Virus record (IMG/VR): IMGVR_UViG_3300017762_000021
Span: 1 to 38,666 of that record
Length of the DNA: 38,666 nucleotides
Direction: 5' to 3' (one strand)
DNA from: a virus
Shown here: one piece after another, positions 1-38,666 of the stretch
Numbering within the stretch: the first letter of the stretch is position 1
Layout of the letters: each line of letters starts with the position of its first letter
The notes under the pieces: model-generated
Told to the model about the DNA's origin: nothing
Databases searched by the model: none
What the model saw: the letters and a program-made list of their open reading frames with translations, nothing else
Program-made: the position numbers and the translations under genes

Positions 1-1759
1 AGCCAGAGATTAATTCTGCGCTGTCTACTGAATTGTCTGCTAGTTCGCTTGAACCAACAGCACCTGCATTGATGTGTTTTGCTAATATTTGGTCTGTTGC
101 AATTTTTGCTGAAGTAACTTGGTTAGCTGCGATATGTATTGTGTCAATACTACCAGTTGCTATTTCTGAACTATCTATTGAGTTTTCAGCTATATGTGTT
201 ACATCTATAACACCTGTACCTATCTTTGCAGCAGTGATTGAGTTATTTCCTAAATGTATAGTATCTATACTACCTGTTACTAACTCTGCTGAATCTACTG
301 AATTAGCTCCTAAGTGGTCTGCTGTTATTGTTGCTGTAGGTATATGTCTTGCAACGATTGAATTCTGTGCTATCTTAGTTCCGTCTACTGCGTTATCTGC
401 AATATTGGCTAAGGCTATTGTATTGGCGGCTATTTTTGCGCCTGTTACTTGTAAGTTTCCTATATGTGCAGTATCTATACTACCATCTACAAGATGTTCT
501 GAATCTATAGAGTCATCAGCGATTTTTGAGCTACTTACTGCATCCGCTCCTATTTTTCCACTAGTTACTGCTCCTGTACCTATTTTTGCTTCTGTTACTT
601 GTGAAGCTCCAATATGTATAGTATCAATGCTACCTGATACAAGTTCAGAACTATCAATAGAGTTTGCAGCTATTTGTGTAGAACCTACACTATTAATTCC
701 TACATTGGAACTATTTACTATTGCTTTCCAACCCATGTTACCATGTGCTGAACATTGGTAATACAATATTTGAGGAGTAGTGTCTGTAACGGCAATTTCT
801 GTGTATGCACCTGAACTTCCTGCTGTTCCGTTATTTGTAACTCCTGTAGTATAAGCCGTTGTTTTATTGGCTTCTAAATAAAATCTGAAAGGATGGTTAG
901 CGTTTGACGAGTCATCTTGCTTAAATTTATAGGTATTCCCGGGTTGTAATACTAATACTGGAGACTCTTTGCCTTCGAACTTATATCCTAGAGTGCTACC
1001 ATTTCCGTAGTCACCGTGTGCGGAAGTTTTTGTAATAACCGTTACATCATATTCATAAGTTCCAAATTCTTGAATTGATTTTGCGTTCTTGTGTATTTCA
1101 CTTGAAGTAACATTATCAGCAACTATTTTTGCTGTACTCACTGAATTTGTGCTTAGTTTTGCACCTGTTACTTGTAAAGCTCCAATATGTATAGTGTCAA
1201 TACTACCTGTTACTAGTTCGCTAGAGTCTACTGAGTTTGCGCCAAGTTGTGTTGAAGTAATACTCCCATCAGCAATATGATGAGCAGTAACTGCATTTTG
1301 GGCAATCCTCGCTGTTGTTATTTGATTTTCAGCAATTTTAACTGTGGTTATAGCATTGTCAGCTACTTGTAATGTTTCGATTGCATTTGTGGCTATCTCT
1401 GAAGTATCTACTGAGTTTGCAGCTATTTCGTTGGAAGTGATAGCGTTAGCAGCTAGTTTGGCTGTTGTGACTTGTCCTGTTCCAATATGAATAGTATCAA
1501 TAGAACCACTTACTAACTCACTTGAATCTACTGAGTTTGCAGCGATACCTGCATTTGTTACTGAATTATCTCCTACGCCTGTAACTGCTGTTGCTTGTAG
1601 CTGTGCAGCTCCAACAGAGTTTGTAGCAAGTTCTGAGGCGCTAATAGAATTAACTGCTATTTCAGAGGCACTAATAGCATTTGCAGCTATCTTTGATGCT
1701 ACCACACTATTGTTTCCTATTGAATCTTGTTGTACTAAAAATTTACCGATTAGTGGCAT
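1..1759 (-). CDS. Tail fibre with decapeptide repeats and an inserted cupredoxin-like domain (3' end outside window)
   Basis: The frame is open from ATG at 1759 to base 1 with no stop, so at least 586 residues are present and the C-terminus lies outside. Residues 5-235 and 350-586 are built of roughly ten-residue units with Ile/Val/Leu, Asn and Ala/Ser at fixed places. A longer unit, with the core GSIDTxH(I/L) followed by (Q/N)(V/S)(T/I)xAK(I/L), recurs six times. Such low-complexity periodic sequence is usual in trimeric fibre shafts. Residues about 240-350 are different: a beta-rich domain with HPF at 289-291 and YYQCSAHGNMGW at 333-344, which supplies His289, Cys336, His339 and Met342, the ligand set of a type 1 copper (cupredoxin) site. 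The gene follows three other fibre genes with a 1-base gap. A role in host adhesion is inferred from position and composition; copper binding is untested. Confidence 0.8.
   Translation of the reverse strand, partial: MPLIGKFLVQQDSIGNNSVVASKIAANAISASEIAVNSISASELATNSVGAAQLQATAVTGVGDNSVTNAGIAANSVDSSELVSGSIDTIHIGTGQVTTAKLAANAITSNEIAANSVDTSEIATNAIETLQVADNAITTVKIAENQITTARIAQNAVTAHHIADGSITSTQLGANSVDSSELVTGSIDTIHIGALQVTGAKLSTNSVSTAKIVADNVTSSEIHKNAKSIQEFGTYEYDVTVITKTSAHGDYGNGSTLGYKFEGKESPVLVLQPGNTYKFKQDDSSNANHPFRFYLEANKTTAYTTGVTNNGTAGSSGAYTEIAVTDTTPQILYYQCSAHGNMGWKAIVNSSNVGINSVGSTQIAANSIDSSELVSGSIDTIHIGASQVTEAKIGTGAVTSGKIGADAVSSSKIADDSIDSEHLVDGSIDTAHIGNLQVTGAKIAANTIALANIADNAVDGTKIAQNSIVARHIPTATITADHLGANSVDSAELVTGSIDTIHLGNNSITAAKIGTGVIDVTHIAENSIDSSEIATGSIDTIHIAANQVTSAKIATDQILAKHINAGAVGSSELADNSVDSAELISG
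1..1759 (-). repeat. Degenerate 30-bp (ten-residue) coding repeats in fibre gene
   Basis: The same 30-base unit is repeated many times in degenerate form in two blocks (about 1-700 and 1110-1740). Recognisable shared pieces include a stretch resembling ccaatatgtatagtatcaat near 148, 251, 460, 610, 1180 and 1483. The copies differ at wobble positions, so this is an old protein-level repeat rather than a recent tandem array. The interval 740-1100 is repeat-free and corresponds to the inserted domain. Confidence 0.7.
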
Positions 1760-1760
1760 T

Positions 1761-2093
1761 TTATGTTTGCTCCAAATAAGATAGAACTACGTCTATCGAG
1801 CTTGCCGTGTTTGACTGTACTTTAATTGCATCACCAGCTTCTAATACTACTTTTGCATCTCCACCGATTGGTGCGAGTGTTGAGCCTGCTGGTATTTCTA
1901 TTCCATGAACTATACTGATGTGATTAGTTGTACTTGCGTCATAAAATTGAGCAGTAGCATTTATATCTGCGCCACCAACATTACATAGGTATAAACCTAT
2001 AATCGTTGTTGTTGTTGAACTAGGGCAGGTATATACTGTAGATAAACTTGTTCCTATATCATTCCCTGTTGCTGTTTTAAATGCTGATGCCAT
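1761..2093 (-). CDS. Small virion/tail-fibre associated protein, 110 aa
   Basis: A small acidic beta-rich protein with no signal peptide or TM segment. The middle alternates hydrophobic and Thr/Ser residues (TTTIIGLYLCNVG, then ATAQFYD) and ends in an AGDAIKVQS strand pattern, as in small phage beta-sandwich structural proteins. I recall similar short proteins beside tail fibres of marine phages but cannot name the family. It lies between two fibre genes with gaps of 1 and 4 bases, so it is probably co-translated with them. A fibre-tip or trimerisation component is an inference. Confidence 0.6.
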   Translation of the reverse strand: MASAFKTATGNDIGTSLSTVYTCPSSTTTTIIGLYLCNVGGADINATAQFYDASTTNHISIVHGIEIPAGSTLAPIGGDAKVVLEAGDAIKVQSNTASSIDVVLSYLEQT

Positions 2094-2097
2094 AATC

Positions 2098-2307
2098 TTA
2101 TCCTAATGCTATCGAGAAAGCTACTAGGTCATCTGTTGTTAATGCTCCTGGTACATGACTAGCTAAAGTTACTATTGAGCCGTCTGCTTTCTTTGTATAA
2201 ATCTTTTGGTCAGCCACATTCATAGCAAGTTCATGTGTTTGTAAATCGCTTGACTGTGGCACAGATAATGCTGTTTCTGACCTTTTTGGTTTAATAACGT
2301 GAGCCAT
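2098..2307 (-). CDS. Short fibre-type adhesin fragment or adaptor, 69 aa
   Basis: This short protein begins with an IKPKRS motif very like the IKIKRSSS start of the 547-aa fibre just upstream. It then has the pattern LQTHELAMNVADQKIYTKKADGS, the common N-terminal attachment signature of phage fibres (hydrophobic strand, then a polar K-x-Y/F turn). It looks like an attachment module without a shaft. It could be a truncated fibre copy or a genuine adaptor. The gap to the upstream gene is 2 bases. Confidence 0.6.
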   Translation of the reverse strand: MAHVIKPKRSETALSVPQSSDLQTHELAMNVADQKIYTKKADGSIVTLASHVPGALTTDDLVAFSIALG

Positions 2308-2309
2308 TC

Positions 2310-3953
2310 TTAGAAAGTACCTCCGTCTAATGTGTTAGTCCATGTTATTGTTCCGTTGTTTCCTACTTGTAATACTTGTCCTACAGAGTGTGTAGAGTCG
2401 TATGTTCCGATTGATAAAGAAGCAAAAGAGTTACCACCATTTGCACCATATAATAGTGTACCTTCTGGTAGTGCGGCTACTCCTTTTAATCTTGCTGTAT
2501 CTGAATTAAGTTCTATTGTAGTATTATCTACATTTAGAGCTAAAGTATTTCCTGATTTTGATAAACCATTTCCTGCTGTAACACTACCAGCTCCTGAGAA
2601 CTGAGTCATTGTTATGGTATCAGTACCAATAGAAGCTGAGCCAGTTATGTTTGAAAGTACAAAACCTGCATCTGCATCACTACCTTCTTCAACAAATGTA
2701 AACATACCACCAGTAACTTCTGCTGCACTGTCTGCATCTGTTGTTCTTGTAAGAACGTATGGGTTTCCAACATCACCTACTGTTGTTACAGAGTAGATAC
2801 CGTTTTGTTTTCCGTCTGTCTGTGCTTTTACAAGTACTCTGTCTCCAGATGTTAAGTTAGTGCTATCTATAGAAACCGCACCATTACCACTTGCTGTAAG
2901 TGTTGCACCGACGCCACTAGTACCATTATTATAAGTTGCATTTAAATTACTCTGTGAGCTAACTCTTACTGAATCTTTGATATCTAGTGCTTGTTTTACA
3001 GAATCAACATATGCTTTAGTTGTAGCATCAGTTGCTTGTGCTGGAGTACCAATATTAGTTATTTTGTTACCGCCCATATCAACTGTTTGTGAGCCTGCAA
3101 CTGTTAGTCCACCATCAAAGTCAGCTGATTGTGTGAATGTTGCTGTACCAGTAACTGTTACTGTATCTCCTGAATTATCTCCAAGAATAACATTACCGTC
3201 TGCTTTTAACTGTCCGTCTACCTCTAAGTTTGAAGAGAAAGTCGCATTATTAGTTACTGCTAATGTACCTGCGATTGCTGTATTACCTTCTCCGCTTGTT
3301 ACTGTGAATTTGTTTGTGTTAATTGTTAAATTACCAGCAGCTGATATAGCTCCATTAGAAGATAAAGAATTAACTGTTGCAGAACTTGATACATCTAAAG
3401 TACCATTTAAATCTACGTTCTTGCCAAGTTCAATTTCTTCACTACCGTTTGTGGTAATTAATTTAATATAAGAAGTACCGCCTTCATTTATATCTAACGC
3501 TGCTGCATTATCATCTAAGATAGTGATTGAGTTAGATTGTGAGGCTAAAGATAAAGTACCTCCGTGAGTGACTGTTACTGTACCAGCTGCATTTAATCCT
3601 AATGCTCCTGCTGATGTAATTGTTATATTTCCGCTTGTTGTTGTTTTTAAAGTCAGTGCTGAAGCTGCGGTTGCTATAGTATTATTAGCCCCAGTAATTA
3701 CTGTAGCACCAGTTTTTAACTGGTCTATTTTATTATCTGCGCCTGTAATAACTGCTGAACTTGCTGTAAGAGTACCAGCTGTGTGGTCTAACATTGCAAC
3801 ATACAAATCTCCACCGATTGTTGTTACTGCTGAACTACTAGGGTGACCTATAAATAGCTTTTTCGAATTAGAAGAATATGCTAATTCACCAGCACCTAAT
3901 GAGGTAGGAGCAGCGGTGGAACTACTTCTTTTGATTTTAATGGTTTGTGCCAT
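2310..3953 (-). CDS. Tail fibre protein, 547 aa
   Basis: The N-terminus has the fibre attachment signature (IKIKRSSS, then GAGELAYSSNSKKLFIG). The central 350 residues are Thr/Ser/Ala/Gly/Asn-rich with short repeated strands (GTLxxSSSATV, GNLTINTNKF, VDGQLKADGNVILGDNSG), typical of beta-helical trimeric fibre shafts. Around residues 320-335 a TTKAYVDSVKQALDIKDSV segment precedes a C-terminal globular part, a layout seen in many marine phage fibres. The C-terminus ends TLDGGTF, echoing VDAGSF at the end of the neighbouring 126-aa protein. Host adhesion is the expected role. Confidence 0.8.
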   Translation of the reverse strand: MAQTIKIKRSSSTAAPTSLGAGELAYSSNSKKLFIGHPSSSAVTTIGGDLYVAMLDHTAGTLTASSAVITGADNKIDQLKTGATVITGANNTIATAASALTLKTTTSGNITITSAGALGLNAAGTVTVTHGGTLSLASQSNSITILDDNAAALDINEGGTSYIKLITTNGSEEIELGKNVDLNGTLDVSSSATVNSLSSNGAISAAGNLTINTNKFTVTSGEGNTAIAGTLAVTNNATFSSNLEVDGQLKADGNVILGDNSGDTVTVTGTATFTQSADFDGGLTVAGSQTVDMGGNKITNIGTPAQATDATTKAYVDSVKQALDIKDSVRVSSQSNLNATYNNGTSGVGATLTASGNGAVSIDSTNLTSGDRVLVKAQTDGKQNGIYSVTTVGDVGNPYVLTRTTDADSAAEVTGGMFTFVEEGSDADAGFVLSNITGSASIGTDTITMTQFSGAGSVTAGNGLSKSGNTLALNVDNTTIELNSDTARLKGVAALPEGTLLYGANGGNSFASLSIGTYDSTHSVGQVLQVGNNGTITWTNTLDGGTF

Positions 3954-3973
3954 GATTATTTCCTATCGAGCTA

Positions 3974-4354
3974 TTAAAAGCTCCCTGCGTCTACCGTGTC
4001 TGAGTCCGCTGAATTGTTACCTATCATTATAGGGACAAATTCAAAGTTTCCACTCGATGTTTCACGGTAAATCTTTAACTGATTATCATCAGTATCATAA
4101 AATAAATCTCCCTCAGCCAAGTCTGTTGTACTTGATGTAGGAGCTGTTGTTGAGACAAAGAATTGATTTGCTAGAAAGTTAAGTGCGCCTTCTACAGTCG
4201 TTTCACTTGCTAGTGTACCTACAGGATTAGAGAGACTAATTCCTGCGGCGTCGTCAGCTGTACCAGCAATTGCGTTAGATATTGTTAGAGTTGTACTTTG
4301 AGATGTAGCATTGATGCTTGTATTATTAGGAGTAATAGTTATCGTTGTTGCCAT
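3974..4354 (-). CDS. Small tail-fibre-like structural protein, 126 aa
   Basis: The first half is Thr/Ser/Asn-rich (TITITPNNTSINATSQS). The second half has TAPTSSTTDLAEGDLFYDTDDNQLKIY, a frequent fibre motif in which a short strand pair displays D-x-D-N-Q-L-K-x-Y. The C-terminal DTVDAGSF resembles the end of the 547-aa fibre. Its start codon shares one base with the stop of the upstream 112-aa gene, so the two are translationally coupled. Confidence 0.65.
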   Translation of the reverse strand: MATTITITPNNTSINATSQSTTLTISNAIAGTADDAAGISLSNPVGTLASETTVEGALNFLANQFFVSTTAPTSSTTDLAEGDLFYDTDDNQLKIYRETSSGNFEFVPIMIGNNSADSDTVDAGSF

Positions 4355-4692
4355 TATCTTGTTACATTTGGTGTAACTCTTGCTACACCCTCGATTAATC
4401 TAGTCATGCTTGAAGCTGATGAATTGAATAATTCTAAATCATAGTAATACTTTCCTGCTGCAACGTTTGCTGTTAAAGTATAAGGCATCGCCATTTTTAT
4501 AGTTCCATTGGCGGCGTCTGTAACTGTACAGGTAAATGTTGCTGATAAAGTATCTGAAGTAGGAGTAGGTCTTAATTGTGCAGTTGCGGTGTGATTTGAT
4601 AAGTTTATTGATGTGCCATCTTGGGCAATACTCAGCGACAAGGCAAAGTCTGCGCCCTGGTCGATAACTATATCATATTTTCCTGCTGCCAT
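4354..4692 (-). CDS. Baseplate/fibre adaptor-like protein, 112 aa
   Basis: The sequence runs YDIVIDQGADFAL, then LSNHTATAQLRPTP, a GTIKMAMPY strand and KYYYDLELF, ending RLIEGVARVTPNVTR. This is the pattern of the small immunoglobulin-like adaptor domain at the start of many phage baseplate-upper and fibre proteins, where D-Q-G-A-D-F and Y-D-L-E-L are the recurrent core. It is the first gene after a perfect promoter (-10 at 4714-4719), with an AGGAG ribosome binding site 8 bases before the ATG. It probably begins a separately boosted fibre transcription unit. Confidence 0.7.
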   Translation of the reverse strand: MAAGKYDIVIDQGADFALSLSIAQDGTSINLSNHTATAQLRPTPTSDTLSATFTCTVTDAANGTIKMAMPYTLTANVAAGKYYYDLELFNSSASSMTRLIEGVARVTPNVTR

Positions 4693-4713
4693 ATTTGTAC
4701 TCCTATATGCTAA

Positions 4714-4742
4714 ATTATATCAAAAACTTGAGGTGGTGTCAA
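4714..4742 (-). promoter_or_regulatory. Sigma70-type promoter, exact consensus, ahead of fibre genes
   Basis: On the minus strand TTGACA (4742-4737) is followed by 17 bases and TATAAT (4719-4714), an exact match to the bacterial housekeeping promoter. Transcription would begin near 4707, leaving a 15-base leader to the ATG at 4692. The upstream flank CCCCTCAAAAATAGTTC is nearly repeated at the 30.7 kb promoter. Confidence 0.85.
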
Positions 4743-4771
4743 GAACTATTTTTGAGGGGTATATGCTTGAC

Positions 4772-4960
4772 CTACGAGTTCGGGAATTTGTCTTTGACAG
4801 CTTTCCTAGCTAGATAAAATTGTCCAGTTTTTGCCGTGTCACCAAACTTGCCAGAATCAATATCGTGGTATAATTTATCTAATTGTTCTATTGCGTCAGT
4901 ATAATACTTTTGTCTTTTTTCGTTTGCAGTATCTGTTGTTGTAATTGTTATATCTGTCAT
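4772..4960 (-). CDS. Hypothetical tail-region protein, 62 aa
   Basis: A short, charged, mostly helical protein: a Thr/Asp-rich N-terminus, then a helix rich in Lys, Tyr, Gln and Leu (YYTDAIEQLDKLYHDIDSG) and FYLARKAVKDKFPNS. It has no TM segment and no known motif. It overlaps the previous gene by four bases (ATGA), which supports its reality. It could be a small fibre chaperone, judging only by position between tail genes. Confidence 0.6.
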   Translation of the reverse strand: MTDITITTTDTANEKRQKYYTDAIEQLDKLYHDIDSGKFGDTAKTGQFYLARKAVKDKFPNS

Positions 4961-5376
4961 GATGCCCTCGCTGTTACTACTTCGAATCCATAATCAAAGT
5001 AGCCTACTTTTTTAAATATTATCTCAAATTGTCCTGGGTCGTTAAATGTTAAATTTAATGTCGTATCAGACATTGTTGTTTTTAAAACATCATCTATCCA
5101 TACTTGAGTTCCTGTTGGTATTCCTGTAATAGATAATGGAGTTTCTAGTGCAGGAGAGTATGTACTAATTGTAGGATTAAAAGTTGATTTTAAAATAACT
5201 CCATCCTCATCATCATTTACATAGTATCTATTTGCATCTAGTACATCATCTTGTTCGACAGTTATATGACTAAGTCCTAACTCTGCTTGTTCTTGAATTA
5301 TAGCAGAAGTAATTCCATTATCTACTGTCCAGTGAATAAATTTGTTTGAGTCGTAAAATACGTTCCATGTTTTCAT
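4957..5376 (-). CDS. Tail protein with Ig/PEGA-like C-terminal domain, 139 aa
   Basis: The N-terminal half is mixed alpha/beta (MKTWNVFYDSNKFIHWTVDNG). Residues about 85-135 carry a small beta-sandwich pattern: LSITGIPTGTQVWIDDVL, a short turn, TLNLTFNDPG, then a strand ending near GYFDYGFEV. This strand order resembles PEGA or bacterial Ig-like domains, which phages use on tail fibres to touch surface sugars. It overlaps both neighbours by 4 bases (ATGA). Function is inferred only from the tail setting. Confidence 0.6.
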   Translation of the reverse strand: MKTWNVFYDSNKFIHWTVDNGITSAIIQEQAELGLSHITVEQDDVLDANRYYVNDDEDGVILKSTFNPTISTYSPALETPLSITGIPTGTQVWIDDVLKTTMSDTTLNLTFNDPGQFEIIFKKVGYFDYGFEVVTARAS

Positions 5377-6911
5377 AAACTTTCTCCATCTTTAAAGTTT
5401 TCTTCGTGAAATATAATTAAAGCATAATAAATTTTTTCATCATACCCTGTTGTTGTTTCAAAGAATCCGCCAAAATAATTATAATTTTTAGCGTATGTTT
5501 TATTAATTGCTTCTATTGAAATTGTGTTATTGTTACTTGCCGCGGTATTTGCAGCTACTTGATAATGTTTTCTAGTTACACTATTATTCGTATAAGCATT
5601 TATCATTTCGCTTTCCTCTTTCCAAGGAGTATAAGCAACAATTGCATCTGGTGTGGTTTTAGAATTTTGTCCTGTTACTAGTGAGGGAACACTTGAACCA
5701 TACCAAACGCCTCCTACTACATCAACTCCATAAGTTGTGCCTGATGTATTTCTAAAAGTAACTACAAATTTAAAATCGCTTCTCCCACCTGTGTTTGCAC
5801 CGGGCGTAAAGGTTAATCCCATTTTTGCTCTAAAAGATACAATATCTCCTTGGGTTGACCCTTGTCGGCTAAACTCAAGGTTGTTGATTGTAGTTGTGTT
5901 ATTATAACTTGCAGGAATAGTTTGTGGTGCATCTACCCTAACATAATAACCATTATCTTGAACGCCTACAGCCCCTGTGCTATTTGCATTTTGATTTTGT
6001 AAATCAAAACCTAATTTTATATCTACTTGAATCCAGTTGTCTTTCTCTACATTATAGTAGTTTTCTGAGCTTCCCCCATATATTCCAGGGTCTGTAAATT
6101 GTGCATATTGTCCGAAGCTATGTGAAGTAGTTACCTCTAGTACATAATCTCTTCCCGCGTATGCTTGTTTTACTCTTGGACGCATTGCCATACTTCTATG
6201 AGCAGGTGCTTGATATTGATTACCATAACTTCCTCTAGAAAATCTTAGGGCATATGCAGGAACTCTTGTAGATGTTAAAACATCATGATTCTTCCCCCAG
6301 TTATGAGTTATATTTACTCCAGTATGTCCTCTATTTCCATTCCAATAACTAGTATTACTTGTTGTTAGTATTCCTTGATGTACTTCATATACTGAGAGTC
6401 CTCCGCCAATATGACCCCCTGAATCAAACGTAGTGCTTTCTAATCTTCCTTCATCTACTCCAATTACATTTGCTCCTGCATACGGACTTGCTGATGTACC
6501 ACTTCCACTAGAAGTATTTATTCCAGATACAAAAGCTCCTCGTCCTCCCTCTGCTCCAATAACAATTGGAGTATTAGAATATGCTGTTTCTCCATAATCA
6601 TTTAATCTTACTAAAGGTGCTTGTACTCCTCCTGGCGGCTGAGCACTTGAACCAAAGTAAGTTTGATAAGAACCTGTGCCTTGATATGTCCAATCATCTT
6701 CTACATATGTAGTGCCATCTGGCATTGTTAGTGTTAAATTTGCAGAAGAATTAAAACTTACTGCATTTGCTAATCTTAGTACTGCCTTTACTATGTAGTA
6801 GCCACCTGAATGTATATAATCATATTCTACTTGTAATACATTTACAGTAGTTGTTCCATCACTGATTGTGGTTGGTGTTGTTCTTTTTCCTATTACTGCT
6901 CTATTTGCCAT
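5373..6911 (-). CDS. Large tail/fibre protein, 512 aa
   Basis: Begins MANRAVIGKR, similar to the MTKRVALGKL start of the 411-aa protein just upstream, so the two probably share an attachment peptide. The rest is Tyr/Gly/Asn/Ser/Thr-rich and beta-structured, with aromatic patches such as NYFGGFFE near the C-terminus and no catalytic motif I recognise. Composition fits a surface-exposed tail fibre or tip protein. It lies in the J-to-fibre block with a 2-base gap to its upstream neighbour. Confidence 0.65.
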   Translation of the reverse strand: MANRAVIGKRTTPTTISDGTTTVNVLQVEYDYIHSGGYYIVKAVLRLANAVSFNSSANLTLTMPDGTTYVEDDWTYQGTGSYQTYFGSSAQPPGGVQAPLVRLNDYGETAYSNTPIVIGAEGGRGAFVSGINTSSGSGTSASPYAGANVIGVDEGRLESTTFDSGGHIGGGLSVYEVHQGILTTSNTSYWNGNRGHTGVNITHNWGKNHDVLTSTRVPAYALRFSRGSYGNQYQAPAHRSMAMRPRVKQAYAGRDYVLEVTTSHSFGQYAQFTDPGIYGGSSENYYNVEKDNWIQVDIKLGFDLQNQNANSTGAVGVQDNGYYVRVDAPQTIPASYNNTTTINNLEFSRQGSTQGDIVSFRAKMGLTFTPGANTGGRSDFKFVVTFRNTSGTTYGVDVVGGVWYGSSVPSLVTGQNSKTTPDAIVAYTPWKEESEMINAYTNNSVTRKHYQVAANTAASNNNTISIEAINKTYAKNYNYFGGFFETTTGYDEKIYYALIIFHEENFKDGESL

Positions 6912-6913
6912 GA

Positions 6914-8149
6914 TTAAAAAATTGCCAATGAATGTACTCTTGGTTCTAAACTGAATTTTACCGTTGCCGCTGATTCTAGTGTAAAACTATAGCTTGTAAA
7001 TAAATTATCTGATGAAGAACTATAAGTTACTGAAGAAGTAGGTGACGAAACTAATGGAGTTGGTGCTACTGTGTATGGATTATAAAAAGATACTGTTTGT
7101 GTTTGATTATTTCCTGTAGTAGTAAGTGTACTAGTTATTGAAGGAATTGCAGCACTTGTTCCTATTACATCGGCATAGTTAGTAGCTAATTTTTGGTCAT
7201 CTCCTCTATAGGCTATTCCTGCCACTCCATTATCTGTACCTAGTATTAAATCATCTATCTCGCAAGAATCAACATCATATCCAGGTCTTGATACATAAAG
7301 TCCCCCAGCATTAGAAAAACCTGCTGTGCTATTTGTAAACTTTCCTGATATTACTCTTTTCTTTCCTTTTGTAGGAGTATATGCATGTTGATAATTAGCT
7401 CCATCTGCATAATAAAGTTGATTCATATAGCCATAAGCACAAGGTAATCTTAAAACTTTAAAAGATAAGTCTTCACATAAATTTAGTGATTGTCTTACTA
7501 CATTTGAAGTTCCGACTTCTATCCAAGGGCCTTGTCCTGTATAGAAAGAAGCTGCTCGAATAGGTTGAATTGAATCTTCTCTTGAAGCTATTTGTTCTGC
7601 TATAGCATTATTTGCAAATGTACTTAAAGCTCCTACTTGTGAAAATACTTTTCTAAATCCTTGTTTCTTTTCGTCATGAGTAATTAAAGGAATGTAATTT
7701 AAAAAATCAGTTCCTCTTTTGAAGTTTACCTCAGTACTTGCACTAGATTGAAATCCTTGTGCATAAATAACACCTCTTCTATCGCTTCTACTATCAAAGA
7801 GTAAATCCTTTTGCCCTACTTGGTCTACATTTGCATTTTGTTTTGCAACTTTTAATCCATATTCATTATAGTCTGCATAAAAAGTGCCGTTGTTAGGTAA
7901 ATACTGACTACTTATATTATGACTTAAAACTATATCCCAAGTGTCTCCAAATGCAGCTTGATTTTTATGAGTCACTCTTACATTTGTACCTGCAATATTA
8001 TTAGTTCCATCTATACTAATGTAAGCTCCCACTCTTATTGCTTCTGCATTTGAGACCTTATAATATCCTGTCGCACTCGAAGAAGCACGTCCATTTGCAT
8101 CTACTGTATGTACTGTTGCTAGTTTACCTAGAGCTACTCTCTTTGTCAT
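6914..8149 (-). CDS. Tail protein downstream of J, 411 aa
   Basis: Starts MTKRVALGKL and continues with a Ser/Thr/Gly-rich, beta-type sequence. The middle (about residues 95-320) contains more charged, folded-looking sequence (DSRSDRRGVIYAQGFQ, HDEKKQGFRKVF). The end (TTTGNNQTQTVSF, then SSVTYSSSSDN) is again low complexity. No known domain is recognised. The start codon overlaps the stop of J by one base, so its translation is coupled to J and it likely joins the tail tip. Confidence 0.65.
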   Translation of the reverse strand: MTKRVALGKLATVHTVDANGRASSSATGYYKVSNAEAIRVGAYISIDGTNNIAGTNVRVTHKNQAAFGDTWDIVLSHNISSQYLPNNGTFYADYNEYGLKVAKQNANVDQVGQKDLLFDSRSDRRGVIYAQGFQSSASTEVNFKRGTDFLNYIPLITHDEKKQGFRKVFSQVGALSTFANNAIAEQIASREDSIQPIRAASFYTGQGPWIEVGTSNVVRQSLNLCEDLSFKVLRLPCAYGYMNQLYYADGANYQHAYTPTKGKKRVISGKFTNSTAGFSNAGGLYVSRPGYDVDSCEIDDLILGTDNGVAGIAYRGDDQKLATNYADVIGTSAAIPSITSTLTTTGNNQTQTVSFYNPYTVAPTPLVSSPTSSVTYSSSSDNLFTSYSFTLESAATVKFSLEPRVHSLAIF

Positions 8150-11100
8150 TAGTCTTCTATTAGTATCCTCTCGTTATCTCTATCTATTGTTATTTTACTT
8201 CCTACTGCTATTGTCTCTCCTGTGTCTACATCTCCTGATGTATTAAATGGTGAGTTTGCTATACTTCCTACATTTACCTGTGCTGAACTACCTCCGCCTG
8301 ATAGCACTCCATTTGCTGCAAGTGTTATACCATTATTTCTTATAGATTTTGAGGCATCAAGTGGGTCTACACCTTCTTTTACTCTACTAAATTTAGTTCT
8401 AGAGTCTGAGGACAATACATCATATGTTTGATTGCTTCCTCCTGTACCTATTTTATAAGTAAATACCCCATCTGTAGAGTTTGCTGGAACTGTAAATCTA
8501 TGTGCTGTTTCTTGAGCTTTTGCATTAGTTTCAGCCGTGGTTGCTCTAGCTTGAATCTGTGTCGGTGTTTCTCCTCCTATACCGCCTATAGTTACTGAAC
8601 CTGTACCTGCTCCTGATAACGAACCATTAGAGTTCATTGTAATTTTAGTATTATTCACTTTTATTGATGAAGTACCTATTCCTTGTAGTATACCACTCGA
8701 GTCTACAGTAACTCCTTCATTTCTTATGGATTTTGAGGCATCAAGTGGGTCTACACCTTCTTTTACTCTACTAAATTTAGTTCTAGAGTCTGAGGACAAT
8801 ACATCATATGTTTGGTTTCCTCCTCCTGTGCCTATTTTATAAGTAAATACTCCATCTGTACTATTAGCAGGTACTGTAAATCTATGCGTAGACTCTTGCA
8901 GTTTAGCTGCTGTCTCTGCGTCATCTGCTTTTACCTGTGAGTCTGCTGTATTTTCTAATGTTTTAGTTGCATCGCCAGGTAATTTGTTATTTCTTAAGTT
9001 ATCAAGTTTTGTTCTTTCTGTACTATTAAATACATTAACAGTACTATTCGTACCATCTAAAGTTAGGGTAAATACTCCTTGTGTTGAATTATCTGCAAAA
9101 GTTGTTTTATTTGGTTTTTGTCCAGAATCAAAAACTTTATTAGAGCCTACAATATCTGCCTCAAGAATACTATCATTTTGAATACTTATATTTGCATTAC
9201 CAGGTGCTTTACCTAGTCTTAAGTTAGCAAGTTTTCCTCTTTCAGTAGAATCAAATACATCTACATCTTCAACATTCCCACCATTTATTTTAAATCTCCA
9301 ACGTCCTTGTTCTGAATCATCTACTTTTTCAAATTTATTTGCGTCTGAAGGTGGTTTTGTTCCTCCTATATCTCCATAGTTTTGAACATATCTTATTGGG
9401 TCATTCCATGTAATTGTTGAACTTCCTGCAGGTTTATTACCAACAGAAACCCAAAGTATTCCACTGCCATTACTAAATGCAGTTACAATACTAGTATACC
9501 AACCTGAAGGCGGATTTGATGTGCCTGCAGCTGGTGCGTCTGGTTCAGTACTACTAAATTTATAAATATTTATAATACTATTACCAGTATCTCCTGTAGC
9601 ACCATCTCTGACTCTTAAAAGTGTAAGCTCATCTTCATCTACTATATATTGACCTCCAGGAGAAGACGAAGCAGAATATGCTTCTACTTTAAATACTTCA
9701 GCACCTAAACTTATAGCACCTGCACTTACATTTACTGTGTTATCTGTAGAAAGTGCTTGTATAGTACTAAAGTTCTCTCCACCGTCTGTAGATTTTAAGA
9801 ATTTATATTCGTAACTTCCAAAAATTGTAAAAGGAGAAGGAGGTGTTGCTCTTAGTTCAATTGTAGAAGGGCTAGGATTTGCTCCTGTATTGTCGTATTT
9901 GAAAACCTGTTCTGATGCTACTAAATTAGTGCTTGCAAAAATGGTTGTTTTATCTATCGTGTATACTTTTTCAATAGTTATAGAACTAGCAGTTACCGTG
10001 CCTGTCATTGTAAAGTTTTCTATATCGGAAGACCAACTGCCTCCAGCTAATGAATAAACTCCTGTTGAGTTATTAATTGTAAGAGTTAAATTATTTTGTG
10101 TTTTTGTCGTTGAAGTTGCACCGACAGTTCCTCCACTAATCCCATATACTACTCCAGAAGTAAGTTCTGAAGCTCCGCTATATATCTTAAATTCTCCACC
10201 TGTTCCTGTATAGTTTATAGTATTGTTATTAAAGTCAAAGAAGGAACCTACTGTTGCTGAAGCAGCTTCGTTGGTTAATAGACCATTTATACCTGCTGCT
10301 CCTGTACTACCATCATCTCCTTTTTTTGATTTCGTAAATGTTTGTGCTTTTGTAAGAGTTACTGTATCTTCTATATCAATACTATACTCTATTTCTGAAA
10401 GGTCTGTACCATTTGCAACACCACTATGATTTCCAACTGTAATATTTTTATTTCCTGAATTAAATAACTGAAATGTTCCTGGTGTAATATTTGTTGCGCT
10501 TGTTGTAACTGCGTACTCATTCGTAGAAGGTGTAGTATTATTTGCTACTGGAGTAAGTTGTGTTGCTCCTTTATATACTTCTATTTTTGTACCTGAATTT
10601 GCAAAACTACTTACTACACCAGTATTTGATGCAGGGAAGGTATGTGCTTCATTAGTTAGTATAGCTGTATATGCTGGGGCACCATCTGTACCTTGGCTTC
10701 CTTGTTGTAGTGAGGTAAGTGTGATTGTATCAAATGCAAGTTCTGTTTGGTTTGCTTCTGCTACACCAACCTTAATTGTTTGTGGAGTAGTATTTATACT
10801 TGAAGGAACACTAAAATTAATTGTATCTGTGGTTGTATTTGAGCCGTTTGCTGTAAACGTTCCTTCATCACTTATACCATCTCCTGTAAATCTAAAATAT
10901 GGATTAGTGAAATTTTGAGCAGTCGCTGTTAATACAATTGTACTACTAGGGCTTGGATTTGTACCATCCGGTCCGTATACGATTGAATAATCACTTGCTG
11001 TTAAATTAACTGTTCTTGAGTCTGTACCCGCTCCTGCAGCTCCTGGTATACTTTTACCTAGTGAAATAACTCTTGTCGCAATTGTTTCATTTGTTTCTCT

Positions 11101-14100
11101 GTCTGTAATCGTAACTGTTATCTTAGCTATATCGGCTGCCATTGCTGTAACTGTTATTGCTCCTGTGCTAGAGTTTATCACTGAAGTACAGTTTGAATCT
11201 GATTTTGTTAATCCGAAAGTACTTGGTGTTGAGCCAGAACTTGCAAAGACATAACTTATTGTGCCTTTGTTAACTGTGTATGAATTTGTAAAACTTGAAA
11301 AATCTGTAACAAGTCCAGCTGCTGATGAAGGGAAGTTATGGTTTTCATTGGTTCCATTAATTGTAAAAGCATCGGCACCTCTATTACCACTAGAAAAGTT
11401 AACTAATGAGAAAACTCCTCCAGTATTTGTTACTGCTGCAAGTATAGAGTCATTTGCATTTGAAGTTCTAAGTGTCTGTCTGAATACATTTACACTGTTG
11501 TATGCTCTTGTAGGAGCAGTTGTTAAACTCAAAGCAGTATTACTTTCTATGTGACCAACAGTAGTTATAAATCTAGTTGTTCCTGCATCACCAATAATTA
11601 TAACATCTCCTGCTTCAAAACCTGTAGCAGATACATCAAATGTTGTACCTGTACCACTAACATCTACAGATGAAGCAGCTACTGATACAGTACCACTTAA
11701 TTGTGTAAAGTCTTCATTAGACTCTCCTAATCTTGTTGCATATTGGAAATAGTTTTCTACTCCATTTGCATCTTCTGTTGTTTCTTCTGTTTGGAAAAAT
11801 ACTGGTTGTAATAAATCTGTTCGTGTTTCCCCTCTTGATAGACTTCCATCGTAGTCTAAATATAAATAACCTGTTTCTCCATTTCCTAAATTATTAAAGT
11901 TTGCCTGAGTTGTCGCAGTAGTATTTCCTGAAGAAACAACATTTATAACTGGTAAGCCAGGATTAGGTGGTGTATATGTGTAAGTACTTGAAGCAAAAGT
12001 AACTGTACCATTTGAAGTATTAACATCAATTGGACAACTTAAAATACCGCCACGAGCAATACCTCCATTAAGTCCAAATCCAACTGCAGGAATATTTTGA
12101 GGTAATAGTTTATCTTCATTAATTTCTATAGTTCTTTGTACCCAAGATGATGTAACACCAATAGAGTTTACAGTTCTTACTCTAACTATTACTTCTCCTG
12201 TAACTCCTAAATCTTTTATTCTAAAACTTGTAGTATTCGTGCTTGATATAGTTTCTCTTAAGAACTTACCTAGCACATCTCCTTCATCTGCATTATGCGC
12301 TATTTCATAAGCTGCTAAGTGTTCATAGACATCGTCTACATTATCACCATTTGGGTCTTGTATACCGTTAGTAGGATGTTGCCATTCTACTAATAAATCT
12401 CTTCCATTTTCTGCACCTATGTCTCCTTGTCCACTAGAAACTACTTCTAAGAATACTTCTTGAGGCTCTGGAACAGCGTCTGAATCTCTTGGAGGTCTCA
12501 TTACATCAGGTATATTAGGTATGATATATCCTCTATCTATAGAGTCGAATTTTGATATATCATATTCTACAGCACTTATAGAGAAAGTCATTTCTTCAAA
12601 GTTTTCTTTAATAGAAGTTATCATGTACTGTTTTAAACTTCCAGCTACGCTTGAGCCGTCTGCTTTTTGACCTGATACAGTATATATTACCTCTCCATTT
12701 GGAACGGAAGAAAATGCACTACTTACAGTTATAGCACTAGAGCTAAAGTTTGAAATAGGTTTTGTTTCTATTCTAGTTTCTTCTGACCATGTTAACTGTA
12801 CTGCAGCTCCTGCATCATCTTTACAGTTTGATGCCTTTGCTTCTGTATCAATAGATGCTCCGCTTTCGTCGAGTAGTACTAAATCTCCTTGTCTATAATT
12901 AGTAGAGTTTATAGTAGCAGAAGTTTGAGTTAAGTAAGCACCTCCGCTTGGATAGATTAAATGTAAGTCAAAGTTGTCATTTTGATTTAAAAATCCACTT
13001 ATATCACGGTCAGTCTTAACTACTGTTGTTGTAGAAGAAGATGTTGTTGTAACTCTACCACTTGCAACTATATCTGTTAAGTCTGGGTCTTGTACATTAA
13101 TTACATCTCCAGGTCTTAGCATACCACCATTAATACCTGTTTCAAAACTACAGATTTCTTTCTCTTTTAGCTCTCCTGCTAAGTGCCATTTACCATATCT
13201 TATAGCTTGACCTTCTGACGTACAACCAAAAGCTGTAACATTCTTACTTTTTATTTTTCCTGTTTTAGCTATATCGTCACTATCTTCGACAGTAACAACA
13301 TCTTGCTTGTATGATTTTTCTGGGTTGTTCCAAGTTACTACAACTTGATTATTTCTAAATCTACTAGAAGTGCCTTGGTATGTGAAATCTCCATTAATTA
13401 CATTTGATTTTGTAAATGTGTATATTGCACCTTTTTGAATATTAGCACCAAGACTTACTTGCCCATTCCACCATATTAACATACTTCTCATTGTAGTACT
13501 AAAGTTCTTTAATATTTTTATAGCATTTTGATTCTTTTGTATATAAATATTACACTCAAAGCGAGGTTCTACTCCCCCTTTTCCATCAGGTACAAGTTCG
13601 TCACAATATTTTGCTAAGCTGTACATAGTATACTTATCAATCATTGAGAAGTCAAAATCAGGGTCAATATGTTGTCCTAACCCATAACGAGGATTAGTCA
13701 TTAAATCCATAAATATCCAAACTGGATTACTTGTATATACTGGTTCGTAATTTACATGAGAAGGTGAAAATGTTTTCTTATCGCCTCTAAAGTTACCGTC
13801 CCAATCTACATATGCTGAAGTATCTGCACCACTTGTTACATTTCTTGTATAAGCTGCACTTGTTCTTCTAAGTCCTGCCCCTGTTTTTTCTTCTTTTGGA
13901 AAATAGTTTGTAGGAACTTTTACTTTTAATCCTCTAATTTCATATGACCTTTTTGGTATAGATGTGAAATCTTTTGCATCTACAATAACTCCTGCATATG
14001 CTGTATAAGGAAAACTTAATTTATCTGTTATAATATTTTCAATACTTTGCAAAGTAGCAGAAGAACTCCATGCCCAATTACCCTCTTGACCATTTACTTC

Positions 14101-15459
14101 ATTTATTCTTTCTACTTTTATTGTATAGTTATCAAACGGTTGAAATTTACTAATATCAAACTCATAAATATAGTTAAAGTTTCTTTTTGTACCAGCTACA
14201 ATTGCTGTTCCAACAGTAACTCCACCTCTATGTCCTGCACTATAATTATATCCATATTTTCTGCTTACACTACTATAACTTGACTGCCCATTTAATATTG
14301 TTGTATGTTCTGTTCCATTTCTTTCGTATACTAAACTAATTCTATATATCGCCCCTTGTTTTTCTATCTTATTACCGTCTGCTTTGTAAGCGTTCAATCC
14401 TTGCGGAAAGTTAAAAGTTAATCTAATTAAATCAACTTCACCTGGGTCAGATACTCCCATACCACCGCTGCCTGATGCAACATAGTTACCCGCTGTTCCT
14501 GTATAAGGAGGATTGTCTGTTTTTCCTAATCTTTTACCTTGTTCTGTCCAAGTAGGATATCCTGTATTTGGTACGGTATCTAAGTTTCCATTTGTTACTC
14601 TGTATGCGACTGAAGCACTACCGATACCTGCTGGTGTCGGCAGATAAGTTTGATTTCTAGTACCATGTCTAAATGCCCATAAAAAGTTATCGTATTTTGC
14701 TAGAGGTTTTTGTGTTGCTGTTCTTGTTGGAGTACTAAGCGTTGCTGTTGTATTACTTGTGTCTACACCACCTGCTGCTATTGTTACTTTATTTTGTGAA
14801 GGGTTATAACTTGTTACAGTTCCAACATAGTCTAGTTTACAGACTGCATTTGTTGTATTTTTTGAAGGTCTAAGATTTACTCGAACTGCTGCAGTATTGA
14901 TAAACTCTGTAACACGAGCAGTAAAATCTCCTCCATCGGGCCCTGCTCCTGTAATTCTAATATGTGGTAAAAGTTTTTTGGTTCCGTCTGGAACTACATC
15001 TGAAGAAGCAAAGGTGAATCCTGAAGCTCCTGAAATAATGGTATTTCCTACTGATGTATTGATTGTTCCTCTTTTTGAGCCTCCTACAATTAATACATCC
15101 CTACTGCCTTGTGCTGTATTTGCTGAATTTATAAAAGAAGGAGTATTATGGTCAGTTACAACTCCTGTTGAAGCAACATAACTAACATCTGTAGCATCTA
15201 AAATAGCTACTATGTCCTTATCCCCATAATTAAATGCTTGGTTTCCCCCGAGTTTAATACTTGCACCATCATCTACTAAACCTTCAATAGGGCCTTCTGA
15301 TAATGCATCATAAATTACTGCTGTTTGATGATAAGTAATCCCTGAGCCTCCACCAGAGGTAGTTGTACCAATATTAGCAAGTGAGTTGTTATCTTCTGCA
15401 CTCTTTTCGTTTTCTGCAACTGTCGTTGCTATTTTCATCATACTTGATAACCAACCCAT
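8149..15459 (-). CDS. J: Tail tip attachment protein J (host specificity), 2436 aa
   Basis: Follows gpK- and gpI-like genes as in lambda. Residues about 1-110 and 570-690 match the J core: an N-terminal YHQTAVIYDALSEGPIEGLV signature and the segment from VWIFMDLMTNPRYGLG to the MLIWWNGQVSLG strand. A fibronectin type III-like domain lies near 1000-1110 (LLVEWQHP, then GEVIVRVRTVNSIG). After it come three related modules starting LTNEAHTFPAS, NGTNENHNFPSS and LLTNEAASATVG, joined by short collagen-like G-x-y linkers (GTDGAPA, GDDGSTGAAG, GATGDTGN). The last ~300 residues hold two near-identical ~75-residue copies. At 2436 residues it is about twice lambda J (1132), the extra length being the distal modules. 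It should sit at the tail end and recognise the receptor. Confidence 0.92.
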   Translation of the reverse strand: MGWLSSMMKIATTVAENEKSAEDNNSLANIGTTTSGGGSGITYHQTAVIYDALSEGPIEGLVDDGASIKLGGNQAFNYGDKDIVAILDATDVSYVASTGVVTDHNTPSFINSANTAQGSRDVLIVGGSKRGTINTSVGNTIISGASGFTFASSDVVPDGTKKLLPHIRITGAGPDGGDFTARVTEFINTAAVRVNLRPSKNTTNAVCKLDYVGTVTSYNPSQNKVTIAAGGVDTSNTTATLSTPTRTATQKPLAKYDNFLWAFRHGTRNQTYLPTPAGIGSASVAYRVTNGNLDTVPNTGYPTWTEQGKRLGKTDNPPYTGTAGNYVASGSGGMGVSDPGEVDLIRLTFNFPQGLNAYKADGNKIEKQGAIYRISLVYERNGTEHTTILNGQSSYSSVSRKYGYNYSAGHRGGVTVGTAIVAGTKRNFNYIYEFDISKFQPFDNYTIKVERINEVNGQEGNWAWSSSATLQSIENIITDKLSFPYTAYAGVIVDAKDFTSIPKRSYEIRGLKVKVPTNYFPKEEKTGAGLRRTSAAYTRNVTSGADTSAYVDWDGNFRGDKKTFSPSHVNYEPVYTSNPVWIFMDLMTNPRYGLGQHIDPDFDFSMIDKYTMYSLAKYCDELVPDGKGGVEPRFECNIYIQKNQNAIKILKNFSTTMRSMLIWWNGQVSLGANIQKGAIYTFTKSNVINGDFTYQGTSSRFRNNQVVVTWNNPEKSYKQDVVTVEDSDDIAKTGKIKSKNVTAFGCTSEGQAIRYGKWHLAGELKEKEICSFETGINGGMLRPGDVINVQDPDLTDIVASGRVTTTSSSTTTVVKTDRDISGFLNQNDNFDLHLIYPSGGAYLTQTSATINSTNYRQGDLVLLDESGASIDTEAKASNCKDDAGAAVQLTWSEETRIETKPISNFSSSAITVSSAFSSVPNGEVIYTVSGQKADGSSVAGSLKQYMITSIKENFEEMTFSISAVEYDISKFDSIDRGYIIPNIPDVMRPPRDSDAVPEPQEVFLEVVSSGQGDIGAENGRDLLVEWQHPTNGIQDPNGDNVDDVYEHLAAYEIAHNADEGDVLGKFLRETISSTNTTSFRIKDLGVTGEVIVRVRTVNSIGVTSSWVQRTIEINEDKLLPQNIPAVGFGLNGGIARGGILSCPIDVNTSNGTVTFASSTYTYTPPNPGLPVINVVSSGNTTATTQANFNNLGNGETGYLYLDYDGSLSRGETRTDLLQPVFFQTEETTEDANGVENYFQYATRLGESNEDFTQLSGTVSVAASSVDVSGTGTTFDVSATGFEAGDVIIIGDAGTTRFITTVGHIESNTALSLTTAPTRAYNSVNVFRQTLRTSNANDSILAAVTNTGGVFSLVNFSSGNRGADAFTINGTNENHNFPSSAAGLVTDFSSFTNSYTVNKGTISYVFASSGSTPSTFGLTKSDSNCTSVINSSTGAITVTAMAADIAKITVTITDRETNETIATRVISLGKSIPGAAGAGTDSRTVNLTASDYSIVYGPDGTNPSPSSTIVLTATAQNFTNPYFRFTGDGISDEGTFTANGSNTTTDTINFSVPSSINTTPQTIKVGVAEANQTELAFDTITLTSLQQGSQGTDGAPAYTAILTNEAHTFPASNTGVVSSFANSGTKIEVYKGATQLTPVANNTTPSTNEYAVTTSATNITPGTFQLFNSGNKNITVGNHSGVANGTDLSEIEYSIDIEDTVTLTKAQTFTKSKKGDDGSTGAAGINGLLTNEAASATVGSFFDFNNNTINYTGTGGEFKIYSGASELTSGVVYGISGGTVGATSTTKTQNNLTLTINNSTGVYSLAGGSWSSDIENFTMTGTVTASSITIEKVYTIDKTTIFASTNLVASEQVFKYDNTGANPSPSTIELRATPPSPFTIFGSYEYKFLKSTDGGENFSTIQALSTDNTVNVSAGAISLGAEVFKVEAYSASSSPGGQYIVDEDELTLLRVRDGATGDTGNSIINIYKFSSTEPDAPAAGTSNPPSGWYTSIVTAFSNGSGILWVSVGNKPAGSSTITWNDPIRYVQNYGDIGGTKPPSDANKFEKVDDSEQGRWRFKINGGNVEDVDVFDSTERGKLANLRLGKAPGNANISIQNDSILEADIVGSNKVFDSGQKPNKTTFADNSTQGVFTLTLDGTNSTVNVFNSTERTKLDNLRNNKLPGDATKTLENTADSQVKADDAETAAKLQESTHRFTVPANSTDGVFTYKIGTGGGNQTYDVLSSDSRTKFSRVKEGVDPLDASKSIRNEGVTVDSSGILQGIGTSSIKVNNTKITMNSNGSLSGAGTGSVTIGGIGGETPTQIQARATTAETNAKAQETAHRFTVPANSTDGVFTYKIGTGGSNQTYDVLSSDSRTKFSRVKEGVDPLDASKSIRNNGITLAANGVLSGGGSSAQVNVGSIANSPFNTSGDVDTGETIAVGSKITIDRDNERILIED
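8345..8430 (-). repeat. Exact 86-bp direct repeat in J, copy 2 in reading direction
   Basis: The 86 bases starting gattttgaggcatcaagtgg are identical to 8729-8814, exactly 384 bases (128 codons) away, so both copies are in the same frame. They encode the DVLSSDSRTKFSRVKEGVD part of the terminal J module. Near-identity continues into the flanks at the protein level (HRFTVPANSTDGVFTYK in both). Confidence 0.85.
8729..8814 (-). repeat. Exact 86-bp direct repeat in J, copy 1 in reading direction
   Basis: Partner of the copy at 8345-8430. The identity includes wobble positions, unlike other repeats in this gene, which points to recent duplication or recombination-driven homogenisation. Confidence 0.85.
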
Positions 15460-15460
15460 A

Positions 15461-16111
15461 TTATGCCTCGAAATTTACATCGCCAAAAGCGTCTTTTGTA
15501 TATCCAGTAGAATTTGTTTTTCTAACTTTCGTAAAACCAAAGTTTGTAACAACTCCACCACACTCTACTCTACCATATGCCATAGGTACAGGTACCCCTA
15601 CTTTTGTTGTATTAACTGGTCCGTTAAACAAAGAAGACTTTTCAGGCTCATCGTTTCCGTCAGCGTCTGGCATCACCATGTCTATAATACCTTGTAATGC
15701 TAACATTGCTCCCATAGCACCTATAGCGTACCCTAATGCTCCTCCTGTTACTATAGCTCCCCATATAAGTAAAGCTCCTGCTATAACTTTGAATAAACCT
15801 TTAACAAGTTTACCAAAAATCGCTCCAGCAGGAACAGGAGTAATAATTATATCGTCATCATCTAAAAAATTTCCTATATCTTGTTCTCCGATAAAGTCAT
15901 CTATGTTTTCTTTTGCATATGCCTTTACTTCACTTCCTCTCTGAACAGTAAACTTTATACCTAAATCAGTACACTCCATAATATATCTACGAAGTCCTCC
16001 TTTCATTACATCAATGGCGTGCATAGCTTCTTGAATTGTTTTTACATTCAATCTATGCTCCTTTCCAAAGAGTTCTCCCATTCTTCCTTTTAATTTTATT
16101 GTTCTTGTCAT
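15461..16111 (-). CDS. I: Tail assembly protein I (lambda gpI-like), 216 aa
   Basis: N-terminal ubiquitin-like beta-grasp pattern (TIKLKGRMGELFGKEHRLNVKT) with VSxx-like spacing, as in lambda gpI. A hydrophobic Gly/Ala-rich segment at about residues 98-145 is followed by the diagnostic C-terminal stretch SLFNGPVNTTKVGVPVPMAYG. Length (216) is close to lambda gpI (223). It overlaps the JAMM gene by four bases and ends 2 bases before J. In lambda this protein is needed for tip assembly but is not kept in the mature tail; the same role is inferred here. Confidence 0.9.
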   Translation of the reverse strand: MTRTIKLKGRMGELFGKEHRLNVKTIQEAMHAIDVMKGGLRRYIMECTDLGIKFTVQRGSEVKAYAKENIDDFIGEQDIGNFLDDDDIIITPVPAGAIFGKLVKGLFKVIAGALLIWGAIVTGGALGYAIGAMGAMLALQGIIDMVMPDADGNDEPEKSSLFNGPVNTTKVGVPVPMAYGRVECGGVVTNFGFTKVRKTNSTGYTKDAFGDVNFEA

Positions 16112-16422
16112 TTTGGCTCTAAAATTGTATAATCTTTGTCGGGATACGATACGATAAAGTATGGTATGCCAATCTCGTTACAGTTATTAATATCATGCTC
16201 ACTTGGATGACAATCTTCATCATAGTGACTATGGACTACATATAATATTTTCGAAATAGCTTGAATTGTTGCGAAAGCTAATGGGTTCATTTCAAACTCA
16301 TTTTCATTTTCAGAAATATTTTCCATGGGAATATATCGTTTGTTGTTACCATCTTGTATAACAAGTCCACAACACTCGCGCGGGGCACATTCTGCAGCAT
16401 GCTCAAATATACTATCAATCAT
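16108..16422 (-). CDS. K: gpK-like JAMM metalloprotease domain protein, 104 aa
   Basis: Contains a complete JAMM/MPN+ zinc site: Glu16 (PRECCGL), His64 and His66 (VVHSHYD), Ser74 and Asp77 (HPSEHD), fitting E...HxHx7Sx2D. In lambda gpK this domain is followed by an NlpC/P60 peptidoglycan hydrolase; here the protein stops after 104 residues and no NlpC/P60 gene lies between L and I. Overlaps of 4 bases with both neighbours confirm the L-K-I order. Predicted role: zinc-dependent processing or deconjugation during tail-tip assembly. Confidence 0.88.
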   Translation of the reverse strand: MIDSIFEHAAECAPRECCGLVIQDGNNKRYIPMENISENENEFEMNPLAFATIQAISKILYVVHSHYDEDCHPSEHDINNCNEIGIPYFIVSYPDKDYTILEPK

Positions 16423-17642
16423 TTAAAGTTTCTCGCTGCTGGAAAACCTCCAAAAGGTAACACAGCATTTGTGTTTGTTGCTGCTTTACCTGTTGATGTG
16501 GTACTAGTAAGACTTTTAGGAGCAAACCCAAATCTCATTTTACATCCTGTAGTGGTTTTACTACACAAGTCTCCTTTTTTCCAATACTTTGTATATCCAG
16601 GTGCTTGACTTTCACTAGGCTGGTCAGCTTTCCATAGTAATGTTTTATTATAAGTTTCTGAAGTAGATACATTATCCGTAAATACTACATAATCATTATC
16701 TCTATCATCAACGTAAGTAAAGTATTCTGTACCGTGGTTATATGTAGAGTAAACTCTTATTCTTTTATAATTAGAGTTACTATCTGAAGGTGTTCCAAGA
16801 ACTCCAGATTTTGTTGCTTGCCAGTAGTTACTTACAGTTACACTACTAGTGCCTCCATCTGCATTAAATCTTGCAGAAGTTTTAGTATTTCTATAATAAG
16901 CATCTTTTGTAGCACTAAAACTTGTGGAGCCTACTGTTATAAAACTTGTTGTTGAAGGCACTATATATTCATCATCTTCATTTACGAATACAGTAAATTT
17001 AACACCATTACCTGTGCTGCCTCCATATACTGTTCCTTCTATATGCCAATTACACCCACTTTGTTCTCTTTTCCATCTGTCTAAATGAGGACTTGCGCCT
17101 TGATATTTAAATGAACATCTATCTGCATAAATTACTCTTGCAGGTATTTTTGCAGTCTCTAAATCAAATGGGGATAGTAATTCTATTTGAACATAACTTT
17201 TGCTTCTTGTCTTAATTCTATCCATAATCCAGACTTGTCTAGGATATTCTGTAGGTGGGTTTGAACTGCTTCCAGACCCATTATCTAGATATTTTTTCAG
17301 AGTTGTTCTACGAATAAATTTTAATCCAAGGATATCGTTGTAGTCTAATGTTCCAATTGCATTGCTAAATACTGTATTTATATTTGCTATGAGTATATTT
17401 GGTCTTGCCATAGCACCATCATTTTTTGTTTCAAATCCTTCTGATTTTATAGGTAGTGCAACATACTCTCTAATTGTACTTGGTGAGTCATAGTCTCTAA
17501 AATGTAAAGTACTTAAATCTTCTTCTAATCCGCTATGAAAGTATACAAACTCTCCTTTCTCATACTCTAGTTCATAGAGATGTATCAGTTCTGAGCCTGG
17601 GTCAAGTTTTTGAAAATCTTCTACTAGTGGTTTATCTGCCAT
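16419..17642 (-). CDS. L: Minor tail protein L (Fe-S tail tip protein) with large insertion, 407 aa
   Basis: The first ~200 residues follow lambda gpL: FQKLDPGSELIHLYELE, VWIMDRI, LLSPFDLETAKIPAR, then Cys176 (DRCSFKYQG) and Cys197 (SGCNWH). The C-terminus has Cys360 and Cys367 (GDLCSKTTTGCKMRFG) and the gpL ending LPFGGFPAARNF. These four cysteines match the [4Fe-4S] ligand set known for lambda gpL. In lambda the second and third cysteines are about 23 residues apart; here they are 163 apart. The inserted Thr/Ser/Tyr-rich, beta-type segment (about 205-350) explains why the protein is 407 rather than ~230 residues. Confidence 0.88.
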   Translation of the reverse strand: MADKPLVEDFQKLDPGSELIHLYELEYEKGEFVYFHSGLEEDLSTLHFRDYDSPSTIREYVALPIKSEGFETKNDGAMARPNILIANINTVFSNAIGTLDYNDILGLKFIRRTTLKKYLDNGSGSSSNPPTEYPRQVWIMDRIKTRSKSYVQIELLSPFDLETAKIPARVIYADRCSFKYQGASPHLDRWKREQSGCNWHIEGTVYGGSTGNGVKFTVFVNEDDEYIVPSTTSFITVGSTSFSATKDAYYRNTKTSARFNADGGTSSVTVSNYWQATKSGVLGTPSDSNSNYKRIRVYSTYNHGTEYFTYVDDRDNDYVVFTDNVSTSETYNKTLLWKADQPSESQAPGYTKYWKKGDLCSKTTTGCKMRFGFAPKSLTSTTSTGKAATNTNAVLPFGGFPAARNFK

Positions 17643-18019
17643 TATGCCTCGTATATTCTTCTAAATGTTGCTGATAGACTATAAAAATCGTCATAGTCCC
17701 AAGTTTGGTCCCAAGTTTCACAAACTACTTTTACTGTTTCTTCATTACCGCCTGCATTACTATCAGAAAAAATAAAGTTAAATGCAGTTGCTCCTTTCTT
17801 ACTTTCAAAGAAAGAAACTATATCATCTATCTCATCTTTTGGTCTGTTTGCAAATGATACACTAAAAGATTGTTTAATATTATTAATACCATGTGCGAGT
17901 CTTTGCTCATAGCCATCGCCAAACTCTGCTATATGAACTTTTGGTTCATTATTTCTACTAAATCCTTTATCTGGTGCCACTACTCCGAGTGTGCCGCCTA
18001 CATCAAATCCTATTGCCAT
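17642..18019 (-). CDS. M: Minor tail protein M (lambda gpM-like), 125 aa
   Basis: Matches the lambda minor tail protein M family: PKVHIAEFGDGYEQRLAHGIN near the start, then SVSFANRPKDEIDDIVSFFE, a GATAFNF core and a C-terminal Y/F-S-L-S-A-T-F-R-R-I-Y ending. Length is near lambda gpM (109). It lies immediately after the tape measure and one base before L. It is expected to form part of the ring that joins tube and tip. Confidence 0.9.
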   Translation of the reverse strand: MAIGFDVGGTLGVVAPDKGFSRNNEPKVHIAEFGDGYEQRLAHGINNIKQSFSVSFANRPKDEIDDIVSFFESKKGATAFNFIFSDSNAGGNEETVKVVCETWDQTWDYDDFYSLSATFRRIYEA

Positions 18020-18022
18020 ATC

Positions 18023-21000
18023 TTATCCTTGTGCTAACATTCCGCCTGGGCGTTGTTGTTTTTCTATCTCATTCATTACTGCTGCGTTAATAGCCGCCCC
18101 TAATCGTTTTCCGTCTTCTGCGTCTGACTTAGTATCTGTTTTTCCAGTTGCCATATTGACATTGATAGATACATTATTTTCATTTCCAGTACCTTTTCCT
18201 AAGTCTACTGGAATACTTCTATTGTCTGGTAATGGTACTACTGCTTCATTTTGCTTTCCTTCTCCAACTAAGTAAGTAGGTTGTGTTGCCACTCCGCCTT
18301 TTGCGTATCTTGGCATTACTCCGCCTTGTGCTAATCCTACTAATTTATTTCCGATAATACCACCTTTTGCAAATGGTAGTATAGAAAGTAAAGGACCGAT
18401 ACCAGGTATCATACTGAGTAGAGGTTTGAGAAGTGCCATAATGCCTCCTCCGCCGCCACCGCCGCCGAAGAGACTGCTTAAGAATCCTCCACCAGCTTTT
18501 GCGCCACCACCAAACATCTGACCTAGACCGCCCATAAATCCACCTTCTTTACCACCGAACATTTTACCTAATGCTCCATCTTTTCCAAATAGTGATTTAC
18601 CTAGTTTACCAAAAACAGACTCTTCTCCGCCAAATAAATTCATACCTGTTTTGTGAAAAGCTCCGCCTTCTCCGAATATTTCTCCAAAAGAATTCTTTAC
18701 TGTATCGATATATCCACTGATAATACCGCCACCTTCTCCGTCTTCATCTTTTCTGCCGAATATCTTACTAAAGAAACCGCCCTTCTCATCTCCTGTTTTA
18801 TTATGTACTCCATAATCATCGTTAAATAAAGTATCATTATCTGTTAAGTCATTATACTCTTTCTCTAAATTGGTAAGATTAGTTAAATCCATTTTCATAG
18901 TCTTGTCAAAAGCCTGAGCATGTCTTTGTAGTACTAATTCTAATTGGACTACATGGTCATCATGTACCTGCTTTATTGCCAAAGCTTCAGGAGTCAGTTT
19001 TACTGTGTCTTCTTTTCCCATTCCTAGTAAACCTTTTAGTCCACCCGTTGCTCTTTCCATGATACTTCCTGCAACATTACCAGCGACATCTTTTTTTATT
19101 CTTTCCGCCATTTTTCTAATAGCATCAGTTCCTGAGCCGCCATCAATTATATCTGTTAAGGCAGTGTTTCCAGCAGAATCAAAGCTTTCTACCATAGTTT
19201 TTCTAAGTTGGAAAAATCCATCAAGTTGATTTTTTAACACAGTTAGTTGTGCTTCCATAACTTCTTTTTGAGTAATTAATTCTTGTGTGTGTTTTTCATA
19301 AGTATCTTGCTGGTCATCTTGTAAATTTGTTAGCTCAATCTCTCTAGCTAAAATCTGTGCACCAAGTGCATTTGCTTCTTTTTGTGTATTTTCAATTTTT
19401 AAACTTGTTATAAGTCTTTTTGTGTGAGAATCACTTAATTGACCTAAAAGCATTGTTTCTACCTTATGTAAATTACCCATGGCTTTTTGAAGTTTTGCTT
19501 GTTTATTTAATATGTCATAGGTATCTGCTACTAATTTTCTATTGTCTAGTAAAAGTGCTGCTTCTTCTTCAGTAAGACCTAATCTTAGTTTTAGAAGCGT
19601 ATTTGCAACTTTTGATATCTCTAAACTAAATCCTAATTTTCTTGCTCGTTCTATTTCTGCTTCGGTTAATAATTTTTCAAACAATAAATTATCTTCTTTA
19701 TTATCTCCTACTACATCAAGAGCTGCATCATATTGATTAAATACTTGTCCCAAAGCTGCTCCTATTTTTCCAAACTCATTTGGTTTTGGTAGTGATAAAT
19801 TTATTAATTCTTGTAAATTATCAATAGGCTCTTTCATATCTGATATTGATTGAACAAGAGTTTTTACTGGGTCTATTCCTTTATCTAAAGTAGTAAATAA
19901 AGCTTGACCAATAGCAGTTAATTTTATTAATTTTTGGTCTCCTTCCCTTACTTCTTCAAAAAATGAACCAAACCCTATACCTACATCTAGTAAAGCTGTT
20001 TTAATATCGTTCATTCCATTTTGAAACTCAGCTGAATCTGATTTTTTGCCTGCCATATTATCTAAAGCTTCATTTACTTTTGCTATTGCCCCTGATACAG
20101 CCGATATTTCCATGCCAGCCTCATATGAACTAAGTTCGTCAGGTTCTGCTCCTTGCATTGCAGCTTCCTTAGCTCTAACTTGGTCTAAAGCGGCATATAT
20201 AAAGTCATTTAAAGCACTAGAGCCTTCGGCTCCTTTACCTGCAGTTCTACTAGTTCTTAATGCCTTGACAACTTGTTCCAGCATAATACTTGAGGCTTCT
20301 TTTCTTGATGCATTGTTCACATTTGCATCTAACAAGTCTTTTTCTAGTTTTTCAACAGTTACTTCTCCTAAAGTTTTAATATCTGTTTGTGCTAATATAT
20401 TTGATAAGTGTTCCAGAGCATTTGCCATTTCCATCATAGGTGCAACACCTTCTCTTATGGTATCACCTATAGCTTTTAATTTAGTTACTTCAAAACCGTT
20501 TATTGCTCTATTTAACTCTTCTGCTTCTTCTCTTGAAGATTCTGTTTTCTCTTTTAAAGATTGTACAGCTTCTTTTGCTTTTGCAACTCCAGGCAACATA
20601 TCATAGAACATAGTACCAATAGAGTAAGCAAAAAAGGCTCCCATTGCAAAGTTTGCGGCAACTCCTAAAAATCTAAGTTTTATTGCGGCTTTTTGTGCAA
20701 AACCAACGATACCTCCAAAAGTGTTTGCTGCTATAAGTTTTAATCTTATTAATCCTTTTTCTGCCATTATAACGCCAGAATTAAGATTTATTCCTACTTT
20801 TTTACCTGTAACTTTTGATGATAGTACAATTTTTTTATACGCTGCCTCTTGAATAGCTACTTGCCTTTTCATAGACCTTCCTGTTGCAGCTTCTTGTTTT
20901 TTAAGACTATTTATATGAGCAGTTATAGACCTTTTTTGGTTTGCAGCAGATTTTTCAAAGAATACTTTTTCATCTACTCCTCTTTTCTTTAACGATGCTC

Positions 21001-22075
21001 TAAAAGCTTTTGATACTTTATTTGTTGCAGATGTTTGTACGGTACTTAATTTTTTGTATTTTCTACCATTATTCTCTAGTTCAAAATTTAAATCTTTTAT
21101 TCTTTGTTTTGAAGTATTTGTCCAAGTTTCAACTGCAGTTCCTGCTCTTGATAACCCTGGTATAACATCGTTTGCTAATCTAAGTGCAAATATGGCTAAA
21201 AAACCACCTAATATTAATTTGTTTCTATCTAAAAATCCTATAAGAGCATTTATAGCTGGTAAAACAGCTCCACTTATTGCAATACCTATATCACCTAATG
21301 AAGTAGTAAAAGCACTAATCTGGTTTGTTAAATCATCTGCCTCTGGTCCAATTGCCCCAAAGTTTTGTTCTAACTGCTTATTAACTTCGTTATAAACAGC
21401 TGTTCTTCTTTGAGCAATAGTAAGTTTATCAGCACTTGCACCTATACTTGCAGCATAGTTTCTTGTAGCTATGTCTAGTCTTAAAATGACACCAAGTTCA
21501 TCGAGTAGTTCTGGTTCGGCTTTTGTCACACCACGAATCAATCTGTTGAACGAATCTACCATATCTCGACCTAAAGCAACTGAAGCATTTTTTGCTCCTA
21601 CTGTTAGTCCTTCTATTTGTTCTGCACTAAATCCTGCTGCTGTAGCGATAGCTGTTTGTTGTGCGGCTGTTTGAAAATCAAGCAATCCATTCGCTGCTTC
21701 TCTAACATTATTTGTTATTGTAAGCATAGACTTACCTGTAATTTCTGTAAGTCTTTGGAAACCTTTGATTTGTTGTTGAATATTCTGTGCGTTTTCTAAC
21801 GCTCTGAATGCGGCTGTTACAGCAAAGACTGTTGATGCAAGAATCGCGTAGGACTGCACGAGGCCGCCAGTACCTTGCTGTAAACGTGAAAATGATTTGG
21901 ACGCAGATTCTGTACGTCCGGACATGGATTGTAGATTTCTACGAGTATCTCCTGTAGATTTACCCAGTTTGTCTACGTCTTTACTTGCTGATTTGGCTCT
22001 TCTACCTAACTGTTTTAGAGTACCGTCATCGGTGACCTCAAAACTTATAATTGCGCCTTTTTTCTTCTTTGTCAT
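18023..22075 (-). CDS. H: Tape measure protein, 1350 aa
   Basis: Long, mainly helical protein after the G/GT chaperones. It has a coiled N-terminus, two hydrophobic segments (about 263-305, containing LILGGFLAIFALRLAN, and about 460-495, containing FAMGAFFAYSIGTMFYDML), long Lys/Glu/Gln coils, and a Gly-rich C-terminal part with a run of eight glycines, IPGIGPLLSILPFAKGG and YLVGEGKQNEAVVPLP. The latter are tape-measure C-terminal signatures. By the usual 0.15 nm per residue the tail would be near 200 nm. The start ATG shares a base with the GT stop (TAATG). No lysozyme or peptidase motif is seen. Confidence 0.93.
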   Translation of the reverse strand: MTKKKKGAIISFEVTDDGTLKQLGRRAKSASKDVDKLGKSTGDTRRNLQSMSGRTESASKSFSRLQQGTGGLVQSYAILASTVFAVTAAFRALENAQNIQQQIKGFQRLTEITGKSMLTITNNVREAANGLLDFQTAAQQTAIATAAGFSAEQIEGLTVGAKNASVALGRDMVDSFNRLIRGVTKAEPELLDELGVILRLDIATRNYAASIGASADKLTIAQRRTAVYNEVNKQLEQNFGAIGPEADDLTNQISAFTTSLGDIGIAISGAVLPAINALIGFLDRNKLILGGFLAIFALRLANDVIPGLSRAGTAVETWTNTSKQRIKDLNFELENNGRKYKKLSTVQTSATNKVSKAFRASLKKRGVDEKVFFEKSAANQKRSITAHINSLKKQEAATGRSMKRQVAIQEAAYKKIVLSSKVTGKKVGINLNSGVIMAEKGLIRLKLIAANTFGGIVGFAQKAAIKLRFLGVAANFAMGAFFAYSIGTMFYDMLPGVAKAKEAVQSLKEKTESSREEAEELNRAINGFEVTKLKAIGDTIREGVAPMMEMANALEHLSNILAQTDIKTLGEVTVEKLEKDLLDANVNNASRKEASSIMLEQVVKALRTSRTAGKGAEGSSALNDFIYAALDQVRAKEAAMQGAEPDELSSYEAGMEISAVSGAIAKVNEALDNMAGKKSDSAEFQNGMNDIKTALLDVGIGFGSFFEEVREGDQKLIKLTAIGQALFTTLDKGIDPVKTLVQSISDMKEPIDNLQELINLSLPKPNEFGKIGAALGQVFNQYDAALDVVGDNKEDNLLFEKLLTEAEIERARKLGFSLEISKVANTLLKLRLGLTEEEAALLLDNRKLVADTYDILNKQAKLQKAMGNLHKVETMLLGQLSDSHTKRLITSLKIENTQKEANALGAQILAREIELTNLQDDQQDTYEKHTQELITQKEVMEAQLTVLKNQLDGFFQLRKTMVESFDSAGNTALTDIIDGGSGTDAIRKMAERIKKDVAGNVAGSIMERATGGLKGLLGMGKEDTVKLTPEALAIKQVHDDHVVQLELVLQRHAQAFDKTMKMDLTNLTNLEKEYNDLTDNDTLFNDDYGVHNKTGDEKGGFFSKIFGRKDEDGEGGGIISGYIDTVKNSFGEIFGEGGAFHKTGMNLFGGEESVFGKLGKSLFGKDGALGKMFGGKEGGFMGGLGQMFGGGAKAGGGFLSSLFGGGGGGGGIMALLKPLLSMIPGIGPLLSILPFAKGGIIGNKLVGLAQGGVMPRYAKGGVATQPTYLVGEGKQNEAVVPLPDNRSIPVDLGKGTGNENNVSINVNMATGKTDTKSDAEDGKRLGAAINAAVMNEIEKQQRPGGMLAQG

Positions 22076-22895
22076 TACCTTTTCATTTTAGCTTTACGCT
22101 CTTCTGCATCTCTTTTTGCTTTTATGGATGCGTTAATCTTTTCAGAATTATAATATTCAATATGTTTCAAGAAATACAAAGACTGCTTTGAGTCTTCTAT
22201 ATCTAAAACGTTTAAGTAAGTTTCTAAGGCTGAGTAGTCTTTTCCGAGATAGTAGCCATTCATACCATCCCATCTTTCAGATAGAAAGTCATGAAGCATA
22301 AACGCTTCTTGAACTTCCAATGGGAAAATACTTCTATCTACAGGCATTTTGTCTGGGTCAGGTTCTTGATTTAACTGCTCACAGACAGCTAGATATTTTT
22401 CTAGGTCTATACCTGTATCTTTATAGCTTCTTTTTATAAGTGCAAGTATATAATTTACTTGCTTTGCGTAAAATTTTCCAAATCGCCTACAGTATCAGTT
22501 ACCCATTGGTCAAAATCGCCTGAGTTCTTCATTAATAACTCAGCATTTTCTGCTGTGTATTGAAGTTCTTCTTCGGGGTCTTGTCCACTTACATCTACCA
22601 ATAGAAACTCTTCTAAGTAGTTATATTTTAAACCTGTCCATCCTTTTATAATTGAACTAACGTATTCTACTAAAAATAGTTCTTCATCGAGTGAATCTTC
22701 AAAAGCTCTTGTCTTTTTGTTAAACTTTTGTTTCATACATTTGTTTCTAAGTTTAACTAATTCTTCTCTACTTAAATATGTTAGGTCAACTGAAAAGCCA
22801 TCATAACCTGGATAGTCAATTGATACTGTCTTGCTTGGAGTTAATAAACTCTTGAGCGAAACGGGTTGTGTTTTTACTTCTTTTTGTTCTGTCAT
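22075..22895 (-). CDS. GT: Tail assembly chaperone GT, made by -1 frameshift (273 aa)
   Basis: The first 142 codons are those of G; the ribosome is then proposed to slip back one base at 22476-22470. In the -1 frame there is no stop from there to 22075. The 41 residues covering the apparent gap 22348-22470 (containing VNYILALIKRSYKDTGIDLE and YLAVCEQLNQEPDPDK) run smoothly into the 90-residue frame starting at 22347. That 90-residue piece has no good ribosome binding site of its own. A G/GT pair between tail tube and tape measure is a conserved siphovirus arrangement; GT recruits tube subunits to the tape measure in lambda. Confidence 0.82.
22455..22895 (-). CDS. G: Tail assembly chaperone G, 146 aa
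   Basis: An acidic, helical protein of chaperone size in the G position, directly before the tape measure. It contains SLKSLLTPSKTVSIDYPGYDG, a basic middle (LRNKCMKQKFNKKTR) and an acidic C-terminal third rich in Glu/Leu (QDPEEELQYTAENAELL). It ends four codons after the slip heptamer. Start ATG at 22895 has a weak AGGAC site and follows the tail-tube terminator. In lambda, G coats the tape measure and is absent from mature tails. Confidence 0.85.
   Translation of the reverse strand: MTEQKEVKTQPVSLKSLLTPSKTVSIDYPGYDGFSVDLTYLSREELVKLRNKCMKQKFNKKTRAFEDSLDEELFLVEYVSSIIKGWTGLKYNYLEEFLLVDVSGQDPEEELQYTAENAELLMKNSGDFDQWVTDTVGDLENFTQSK
22470..22476 (-). promoter_or_regulatory. Programmed -1 frameshift heptamer A AAT TTT
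   Basis: Reading G in frame as GAA AAT TTT ACG, the heptamer A AAT TTT has the X XXY YYZ form. After slipping, both tRNAs re-pair as AAA TTT. It lies five codons upstream of the G stop (22457-22455), and the -1 frame is open to 22075. Position relative to the stop matches known G/GT signals. Confidence 0.75.
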
Positions 22896-22904
22896 TTTTT
22901 GTCC

Positions 22905-22932
22905 TAAAAAGTGGGAGGGTCGAAACCCTCCC
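22905..22932 (-). terminator. Intrinsic terminator after tail tube gene, UUCG loop
   Basis: Minus strand: GGGAGGGT, loop TTCG, ACCCTCCC (22932-22913), followed within two bases by a T run (CTTTTTA). Eight uninterrupted pairs closed by the extra-stable UUCG tetraloop make this a strong terminator. It sits between the tail tube stop (22941) and G. Confidence 0.88.
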
Positions 22933-22940
22933 GAGTTTTA

Positions 22941-24167
22941 TTAATCTACTTTATATGTTACTTTAACTTCGTTAGTTGCAGAGGCTGCTGTTGCTGATGA
23001 TAAATCACTAGCTAAACCGTGGAAAGCCACGTCTACTGATACTACATCTTCAAAACTATGAGTCGGTAACTCTAAGTGTGCTTTTGGTACATCAACTACT
23101 ACTCTAGGAGTAGCTGCTGTTGAACCGCCGATTCCGAAAGCTAAATCAAAAGCGTTAGTAATAACTCCTCTTGATTCTTGAAGCTTTTCGAATAAGTCCA
23201 TAGAACTATTAGAGTCTGAATTTAGATAACAAGTAAAGTTACCTGAGACACTTCTAGTTCCAGTTACATGACCAATCGGTAGGTTTACTGTACCTAATGT
23301 TTCTGGTGTTAAATATGTGAGATTATTCTCAATTGTTATATTTCCACCTGTTAATGTTATACTATAAGCTTGGTCACTTGCGCCTAAGGAACCTAATGTC
23401 CCTGTAGATTCTGAAGCATCATAAGTTATAGATAAATCTGTTAATTTATTTCTGATAAAGTTAGTTGTTGTACCAACTCCTTCAGCAATTAATCCTTTAG
23501 GGGCCGCAGTGTTATCAGTTGATGTATCTAATGCAGCTACTTCCTCTATTGTTTTACCATTTCCAGACCATGCGATTTGAGCAATACCTTCTATATCAAA
23601 ATCAATTGATGCAGAACCTACTGAACAATCTGATAGTTTGTAAATAGTTACGTCGCCTGAACTTGCAAATGATGTAGGTGTAGCATCTTTTGCAGCTCCT
23701 AGTACGAAGAACATGTTGAATGTTCCTACTTGTACGTTATTGGAATTTGCAAAATCAAAAGCTAAACCGCCTGTGCCTGTTCCTGATGTGAAGTCTCCTC
23801 CACATGCTTTGTCATAGTCTTTTGCAGTTAAAGCTGCCCATAGTGGGCCTTCTACTGCAAAATGAGCATTAGCTGCGGAGTGTTCTCCACTAGCAAAAGC
23901 TGCTGCACTACCTGACTTTGTAGGTCTCATATAAGTACTAAAGCTCCATTCTGCAGGCGCGAAAGAGTCAGTAAACATTGCTCTGCCTCTCTTACTGTAT
24001 CCTGCTGAAGTTGCTGCTTCGCTTAATGTCACCTCTGAAGTATTTGTGCCTTGGCTAAAAGAAAACCCATCTAATACAGGTATCTCATACAGAGCTGTAT
24101 TTGCTGTAGTGCTATCTTCTGACCATTCCATAAATACTTTGGTATCTCTACTAAAGAAAAATGCCAT
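22941..24167 (-). CDS. V: Major tail tube protein, 408 aa
   Basis: Located between the tail terminator and the G/GT chaperones, the invariant place of the tube subunit. The sequence is beta-rich with FFFSRDTKVFMEW at the start, LDGFSFSQGTNTSEVTLSEA, a repeated tube-type strand pattern (GNITIENNLTYLTPETLGTVNLPIG), and GNFTCYLNSD. It is clearly longer than lambda gpV (246), so one or two extra surface domains are likely, probably within residues 110-230. A strong terminator directly follows, fitting a highly expressed structural gene. Confidence 0.85.
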   Translation of the reverse strand: MAFFFSRDTKVFMEWSEDSTTANTALYEIPVLDGFSFSQGTNTSEVTLSEAATSAGYSKRGRAMFTDSFAPAEWSFSTYMRPTKSGSAAAFASGEHSAANAHFAVEGPLWAALTAKDYDKACGGDFTSGTGTGGLAFDFANSNNVQVGTFNMFFVLGAAKDATPTSFASSGDVTIYKLSDCSVGSASIDFDIEGIAQIAWSGNGKTIEEVAALDTSTDNTAAPKGLIAEGVGTTTNFIRNKLTDLSITYDASESTGTLGSLGASDQAYSITLTGGNITIENNLTYLTPETLGTVNLPIGHVTGTRSVSGNFTCYLNSDSNSSMDLFEKLQESRGVITNAFDLAFGIGGSTAATPRVVVDVPKAHLELPTHSFEDVVSVDVAFHGLASDLSSATAASATNEVKVTYKVD

Positions 24168-24180
24168 TCTTTTCTCCTAA

Positions 24181-24642
24181 TTAATATCGAATCTCTAAGG
24201 TGATTTCTCCTACACCTAGAGGCTCCAATACGCCTTCATCTGTATCTACAGTACCAATTGTTGTTTGTACTGTATTATGAGATGTTCCTGTTGAATCATA
24301 GTATGTTAGTGGGTCGTTATCCTCTATTACCGTTTCAACATCTTCTAACAATTCTTCGAGTGCTTCGATAACATCATTATCATCTGAAACATAACATCGA
24401 ACTGTTATTCTTAAAAATCTAAATCTAAAACCCGCTCCTTCATATTCGCGTGTTTCAGTACCTGCTCCAACATGTATTGTTGGAAATTCGTTTACTTCGT
24501 CCCAAAACTTAAGTCGTCTTTCTACACTCGCAACTGAAGTTCTAAAAGGTGCGCTACCATTTATTTCTTCTAGTTTTAAACAGAGTGCTTCAACTAGGGC
24601 ACGACGTCGCGTGGTATGTTTCCTTGCTAGTGTCGATTCCAT
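24181..24642 (-). CDS. Tail terminator / completion protein, 153 aa
   Basis: Small protein between neck and tube genes. Recognisable pieces are RRLKFWDEVNEFPTIHVGAG, FRFLRITVRCYVSDDND, an acidic helix (ALEELLEDVETVIEDND) and the C-terminal DTDEGVLEPLGVGEITLEI. This order is shared by phage tail terminators of the gpU type, which cap the growing tube as a hexamer and bind the neck. It overlaps the upstream gene by one base. Confidence 0.78.
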   Translation of the reverse strand: MESTLARKHTTRRRALVEALCLKLEEINGSAPFRTSVASVERRLKFWDEVNEFPTIHVGAGTETREYEGAGFRFRFLRITVRCYVSDDNDVIEALEELLEDVETVIEDNDPLTYYDSTGTSHNTVQTTIGTVDTDEGVLEPLGVGEITLEIRY

Positions 24643-26129
24643 TATTGTATCTCTATTCCGAACCTTGCTCCAACTAATGCTGTAGCTGCTTGTCTAATTG
24701 ACCTTTTTATTAATCTCTCTGGGTCTCTCTGAGCTGTATACATTTTTCCTCCTGGAGCAAAAGTTTCATAAGGATTATTCATGTAACTTGCTTCAATCAT
24801 TGTATTTCCACCTCTAGGCCCTTGTGTTATATTGTCTACCCTTACTGAGTTTGCAAATCTTCCTGTTCTATATCGTAATGCAGGAGATACCATATTTCTT
24901 GCTACTGTTTGAGGTAACATTTCGTTCAATAAAGCTTTTAGTGCCATTGGATTACTACGTCCTTCTGTTCTCATTCCCGAAGATACTCTAGGTAATCCTT
25001 TTCTTGGTGTTCTTTTTGCTGGCTTAGTAGTCTTCTTACTTTGTACCATTCCTGTATTACCTTTTTTAGGAGTTTTCATTTCTGAGAAAAGTTTTTTATT
25101 AACTTTTAGTCTCATGTCAGGGCGTGCCTTATGAGGAAATAGATTTTGTATTATAAATTTTGGTCCTTCTGCTATAACATTATCTATAACACTTGGACTT
25201 CCTCCTACTGTTAACACATCAAAAGGATGATTTTCCATGTGTTGCTTTACAAAGTTATTTACATTTCTCTCAACTCTGTCTAGCATGGAGTTTATTGTTC
25301 TAGTTAATCTATTATCTACTCCTCTATCCCAATCTTTCATAGCATCTGTATAAGCTGCTCCTTGAAAGTTAGACCCTCTACCTAGTGCAAAACTTACTGT
25401 AATTACATTGTCTAAAACGTAACTATTTGTGCTCGGGTTTCTAGTTCTACTGTTTCTAGTAGCCAGTACTCTTATAGGGTTTCTGCTCCATCCCATTTCT
25501 ATATGAATTAAATCATTAAAACTTGATACTACTACTTCTCTTAAAGTTTCATCGGGAGTTATTTGATTTAACTCATCAATTAAAGACTCAATCTGTCTAC
25601 TTGCTTTTGGCATGGCTTCTTCAACACCTACCATTCCTAAAGTAGTCTTATCATCATCTCTATTCGGACCTCCATGGTGTCCGTGCATAGCACTTTTTAT
25701 ATCTCGTCTATCTGAAGCACCGATACTAATACCTGTTTTTGCTTCGAGAGCTCTTAAGGCTTTATTTTTAGCTTCTCCTGTAGCTCTTTTTTCTTTACTA
25801 CTAGCTGCTTCTCTTGTTCCTGTTGCTCTAGATACTTTAGTTACTACTACTCCACCTTTGCCAAATGGAGTTGATATATGAAAAGGTTCATTACTTTTTT
25901 TAAATTCTTTTCTAAGAGTTTGATTAAAAGCTGCTCTCATTGTGTTTGCATGCTTTCTTTCCTCTACAGGAATGTTTGCTTTAACCATAGCAAACTCACA
26001 CCATTCTTCTATGTACTTTTTATCATATACATAGGATTCTATCATATTTTGGCTTAATTCTTTTCTAGTTTTTCTTTCTGTAGATTGAATAATATTTAGT
26101 ATTTCTGCTTTTAATTGTCGTATTGCCAT
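24642..26129 (-). CDS. Neck / head-closure protein with gp10-like C-terminus, 495 aa
   Basis: Position between connector and tail terminator is that of neck or head-closure proteins. The last ~120 residues resemble the HK97 gp10-type fold: RYRTGRFANSVRVDNI, ending with PGGKMYTAQRDPERLIKRSI. The 350-residue N-terminal part is highly basic (segments rich in Lys/Arg at about 110-150 and 335-375) and contains a His-rich patch HGHHGGPNRDDD. I cannot name this portion. It is far longer than usual gp10 proteins (~130 residues), so a fusion with another neck or DNA-contacting module is possible. Confidence 0.65.
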   Translation of the reverse strand: MAIRQLKAEILNIIQSTERKTRKELSQNMIESYVYDKKYIEEWCEFAMVKANIPVEERKHANTMRAAFNQTLRKEFKKSNEPFHISTPFGKGGVVVTKVSRATGTREAASSKEKRATGEAKNKALRALEAKTGISIGASDRRDIKSAMHGHHGGPNRDDDKTTLGMVGVEEAMPKASRQIESLIDELNQITPDETLREVVVSSFNDLIHIEMGWSRNPIRVLATRNSRTRNPSTNSYVLDNVITVSFALGRGSNFQGAAYTDAMKDWDRGVDNRLTRTINSMLDRVERNVNNFVKQHMENHPFDVLTVGGSPSVIDNVIAEGPKFIIQNLFPHKARPDMRLKVNKKLFSEMKTPKKGNTGMVQSKKTTKPAKRTPRKGLPRVSSGMRTEGRSNPMALKALLNEMLPQTVARNMVSPALRYRTGRFANSVRVDNITQGPRGGNTMIEASYMNNPYETFAPGGKMYTAQRDPERLIKRSIRQAATALVGARFGIEIQ

Positions 26130-26725
26130 TAAATAACAACTTTATACAAATCAAGTACTCTTTTGATATGGTCTGGAAAATCAGTACTATTTCTAATTCC
26201 AGCAGTCCCTTGATTCTGTAACTGAGCGCCACCTAGAGTTCTTCTTTCTTTATGCTCGTCTTTCATGTAATAATTTACTAAGTCGAACAGAGCTAGTTGT
26301 AAATCTTTTGGAGTACTTGCGTAACCTGCCTTATATGTGATTTTAACAGCACCTACACCTTTCTTCCAACTTATTGGATTACCAGTTGTATTAGTTCTTA
26401 TAATAGCATCGGCTTCTTGGTCTATATAATACTCATATTTAGTTGTAAGTAATTCTTGATAATCATCTGAATAACTTGTTCTTTCTTCCACTTTATTAAT
26501 TGATACTAACGGACTCTCGCTGACTATTATCGTTGATGTGTAGTTATCCTCAATTGTAAAAGTTTCTACTTTATTTGTACTGTAGTAATCAAGAAATGAT
26601 ACTCCACAGTATTTTTTAACTAAATCAGATATTTGAGGTACAATTATTGCAAGACGGTCGTCGTCTTTCTCGCCTCTTAGGCCTTCTGCGTCTTTGTATT
26701 CATTTACTGTAATTAAATCTGCCAT
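26129..26725 (-). CDS. Head-tail connector (gp6-like), 198 aa
   Basis: N-terminal helical layout typical of HK97 gp6-family adaptors (ITVNEYKDAEGLRGEKDDDRL, then VKKYCGVSFLDYY), a central beta region, and the C-terminal LQLALFDLVNYYMKDEHKERR motif common to these proteins. It lies right after the capsid gene. It would bind the portal and receive the tail. It starts only a few bases after a terminator T run and has no clear Shine-Dalgarno site, so its translation may be low. Confidence 0.82.
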   Translation of the reverse strand: MADLITVNEYKDAEGLRGEKDDDRLAIIVPQISDLVKKYCGVSFLDYYSTNKVETFTIEDNYTSTIIVSESPLVSINKVEERTSYSDDYQELLTTKYEYYIDQEADAIIRTNTTGNPISWKKGVGAVKITYKAGYASTPKDLQLALFDLVNYYMKDEHKERRTLGGAQLQNQGTAGIRNSTDFPDHIKRVLDLYKVVI

Positions 26726-26728
26726 AGT

Positions 26729-26760
26729 TAAAAAGTGGTGGGTTTAAGGTAACCCACCAA
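26729..26760 (-). terminator. Intrinsic terminator after capsid gene
   Basis: Minus strand stem TGGTGGGTT / AACCCACCA (26759-26751 with 26744-26736), six-base loop ACCTTA, followed by CTTTTTAA. Nine pairs plus a T run, between the capsid stop at 26777 and the connector start at 26725. It probably isolates high capsid expression while allowing read-through to the neck and tail genes. Confidence 0.88.
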
Positions 26761-26776
26761 AACCTTATTGCTAATA

Positions 26777-28831
26777 TTAGTCAGCTTTATACATCCAACC
26801 CCACTTAGAAGTTGCACCGTCGATTAGGTCGGTAAAACCTATTCTTTGAGAAGCCACTAGGACTCTTCTTTGGTTTGCTACTTCGTAGTCTGATTCAATA
26901 GTAACGCCTCTTAATCTTGGCATTACATAGTTTCTTGGGTTAACTGCGATAGCTCCAAATTTAGCTACTGCTGGAGTAGCGAACTCGTCACACATTAAGA
27001 CTCTAGAGCCATAAACCTGTCCGATTTCACCATTTAGCTTAGTAGCCATGTCGCCAACTAGGTTAGCGTCTTGGAATTCTGCATCTTCTAATAATTCATA
27101 GTAAGACCTTTGTGAAACAATATATATTACTTCACTTGGGTTTATACCATATTTACCCATATTCTTTCTCATTTCAAGTAAGTCAGTTGCTACAATTTTA
27201 TCAGAAGCAAAAGCTGTACCTGATTGTGTGTAGTCTGAATCATTTCTTGCTAAGTGTAAAAGACCTTCAAAAGCTGCACCTGAAGTACCATAAGCACCAT
27301 CAGCATCGTCACCAGCTAGGACAGCATTCTCTATGCCTCTAGCGTGTGCTCTCACCATTGATTCTCTAATTAAAGGAAGAATCGGTAAGATTGCATCTTC
27401 TTCAGTTTCATTACCTAAGTAAGATTGTGAGATTAATTTTTTGGTTGAAAGAGTTCTTTCAGTCATGTCTACGCCACCTGCTGAACCAGGGTTATAAGCG
27501 TCTCCTCTTTCCTGTAAGTTACCATGTGGTGAAGAACCACTAGCTGTTTGTCCTGCTGCAAATTCAGCATAACCAGCATCTGGTAGGATTGGGATAATCA
27601 TGTTAGCAGAAGTCATAGCGATTTCTCTAAATAGAGGTGCTAAGACTAATTCATTTTGAATATCTCTTTCGATTTGTGTTGATACGATTTGCTCAAAGTC
27701 TGCTGAAGAAACGCCAACACCACTATGTGCGTTAACTTTTTCCATTACACCTTTTGCATAATCACTGTTCCATCCTTTACCAGTAGCTAAACCAGCAAAT
27801 TTTGCATCAATGATATCATTCTCGTAAGCTTTTTTCCAGTCGCCTTGACCTTGTCTGTCGTTGAAAATTCTTTTTGATTCTCTGATTGACATGATTTCTT
27901 CTGATTTCTCAGCTAGTTGCTTCTCTAATCCGTCCACAACTGTTTTTAAGTCTTCATGTTGCTCAGAAACTCTTTTTTCTACGTCATTCATAAGTCTCTC
28001 AGCGCCTGTTAAGCCAGCTTCGATAATAGTTTTTTGCTCGTCCTGTTTTGCTTCTTGAACAGCCTTTTCATTAGCCTCTACTTCAGCTTGCTTTTCAGCC
28101 TGCTCTTGTAGTGCTTTTTCTTCTGCTGCTTTTTGCTCGGCTTGTTTCATTGCTATTTTAGCTGCAGTATCCTCTGCAACTTTTTTCGCAAATGCTTCCA
28201 AGTCGATTGAAGTTTCAGGAGATTTTTTCTCTTCTGACATATCAGTCTCCGTTGATGAGGATTTCTCCTCGCTTGGCTGCTCAATTTTAACAGCGTCTGC
28301 TGCTGCGGTTGAGTTAGCCTGTAATATTTCTTTTTGGTACTTTCTGTATTCATCCATACTATCAAATGACTTGCTTAGTCCAAAGGTTGCCCCTTGGTTG
28401 CAAGGTACTGATACTACAGAAACTTCAAAAAGTTCCGCGTCTTTAATTTTGAATCCATCACTCTCAGTTAGATATTCAGAATCTTTACATCTGAATCCGA
28501 CTGAAAATGCTCCCAGGACTCCATCTTTCACTAAATGAGTAATGTCACCTGCGGCTTTTGATATCTTTGCGGTGATATCTAAACCTTTATCTGTGACTTC
28601 TAAACCAGTTGCTCTACCGATAGGTTTGTTGTAGTCGTGGTTAAAAAGAATGATTGGATTACTTTTGAAGTTTTCCAATCCGCCTTTTGTCCATGCCTCG
28701 CTTTCGATTATATCTCCAGCTCTATCTAGTGCATTTGTACTTGCAGAACCTTTGATGTTTATTCCACCATCTTCGGTTTCGCCTAGTGATTTAAAAGTAC
28801 TCGTCCAATGATAAATTTTGTTACTTGACAT
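26777..28831 (-). CDS. Fused prohead protease, scaffold and major capsid protein, 684 aa
   Basis: The start is ATG at 28831, with GGAGAAAAAGG just upstream; the open frame extends 15 codons further but overlaps the preceding gene. Residues 1-155 are an HK97-type prohead protease: His65 (ILFNHDYNKPIG), Ser110 (GAFSVGF) and the LFEVSVVSVPCN strand. Residues about 190-335 are Glu/Lys/Ala/Gln-rich coiled coil, like the delta-domain scaffold. Residues about 340-684 are an HK97-fold capsid subunit (VSTQIERDIQNELVLAPLFRE, SQRSYYELLEDAEFQD, SRVLMCDEF). Protease and capsid are separate genes in most HK97-like phages; here they form one chain, presumably cleaved in the prohead. Confidence 0.92.
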   Translation of the reverse strand: MSSNKIYHWTSTFKSLGETEDGGINIKGSASTNALDRAGDIIESEAWTKGGLENFKSNPIILFNHDYNKPIGRATGLEVTDKGLDITAKISKAAGDITHLVKDGVLGAFSVGFRCKDSEYLTESDGFKIKDAELFEVSVVSVPCNQGATFGLSKSFDSMDEYRKYQKEILQANSTAAADAVKIEQPSEEKSSSTETDMSEEKKSPETSIDLEAFAKKVAEDTAAKIAMKQAEQKAAEEKALQEQAEKQAEVEANEKAVQEAKQDEQKTIIEAGLTGAERLMNDVEKRVSEQHEDLKTVVDGLEKQLAEKSEEIMSIRESKRIFNDRQGQGDWKKAYENDIIDAKFAGLATGKGWNSDYAKGVMEKVNAHSGVGVSSADFEQIVSTQIERDIQNELVLAPLFREIAMTSANMIIPILPDAGYAEFAAGQTASGSSPHGNLQERGDAYNPGSAGGVDMTERTLSTKKLISQSYLGNETEEDAILPILPLIRESMVRAHARGIENAVLAGDDADGAYGTSGAAFEGLLHLARNDSDYTQSGTAFASDKIVATDLLEMRKNMGKYGINPSEVIYIVSQRSYYELLEDAEFQDANLVGDMATKLNGEIGQVYGSRVLMCDEFATPAVAKFGAIAVNPRNYVMPRLRGVTIESDYEVANQRRVLVASQRIGFTDLIDGATSKWGWMYKAD

Positions 28832-29084
28832 CCTTTTTCTCCTTCTTAACAGTTTTCTTAGGAGCTGGTTTTTCAACTACCTTTTCTACTGCTGCTACTT
28901 GGACAGGGTGTCTTTTCTTCATAGCAGATAATACTCTATTCCAAGAACCAAATGCTCTTCTAAGCAAATAGTCTTTAACAGGTACATCATTACCATGAGA
29001 TTTATATTCAGGTAAATCCATTACTTCAACGCCTTTTTCGGCCATGAAATCGGATAAAGCCTTTATCATCTTGTCTTTTGTCAT
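28821..29084 (-). CDS. Small protein with FGSWN motif and Lys-rich tail, 87 aa
   Basis: Residues 5-58 (MIKALSDFMAEKG, then NDVPVKDYLLRRAFGSWNRVL) look like the small helical repeat seen beside homing endonucleases, in which a helix-turn-helix-like element ends in FGSWN. The last 25 residues are rich in Lys, Pro, Val and Ala, like a histone-H1-type tail. Together they suggest DNA binding. It sits between portal and capsid and overlaps the capsid fusion start by 11 bases. Function unknown. Confidence 0.6.
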   Translation of the reverse strand: MTKDKMIKALSDFMAEKGVEVMDLPEYKSHGNDVPVKDYLLRRAFGSWNRVLSAMKKRHPVQVAAVEKVVEKPAPKKTVKKEKKDVK

Positions 29085-29086
29085 AA

Positions 29087-30295
29087 TTATTCTTCCTCGC
29101 TTGGCGGAGTTTCTTCCGGCCTGCCACCTTCTTCTGGGTTTGTGGCTGAACCTGCGATATTCGCAGGAACTCTTGGTGTATCAAACCCTTCAATAGTCTC
29201 AAGTCTTAACGCCTCCCTTGCTTCATTCGGTGTCATTATACCTGTGTTGACAAGTGTGGCGTAATAGCCTGCTTGGTCTCTTAACTCTGGTTGTAAAGCA
29301 GGTATACCTGATACATTTTCATCAAGTTTGAAACCGAAATATCTCTCGAAAGCATACGCTATTTTGTTAATAATAGGTAGTATGGTTTCTAAATAATATA
29401 GACGGTGGTTAGGCCTTAAGTTGGCATTATTACCACTATCCATTAATATTGGTGGAACTCCTATTGCTTTTAGAATTATTTTTTCGTTAGAAGCTATTGC
29501 TTCTTGGAAGTCTAAATCTTTGAAGTTAACTTCAGTTAGGTTTTCCACTGTTAATCCGCCATCTAAAAATAGCGGTCTTCTACCACCTGACTGAGGATTG
29601 TATCTTGCAACCCAAGCCTGTAACATTCTTTCTTTAATTTTCTCTGAAAGAGTGTTTGGTGACTTTAAAACTAGTCCTGGAACTGCTCCATTTTTAAAGA
29701 AGTTGTCCTGAAACCTTCTCATGCTACCCATTAATTGCATAGTTCTGAGTGCAGGTTTTAATCTAGGTACTCCTCTATAAATAGAACGGAAACTGTTTTC
29801 TTTAATATGAATTATTTCTGATGGCTTATAATCAATAGAGTTGTCATAAGTATATTTTTCAACATACTGTTTGTCATCACTATATATGGTTACATGCTCT
29901 GCTGGAAGATGATACAGATGTGCACCATCAAAGTAGACAAATATATTTCCATCAATTAGTAAGTCAATTATCAGATTTCTTTTAAATGTACTTACGTCTT
30001 GAAATGGATTTGGTTCACTATTTAGTAATAAATCTACTCTACTTCTTCGTATGTTCTTTACAATAGGAGACGTTCCTATAATCTTATCGCCAATATCGAA
30101 AGGTACTTCAGCAGTATCGTCAACTACCATGTTGACTGCTCTGTTTACTATCTCGATAGTTTCGTAAGCATTTCTATAACTTATCTGGTGCTCACGACTT
30201 TCAATGGTCATGCCCTCGTTTCTAGCAATAACATATTGAGCAGGATTATCTTTTTCCTCTCTATCTATTCCTAAAAATCTATCATACCATGCCAT
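29087..30295 (-). CDS. Portal protein (HK97-type), 402 aa
   Basis: Typical HK97 portal sequence: ARNEGMTIESREHQISYRNA near the start, NLIIDLLIDGNIFVYFDG, LRTMQLMGSMRRFQDNFFKNGA, then LQAWVARYNPQSGG and KAIGVPPILMD. The acidic Pro/Glu-rich C-terminus is also usual. I chose ATG at 30295 (MAWYDRFLG) over a TTG seven codons earlier, because the ATG has an AGAGAC site at good spacing and lessens the overlap with the HNH gene. It forms the dodecameric DNA entry channel at one capsid vertex. Confidence 0.93.
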   Translation of the reverse strand: MAWYDRFLGIDREEKDNPAQYVIARNEGMTIESREHQISYRNAYETIEIVNRAVNMVVDDTAEVPFDIGDKIIGTSPIVKNIRRSRVDLLLNSEPNPFQDVSTFKRNLIIDLLIDGNIFVYFDGAHLYHLPAEHVTIYSDDKQYVEKYTYDNSIDYKPSEIIHIKENSFRSIYRGVPRLKPALRTMQLMGSMRRFQDNFFKNGAVPGLVLKSPNTLSEKIKERMLQAWVARYNPQSGGRRPLFLDGGLTVENLTEVNFKDLDFQEAIASNEKIILKAIGVPPILMDSGNNANLRPNHRLYYLETILPIINKIAYAFERYFGFKLDENVSGIPALQPELRDQAGYYATLVNTGIMTPNEAREALRLETIEGFDTPRVPANIAGSATNPEEGGRPEETPPSEEE

Positions 30296-30653
30296 ATTTT
30301 TGTCTCTGTATTTCAACCCATTTCTGTTGCTTTTTTGCTGTTACCAACTTGGGTCGTTTGCCGTATATACTATGTAATCGTAAATGATGTTCATGACATA
30401 ATGTAACAGCTTGATTATATATTTCGTCTTCTTTTTCTGCGATAAATTTTATTCTAAGGTCTAATATTTCTTGTTCAGATTCTATTTTTATCTTATTTAC
30501 TTTCATCCACTGCTCTAATAATTCAGTTAATCCGTAAAAATGATGAAAGTCTAGATTCTTCGTACTTCCGCAGATGTGACATTCCGTTGCTTTATTATAT
30601 TTAGACTTGGCCTTGTCACGAACATACTTTACTAAATCTCTTTTTAAATCCAT
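30282..30653 (-). CDS. HNH endonuclease, 123 aa
   Basis: A small HNH nuclease: CHICGSTKNLDFHHFYG supplies the first zinc knuckle and the catalytic HH, and TLCHEHHLRLHSIYGKRPK supplies the second half. It lies between terminase and portal, where many HK97-like cos phages keep an HNH protein that helps terminase nick DNA during packaging. This position favours a packaging role over a homing endonuclease. Its 3' end overlaps the portal start by 14 bases. Confidence 0.88.
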   Translation of the reverse strand: MDLKRDLVKYVRDKAKSKYNKATECHICGSTKNLDFHHFYGLTELLEQWMKVNKIKIESEQEILDLRIKFIAEKEDEIYNQAVTLCHEHHLRLHSIYGKRPKLVTAKKQQKWVEIQRQKYGMV

Positions 30654-30675
30654 AAACCTACTCGTTATAAAGATA

Positions 30676-30704
30676 ATTTTAGCAAAATTTTAAGTTCATG
30701 TAAG
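30676..30704 (-). promoter_or_regulatory. Weaker promoter related to the 4.7 kb promoter
   Basis: Minus strand CTTACA (30704-30699), 17 bases, TAAAAT (30681-30676), ahead of the HNH-portal-capsid genes. The upstream flank CCCCTTGAAAAAATAGTTCTT closely repeats that at 4.7 kb (CCCCTCAAAAATAGTTCTT), with the -35 differing by loss of one G. It is a less perfect relative of that promoter. Confidence 0.55.
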
Positions 30705-30726
30705 AACTATTTTTTCAAGGGGTAGA

Positions 30727-32025
30727 TTAGAATGTAGTGACACTTGTCTCGAATGAGTATAGCGCGTATCGAATGGCGTCTGCCATGTGAGATGCATAAT
30801 TGTGTTTGGGTTTTTCTTTTAATAAGTTAGGATTTGGGTCCCACTGATATTGGTCTAAACTTGATATAGATTCACGACAAGCTTGATGAACTATTAATTT
30901 ATCATTATCCACTACTCCAGCTACGTGTCCTATACCGTCTAAAACAGATTTCTTTGCATTGATAGTAGTGATATCATAATTTTGTGCAAAATCGAACCTT
31001 GTTTGCTGAGCAGCAGAATCAATGTAAATGTAATCTATGTCCCACTTCTGAATTAGTTTCTGAATCTCTATTGCATGTTGTTCTGTAGTTCGTTCTGCAT
31101 CAAGATATTCATCCAGTAAGTAGTATGTTTCTGAATCCCAATCATATCCGAAAACACAGAAAGCCGTGGGGTCTTTGTAACCAACGTCCATTCCTGCGAA
31201 GATATCCATTCTCGAGGTATCTATTTCTGATAAATCTGATAAACACTTTTCATGATTGAACGCCCATACTTGACCTTCAAACACATTGAAGTCCGCCATA
31301 TACTCTTGATTAAACTCAGCTTCTGACATCGTCTTCTTTGCTTCGATTATATCTTGCTCAGATATTCTAGGGTTCTCGTGATATGTTGCCTTGATACTTG
31401 CCCATTCTGGAAACTCATCTGAGAATCCTCTGTACCAAAACTCTGCAAACCAATTATTTCTACCCCTTGGAGTAGATATAAAGAGTGCTTTTGAGTTTTC
31501 TTTATCTAGTGTGGGCCTGAGCGCAACATTGAAAGCATCCCGCCCGTCAACGAGAGCGGCCTCGTCGAATATGATGAGGTCATAAGACCTACCCACGACC
31601 GAGTCAACTTGGTTAACGGAACCCATACGAATCGTACTATGGTTTGAAAGTTCAATAACTTTATCTTTTGCATTGTCTCTTAATACCTCTAAATCAAAGT
31701 GCTTAATTAATTGCCTTTGTAAATCAAATGAAATTTGAGAAAGTGAATAGTTGGGTGACATCAATAATACATTAGCTCCTGGAACTAAAGTAGTTAATTG
31801 ACCTATGATATTGGCAATGTAGGTTTTACCTTGCCTTCTTGAAACTGCGGCAGTAACAAAACGATACTTTGGATTATTGATTGCATTTATAATTCCATGC
31901 TGAGAACTATTAGGTGTAATTCCTAACAAGTTCATATATCCATCAATAGGTAATTTTATAAATCTTCTATCATCGAACTTCATAATGTGGTCTGAAACCA
32001 CATCCGTTCTGCTTATTTCAATCAA
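30727..32025 (-). CDS. terL: Terminase large subunit, 432 aa
   Basis: ATPase motifs: Walker A-like SRRQGKTY (62-69), Walker B DLIIFDEAALV with Asp154-Glu155, and coupling motif FISTPRGRNNW (183-192). Nuclease motifs: FAGMDVGYKDPT with Asp280, YIYIDSAAQ with Asp336, and MADAIRYAL with Asp416. Length matches compact terminases. The reading frame opens with TTG at 32025 overlapping the previous stop; an ATG at 31983 is a plausible alternative start and keeps all motifs. It pumps DNA into the prohead and cuts genome ends. Confidence 0.95.
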   Translation of the reverse strand: MIEISRTDVVSDHIMKFDDRRFIKLPIDGYMNLLGITPNSSQHGIINAINNPKYRFVTAAVSRRQGKTYIANIIGQLTTLVPGANVLLMSPNYSLSQISFDLQRQLIKHFDLEVLRDNAKDKVIELSNHSTIRMGSVNQVDSVVGRSYDLIIFDEAALVDGRDAFNVALRPTLDKENSKALFISTPRGRNNWFAEFWYRGFSDEFPEWASIKATYHENPRISEQDIIEAKKTMSEAEFNQEYMADFNVFEGQVWAFNHEKCLSDLSEIDTSRMDIFAGMDVGYKDPTAFCVFGYDWDSETYYLLDEYLDAERTTEQHAIEIQKLIQKWDIDYIYIDSAAQQTRFDFAQNYDITTINAKKSVLDGIGHVAGVVDNDKLIVHQACRESISSLDQYQWDPNPNLLKEKPKHNYASHMADAIRYALYSFETSVTTF

Positions 32026-32249
32026 TGTATTGTCTCGTCTTCAAATATGTATTCGTTATCTTCTTCGCTTAGTATTCCCGACTCTTTAGCTTTTTCGTAT
32101 AAGTAGCAATAAGCTGCGGCTAAGTTTTTAAAATTCTCCTCTCCATTTGTGAGGTTTCTTTTCTTTTCTGCGTTTAGCATTTGTGCTAGGAATTTACCTG
32201 CATTTACTAAACTTTCATCCAACCATAATTTTCTGCCGTCTGCTTTCAT
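32022..32249 (-). CDS. Small protein in terS position, 75 aa
   Basis: An acidic, mostly helical 75-residue protein (KLWLDESLVNAGKFLAQML, then NFKNLAAAYCYLYEKAKESG) directly before terL, with a 4-base overlap. Position suggests the small terminase subunit, but it is about half the usual length and has no clear helix-turn-helix. It could be an unusually short TerS, a TerS partner, or an unrelated packaging accessory. Confidence 0.5.
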   Translation of the reverse strand: MKADGRKLWLDESLVNAGKFLAQMLNAEKKRNLTNGEENFKNLAAAYCYLYEKAKESGILSEEDNEYIFEDETIH

Positions 32250-32257
32250 TTATTCTC

Positions 32258-32968
32258 CTATACTTGTAGTAAATCGTTTGAGATGTGGTCATTATGTTTT
32301 GTTGGAATATATGGCCACTTCATATACTCCCATGCAACACTATATCTATAGTCTCGACTTTTATTCTCATAGCACCCATGTATTAGATTGGGATGAAAAA
32401 ATACTGCAAAAGGCTCATCTAGTTCTAAATCTATTACTTCTTCATTGGTTTTAAGGTCTATCCACTTAATCCATTCTTGATGCGATTGCCTATCATGATT
32501 AAGTACGCCTTGTTTATGAGATTCTTTTACTATTCGTAAACATCCACTTTCTTTTGTTGCTCCATTTACAAAAACATCACAACTTATTAGTTTATCTGGA
32601 TGTGCTTCAATATAGTAATTGTCTTGGTGCCAGCTTACTGACTTTCCTTCTCGTGGAATCATTGGAAAAAACTTAGATATATAAGTACTTAAGTGATTTG
32701 TTCGTAGTAATGTTCTTGCTACCTTTAATAATTTAGGATTTCTACCTAATTTTTTAAAAGTTTCATTATATTTCATCGCTCCTTGTAACATCATAGGGTT
32801 ATACGGAGTGTTCATTAGCCAATTTTCTTGTGTATGCGCCGAAATAGTCTTTGCATATCTAGTCAAAGTGTTACATGTGAGGTTGAGCTCTTCATGTTCC
32901 TCTTTACTTAGAAAGTTTTTTACAATTAAATAACCTTTTTTACGGAATTGACTAATGTCATAGTTCAC
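32258..32968 (-). CDS. Phytanoyl-CoA dioxygenase-like 2OG-Fe(II) oxygenase, 236 aa
   Basis: PhyH-type fold with iron ligands His114 and Asp116 (SWHQDNYY) and His197 (PNLIHGCYENKS), and Arg208 (YRYSVAWEY) in the place that binds 2-oxoglutarate. The N-terminus (QFRKKGYLIVKNFLSKEEHE) is also typical. The substrate cannot be told from sequence; relatives hydroxylate small metabolites, lipids or amino-acid derivatives. It lies between a small basic protein and the packaging genes, an odd place for an enzyme. It is probably an auxiliary metabolic or DNA/protein-modifying gene. Confidence 0.87.
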   Translation of the reverse strand: MNYDISQFRKKGYLIVKNFLSKEEHEELNLTCNTLTRYAKTISAHTQENWLMNTPYNPMMLQGAMKYNETFKKLGRNPKLLKVARTLLRTNHLSTYISKFFPMIPREGKSVSWHQDNYYIEAHPDKLISCDVFVNGATKESGCLRIVKESHKQGVLNHDRQSHQEWIKWIDLKTNEEVIDLELDEPFAVFFHPNLIHGCYENKSRDYRYSVAWEYMKWPYIPTKHNDHISNDLLQV

Positions 32969-32971
32969 TTT

Positions 32972-33277
32972 TTACCATTTTACCTTATTTGCCCAGTAAG
33001 CAGCTGACATTTTGCCTTTAGCAATGTTTCTTCTATGTCTAGCTTTAAAACTTTTACGCTTCATCTTCATTCTACGTGACTCTCCTGCTTTAGGTTTGCC
33101 CGCAGTCTTAGCTCCTTTCTGTCCAAATCTTATTGTTTTGATTTTACCGCCCACCTTTGCCACAACTATATGTGATTTAGTTCTGTGACCTGGTGTTCTT
33201 TTTGGTTTGTTGAAACCTGAGACTCCTGCTCTTTTTAATCTAGGGTCTCTTTTACGTCCTTTCTTACGTGTAGGCAT
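32972..33277 (-). CDS. Small basic phage protein with KSFKARH motif, 101 aa
   Basis: Very rich in Lys and Arg. It carries the recurrent phage pattern PGHRTKSHIVVAKVGGKIK, then IRFGQKGAKTAGKP, and the C-terminal KSFKARHRRNIAKGKMSAAYWANK. I recognise this as a domain of unknown function found across marine phages and some algal viruses (I believe DUF6321, number from memory). The charge suggests nucleic-acid contact, perhaps in the capsid or with packaged DNA. It has a clean start (GGAGGT site) 2 bases after the upstream gene. Confidence 0.75.
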   Translation of the reverse strand: MPTRKKGRKRDPRLKRAGVSGFNKPKRTPGHRTKSHIVVAKVGGKIKTIRFGQKGAKTAGKPKAGESRRMKMKRKSFKARHRRNIAKGKMSAAYWANKVKW

Positions 33278-33279
33278 TT

Positions 33280-33543
33280 CTACCTCCTACGTAATATTCT
33301 GCTATGTCCTTTTTTGCTGAATCTAGCTTTTTTAGGATTCTTTGTTTTACCGAATCTAGGACCGATAGCTTTTGGTGCAGATGCGTATCTCATTGCTTCC
33401 ATACTTCCTGCTTTTCTGCTATTTACAGTAGCTCCTGCTGCTGCATTCATGTCTCTAGTAACTCCTCTTTTGAGTTTGTGTTTACGGATTTTCTGTGTGC
33501 TGTGAACACCAGTAGGTCCGCTTAAAAAACCGCCTCTAGCCAT
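33280..33543 (-). CDS. Small basic protein, 87 aa
   Basis: Lys/Arg/Gly/Ala-rich, with a basic start (HSTQKIRKHKLKRGVTRDM), a middle AAAGATVNSRKAGSMEAMRYA and a strongly basic end (KKGHSRILRRR). No known domain is recognised. Good GTAGGAGAA ribosome binding site, which lies inside the end of the preceding small ORF. It is one of a run of basic micro-proteins between the lysis-type genes and the packaging module. Confidence 0.65.
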   Translation of the reverse strand: MARGGFLSGPTGVHSTQKIRKHKLKRGVTRDMNAAAGATVNSRKAGSMEAMRYASAPKAIGPRFGKTKNPKKARFSKKGHSRILRRR

Positions 33544-33544
33544 T

Positions 33545-33685
33545 TTATTCTCCTACAAGCTTTTTTAATTGCTCGTCTCGAAAGACGCATTTGTTCATTG
33601 ATGCATAATCTTTCAGTTTCTTTAAATTTGTTAACTTCTGTCTTGAGTCTATTATTAACGATGCTACTGCTTTCTCTACCCCCAT
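33545..33685 (-). CDS. Hypothetical small protein, 46 aa (start uncertain)
   Basis: ATG at 33685 opens a 46-residue helical basic protein (VEKAVASLIIDSRQKLTNLKKL, then ASMNKCVFRDEQLKKLVGE). There is no Shine-Dalgarno site at this ATG. The same frame is open upstream for at least 20 further codons with protein-like sequence (IKQLDHKLELAYTLMG), reaching into the end of the 97-aa gene, but without ATG, GTG or TTG. The true start may be a rare codon or involve ribosome re-initiation. It ends one base before the next ATG. Confidence 0.5.
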   Translation of the reverse strand: MGVEKAVASLIIDSRQKLTNLKKLKDYASMNKCVFRDEQLKKLVGE

Positions 33686-33732
33686 AAGTGTATAAGCTAG
33701 CTCTAGTTTGTGGTCTAGCTGCTTAATGGAGA

Positions 33733-34026
33733 TTATCTTCTTTTTCTTCGTGTAGTTTTTCGTTTTTTGCCTCTCTTTGCATAAGTACGAACGTTAGTAG
33801 GTTTTCCTCCAACGCCCTGTGCTACTTTTCTTTTTCTCCTTACTGCTGAACGTTTTTGAGCTTTACTCATAGTTCTAGCACGAGCTAAAGGAACACATTT
33901 AGGATAGCCTTTTCTTGATGTTTTAGCTTTCCCTCTTCCACAAGGTTGATATCTGCCTTTCTTTTTTGGTCTTCCAATATCTACCCATTTTTCTTTAAAC
34001 CATTTTTTAAGTCCGGTACTAGCCAC
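33733..34026 (-). CDS. Basic viral protein with CGR...YPKC motif, 97 aa
   Basis: Starts with GTG, backed by a strong GGGAGG site 7 bases upstream. Conserved pieces are GLKKWFKEKWVDIGRPKKKG, PCGRGKA, GYPKCVPLARARTMSKAQ and SAVRRKRKV, the signature of a viral family of unknown function (I believe DUF5872, from memory) found in phages and giant algal viruses. The C-terminus is nearly all Arg/Lys. It overlaps the upstream gene by 8 bases. A nucleic-acid or virion-packaging role is inferred. Confidence 0.75.
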   Translation of the reverse strand: MASTGLKKWFKEKWVDIGRPKKKGRYQPCGRGKAKTSRKGYPKCVPLARARTMSKAQKRSAVRRKRKVAQGVGGKPTNVRTYAKRGKKRKTTRRKRR

Positions 34027-34210
34027 GTCTGTACCTCCCGCCTCTTTTCTTGTATTCTCTAACTAACCATGCATTTGCATATGCGCTAGGATATACTGCG
34101 AACTTTCTTTTTGTTGCTGCTTTTACTCTTGCATAGAGTTTTTTATTAGTAGGTACGTTACGTGATTTTCTTGCTACCTTCCTTCTTGATTTTTTTCTAC
34201 GTGCTGCCAT
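34019..34210 (-). CDS. Basic viral protein with YPSAYANAW motif, 63 aa
   Basis: I place the start at ATG 34210 (MAARRKKSRRK); the open frame runs further up but only to a non-conserved start. The core KKLYARVKAATKRKFAVYPS followed by AYANAWLVREYKKRGGRY is a well-known small viral motif, often next to or fused with the YPKC family that follows here. Its highly basic start fits DNA or RNA binding. Confidence 0.75.
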   Translation of the reverse strand: MAARRKKSRRKVARKSRNVPTNKKLYARVKAATKRKFAVYPSAYANAWLVREYKKRGGRYRRG

Positions 34211-34271
34211 AATTAAAGTGTAGAGTCCCCCACTCATTGACTGAAGAAGAGAACTCTAACTGGGTATTAAC

Positions 34272-34448
34272 CTACTTGTCCTTGGCTTTCCACACGTTTA
34301 ATGCGCACCAGTCCATAATCATGTAAACCTTTTTCATTAATCCATCATCAATTGGTGTTGGAGTAATCGCTGCTACAAAAGAGCAGATTGTTACAATTAC
34401 GGGGACAACTGATATTAATTTTCCTATTAATAAGAAAAAATCTATCAT
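34272..34448 (-). CDS. Small one-TM phage membrane protein, 58 aa
   Basis: ATG at 34448 with AGGAGAG six bases before it. Residues 3-28 form a single TM segment (IDFFLLIGKLISVVPVIVTI and onward), followed by ITPTPIDDG, then VYMIMDWCALNVWKAKDK. The TPxDD and the aromatic LN-K-A-K ending recur in short membrane proteins of many marine phages. It may be a holin or a lysis accessory, but no experimental family name is known to me. Confidence 0.68.
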   Translation of the reverse strand: MIDFFLLIGKLISVVPVIVTICSFVAAITPTPIDDGLMKKVYMIMDWCALNVWKAKDK

Positions 34449-34459
34449 ACTTCTCTCCT

Positions 34460-34489
34460 CAGTCCTTTCCGCTCTTACGAGCTAGACTG
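34460..34489 (-). other. Possible RNA hairpin in leader of the 58-aa gene
   Basis: Minus strand CAGTC, two bases, GCTC, loop GTAA, GAGC, six-base bulge, GACTG (34489-34460), ending two bases before the AGGAG site. It is two short stems in series. It could modulate ribosome access, but the predicted stability is modest. Confidence 0.3.
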
Positions 34490-34497
34490 CTTAACCA

Positions 34498-34689
34498 CTA
34501 GTTTTTATAGGAGCCTTCGCTAAGGTCAACTCCATCGCCGTTGTGGTCACTACTCGGCTTAAATTGTGTGATTTCTTTTGCAGTTTTTCTTTCTGCTTCA
34601 ATCATCTTATCTTTAATGTCGACTTTACCGTCTCCATTTAAGTCATTGGGGTTTACCCCCTTTAATATATTCCAAATTCTTTTAAACAT
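34498..34689 (-). CDS. EF-hand/dockerin-like mini-protein, 63 aa
   Basis: A 63-residue protein with a complete dockerin-type calcium loop at 16-27 (DLNGDGKVDIKD: Asp1, Asn3, Asp5, Gly6, hydrophobic 8, Asp12) and a second, shortened one near 48-58 (DHNGDGVDLSE). No signal peptide or TM segment. Good AGGAAAC site before ATG at 34689. Calcium binding is a reasonable prediction; the biological role is unknown. The loops are linked by a helix (KMIEAERKTAKEITQ), as in an EF-hand pair. Confidence 0.7.
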   Translation of the reverse strand: MFKRIWNILKGVNPNDLNGDGKVDIKDKMIEAERKTAKEITQFKPSSDHNGDGVDLSEGSYKN

Positions 34690-34820
34690 AATGTTTCCTA
34701 TTAGGGCGGAGCTGGGACCCCTCGATATTTTTCCGTGTCATGATATAATATCATGCAAGTTTGCTTAGTATAAGGTCACCCGCTCCTAAAAATTAATCAC
34801 CTCCTCAGGTTAAACTTTGG
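34690..34820 (-). other. 131-base gap with inverted repeat and possible folded RNA
   Basis: This is the longest gap in a dense operon. It holds a near-perfect inverted repeat (CATGATA TAA TATCATG, 34739-34755). Around it, minus strand GGAGCGGGTGACC (34786-34774) can pair with GGTCCCAGCTCC (34719-34708) through 5+3+3 pairs with small bulges, giving a tRNA-sized 79-base folded unit. I see no tRNA T-loop or anticodon arm, and no credible ORF with a ribosome binding site. It could be a degenerate tRNA, a regulatory RNA, or a protein-binding site. Confidence 0.4.
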
Positions 34821-34904
34821 TTACTTTTTCTTCTTCTTGCCTCTTTTCTTTTTCTTTTTGGGCCGTCCGACCCTGGAACCATAAGTTCCTTTTCCATATG
34901 GCAT
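34821..34904 (-). CDS. 27-aa Lys-rich micro-protein with AT-hook-like core
   Basis: ATG at 34904 with AGGAGAAAG just upstream, TAA at 34821. It encodes MPYGKGTYGSRVGRPKKKKK followed by seven more residues, nearly all Lys. The GRP flanked by basic residues is the core of an AT-hook, which binds the minor groove of AT-rich DNA. Similar MPYGKGTYGS-type micro-proteins occur in marine phages, to my recollection. Confidence 0.65.
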   Translation of the reverse strand: MPYGKGTYGSRVGRPKKKKKRGKKKKK

Positions 34905-34913
34905 TGCTTTCTC

Positions 34914-35075
34914 CTAAGTCCAACGAGGTGGCTCGTCTGGACACTCAGCCCATCTTAATTTAGTTTTGAGGGGCATAAAACATTTACATATTGTACAAGT
35001 TTTCCAAAACTTACTGTATTTTGGACACTTCTTACAAATCTCTAGTCGTTCTTCAGGCGACTTTTTTCGCTTCAT
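34914..35075 (-). CDS. 53-aa Zn-ribbon-like micro-protein
   Basis: ATG at 35075 to TAG at 34914. Six cysteines in pattern C14-x2-C17 ... C27-x2-C30-x-C32 ... C45 (EICKKCPKY, CTICKCFMPLKTK, AECPDEPP), with conserved-looking KTK and CPxxxxxW elements. I recall the same arrangement in small proteins of T4-like cyanophages. Zinc binding is likely; the role is unknown. It overlaps nothing and starts 2 bases after the preceding stop. Confidence 0.72.
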   Translation of the reverse strand: MKRKKSPEERLEICKKCPKYSKFWKTCTICKCFMPLKTKLRWAECPDEPPRWT

Positions 35076-35077
35076 GT

Positions 35078-35230
35078 TTATCTGCGTCTGTTTGTGTTGT
35101 GTTTTCTACGTTGTAGATTCTTTTTTCTAGCAATTAGCTTTTTGAGTCTAGCAGATTGTGGAGTTTCTCCATGTTCTTCTTCTGATTTTTCTACTGCTTC
35201 TTTTAATTTTTCTTCTATCTGATTAGCCAT
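35078..35230 (-). CDS. 50-aa charged micro-protein
   Basis: ATG at 35230, TAA at 35078, overlapping the upstream gene by 8 bases. First half acidic helix (IEEKLKEAVEKSEEEHGE), second half strongly basic (RLKKLIARKKNLQRRKH, then RRR). No known domain. Its existence is supported by tight packing and by a C-terminus similar in style to its neighbours. Confidence 0.55.
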   Translation of the reverse strand: MANQIEEKLKEAVEKSEEEHGETPQSARLKKLIARKKNLQRRKHNTNRRR

Positions 35231-35402
35231 TAATAAACTTCCATGCTTCTTGTTCTGATTTATGTTGTGATAAGACGTGTTGGTCGTCTCTTACACACCA
35301 TACACCTCTTTTGAGATATAACTGCCATCCCTCTGGTAAAGCCTTTTCTGCTTTAGCCTTTGGTGACTTAGATATATCTTTTTTGCTATATTCCATTTCC
35401 AT
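35223..35402 (-). CDS. 59-aa hypothetical protein
   Basis: ATG at 35402 with TAGGAGA just ahead, TAA at 35223. Sequence: Lys/Ser/Ala-rich start (MEMEYSKKDISKSPKAKAEK), then LPEGWQLYLKRGVWCVRDD, then a short helix ending EQEAWKFING. The Trp-rich middle suggests a small beta-meander. Function unknown. Confidence 0.62.
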   Translation of the reverse strand: MEMEYSKKDISKSPKAKAEKALPEGWQLYLKRGVWCVRDDQHVLSQHKSEQEAWKFING

Positions 35403-35411
35403 TGTTTTCTC

Positions 35412-35639
35412 CTAGTGCATTGTTATCATGGTTGTTACAATGCCGATTAAGGATACAAGTAAAAAACCTGCACATCCTAATAGTATAGATTCTATTCTAG
35501 AAACTTGTCCTTCGATTCCATTGAATCTGTCCGAAGCTCCTTTTTCCATAGACTCTATTTTGTTAAATATTGTCTTCCATCTTTCAGCACAGATAGCTTC
35601 ATGCTTTTCAAGATTTGCAGCTACCTGCTCGATTTCCAT
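35412..35639 (-). CDS. Holin-like coiled-coil plus TM protein (XhlA type), 75 aa
   Basis: Start ATG at 35639 with an AAGGGGAC site. An upstream GTG in the same frame lies at or before the predicted transcription start and is rejected. Residues 1-50 are an amphipathic coiled coil (EQVAANLEKHEAICAER, then FNKIESMEKG and GIEGQVSRIES); residues 52-73 form one TM helix (LLGCAGFLLVSLIGIVTTMI). This coil-then-TM layout is that of XhlA-like holin or antiholin accessory proteins. It is the first gene after a perfect promoter. Confidence 0.65.
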   Translation of the reverse strand: MEIEQVAANLEKHEAICAERWKTIFNKIESMEKGASDRFNGIEGQVSRIESILLGCAGFLLVSLIGIVTTMITMH

Positions 35640-35683
35640 GTTAGTCCCCTTTACATCTTGTGGATATTTCCACACTTATGAAA

Positions 35684-35712
35684 ATTATATCAAAATATCA
35701 ACAAGATGTCAA
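35684..35712 (-). promoter_or_regulatory. Sigma70-type promoter, exact consensus, ahead of late genes
   Basis: Minus strand TTGACA (35712-35707), 17 bases, TATAAT (35689-35684). Transcription should start near 35677, giving a leader of about 38 bases to the ATG at 35639. It separates the cyclase cassette from the lysis, micro-gene and packaging block and can drive that block independently. Confidence 0.88.
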
Positions 35713-35715
35713 GTA

Positions 35716-37497
35716 TTATTTTCGTATGGTATAGATTTTTACTGGCTCCGACTTGCCTTTTACAGTTACCTCGTCAAGAAACTCGTACTCATAACCATCT
35801 ACTAAACTGTGTTCAGATATTATTAAATCTGCATCATAATCTTTGCAACTTGACTCTAACCTTGCAGCCAGATTAACCGCATCGCCAAGGACGCTGTAAT
35901 CGAAACGAGTAGTAGAGCCAAAGTTGCCAACCACGCAAGGACCTGAATTGATGCCAGCACCTGTATTAATTTGGTCAAGGCCTTCATCTTTAAGTGTTTC
36001 ATTTAATTTCTCCAAAGCTATTCTCATTTCAATAGCCGCTTTTGTTGCATTCTCTATATGATTCTCGTCAGGAAGCGGAGCTCCCCAGAAAGCCATGATG
36101 CAATCTCCCATATACTTATCGATTGTACCTCCATGCTTGAGAATTATCTCAGTCTGGTTGTCAAGGAAACGATTAATGAGGCTCGTAAGTCCTTGTGGAT
36201 TTTTTTGATATTTTTCTGAAATCGGTGTAAATCCTCTGATGTCAGAAAAAAGAAAAGTTAGTTGTTCCGTGAACCCACCCAATCTCAGTAATGATGGGTC
36301 TTCCTGTAATTTTTTGACAAGGTCGGGACTTACGTACGTGCCGAATTGTTGTTTGATTCGAAGTTTCTGACGATACTCGGAAAGGAAACTCAGGAATGTA
36401 TGATACCCCCAGTACAAAATCGAGATAACTACGACACCATTAAGGTTAAGTAAGTAGGAAGATTTATAGGCATACCCCATTCCATAGAACGCTCCTGCTA
36501 CAACTAGTGCTAAAGCTAGTACAGAAAGATAGACTCTAGAGACCGTAAGAGCCAATAAGGTGAGGCCAAGTAAACTGTAGGCAAGCTGAGCAGAAAGAGT
36601 CCAGGTCGGTGCAGAAGGTGCAGTGCCGTTGATAAGATTGTGTAATATATTTGCTTGAATTTCATGTGGGTATTTAGCCCCCGCAGGGGTCGGCACAGGG
36701 TTTGTTATGCCCTCTGCAGTCGTGCCGATAATTACAAAAGGTGCATCAATCGGCTGTTGTAAATATTCTAGTAGGCTTTGTCTATAAAAGTTCGTGTTCC
36801 AATTTAAAAAGATACGACCATTCGCATCTGTATTCATAAGTGGGTAGTTTGGTATTCTAACCCAAGTAACGCCTTCTTCTGTTGTTTTTAGCTGGTACGA
36901 AGGGTCTCCTACTGCGACTCTTAAGAGTTCGAGTGCGAAGCTTGGGTAAAGTTTTGACTCTACGTTTACGACTAGGGGAATACGACGAGTAACCCCGTCT
37001 ATTTCCGGCGTAGCGGTTACTAGTCCGAGCCCCTTTGTTTTTGACTCCAGAGTAGATTCGGTAGGTAAAATTCCTGGATACTGATATAGCCATGGTGTTG
37101 GGTCCTCTCCTAACTGGGCAGTTCCTACATGAGGATTAGTTCCAGTTACTTGTGTCGATGCTGCACTAGCAAGGACAGTAGGTCTTACTTCTAGCCTGCG
37201 TATAAAGTAATCATCTTGCATTGGCCCTCGTAAGTCTTTGTTTGGCATTAATACTGTAATGCCTGGAATTGCCTCGGTCTGCATTATAGCATCTCCATAG
37301 ACACTTCTCGGTAATGGCCATCCTTCATAAGTCTTGACTGTTTCTTCGTCAATGTCAACTATGAGAATGTTCTCATTTTGAACTACTTCTGTATTCATAA
37401 TTAAGTAGTCAAATGTTTTAAGTTCTAAAATTTGGAAAGGATAGGGATTCCATATAAGTAGTCCCATTGCTAGTACAATTGTGATTAGTTTATTCAT
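35716..37497 (-). CDS. CHASE2-domain adenylate cyclase (class III), 593 aa
   Basis: Residues 1-20 form an N-terminal membrane anchor; 22-298 a periplasmic CHASE2 sensor (ILIVDIDEETVKTYEGWPLP, RSVYGDA, and the DGVTRRIPLV strand). Three TM helices follow (about 303-321, 324-343, 349-368), then a cytoplasmic class III cyclase (385-593) opening with FGTYVSPDLV. Catalytic residues are complete: metal-binding Asp419 and Asp465, purine-specifying Lys461 and Ser535, transition-state Asn542 and Arg546. The Lys plus Ser/Thr pair favours ATP, giving cAMP. Overlap of 8 bases with the small membrane-protein gene and adjacency to FecR suggest one operon. cGMP or another nucleotide product cannot be fully excluded. 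Confidence 0.95.
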   Translation of the reverse strand: MNKLITIVLAMGLLIWNPYPFQILELKTFDYLIMNTEVVQNENILIVDIDEETVKTYEGWPLPRSVYGDAIMQTEAIPGITVLMPNKDLRGPMQDDYFIRRLEVRPTVLASAASTQVTGTNPHVGTAQLGEDPTPWLYQYPGILPTESTLESKTKGLGLVTATPEIDGVTRRIPLVVNVESKLYPSFALELLRVAVGDPSYQLKTTEEGVTWVRIPNYPLMNTDANGRIFLNWNTNFYRQSLLEYLQQPIDAPFVIIGTTAEGITNPVPTPAGAKYPHEIQANILHNLINGTAPSAPTWTLSAQLAYSLLGLTLLALTVSRVYLSVLALALVVAGAFYGMGYAYKSSYLLNLNGVVVISILYWGYHTFLSFLSEYRQKLRIKQQFGTYVSPDLVKKLQEDPSLLRLGGFTEQLTFLFSDIRGFTPISEKYQKNPQGLTSLINRFLDNQTEIILKHGGTIDKYMGDCIMAFWGAPLPDENHIENATKAAIEMRIALEKLNETLKDEGLDQINTGAGINSGPCVVGNFGSTTRFDYSVLGDAVNLAARLESSCKDYDADLIISEHSLVDGYEYEFLDEVTVKGKSEPVKIYTIRK

Positions 37498-37927
37498 ATT
37501 TGTTTATACTATATAAATTACTTACTATTACTATGCCTAATGTTGCATTTAGTCCATTAATGTACCATTGGTCGTCTGGGTGAGTACTAAACAAACCCAA
37601 GTAGCTCATTGTAGATATTACTACAGCCTTCTGTATAATTAGCTCTTCAGGACTTGGTTTCCTTGGAAGTAGAAAATTTGTTTCATATAAAGTATCTCTA
37701 TTTTCCATAGCATATATAGTAGAAGCAACGTCTAGTATGTTTAGTATTAAAAAGGTTTTGTGTTTTTCATTCTCAAAGTCAAAGTGATACGTTACTTCAG
37801 AAGCTTCTATTTTAGATGCGTCTTGTTGCATCTGCTCGAAGTCCCAAGGTATATCAACCTGAAGATTGACGGATGCGAATACTGGAGTTGTCGCCAGAGT
37901 TAAGAATAATGTTATAGCTTTTACCAT
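37490..37927 (-). CDS. Small secreted/membrane protein between FecR and cyclase, 145 aa
   Basis: ATG at 37927; a TTG three codons earlier is the alternative. A signal peptide (MVKAITLFLTLATTPVFA) is followed by an acidic linker and two or three hydrophobic segments (TFLILNILDVASTIYAME, VVISTMSYLGLF and GIVIVSNLYSI). The motif LDVASTIYAxE...ETNFLL resembles a small bacterial membrane family (DUF5658-like; number from memory). The signal peptide is encoded inside the end of the FecR gene in another frame. Likely a partner that couples FecR and cyclase at the inner membrane; this is inference. Confidence 0.75.
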   Translation of the reverse strand: MVKAITLFLTLATTPVFASVNLQVDIPWDFEQMQQDASKIEASEVTYHFDFENEKHKTFLILNILDVASTIYAMENRDTLYETNFLLPRKPSPEELIIQKAVVISTMSYLGLFSTHPDDQWYINGLNATLGIVIVSNLYSINKYE

Positions 37928-38666
37928 CTTGTTCAATTATTATATTATAGCTTGTCTCACCATTGAGTTCTAGTTGTACGGATTGAGTAACGCTACGAAT
38001 TATTGTAATCTTTTCTGCGTCACCAAATGTTAAAATCTGTGTTGTTGGGTCTTGCCCGAATAATGTACCTTGTACATCAAATTCTGAAAAAGCTTGTGTA
38101 CCTCTTGATTCTTTTACTGCAAGTGCATCTAGTTCCTCGATAACTTCCAACAAGTCTTCGAGAAAGTTTACATCTAAATAGTCTATGTCAAGTTCATTAA
38201 AAGATAAGTCTTCTTCTAAATAATCTATATCTAAACCGTCGTAAGCGAGAAGGTCGACATCAAGAATATTGTCATCAGACTCATCACTTCCAACTTCTCC
38301 TGCAGTTTCTTCTTCTTCATTTTTAGGTGGGCTCACTATGAGCATGTTGTCTATGATGTCCAGTGTCAAGTCTAGTATCATCGGTGCAGTAGGTGTACTT
38401 TCCCACATACTAGTTACTGTTGATTCATAAGGTTTATTGAGTATGACTTCTCCCATGGCTGTTGCTACTACAATCTCGCCACTTGGAAGTCCCATATCGT
38501 CTGGTAGTAATATTACTAAACTTCTTCCTAACTCATCCACTGTCACAGTAAAGTCCGTGCCTCGAATAGCAATCTGAGAAGTCGGTGTTTCAATCTTAAT
38601 ATTTTGTTTATTAATCTTGCCAATACCACCAGTAATAAAACGAGCTGTTCCACTTGCAAACTTCAT
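37854..38666 (-). CDS. FecR-domain protein, C-terminal 270 aa (5' end outside window)
   Basis: The frame is open to the window edge, and the first visible residues (KFASGTARFITGGIGKINKQNIKIETPTS, then QIAIRGTDFTV) are the later part of a FecR domain, so the signal peptide and first half of the domain lie beyond 38666. Residues 110-190 are highly acidic with repeats of (L/I)D(I/V)DYLEE type, a known feature of such FecR proteins from marine alphaproteobacteria. The last 60 residues form a small beta domain. FecR domains are periplasmic sensors or matrix-type proteins often encoded next to CHASE2 cyclases in bacterial chromosomes (from memory). Here the context is a phage. Confidence 0.9.
   Translation of the reverse strand: MKFASGTARFITGGIGKINKQNIKIETPTSQIAIRGTDFTVTVDELGRSLVILLPDDMGLPSGEIVVATAMGEVILNKPYESTVTSMWESTPTAPMILDLTLDIIDNMLIVSPPKNEEEETAGEVGSDESDDNILDVDLLAYDGLDIDYLEEDLSFNELDIDYLDVNFLEDLLEVIEELDALAVKESRGTQAFSEFDVQGTLFGQDPTTQILTFGDAEKITIIRSVTQSVQLELNGETSYNIIIEQDGKSYNIILNSGDNSSIRIRQSSG

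Follow-up and report, generated by a model that had tools for sequence, protein, structure and literature searches.

Gene L and the tail-tip operon

The window analysed here is a stretch of 38,666 nucleotides from an uncultured marine phage (IMG/VR record IMGVR_UViG_3300017762_000021, positions 1 to 38,666). On the minus strand, the open reading frame at 16419-17642 encodes a protein of 407 aa, L, which on the evidence of sequence comparison is a lambda-type tail-tip hub protein and a homologue of gpL. It scores above the cut-off for PF05100 in Pfam (E=1.4e-24; 87 bits, cut-off 25) and for TIGR01600 in NCBIfam (86.8 bits, cut-off 70.75), and matches phrog_18 in PHROG at E=6.5e-40. A phmmer search of the PDB with L returned the F2-pyocin hub protein, lambda gpL, T1 gp36 and one more hub. 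The gene order M-L-K-I-J is present, with L lying between M and K and followed by I and J:

17642..18019, minus strand: gene M, distal tail protein (PF05939, E=2.4e-21)
16419..17642, minus strand: gene L, tail-tip hub protein gpL, 407 aa (ORF; PF05100, TIGR01600, phrog_18)
17133..17642, minus strand: N-terminal hub domain of L (AlphaFold model; VIA-align to known hubs)
16108..16422, minus strand: gene K, JAB-domain part only (PF14464, E=2e-13; phrog_30)
15461..16111, minus strand: gene I (phrog_32, E=2.6e-40)
8149..15459, minus strand: gene J, central fibre, 2436 aa (phrog_31, E=1.4e-112)
8149..10062, minus strand: C-terminal part of J, residues ~1800-2436, replaced in relatives (J match ends by 1798)

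Several other features of the window were recorded. Gene K encodes only 104 aa and matches the JAB domain alone, without the NlpC/P60 part; the motif H-x-H-x7-S-x2-D is visible in its sequence (16108-16422, minus strand) and is presumably the JAMM motif pattern. In several cultured relatives, K carries the annotation of a C40 or P60 peptidase. Directly after J lie two large ORFs, both on the minus strand, at 6914-8149 (411 aa, no PHROG match at E up to 1) and 5373-6911 (512 aa, weak PHROG matches only). Further away, a single ORF of 699 aa (26777-28876, minus strand) matches a head protease (phrog_80, residues 10-320) as well as major head protein families; the corresponding stretch consists of two separate genes in T5-like phages, and the ORF is a natural protease-capsid fusion. 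A scan of the window found no RNA family and no tRNA. Promoter-like sites around L occur at the level of shuffled sequence (13 vs 12.4 in shuffles), terminator-like sites above it (5 vs 1.4).

The four cysteines and the domain between them

L contains exactly four cysteines, at residues 176, 197, 360 and 367. The Fe-S ligands of lambda gpL, as given in the account of the lambda tail-tip structure, are Cys173, Cys182, Cys205 and Cys212 (PMC10721106), and the two sets correspond as follows:

17115..17117, minus strand: Cys176, first Fe-S ligand (lambda Cys173; phmmer; invariant in 59/59)
17052..17054, minus strand: Cys197, second Fe-S ligand (lambda Cys182; order and spacing; invariant in 59/59)
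16566..17051, minus strand: insert between Cys2 and Cys3, residues 198-359, predicted all-beta domain (spacing 163 vs 23 in lambda; model pLDDT 85.4, pTM 0.73)
16563..16565, minus strand: Cys360, third Fe-S ligand (lambda Cys205; phmmer; invariant in 59/59)
16542..16544, minus strand: Cys367, fourth Fe-S ligand (lambda Cys212; phmmer; invariant in 59/59)

When L is compared with lambda gpL by phmmer, the blocks around Cys1 and around Cys3-Cys4 align, and the C-terminal block DxCSKxxxGCKxRF falls onto lambda Cys205 and Cys212. The equivalence of Cys2 is based on order and spacing, MAFFT having misplaced the short linkers at this point. The cysteine spacings are 21/163/7 in L and 9/23/7 in lambda; thus the insert amounts to 140 residues beyond the lambda linker. 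Alignment also showed two smaller additions that the sequence-only reading had missed, namely a Cys1-Cys2 loop 12 residues longer than that of lambda and ~17 extra residues between Cys4 and the LPFGGF end. Among 13 L proteins of cultured phages that were inspected, the Cys2-Cys3 spacing is 22 or 23 in 12. The L protein of Rhizobium phage RHph_Y1_11 (L092, 1192-1911) lacks the usual third cysteine, having DKPN where others have DxC, and carries two adjacent cysteines at the site of the fourth ligand.

In the full-length AlphaFold model of L, the N-terminal hub domain and the core of the insert are good. The hub domain aligns by VIA-align with lambda gpL (8iyk_L; Z 12.8, rmsd 5.5, 147 residues aligned), T1 (9l9p_J; Z 11.0, rmsd 3.8, 135 aligned), roseophage R4C (8gtc_P; Z 10.7) and RcGTA (Z 10.4), and the Chi and T5 hubs also match. 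The Fe-S segments (158-188, 191-222 and 357-407) have pLDDT below 50, so it is by homology that the four ligands are taken to form a [4Fe-4S]-type knot in L. Folded alone by AlphaFold from an alignment of 59 sequences, the insert reached a pLDDT of 85.4 and a pTM of 0.73 and was all beta; the prediction shows it folding on its own.

The sequence-only reading had described four cysteines that match the gpL cluster, with a beta-type domain rich in Thr, Ser and Tyr between the second and third ligands. The spacing and the cysteine correspondence bear this out, as do the all-beta model and the composition of residues 205-350 (13.7% T, 13.0% S, 8.9% Y). The range given for it, 16560-17030, covers residues 205-361, only one of the four Cys codons lying inside.

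Distribution and conservation of the insert

One search of IMG/VR with full-length L gave relatives at 18 loci, and a wider search gave 323, of which 80 were kept. An alignment of 59 L proteins was built from the window and 58 of these 80 loci, near-duplicates and partial sequences being dropped by hand. All 59 have the four cysteines, with a Cys2-Cys3 spacing of 158-168. A second route started from alignment A6, which covers the conserved J core, and 80 of at least 577 loci were kept; some of their contigs are identical to those of the search for L relatives. Of these 80 loci, 46 gave an L ORF and the remaining 34 gave none. In all 46 the four cysteines are kept, with gaps of 20-23 (Cys1-Cys2), 158-201 (Cys2-Cys3) and 7 (Cys3-Cys4), and no clade member without the insert was found among them. 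On the strength of these 46/46 L ORFs, recent or sporadic insertion was rejected. Within the part of it that was examined, the insert looks fixed in a broad uncultured marine clade.

Among cultured phages, 635 records match L, none of them covering 80% of it. The insert alone gave one chance-level hit there (E 5), and a diverged insert gave no match at E up to 1. A search of species-genome contigs for prophage relatives found none. Since the insert is fixed in the examined clade and absent from the cultured records searched, it marks a type of tail tip beyond those represented by current structures.

The insert is conserved in 58/58 aligned relatives, the lowest identity to the window being 52%. 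In the 51 relatives in which M, L, K and I are all present, identity to the window averages 69.3% (M), 65.8% (K), 60.9% (hub core of L), 58.4% (insert) and 54.1% (I); for residues 1-300 of J the average is 51.3% (45 relatives). The insert has a dN/dS of ~0.31, against 0.28 in the hub core (633 of 1711 pairs, with dS near saturation). This conservation, together with the dN/dS, argues that the insert is not chance sequence, and by the same comparisons it evolves like the hub core.

The C-terminus of J presents a different picture. In 15/15 non-identical records, the main match to J goes no further than residue 1798, with short further pieces past residue 1800 in 4 of them; in a near-identical record J aligns over its whole length. 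Judged from these alignments, the C-terminus of J is the part that changes between relatives and the insert is not. As the insert is kept across phages with differing J C-termini, it probably does not determine host range. A J relative in another record (L266, the record of L061, 79,752 bases) contains two in-frame TAG codons, for which stop-codon reassignment, readthrough or sequence error are all possible.

Predicted fold of the insert and its probable role at the tail tip

The insert model was compared with the PDB by VIA-align, which gave 33 matches at a Z of at least 2, none above 4.7. They are redundant and represent a handful of distinct proteins: 15 are CBM5/12 proteins by profile, 11 are Serratia ChiB, 1 is GbpA and 6 are parts of phages or injection systems. 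Chitinase or deacetylase chains make up 26 of the 33, and ChiB is assigned to CBM5. Ten matches are to chitin oligosaccharide deacetylases; these take in the greater part of the insert, residue 37 onward, at an rmsd above 9 A. The better local fits, at 1.6-2.6 A, span 42-54 residues only: ChiC, its chitin-binding domain 2d49 and the Moritella chitinase fit the C-terminal part (1.6-2.5 A, 42-48 residues), and ChiB fits mostly the N-terminal part (2.1-2.6 A, ~50 residues). An independent profile made from 15 bacterial CBM5/12 sequences picks out the chains of the deacetylase, ChiC, 2d49 and Moritella, thus confirming 15 of the 33 matches as CBM5/12 proteins; within the limits set by differences in residue numbering, the stretches that it picks out overlap those aligned by fold. 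In BFVD, matches to the insert include 'Chitin oligosaccharide deacetylase' and 'Carbohydrate-binding module family 5/12', the best match having an E of 3.7e-3. Plain Foldseek against the PDB gave nothing (best E 0.56). Two modules may be distinguished, with limits that we have assumed:

16764..16970, minus strand: putative module A, residues ~225-293, with a YWQA...PGT motif (LGT in the window; ChiB matches at model positions 27-102)
16566..16760, minus strand: putative module B, residues ~295-359, ending W-K-x9-P-x5/6-W (ChiC and 2d49 matches at model positions 98-162)

In 28/28 diverse inserts, W77 and G86 of module A and W140, P151 and W157 of module B (insert numbering) are invariant.

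Membership of CBM5/12 by sequence failed every profile, Pfam and shuffle test. No Pfam CBM was found in the window at E up to 10, nor in the 28 diverse inserts, and profile-profile comparison of the insert with CBM5/12 was not significant. When a CBM5/12 HMM was run on the 59 inserts, the observed median was reached by 56/200 column shuffles, and on the 28 diverse inserts the observed level was reached by 26/300. With hhalign, shuffles did as well in 22/200 cases for the C-terminal module and 71/200 for the N-terminal one. The insert profile found chance-level matches only among PDB sequences (best E 0.061, a xylanase). A weak local alignment of the insert with CBM5/12 does exist, and its register is close to that given by the fold comparison (W-K...P...W). 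The adjacent Trp-Trp pair of the CBM5/12 motif is ligand-binding, and at the corresponding positions of module B (142-145, in the register of hhalign and of the fold alignment) an aromatic residue occurs in 0/28 inserts, so that the CBM Trp pair is missing. Because of the failed sequence tests and the missing pair, the fold, whose resemblance to CBM5/12 is structural and weak, is here called CBM5/12-like and not filed as CBM5/12; with moderate confidence, the models suggest two such modules in tandem. The insert (16566-17051, minus strand) also has a weak match (E 1.3e-4) to phrog_511, 'internal virion protein', as do 15/59 members at E up to 0.1; the module is possibly shared with other virion proteins.

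The reading that we prefer, at a probability of about 0.55, is that the insert is a pair of CBM5/12-like modules on the hub, serving as a glycan-contact accessory beside a host-specific J. As the sequence shows, a domain of ~140 residues, all beta, has been built into the gpL loop between ligands 2 and 3 with the cysteine knot kept. To judge from the lambda, RcGTA and R4C structures, the Fe-S domain of L would be turned outward, so that the outside of the tip would carry the insert in three copies. The modules might then contact a common surface or capsule glycan and steady or guide the tip, leaving the specific, host-range-setting contact to the variable C-terminus of gpJ. In this the insert would act as the oligosaccharide-binding domain of RcGTA and R4C is thought to do, at an equivalent site and by means of an unrelated domain.

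The main rival is that the insert binds no sugar and is a structural brace, packing on gpJ, gpM or a neighbouring copy of the hub and so stabilising a tip whose J, at 2436 aa, is unusually large. Such a brace would be expected to be conserved like the hub core and fixed in a clade that shares the J core, as the insert is, and both the absence of the canonical aromatic pair and the lack of CBM support from sequence profiles agree with it. Nevertheless, we consider it less likely, as the nearest folds to the model are glycan-binding modules, the lambda Fe-S domain lies at the outer surface of the tip (PMC10721106), and the domain at the equivalent site in RcGTA and R4C has been interpreted as sugar-binding (PMC7296036, PMC10276861). 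Receptor contact had been put forward in the sequence-only reading, and a beta-rich, Thr/Ser/Tyr-rich domain at the tail tip whose fold resembles sugar-binding modules would suit the primary receptor-binding or host-range determinant of the phage group. The hint of glycan contact stands, but as the main reading a host-range domain was rejected, and we regard it as very improbable: the insert is not hypervariable (58.4% identity; hub core 60.9%, J 1-300 51.3%), its dN/dS is 0.31, and it is the C-terminus of J that is swapped between relatives. The insert is thus probably a general glycan-contact accessory and not the determinant of host range.

Its origin can also be viewed in two further ways. 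The insert might be the OB-like domain of RcGTA and R4C, inherited from a common ancestor and then enlarged; the equivalent site between ligands 2 and 3 and the matching folds of the hub cores would fit this. However, 12/13 cultured gpL proteins of PF05100 have the short linker (22-23), so inheritance would require loss in the others, and the R4C hub matches PF09931 and PF09356 in Pfam, to neither of which L has a match at E up to 1. The RcGTA and R4C chains (6tba, 8gtc) are not among the PDB matches of the insert model, which is not decisive, being compatible with a relation. Common ancestry is quite improbable on this evidence, and the insert looks unrelated to the oligosaccharide-binding domain. 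A more speculative idea, to which we give little credence, is that the gpL Fe-S knot is a standard docking socket, into which unrelated sugar-binding domains were independently plugged between ligands 2 and 3, OB-like in the GTA and R4C and CBM5/12-like in L. The cluster would in that case be a rigid clip, through which the force or signal arising from glycan binding reaches the tip. If true, this would provide a function for the unexplained Fe-S cluster of siphophage tips, the functions of which remain to be characterized according to the lambda structure paper (PMC10721106).

Returning to the glycan-contact accessory, its setting can be compared with several known systems. Lambda gpL (8iyk_L) and T1 gp36 (9l9p_J) share with L the hub beta-sandwich, the cysteines of the Fe-S knot and the operon position between M and K. 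The Cys3-Cys4 spacing of 7 is the same in lambda gpL as in L, whereas the Cys2-Cys3 linker is far longer in L, as are the Cys1-Cys2 loop and the C-terminal tail. The CBM5/12 modules of ChiC, ChiB and the chitin oligosaccharide deacetylases resemble the insert in their local fits, and the CBM5/12 C-terminal block has a similar order of Trp/Tyr, Pro and Trp; they differ in that the insert has no significant sequence-profile match to them and lacks the Trp-Trp.

The insertion had been described as new. A search of the literature brought up no description of an insert between the gpL cysteines, but a domain at the equivalent site is reported in two hubs. In the RcGTA hub g13, the ion-binding domain is split into pieces (143-167 and 250-263) around an oligosaccharide-binding domain at 168-249 (PMC7296036). 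The roseophage R4C hub has pieces at 142-161 and 244-266 around an oligosaccharide-binding domain at 162-243, and density for an Fe-S cluster has been reported (PMC10276861). The cysteines of the R4C hub (8gtc_P) are at 147, 157, 244 and 251, with a Cys3-Cys4 spacing of 7, and its extra domain therefore lies between ligands 2 and 3 (Cys157 and Cys244); cluster formation with a domain in this position thus has experimental support in R4C. Both hubs resemble L in having a domain inserted in a split Fe-S domain. The inserted domain of R4C is described as oligosaccharide-binding and has ~82 residues, while that of L has ~160 residues and no detected relation to it. The cluster-preserving insertion is thus of a known type, met here in new surroundings: L is of the lambda type, and its added domain is larger, apparently unrelated and fixed in an uncultured marine clade. 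That two hub families keep the four ligands with different domains in one loop suggests that the Fe-S cluster is a local staple, allowing a surface domain to be added without disturbing the hub.

Additions elsewhere in the tail tip offer further parallels. Cyanophage-type L proteins (L146, L147, L209, L212, L216 and L218) have 300 aa instead of 235 and, like L, carry an added domain adjoining the Fe-S knot. Their insert of 65 residues lies after Cys4, between RFG and IPFGGF, with some close relatives having it and others not, whereas that of L lies between Cys2 and Cys3; the longer cyanophage match was seen in 6 of 80 loci kept. In lactococcal siphophages, sugar-binding insertions in Dit promote adsorption (PMC10688798). 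The evolved Dit of these phages is similar to L in that a sugar-binding domain, putative in the case of L, is inserted in a conserved scaffold protein of the tail tip. It differs in the scaffold protein used and in the Gram-positive hosts, and phages with and without the Dit insertion coexist in one group, whereas the insert of L is fixed in its clade.
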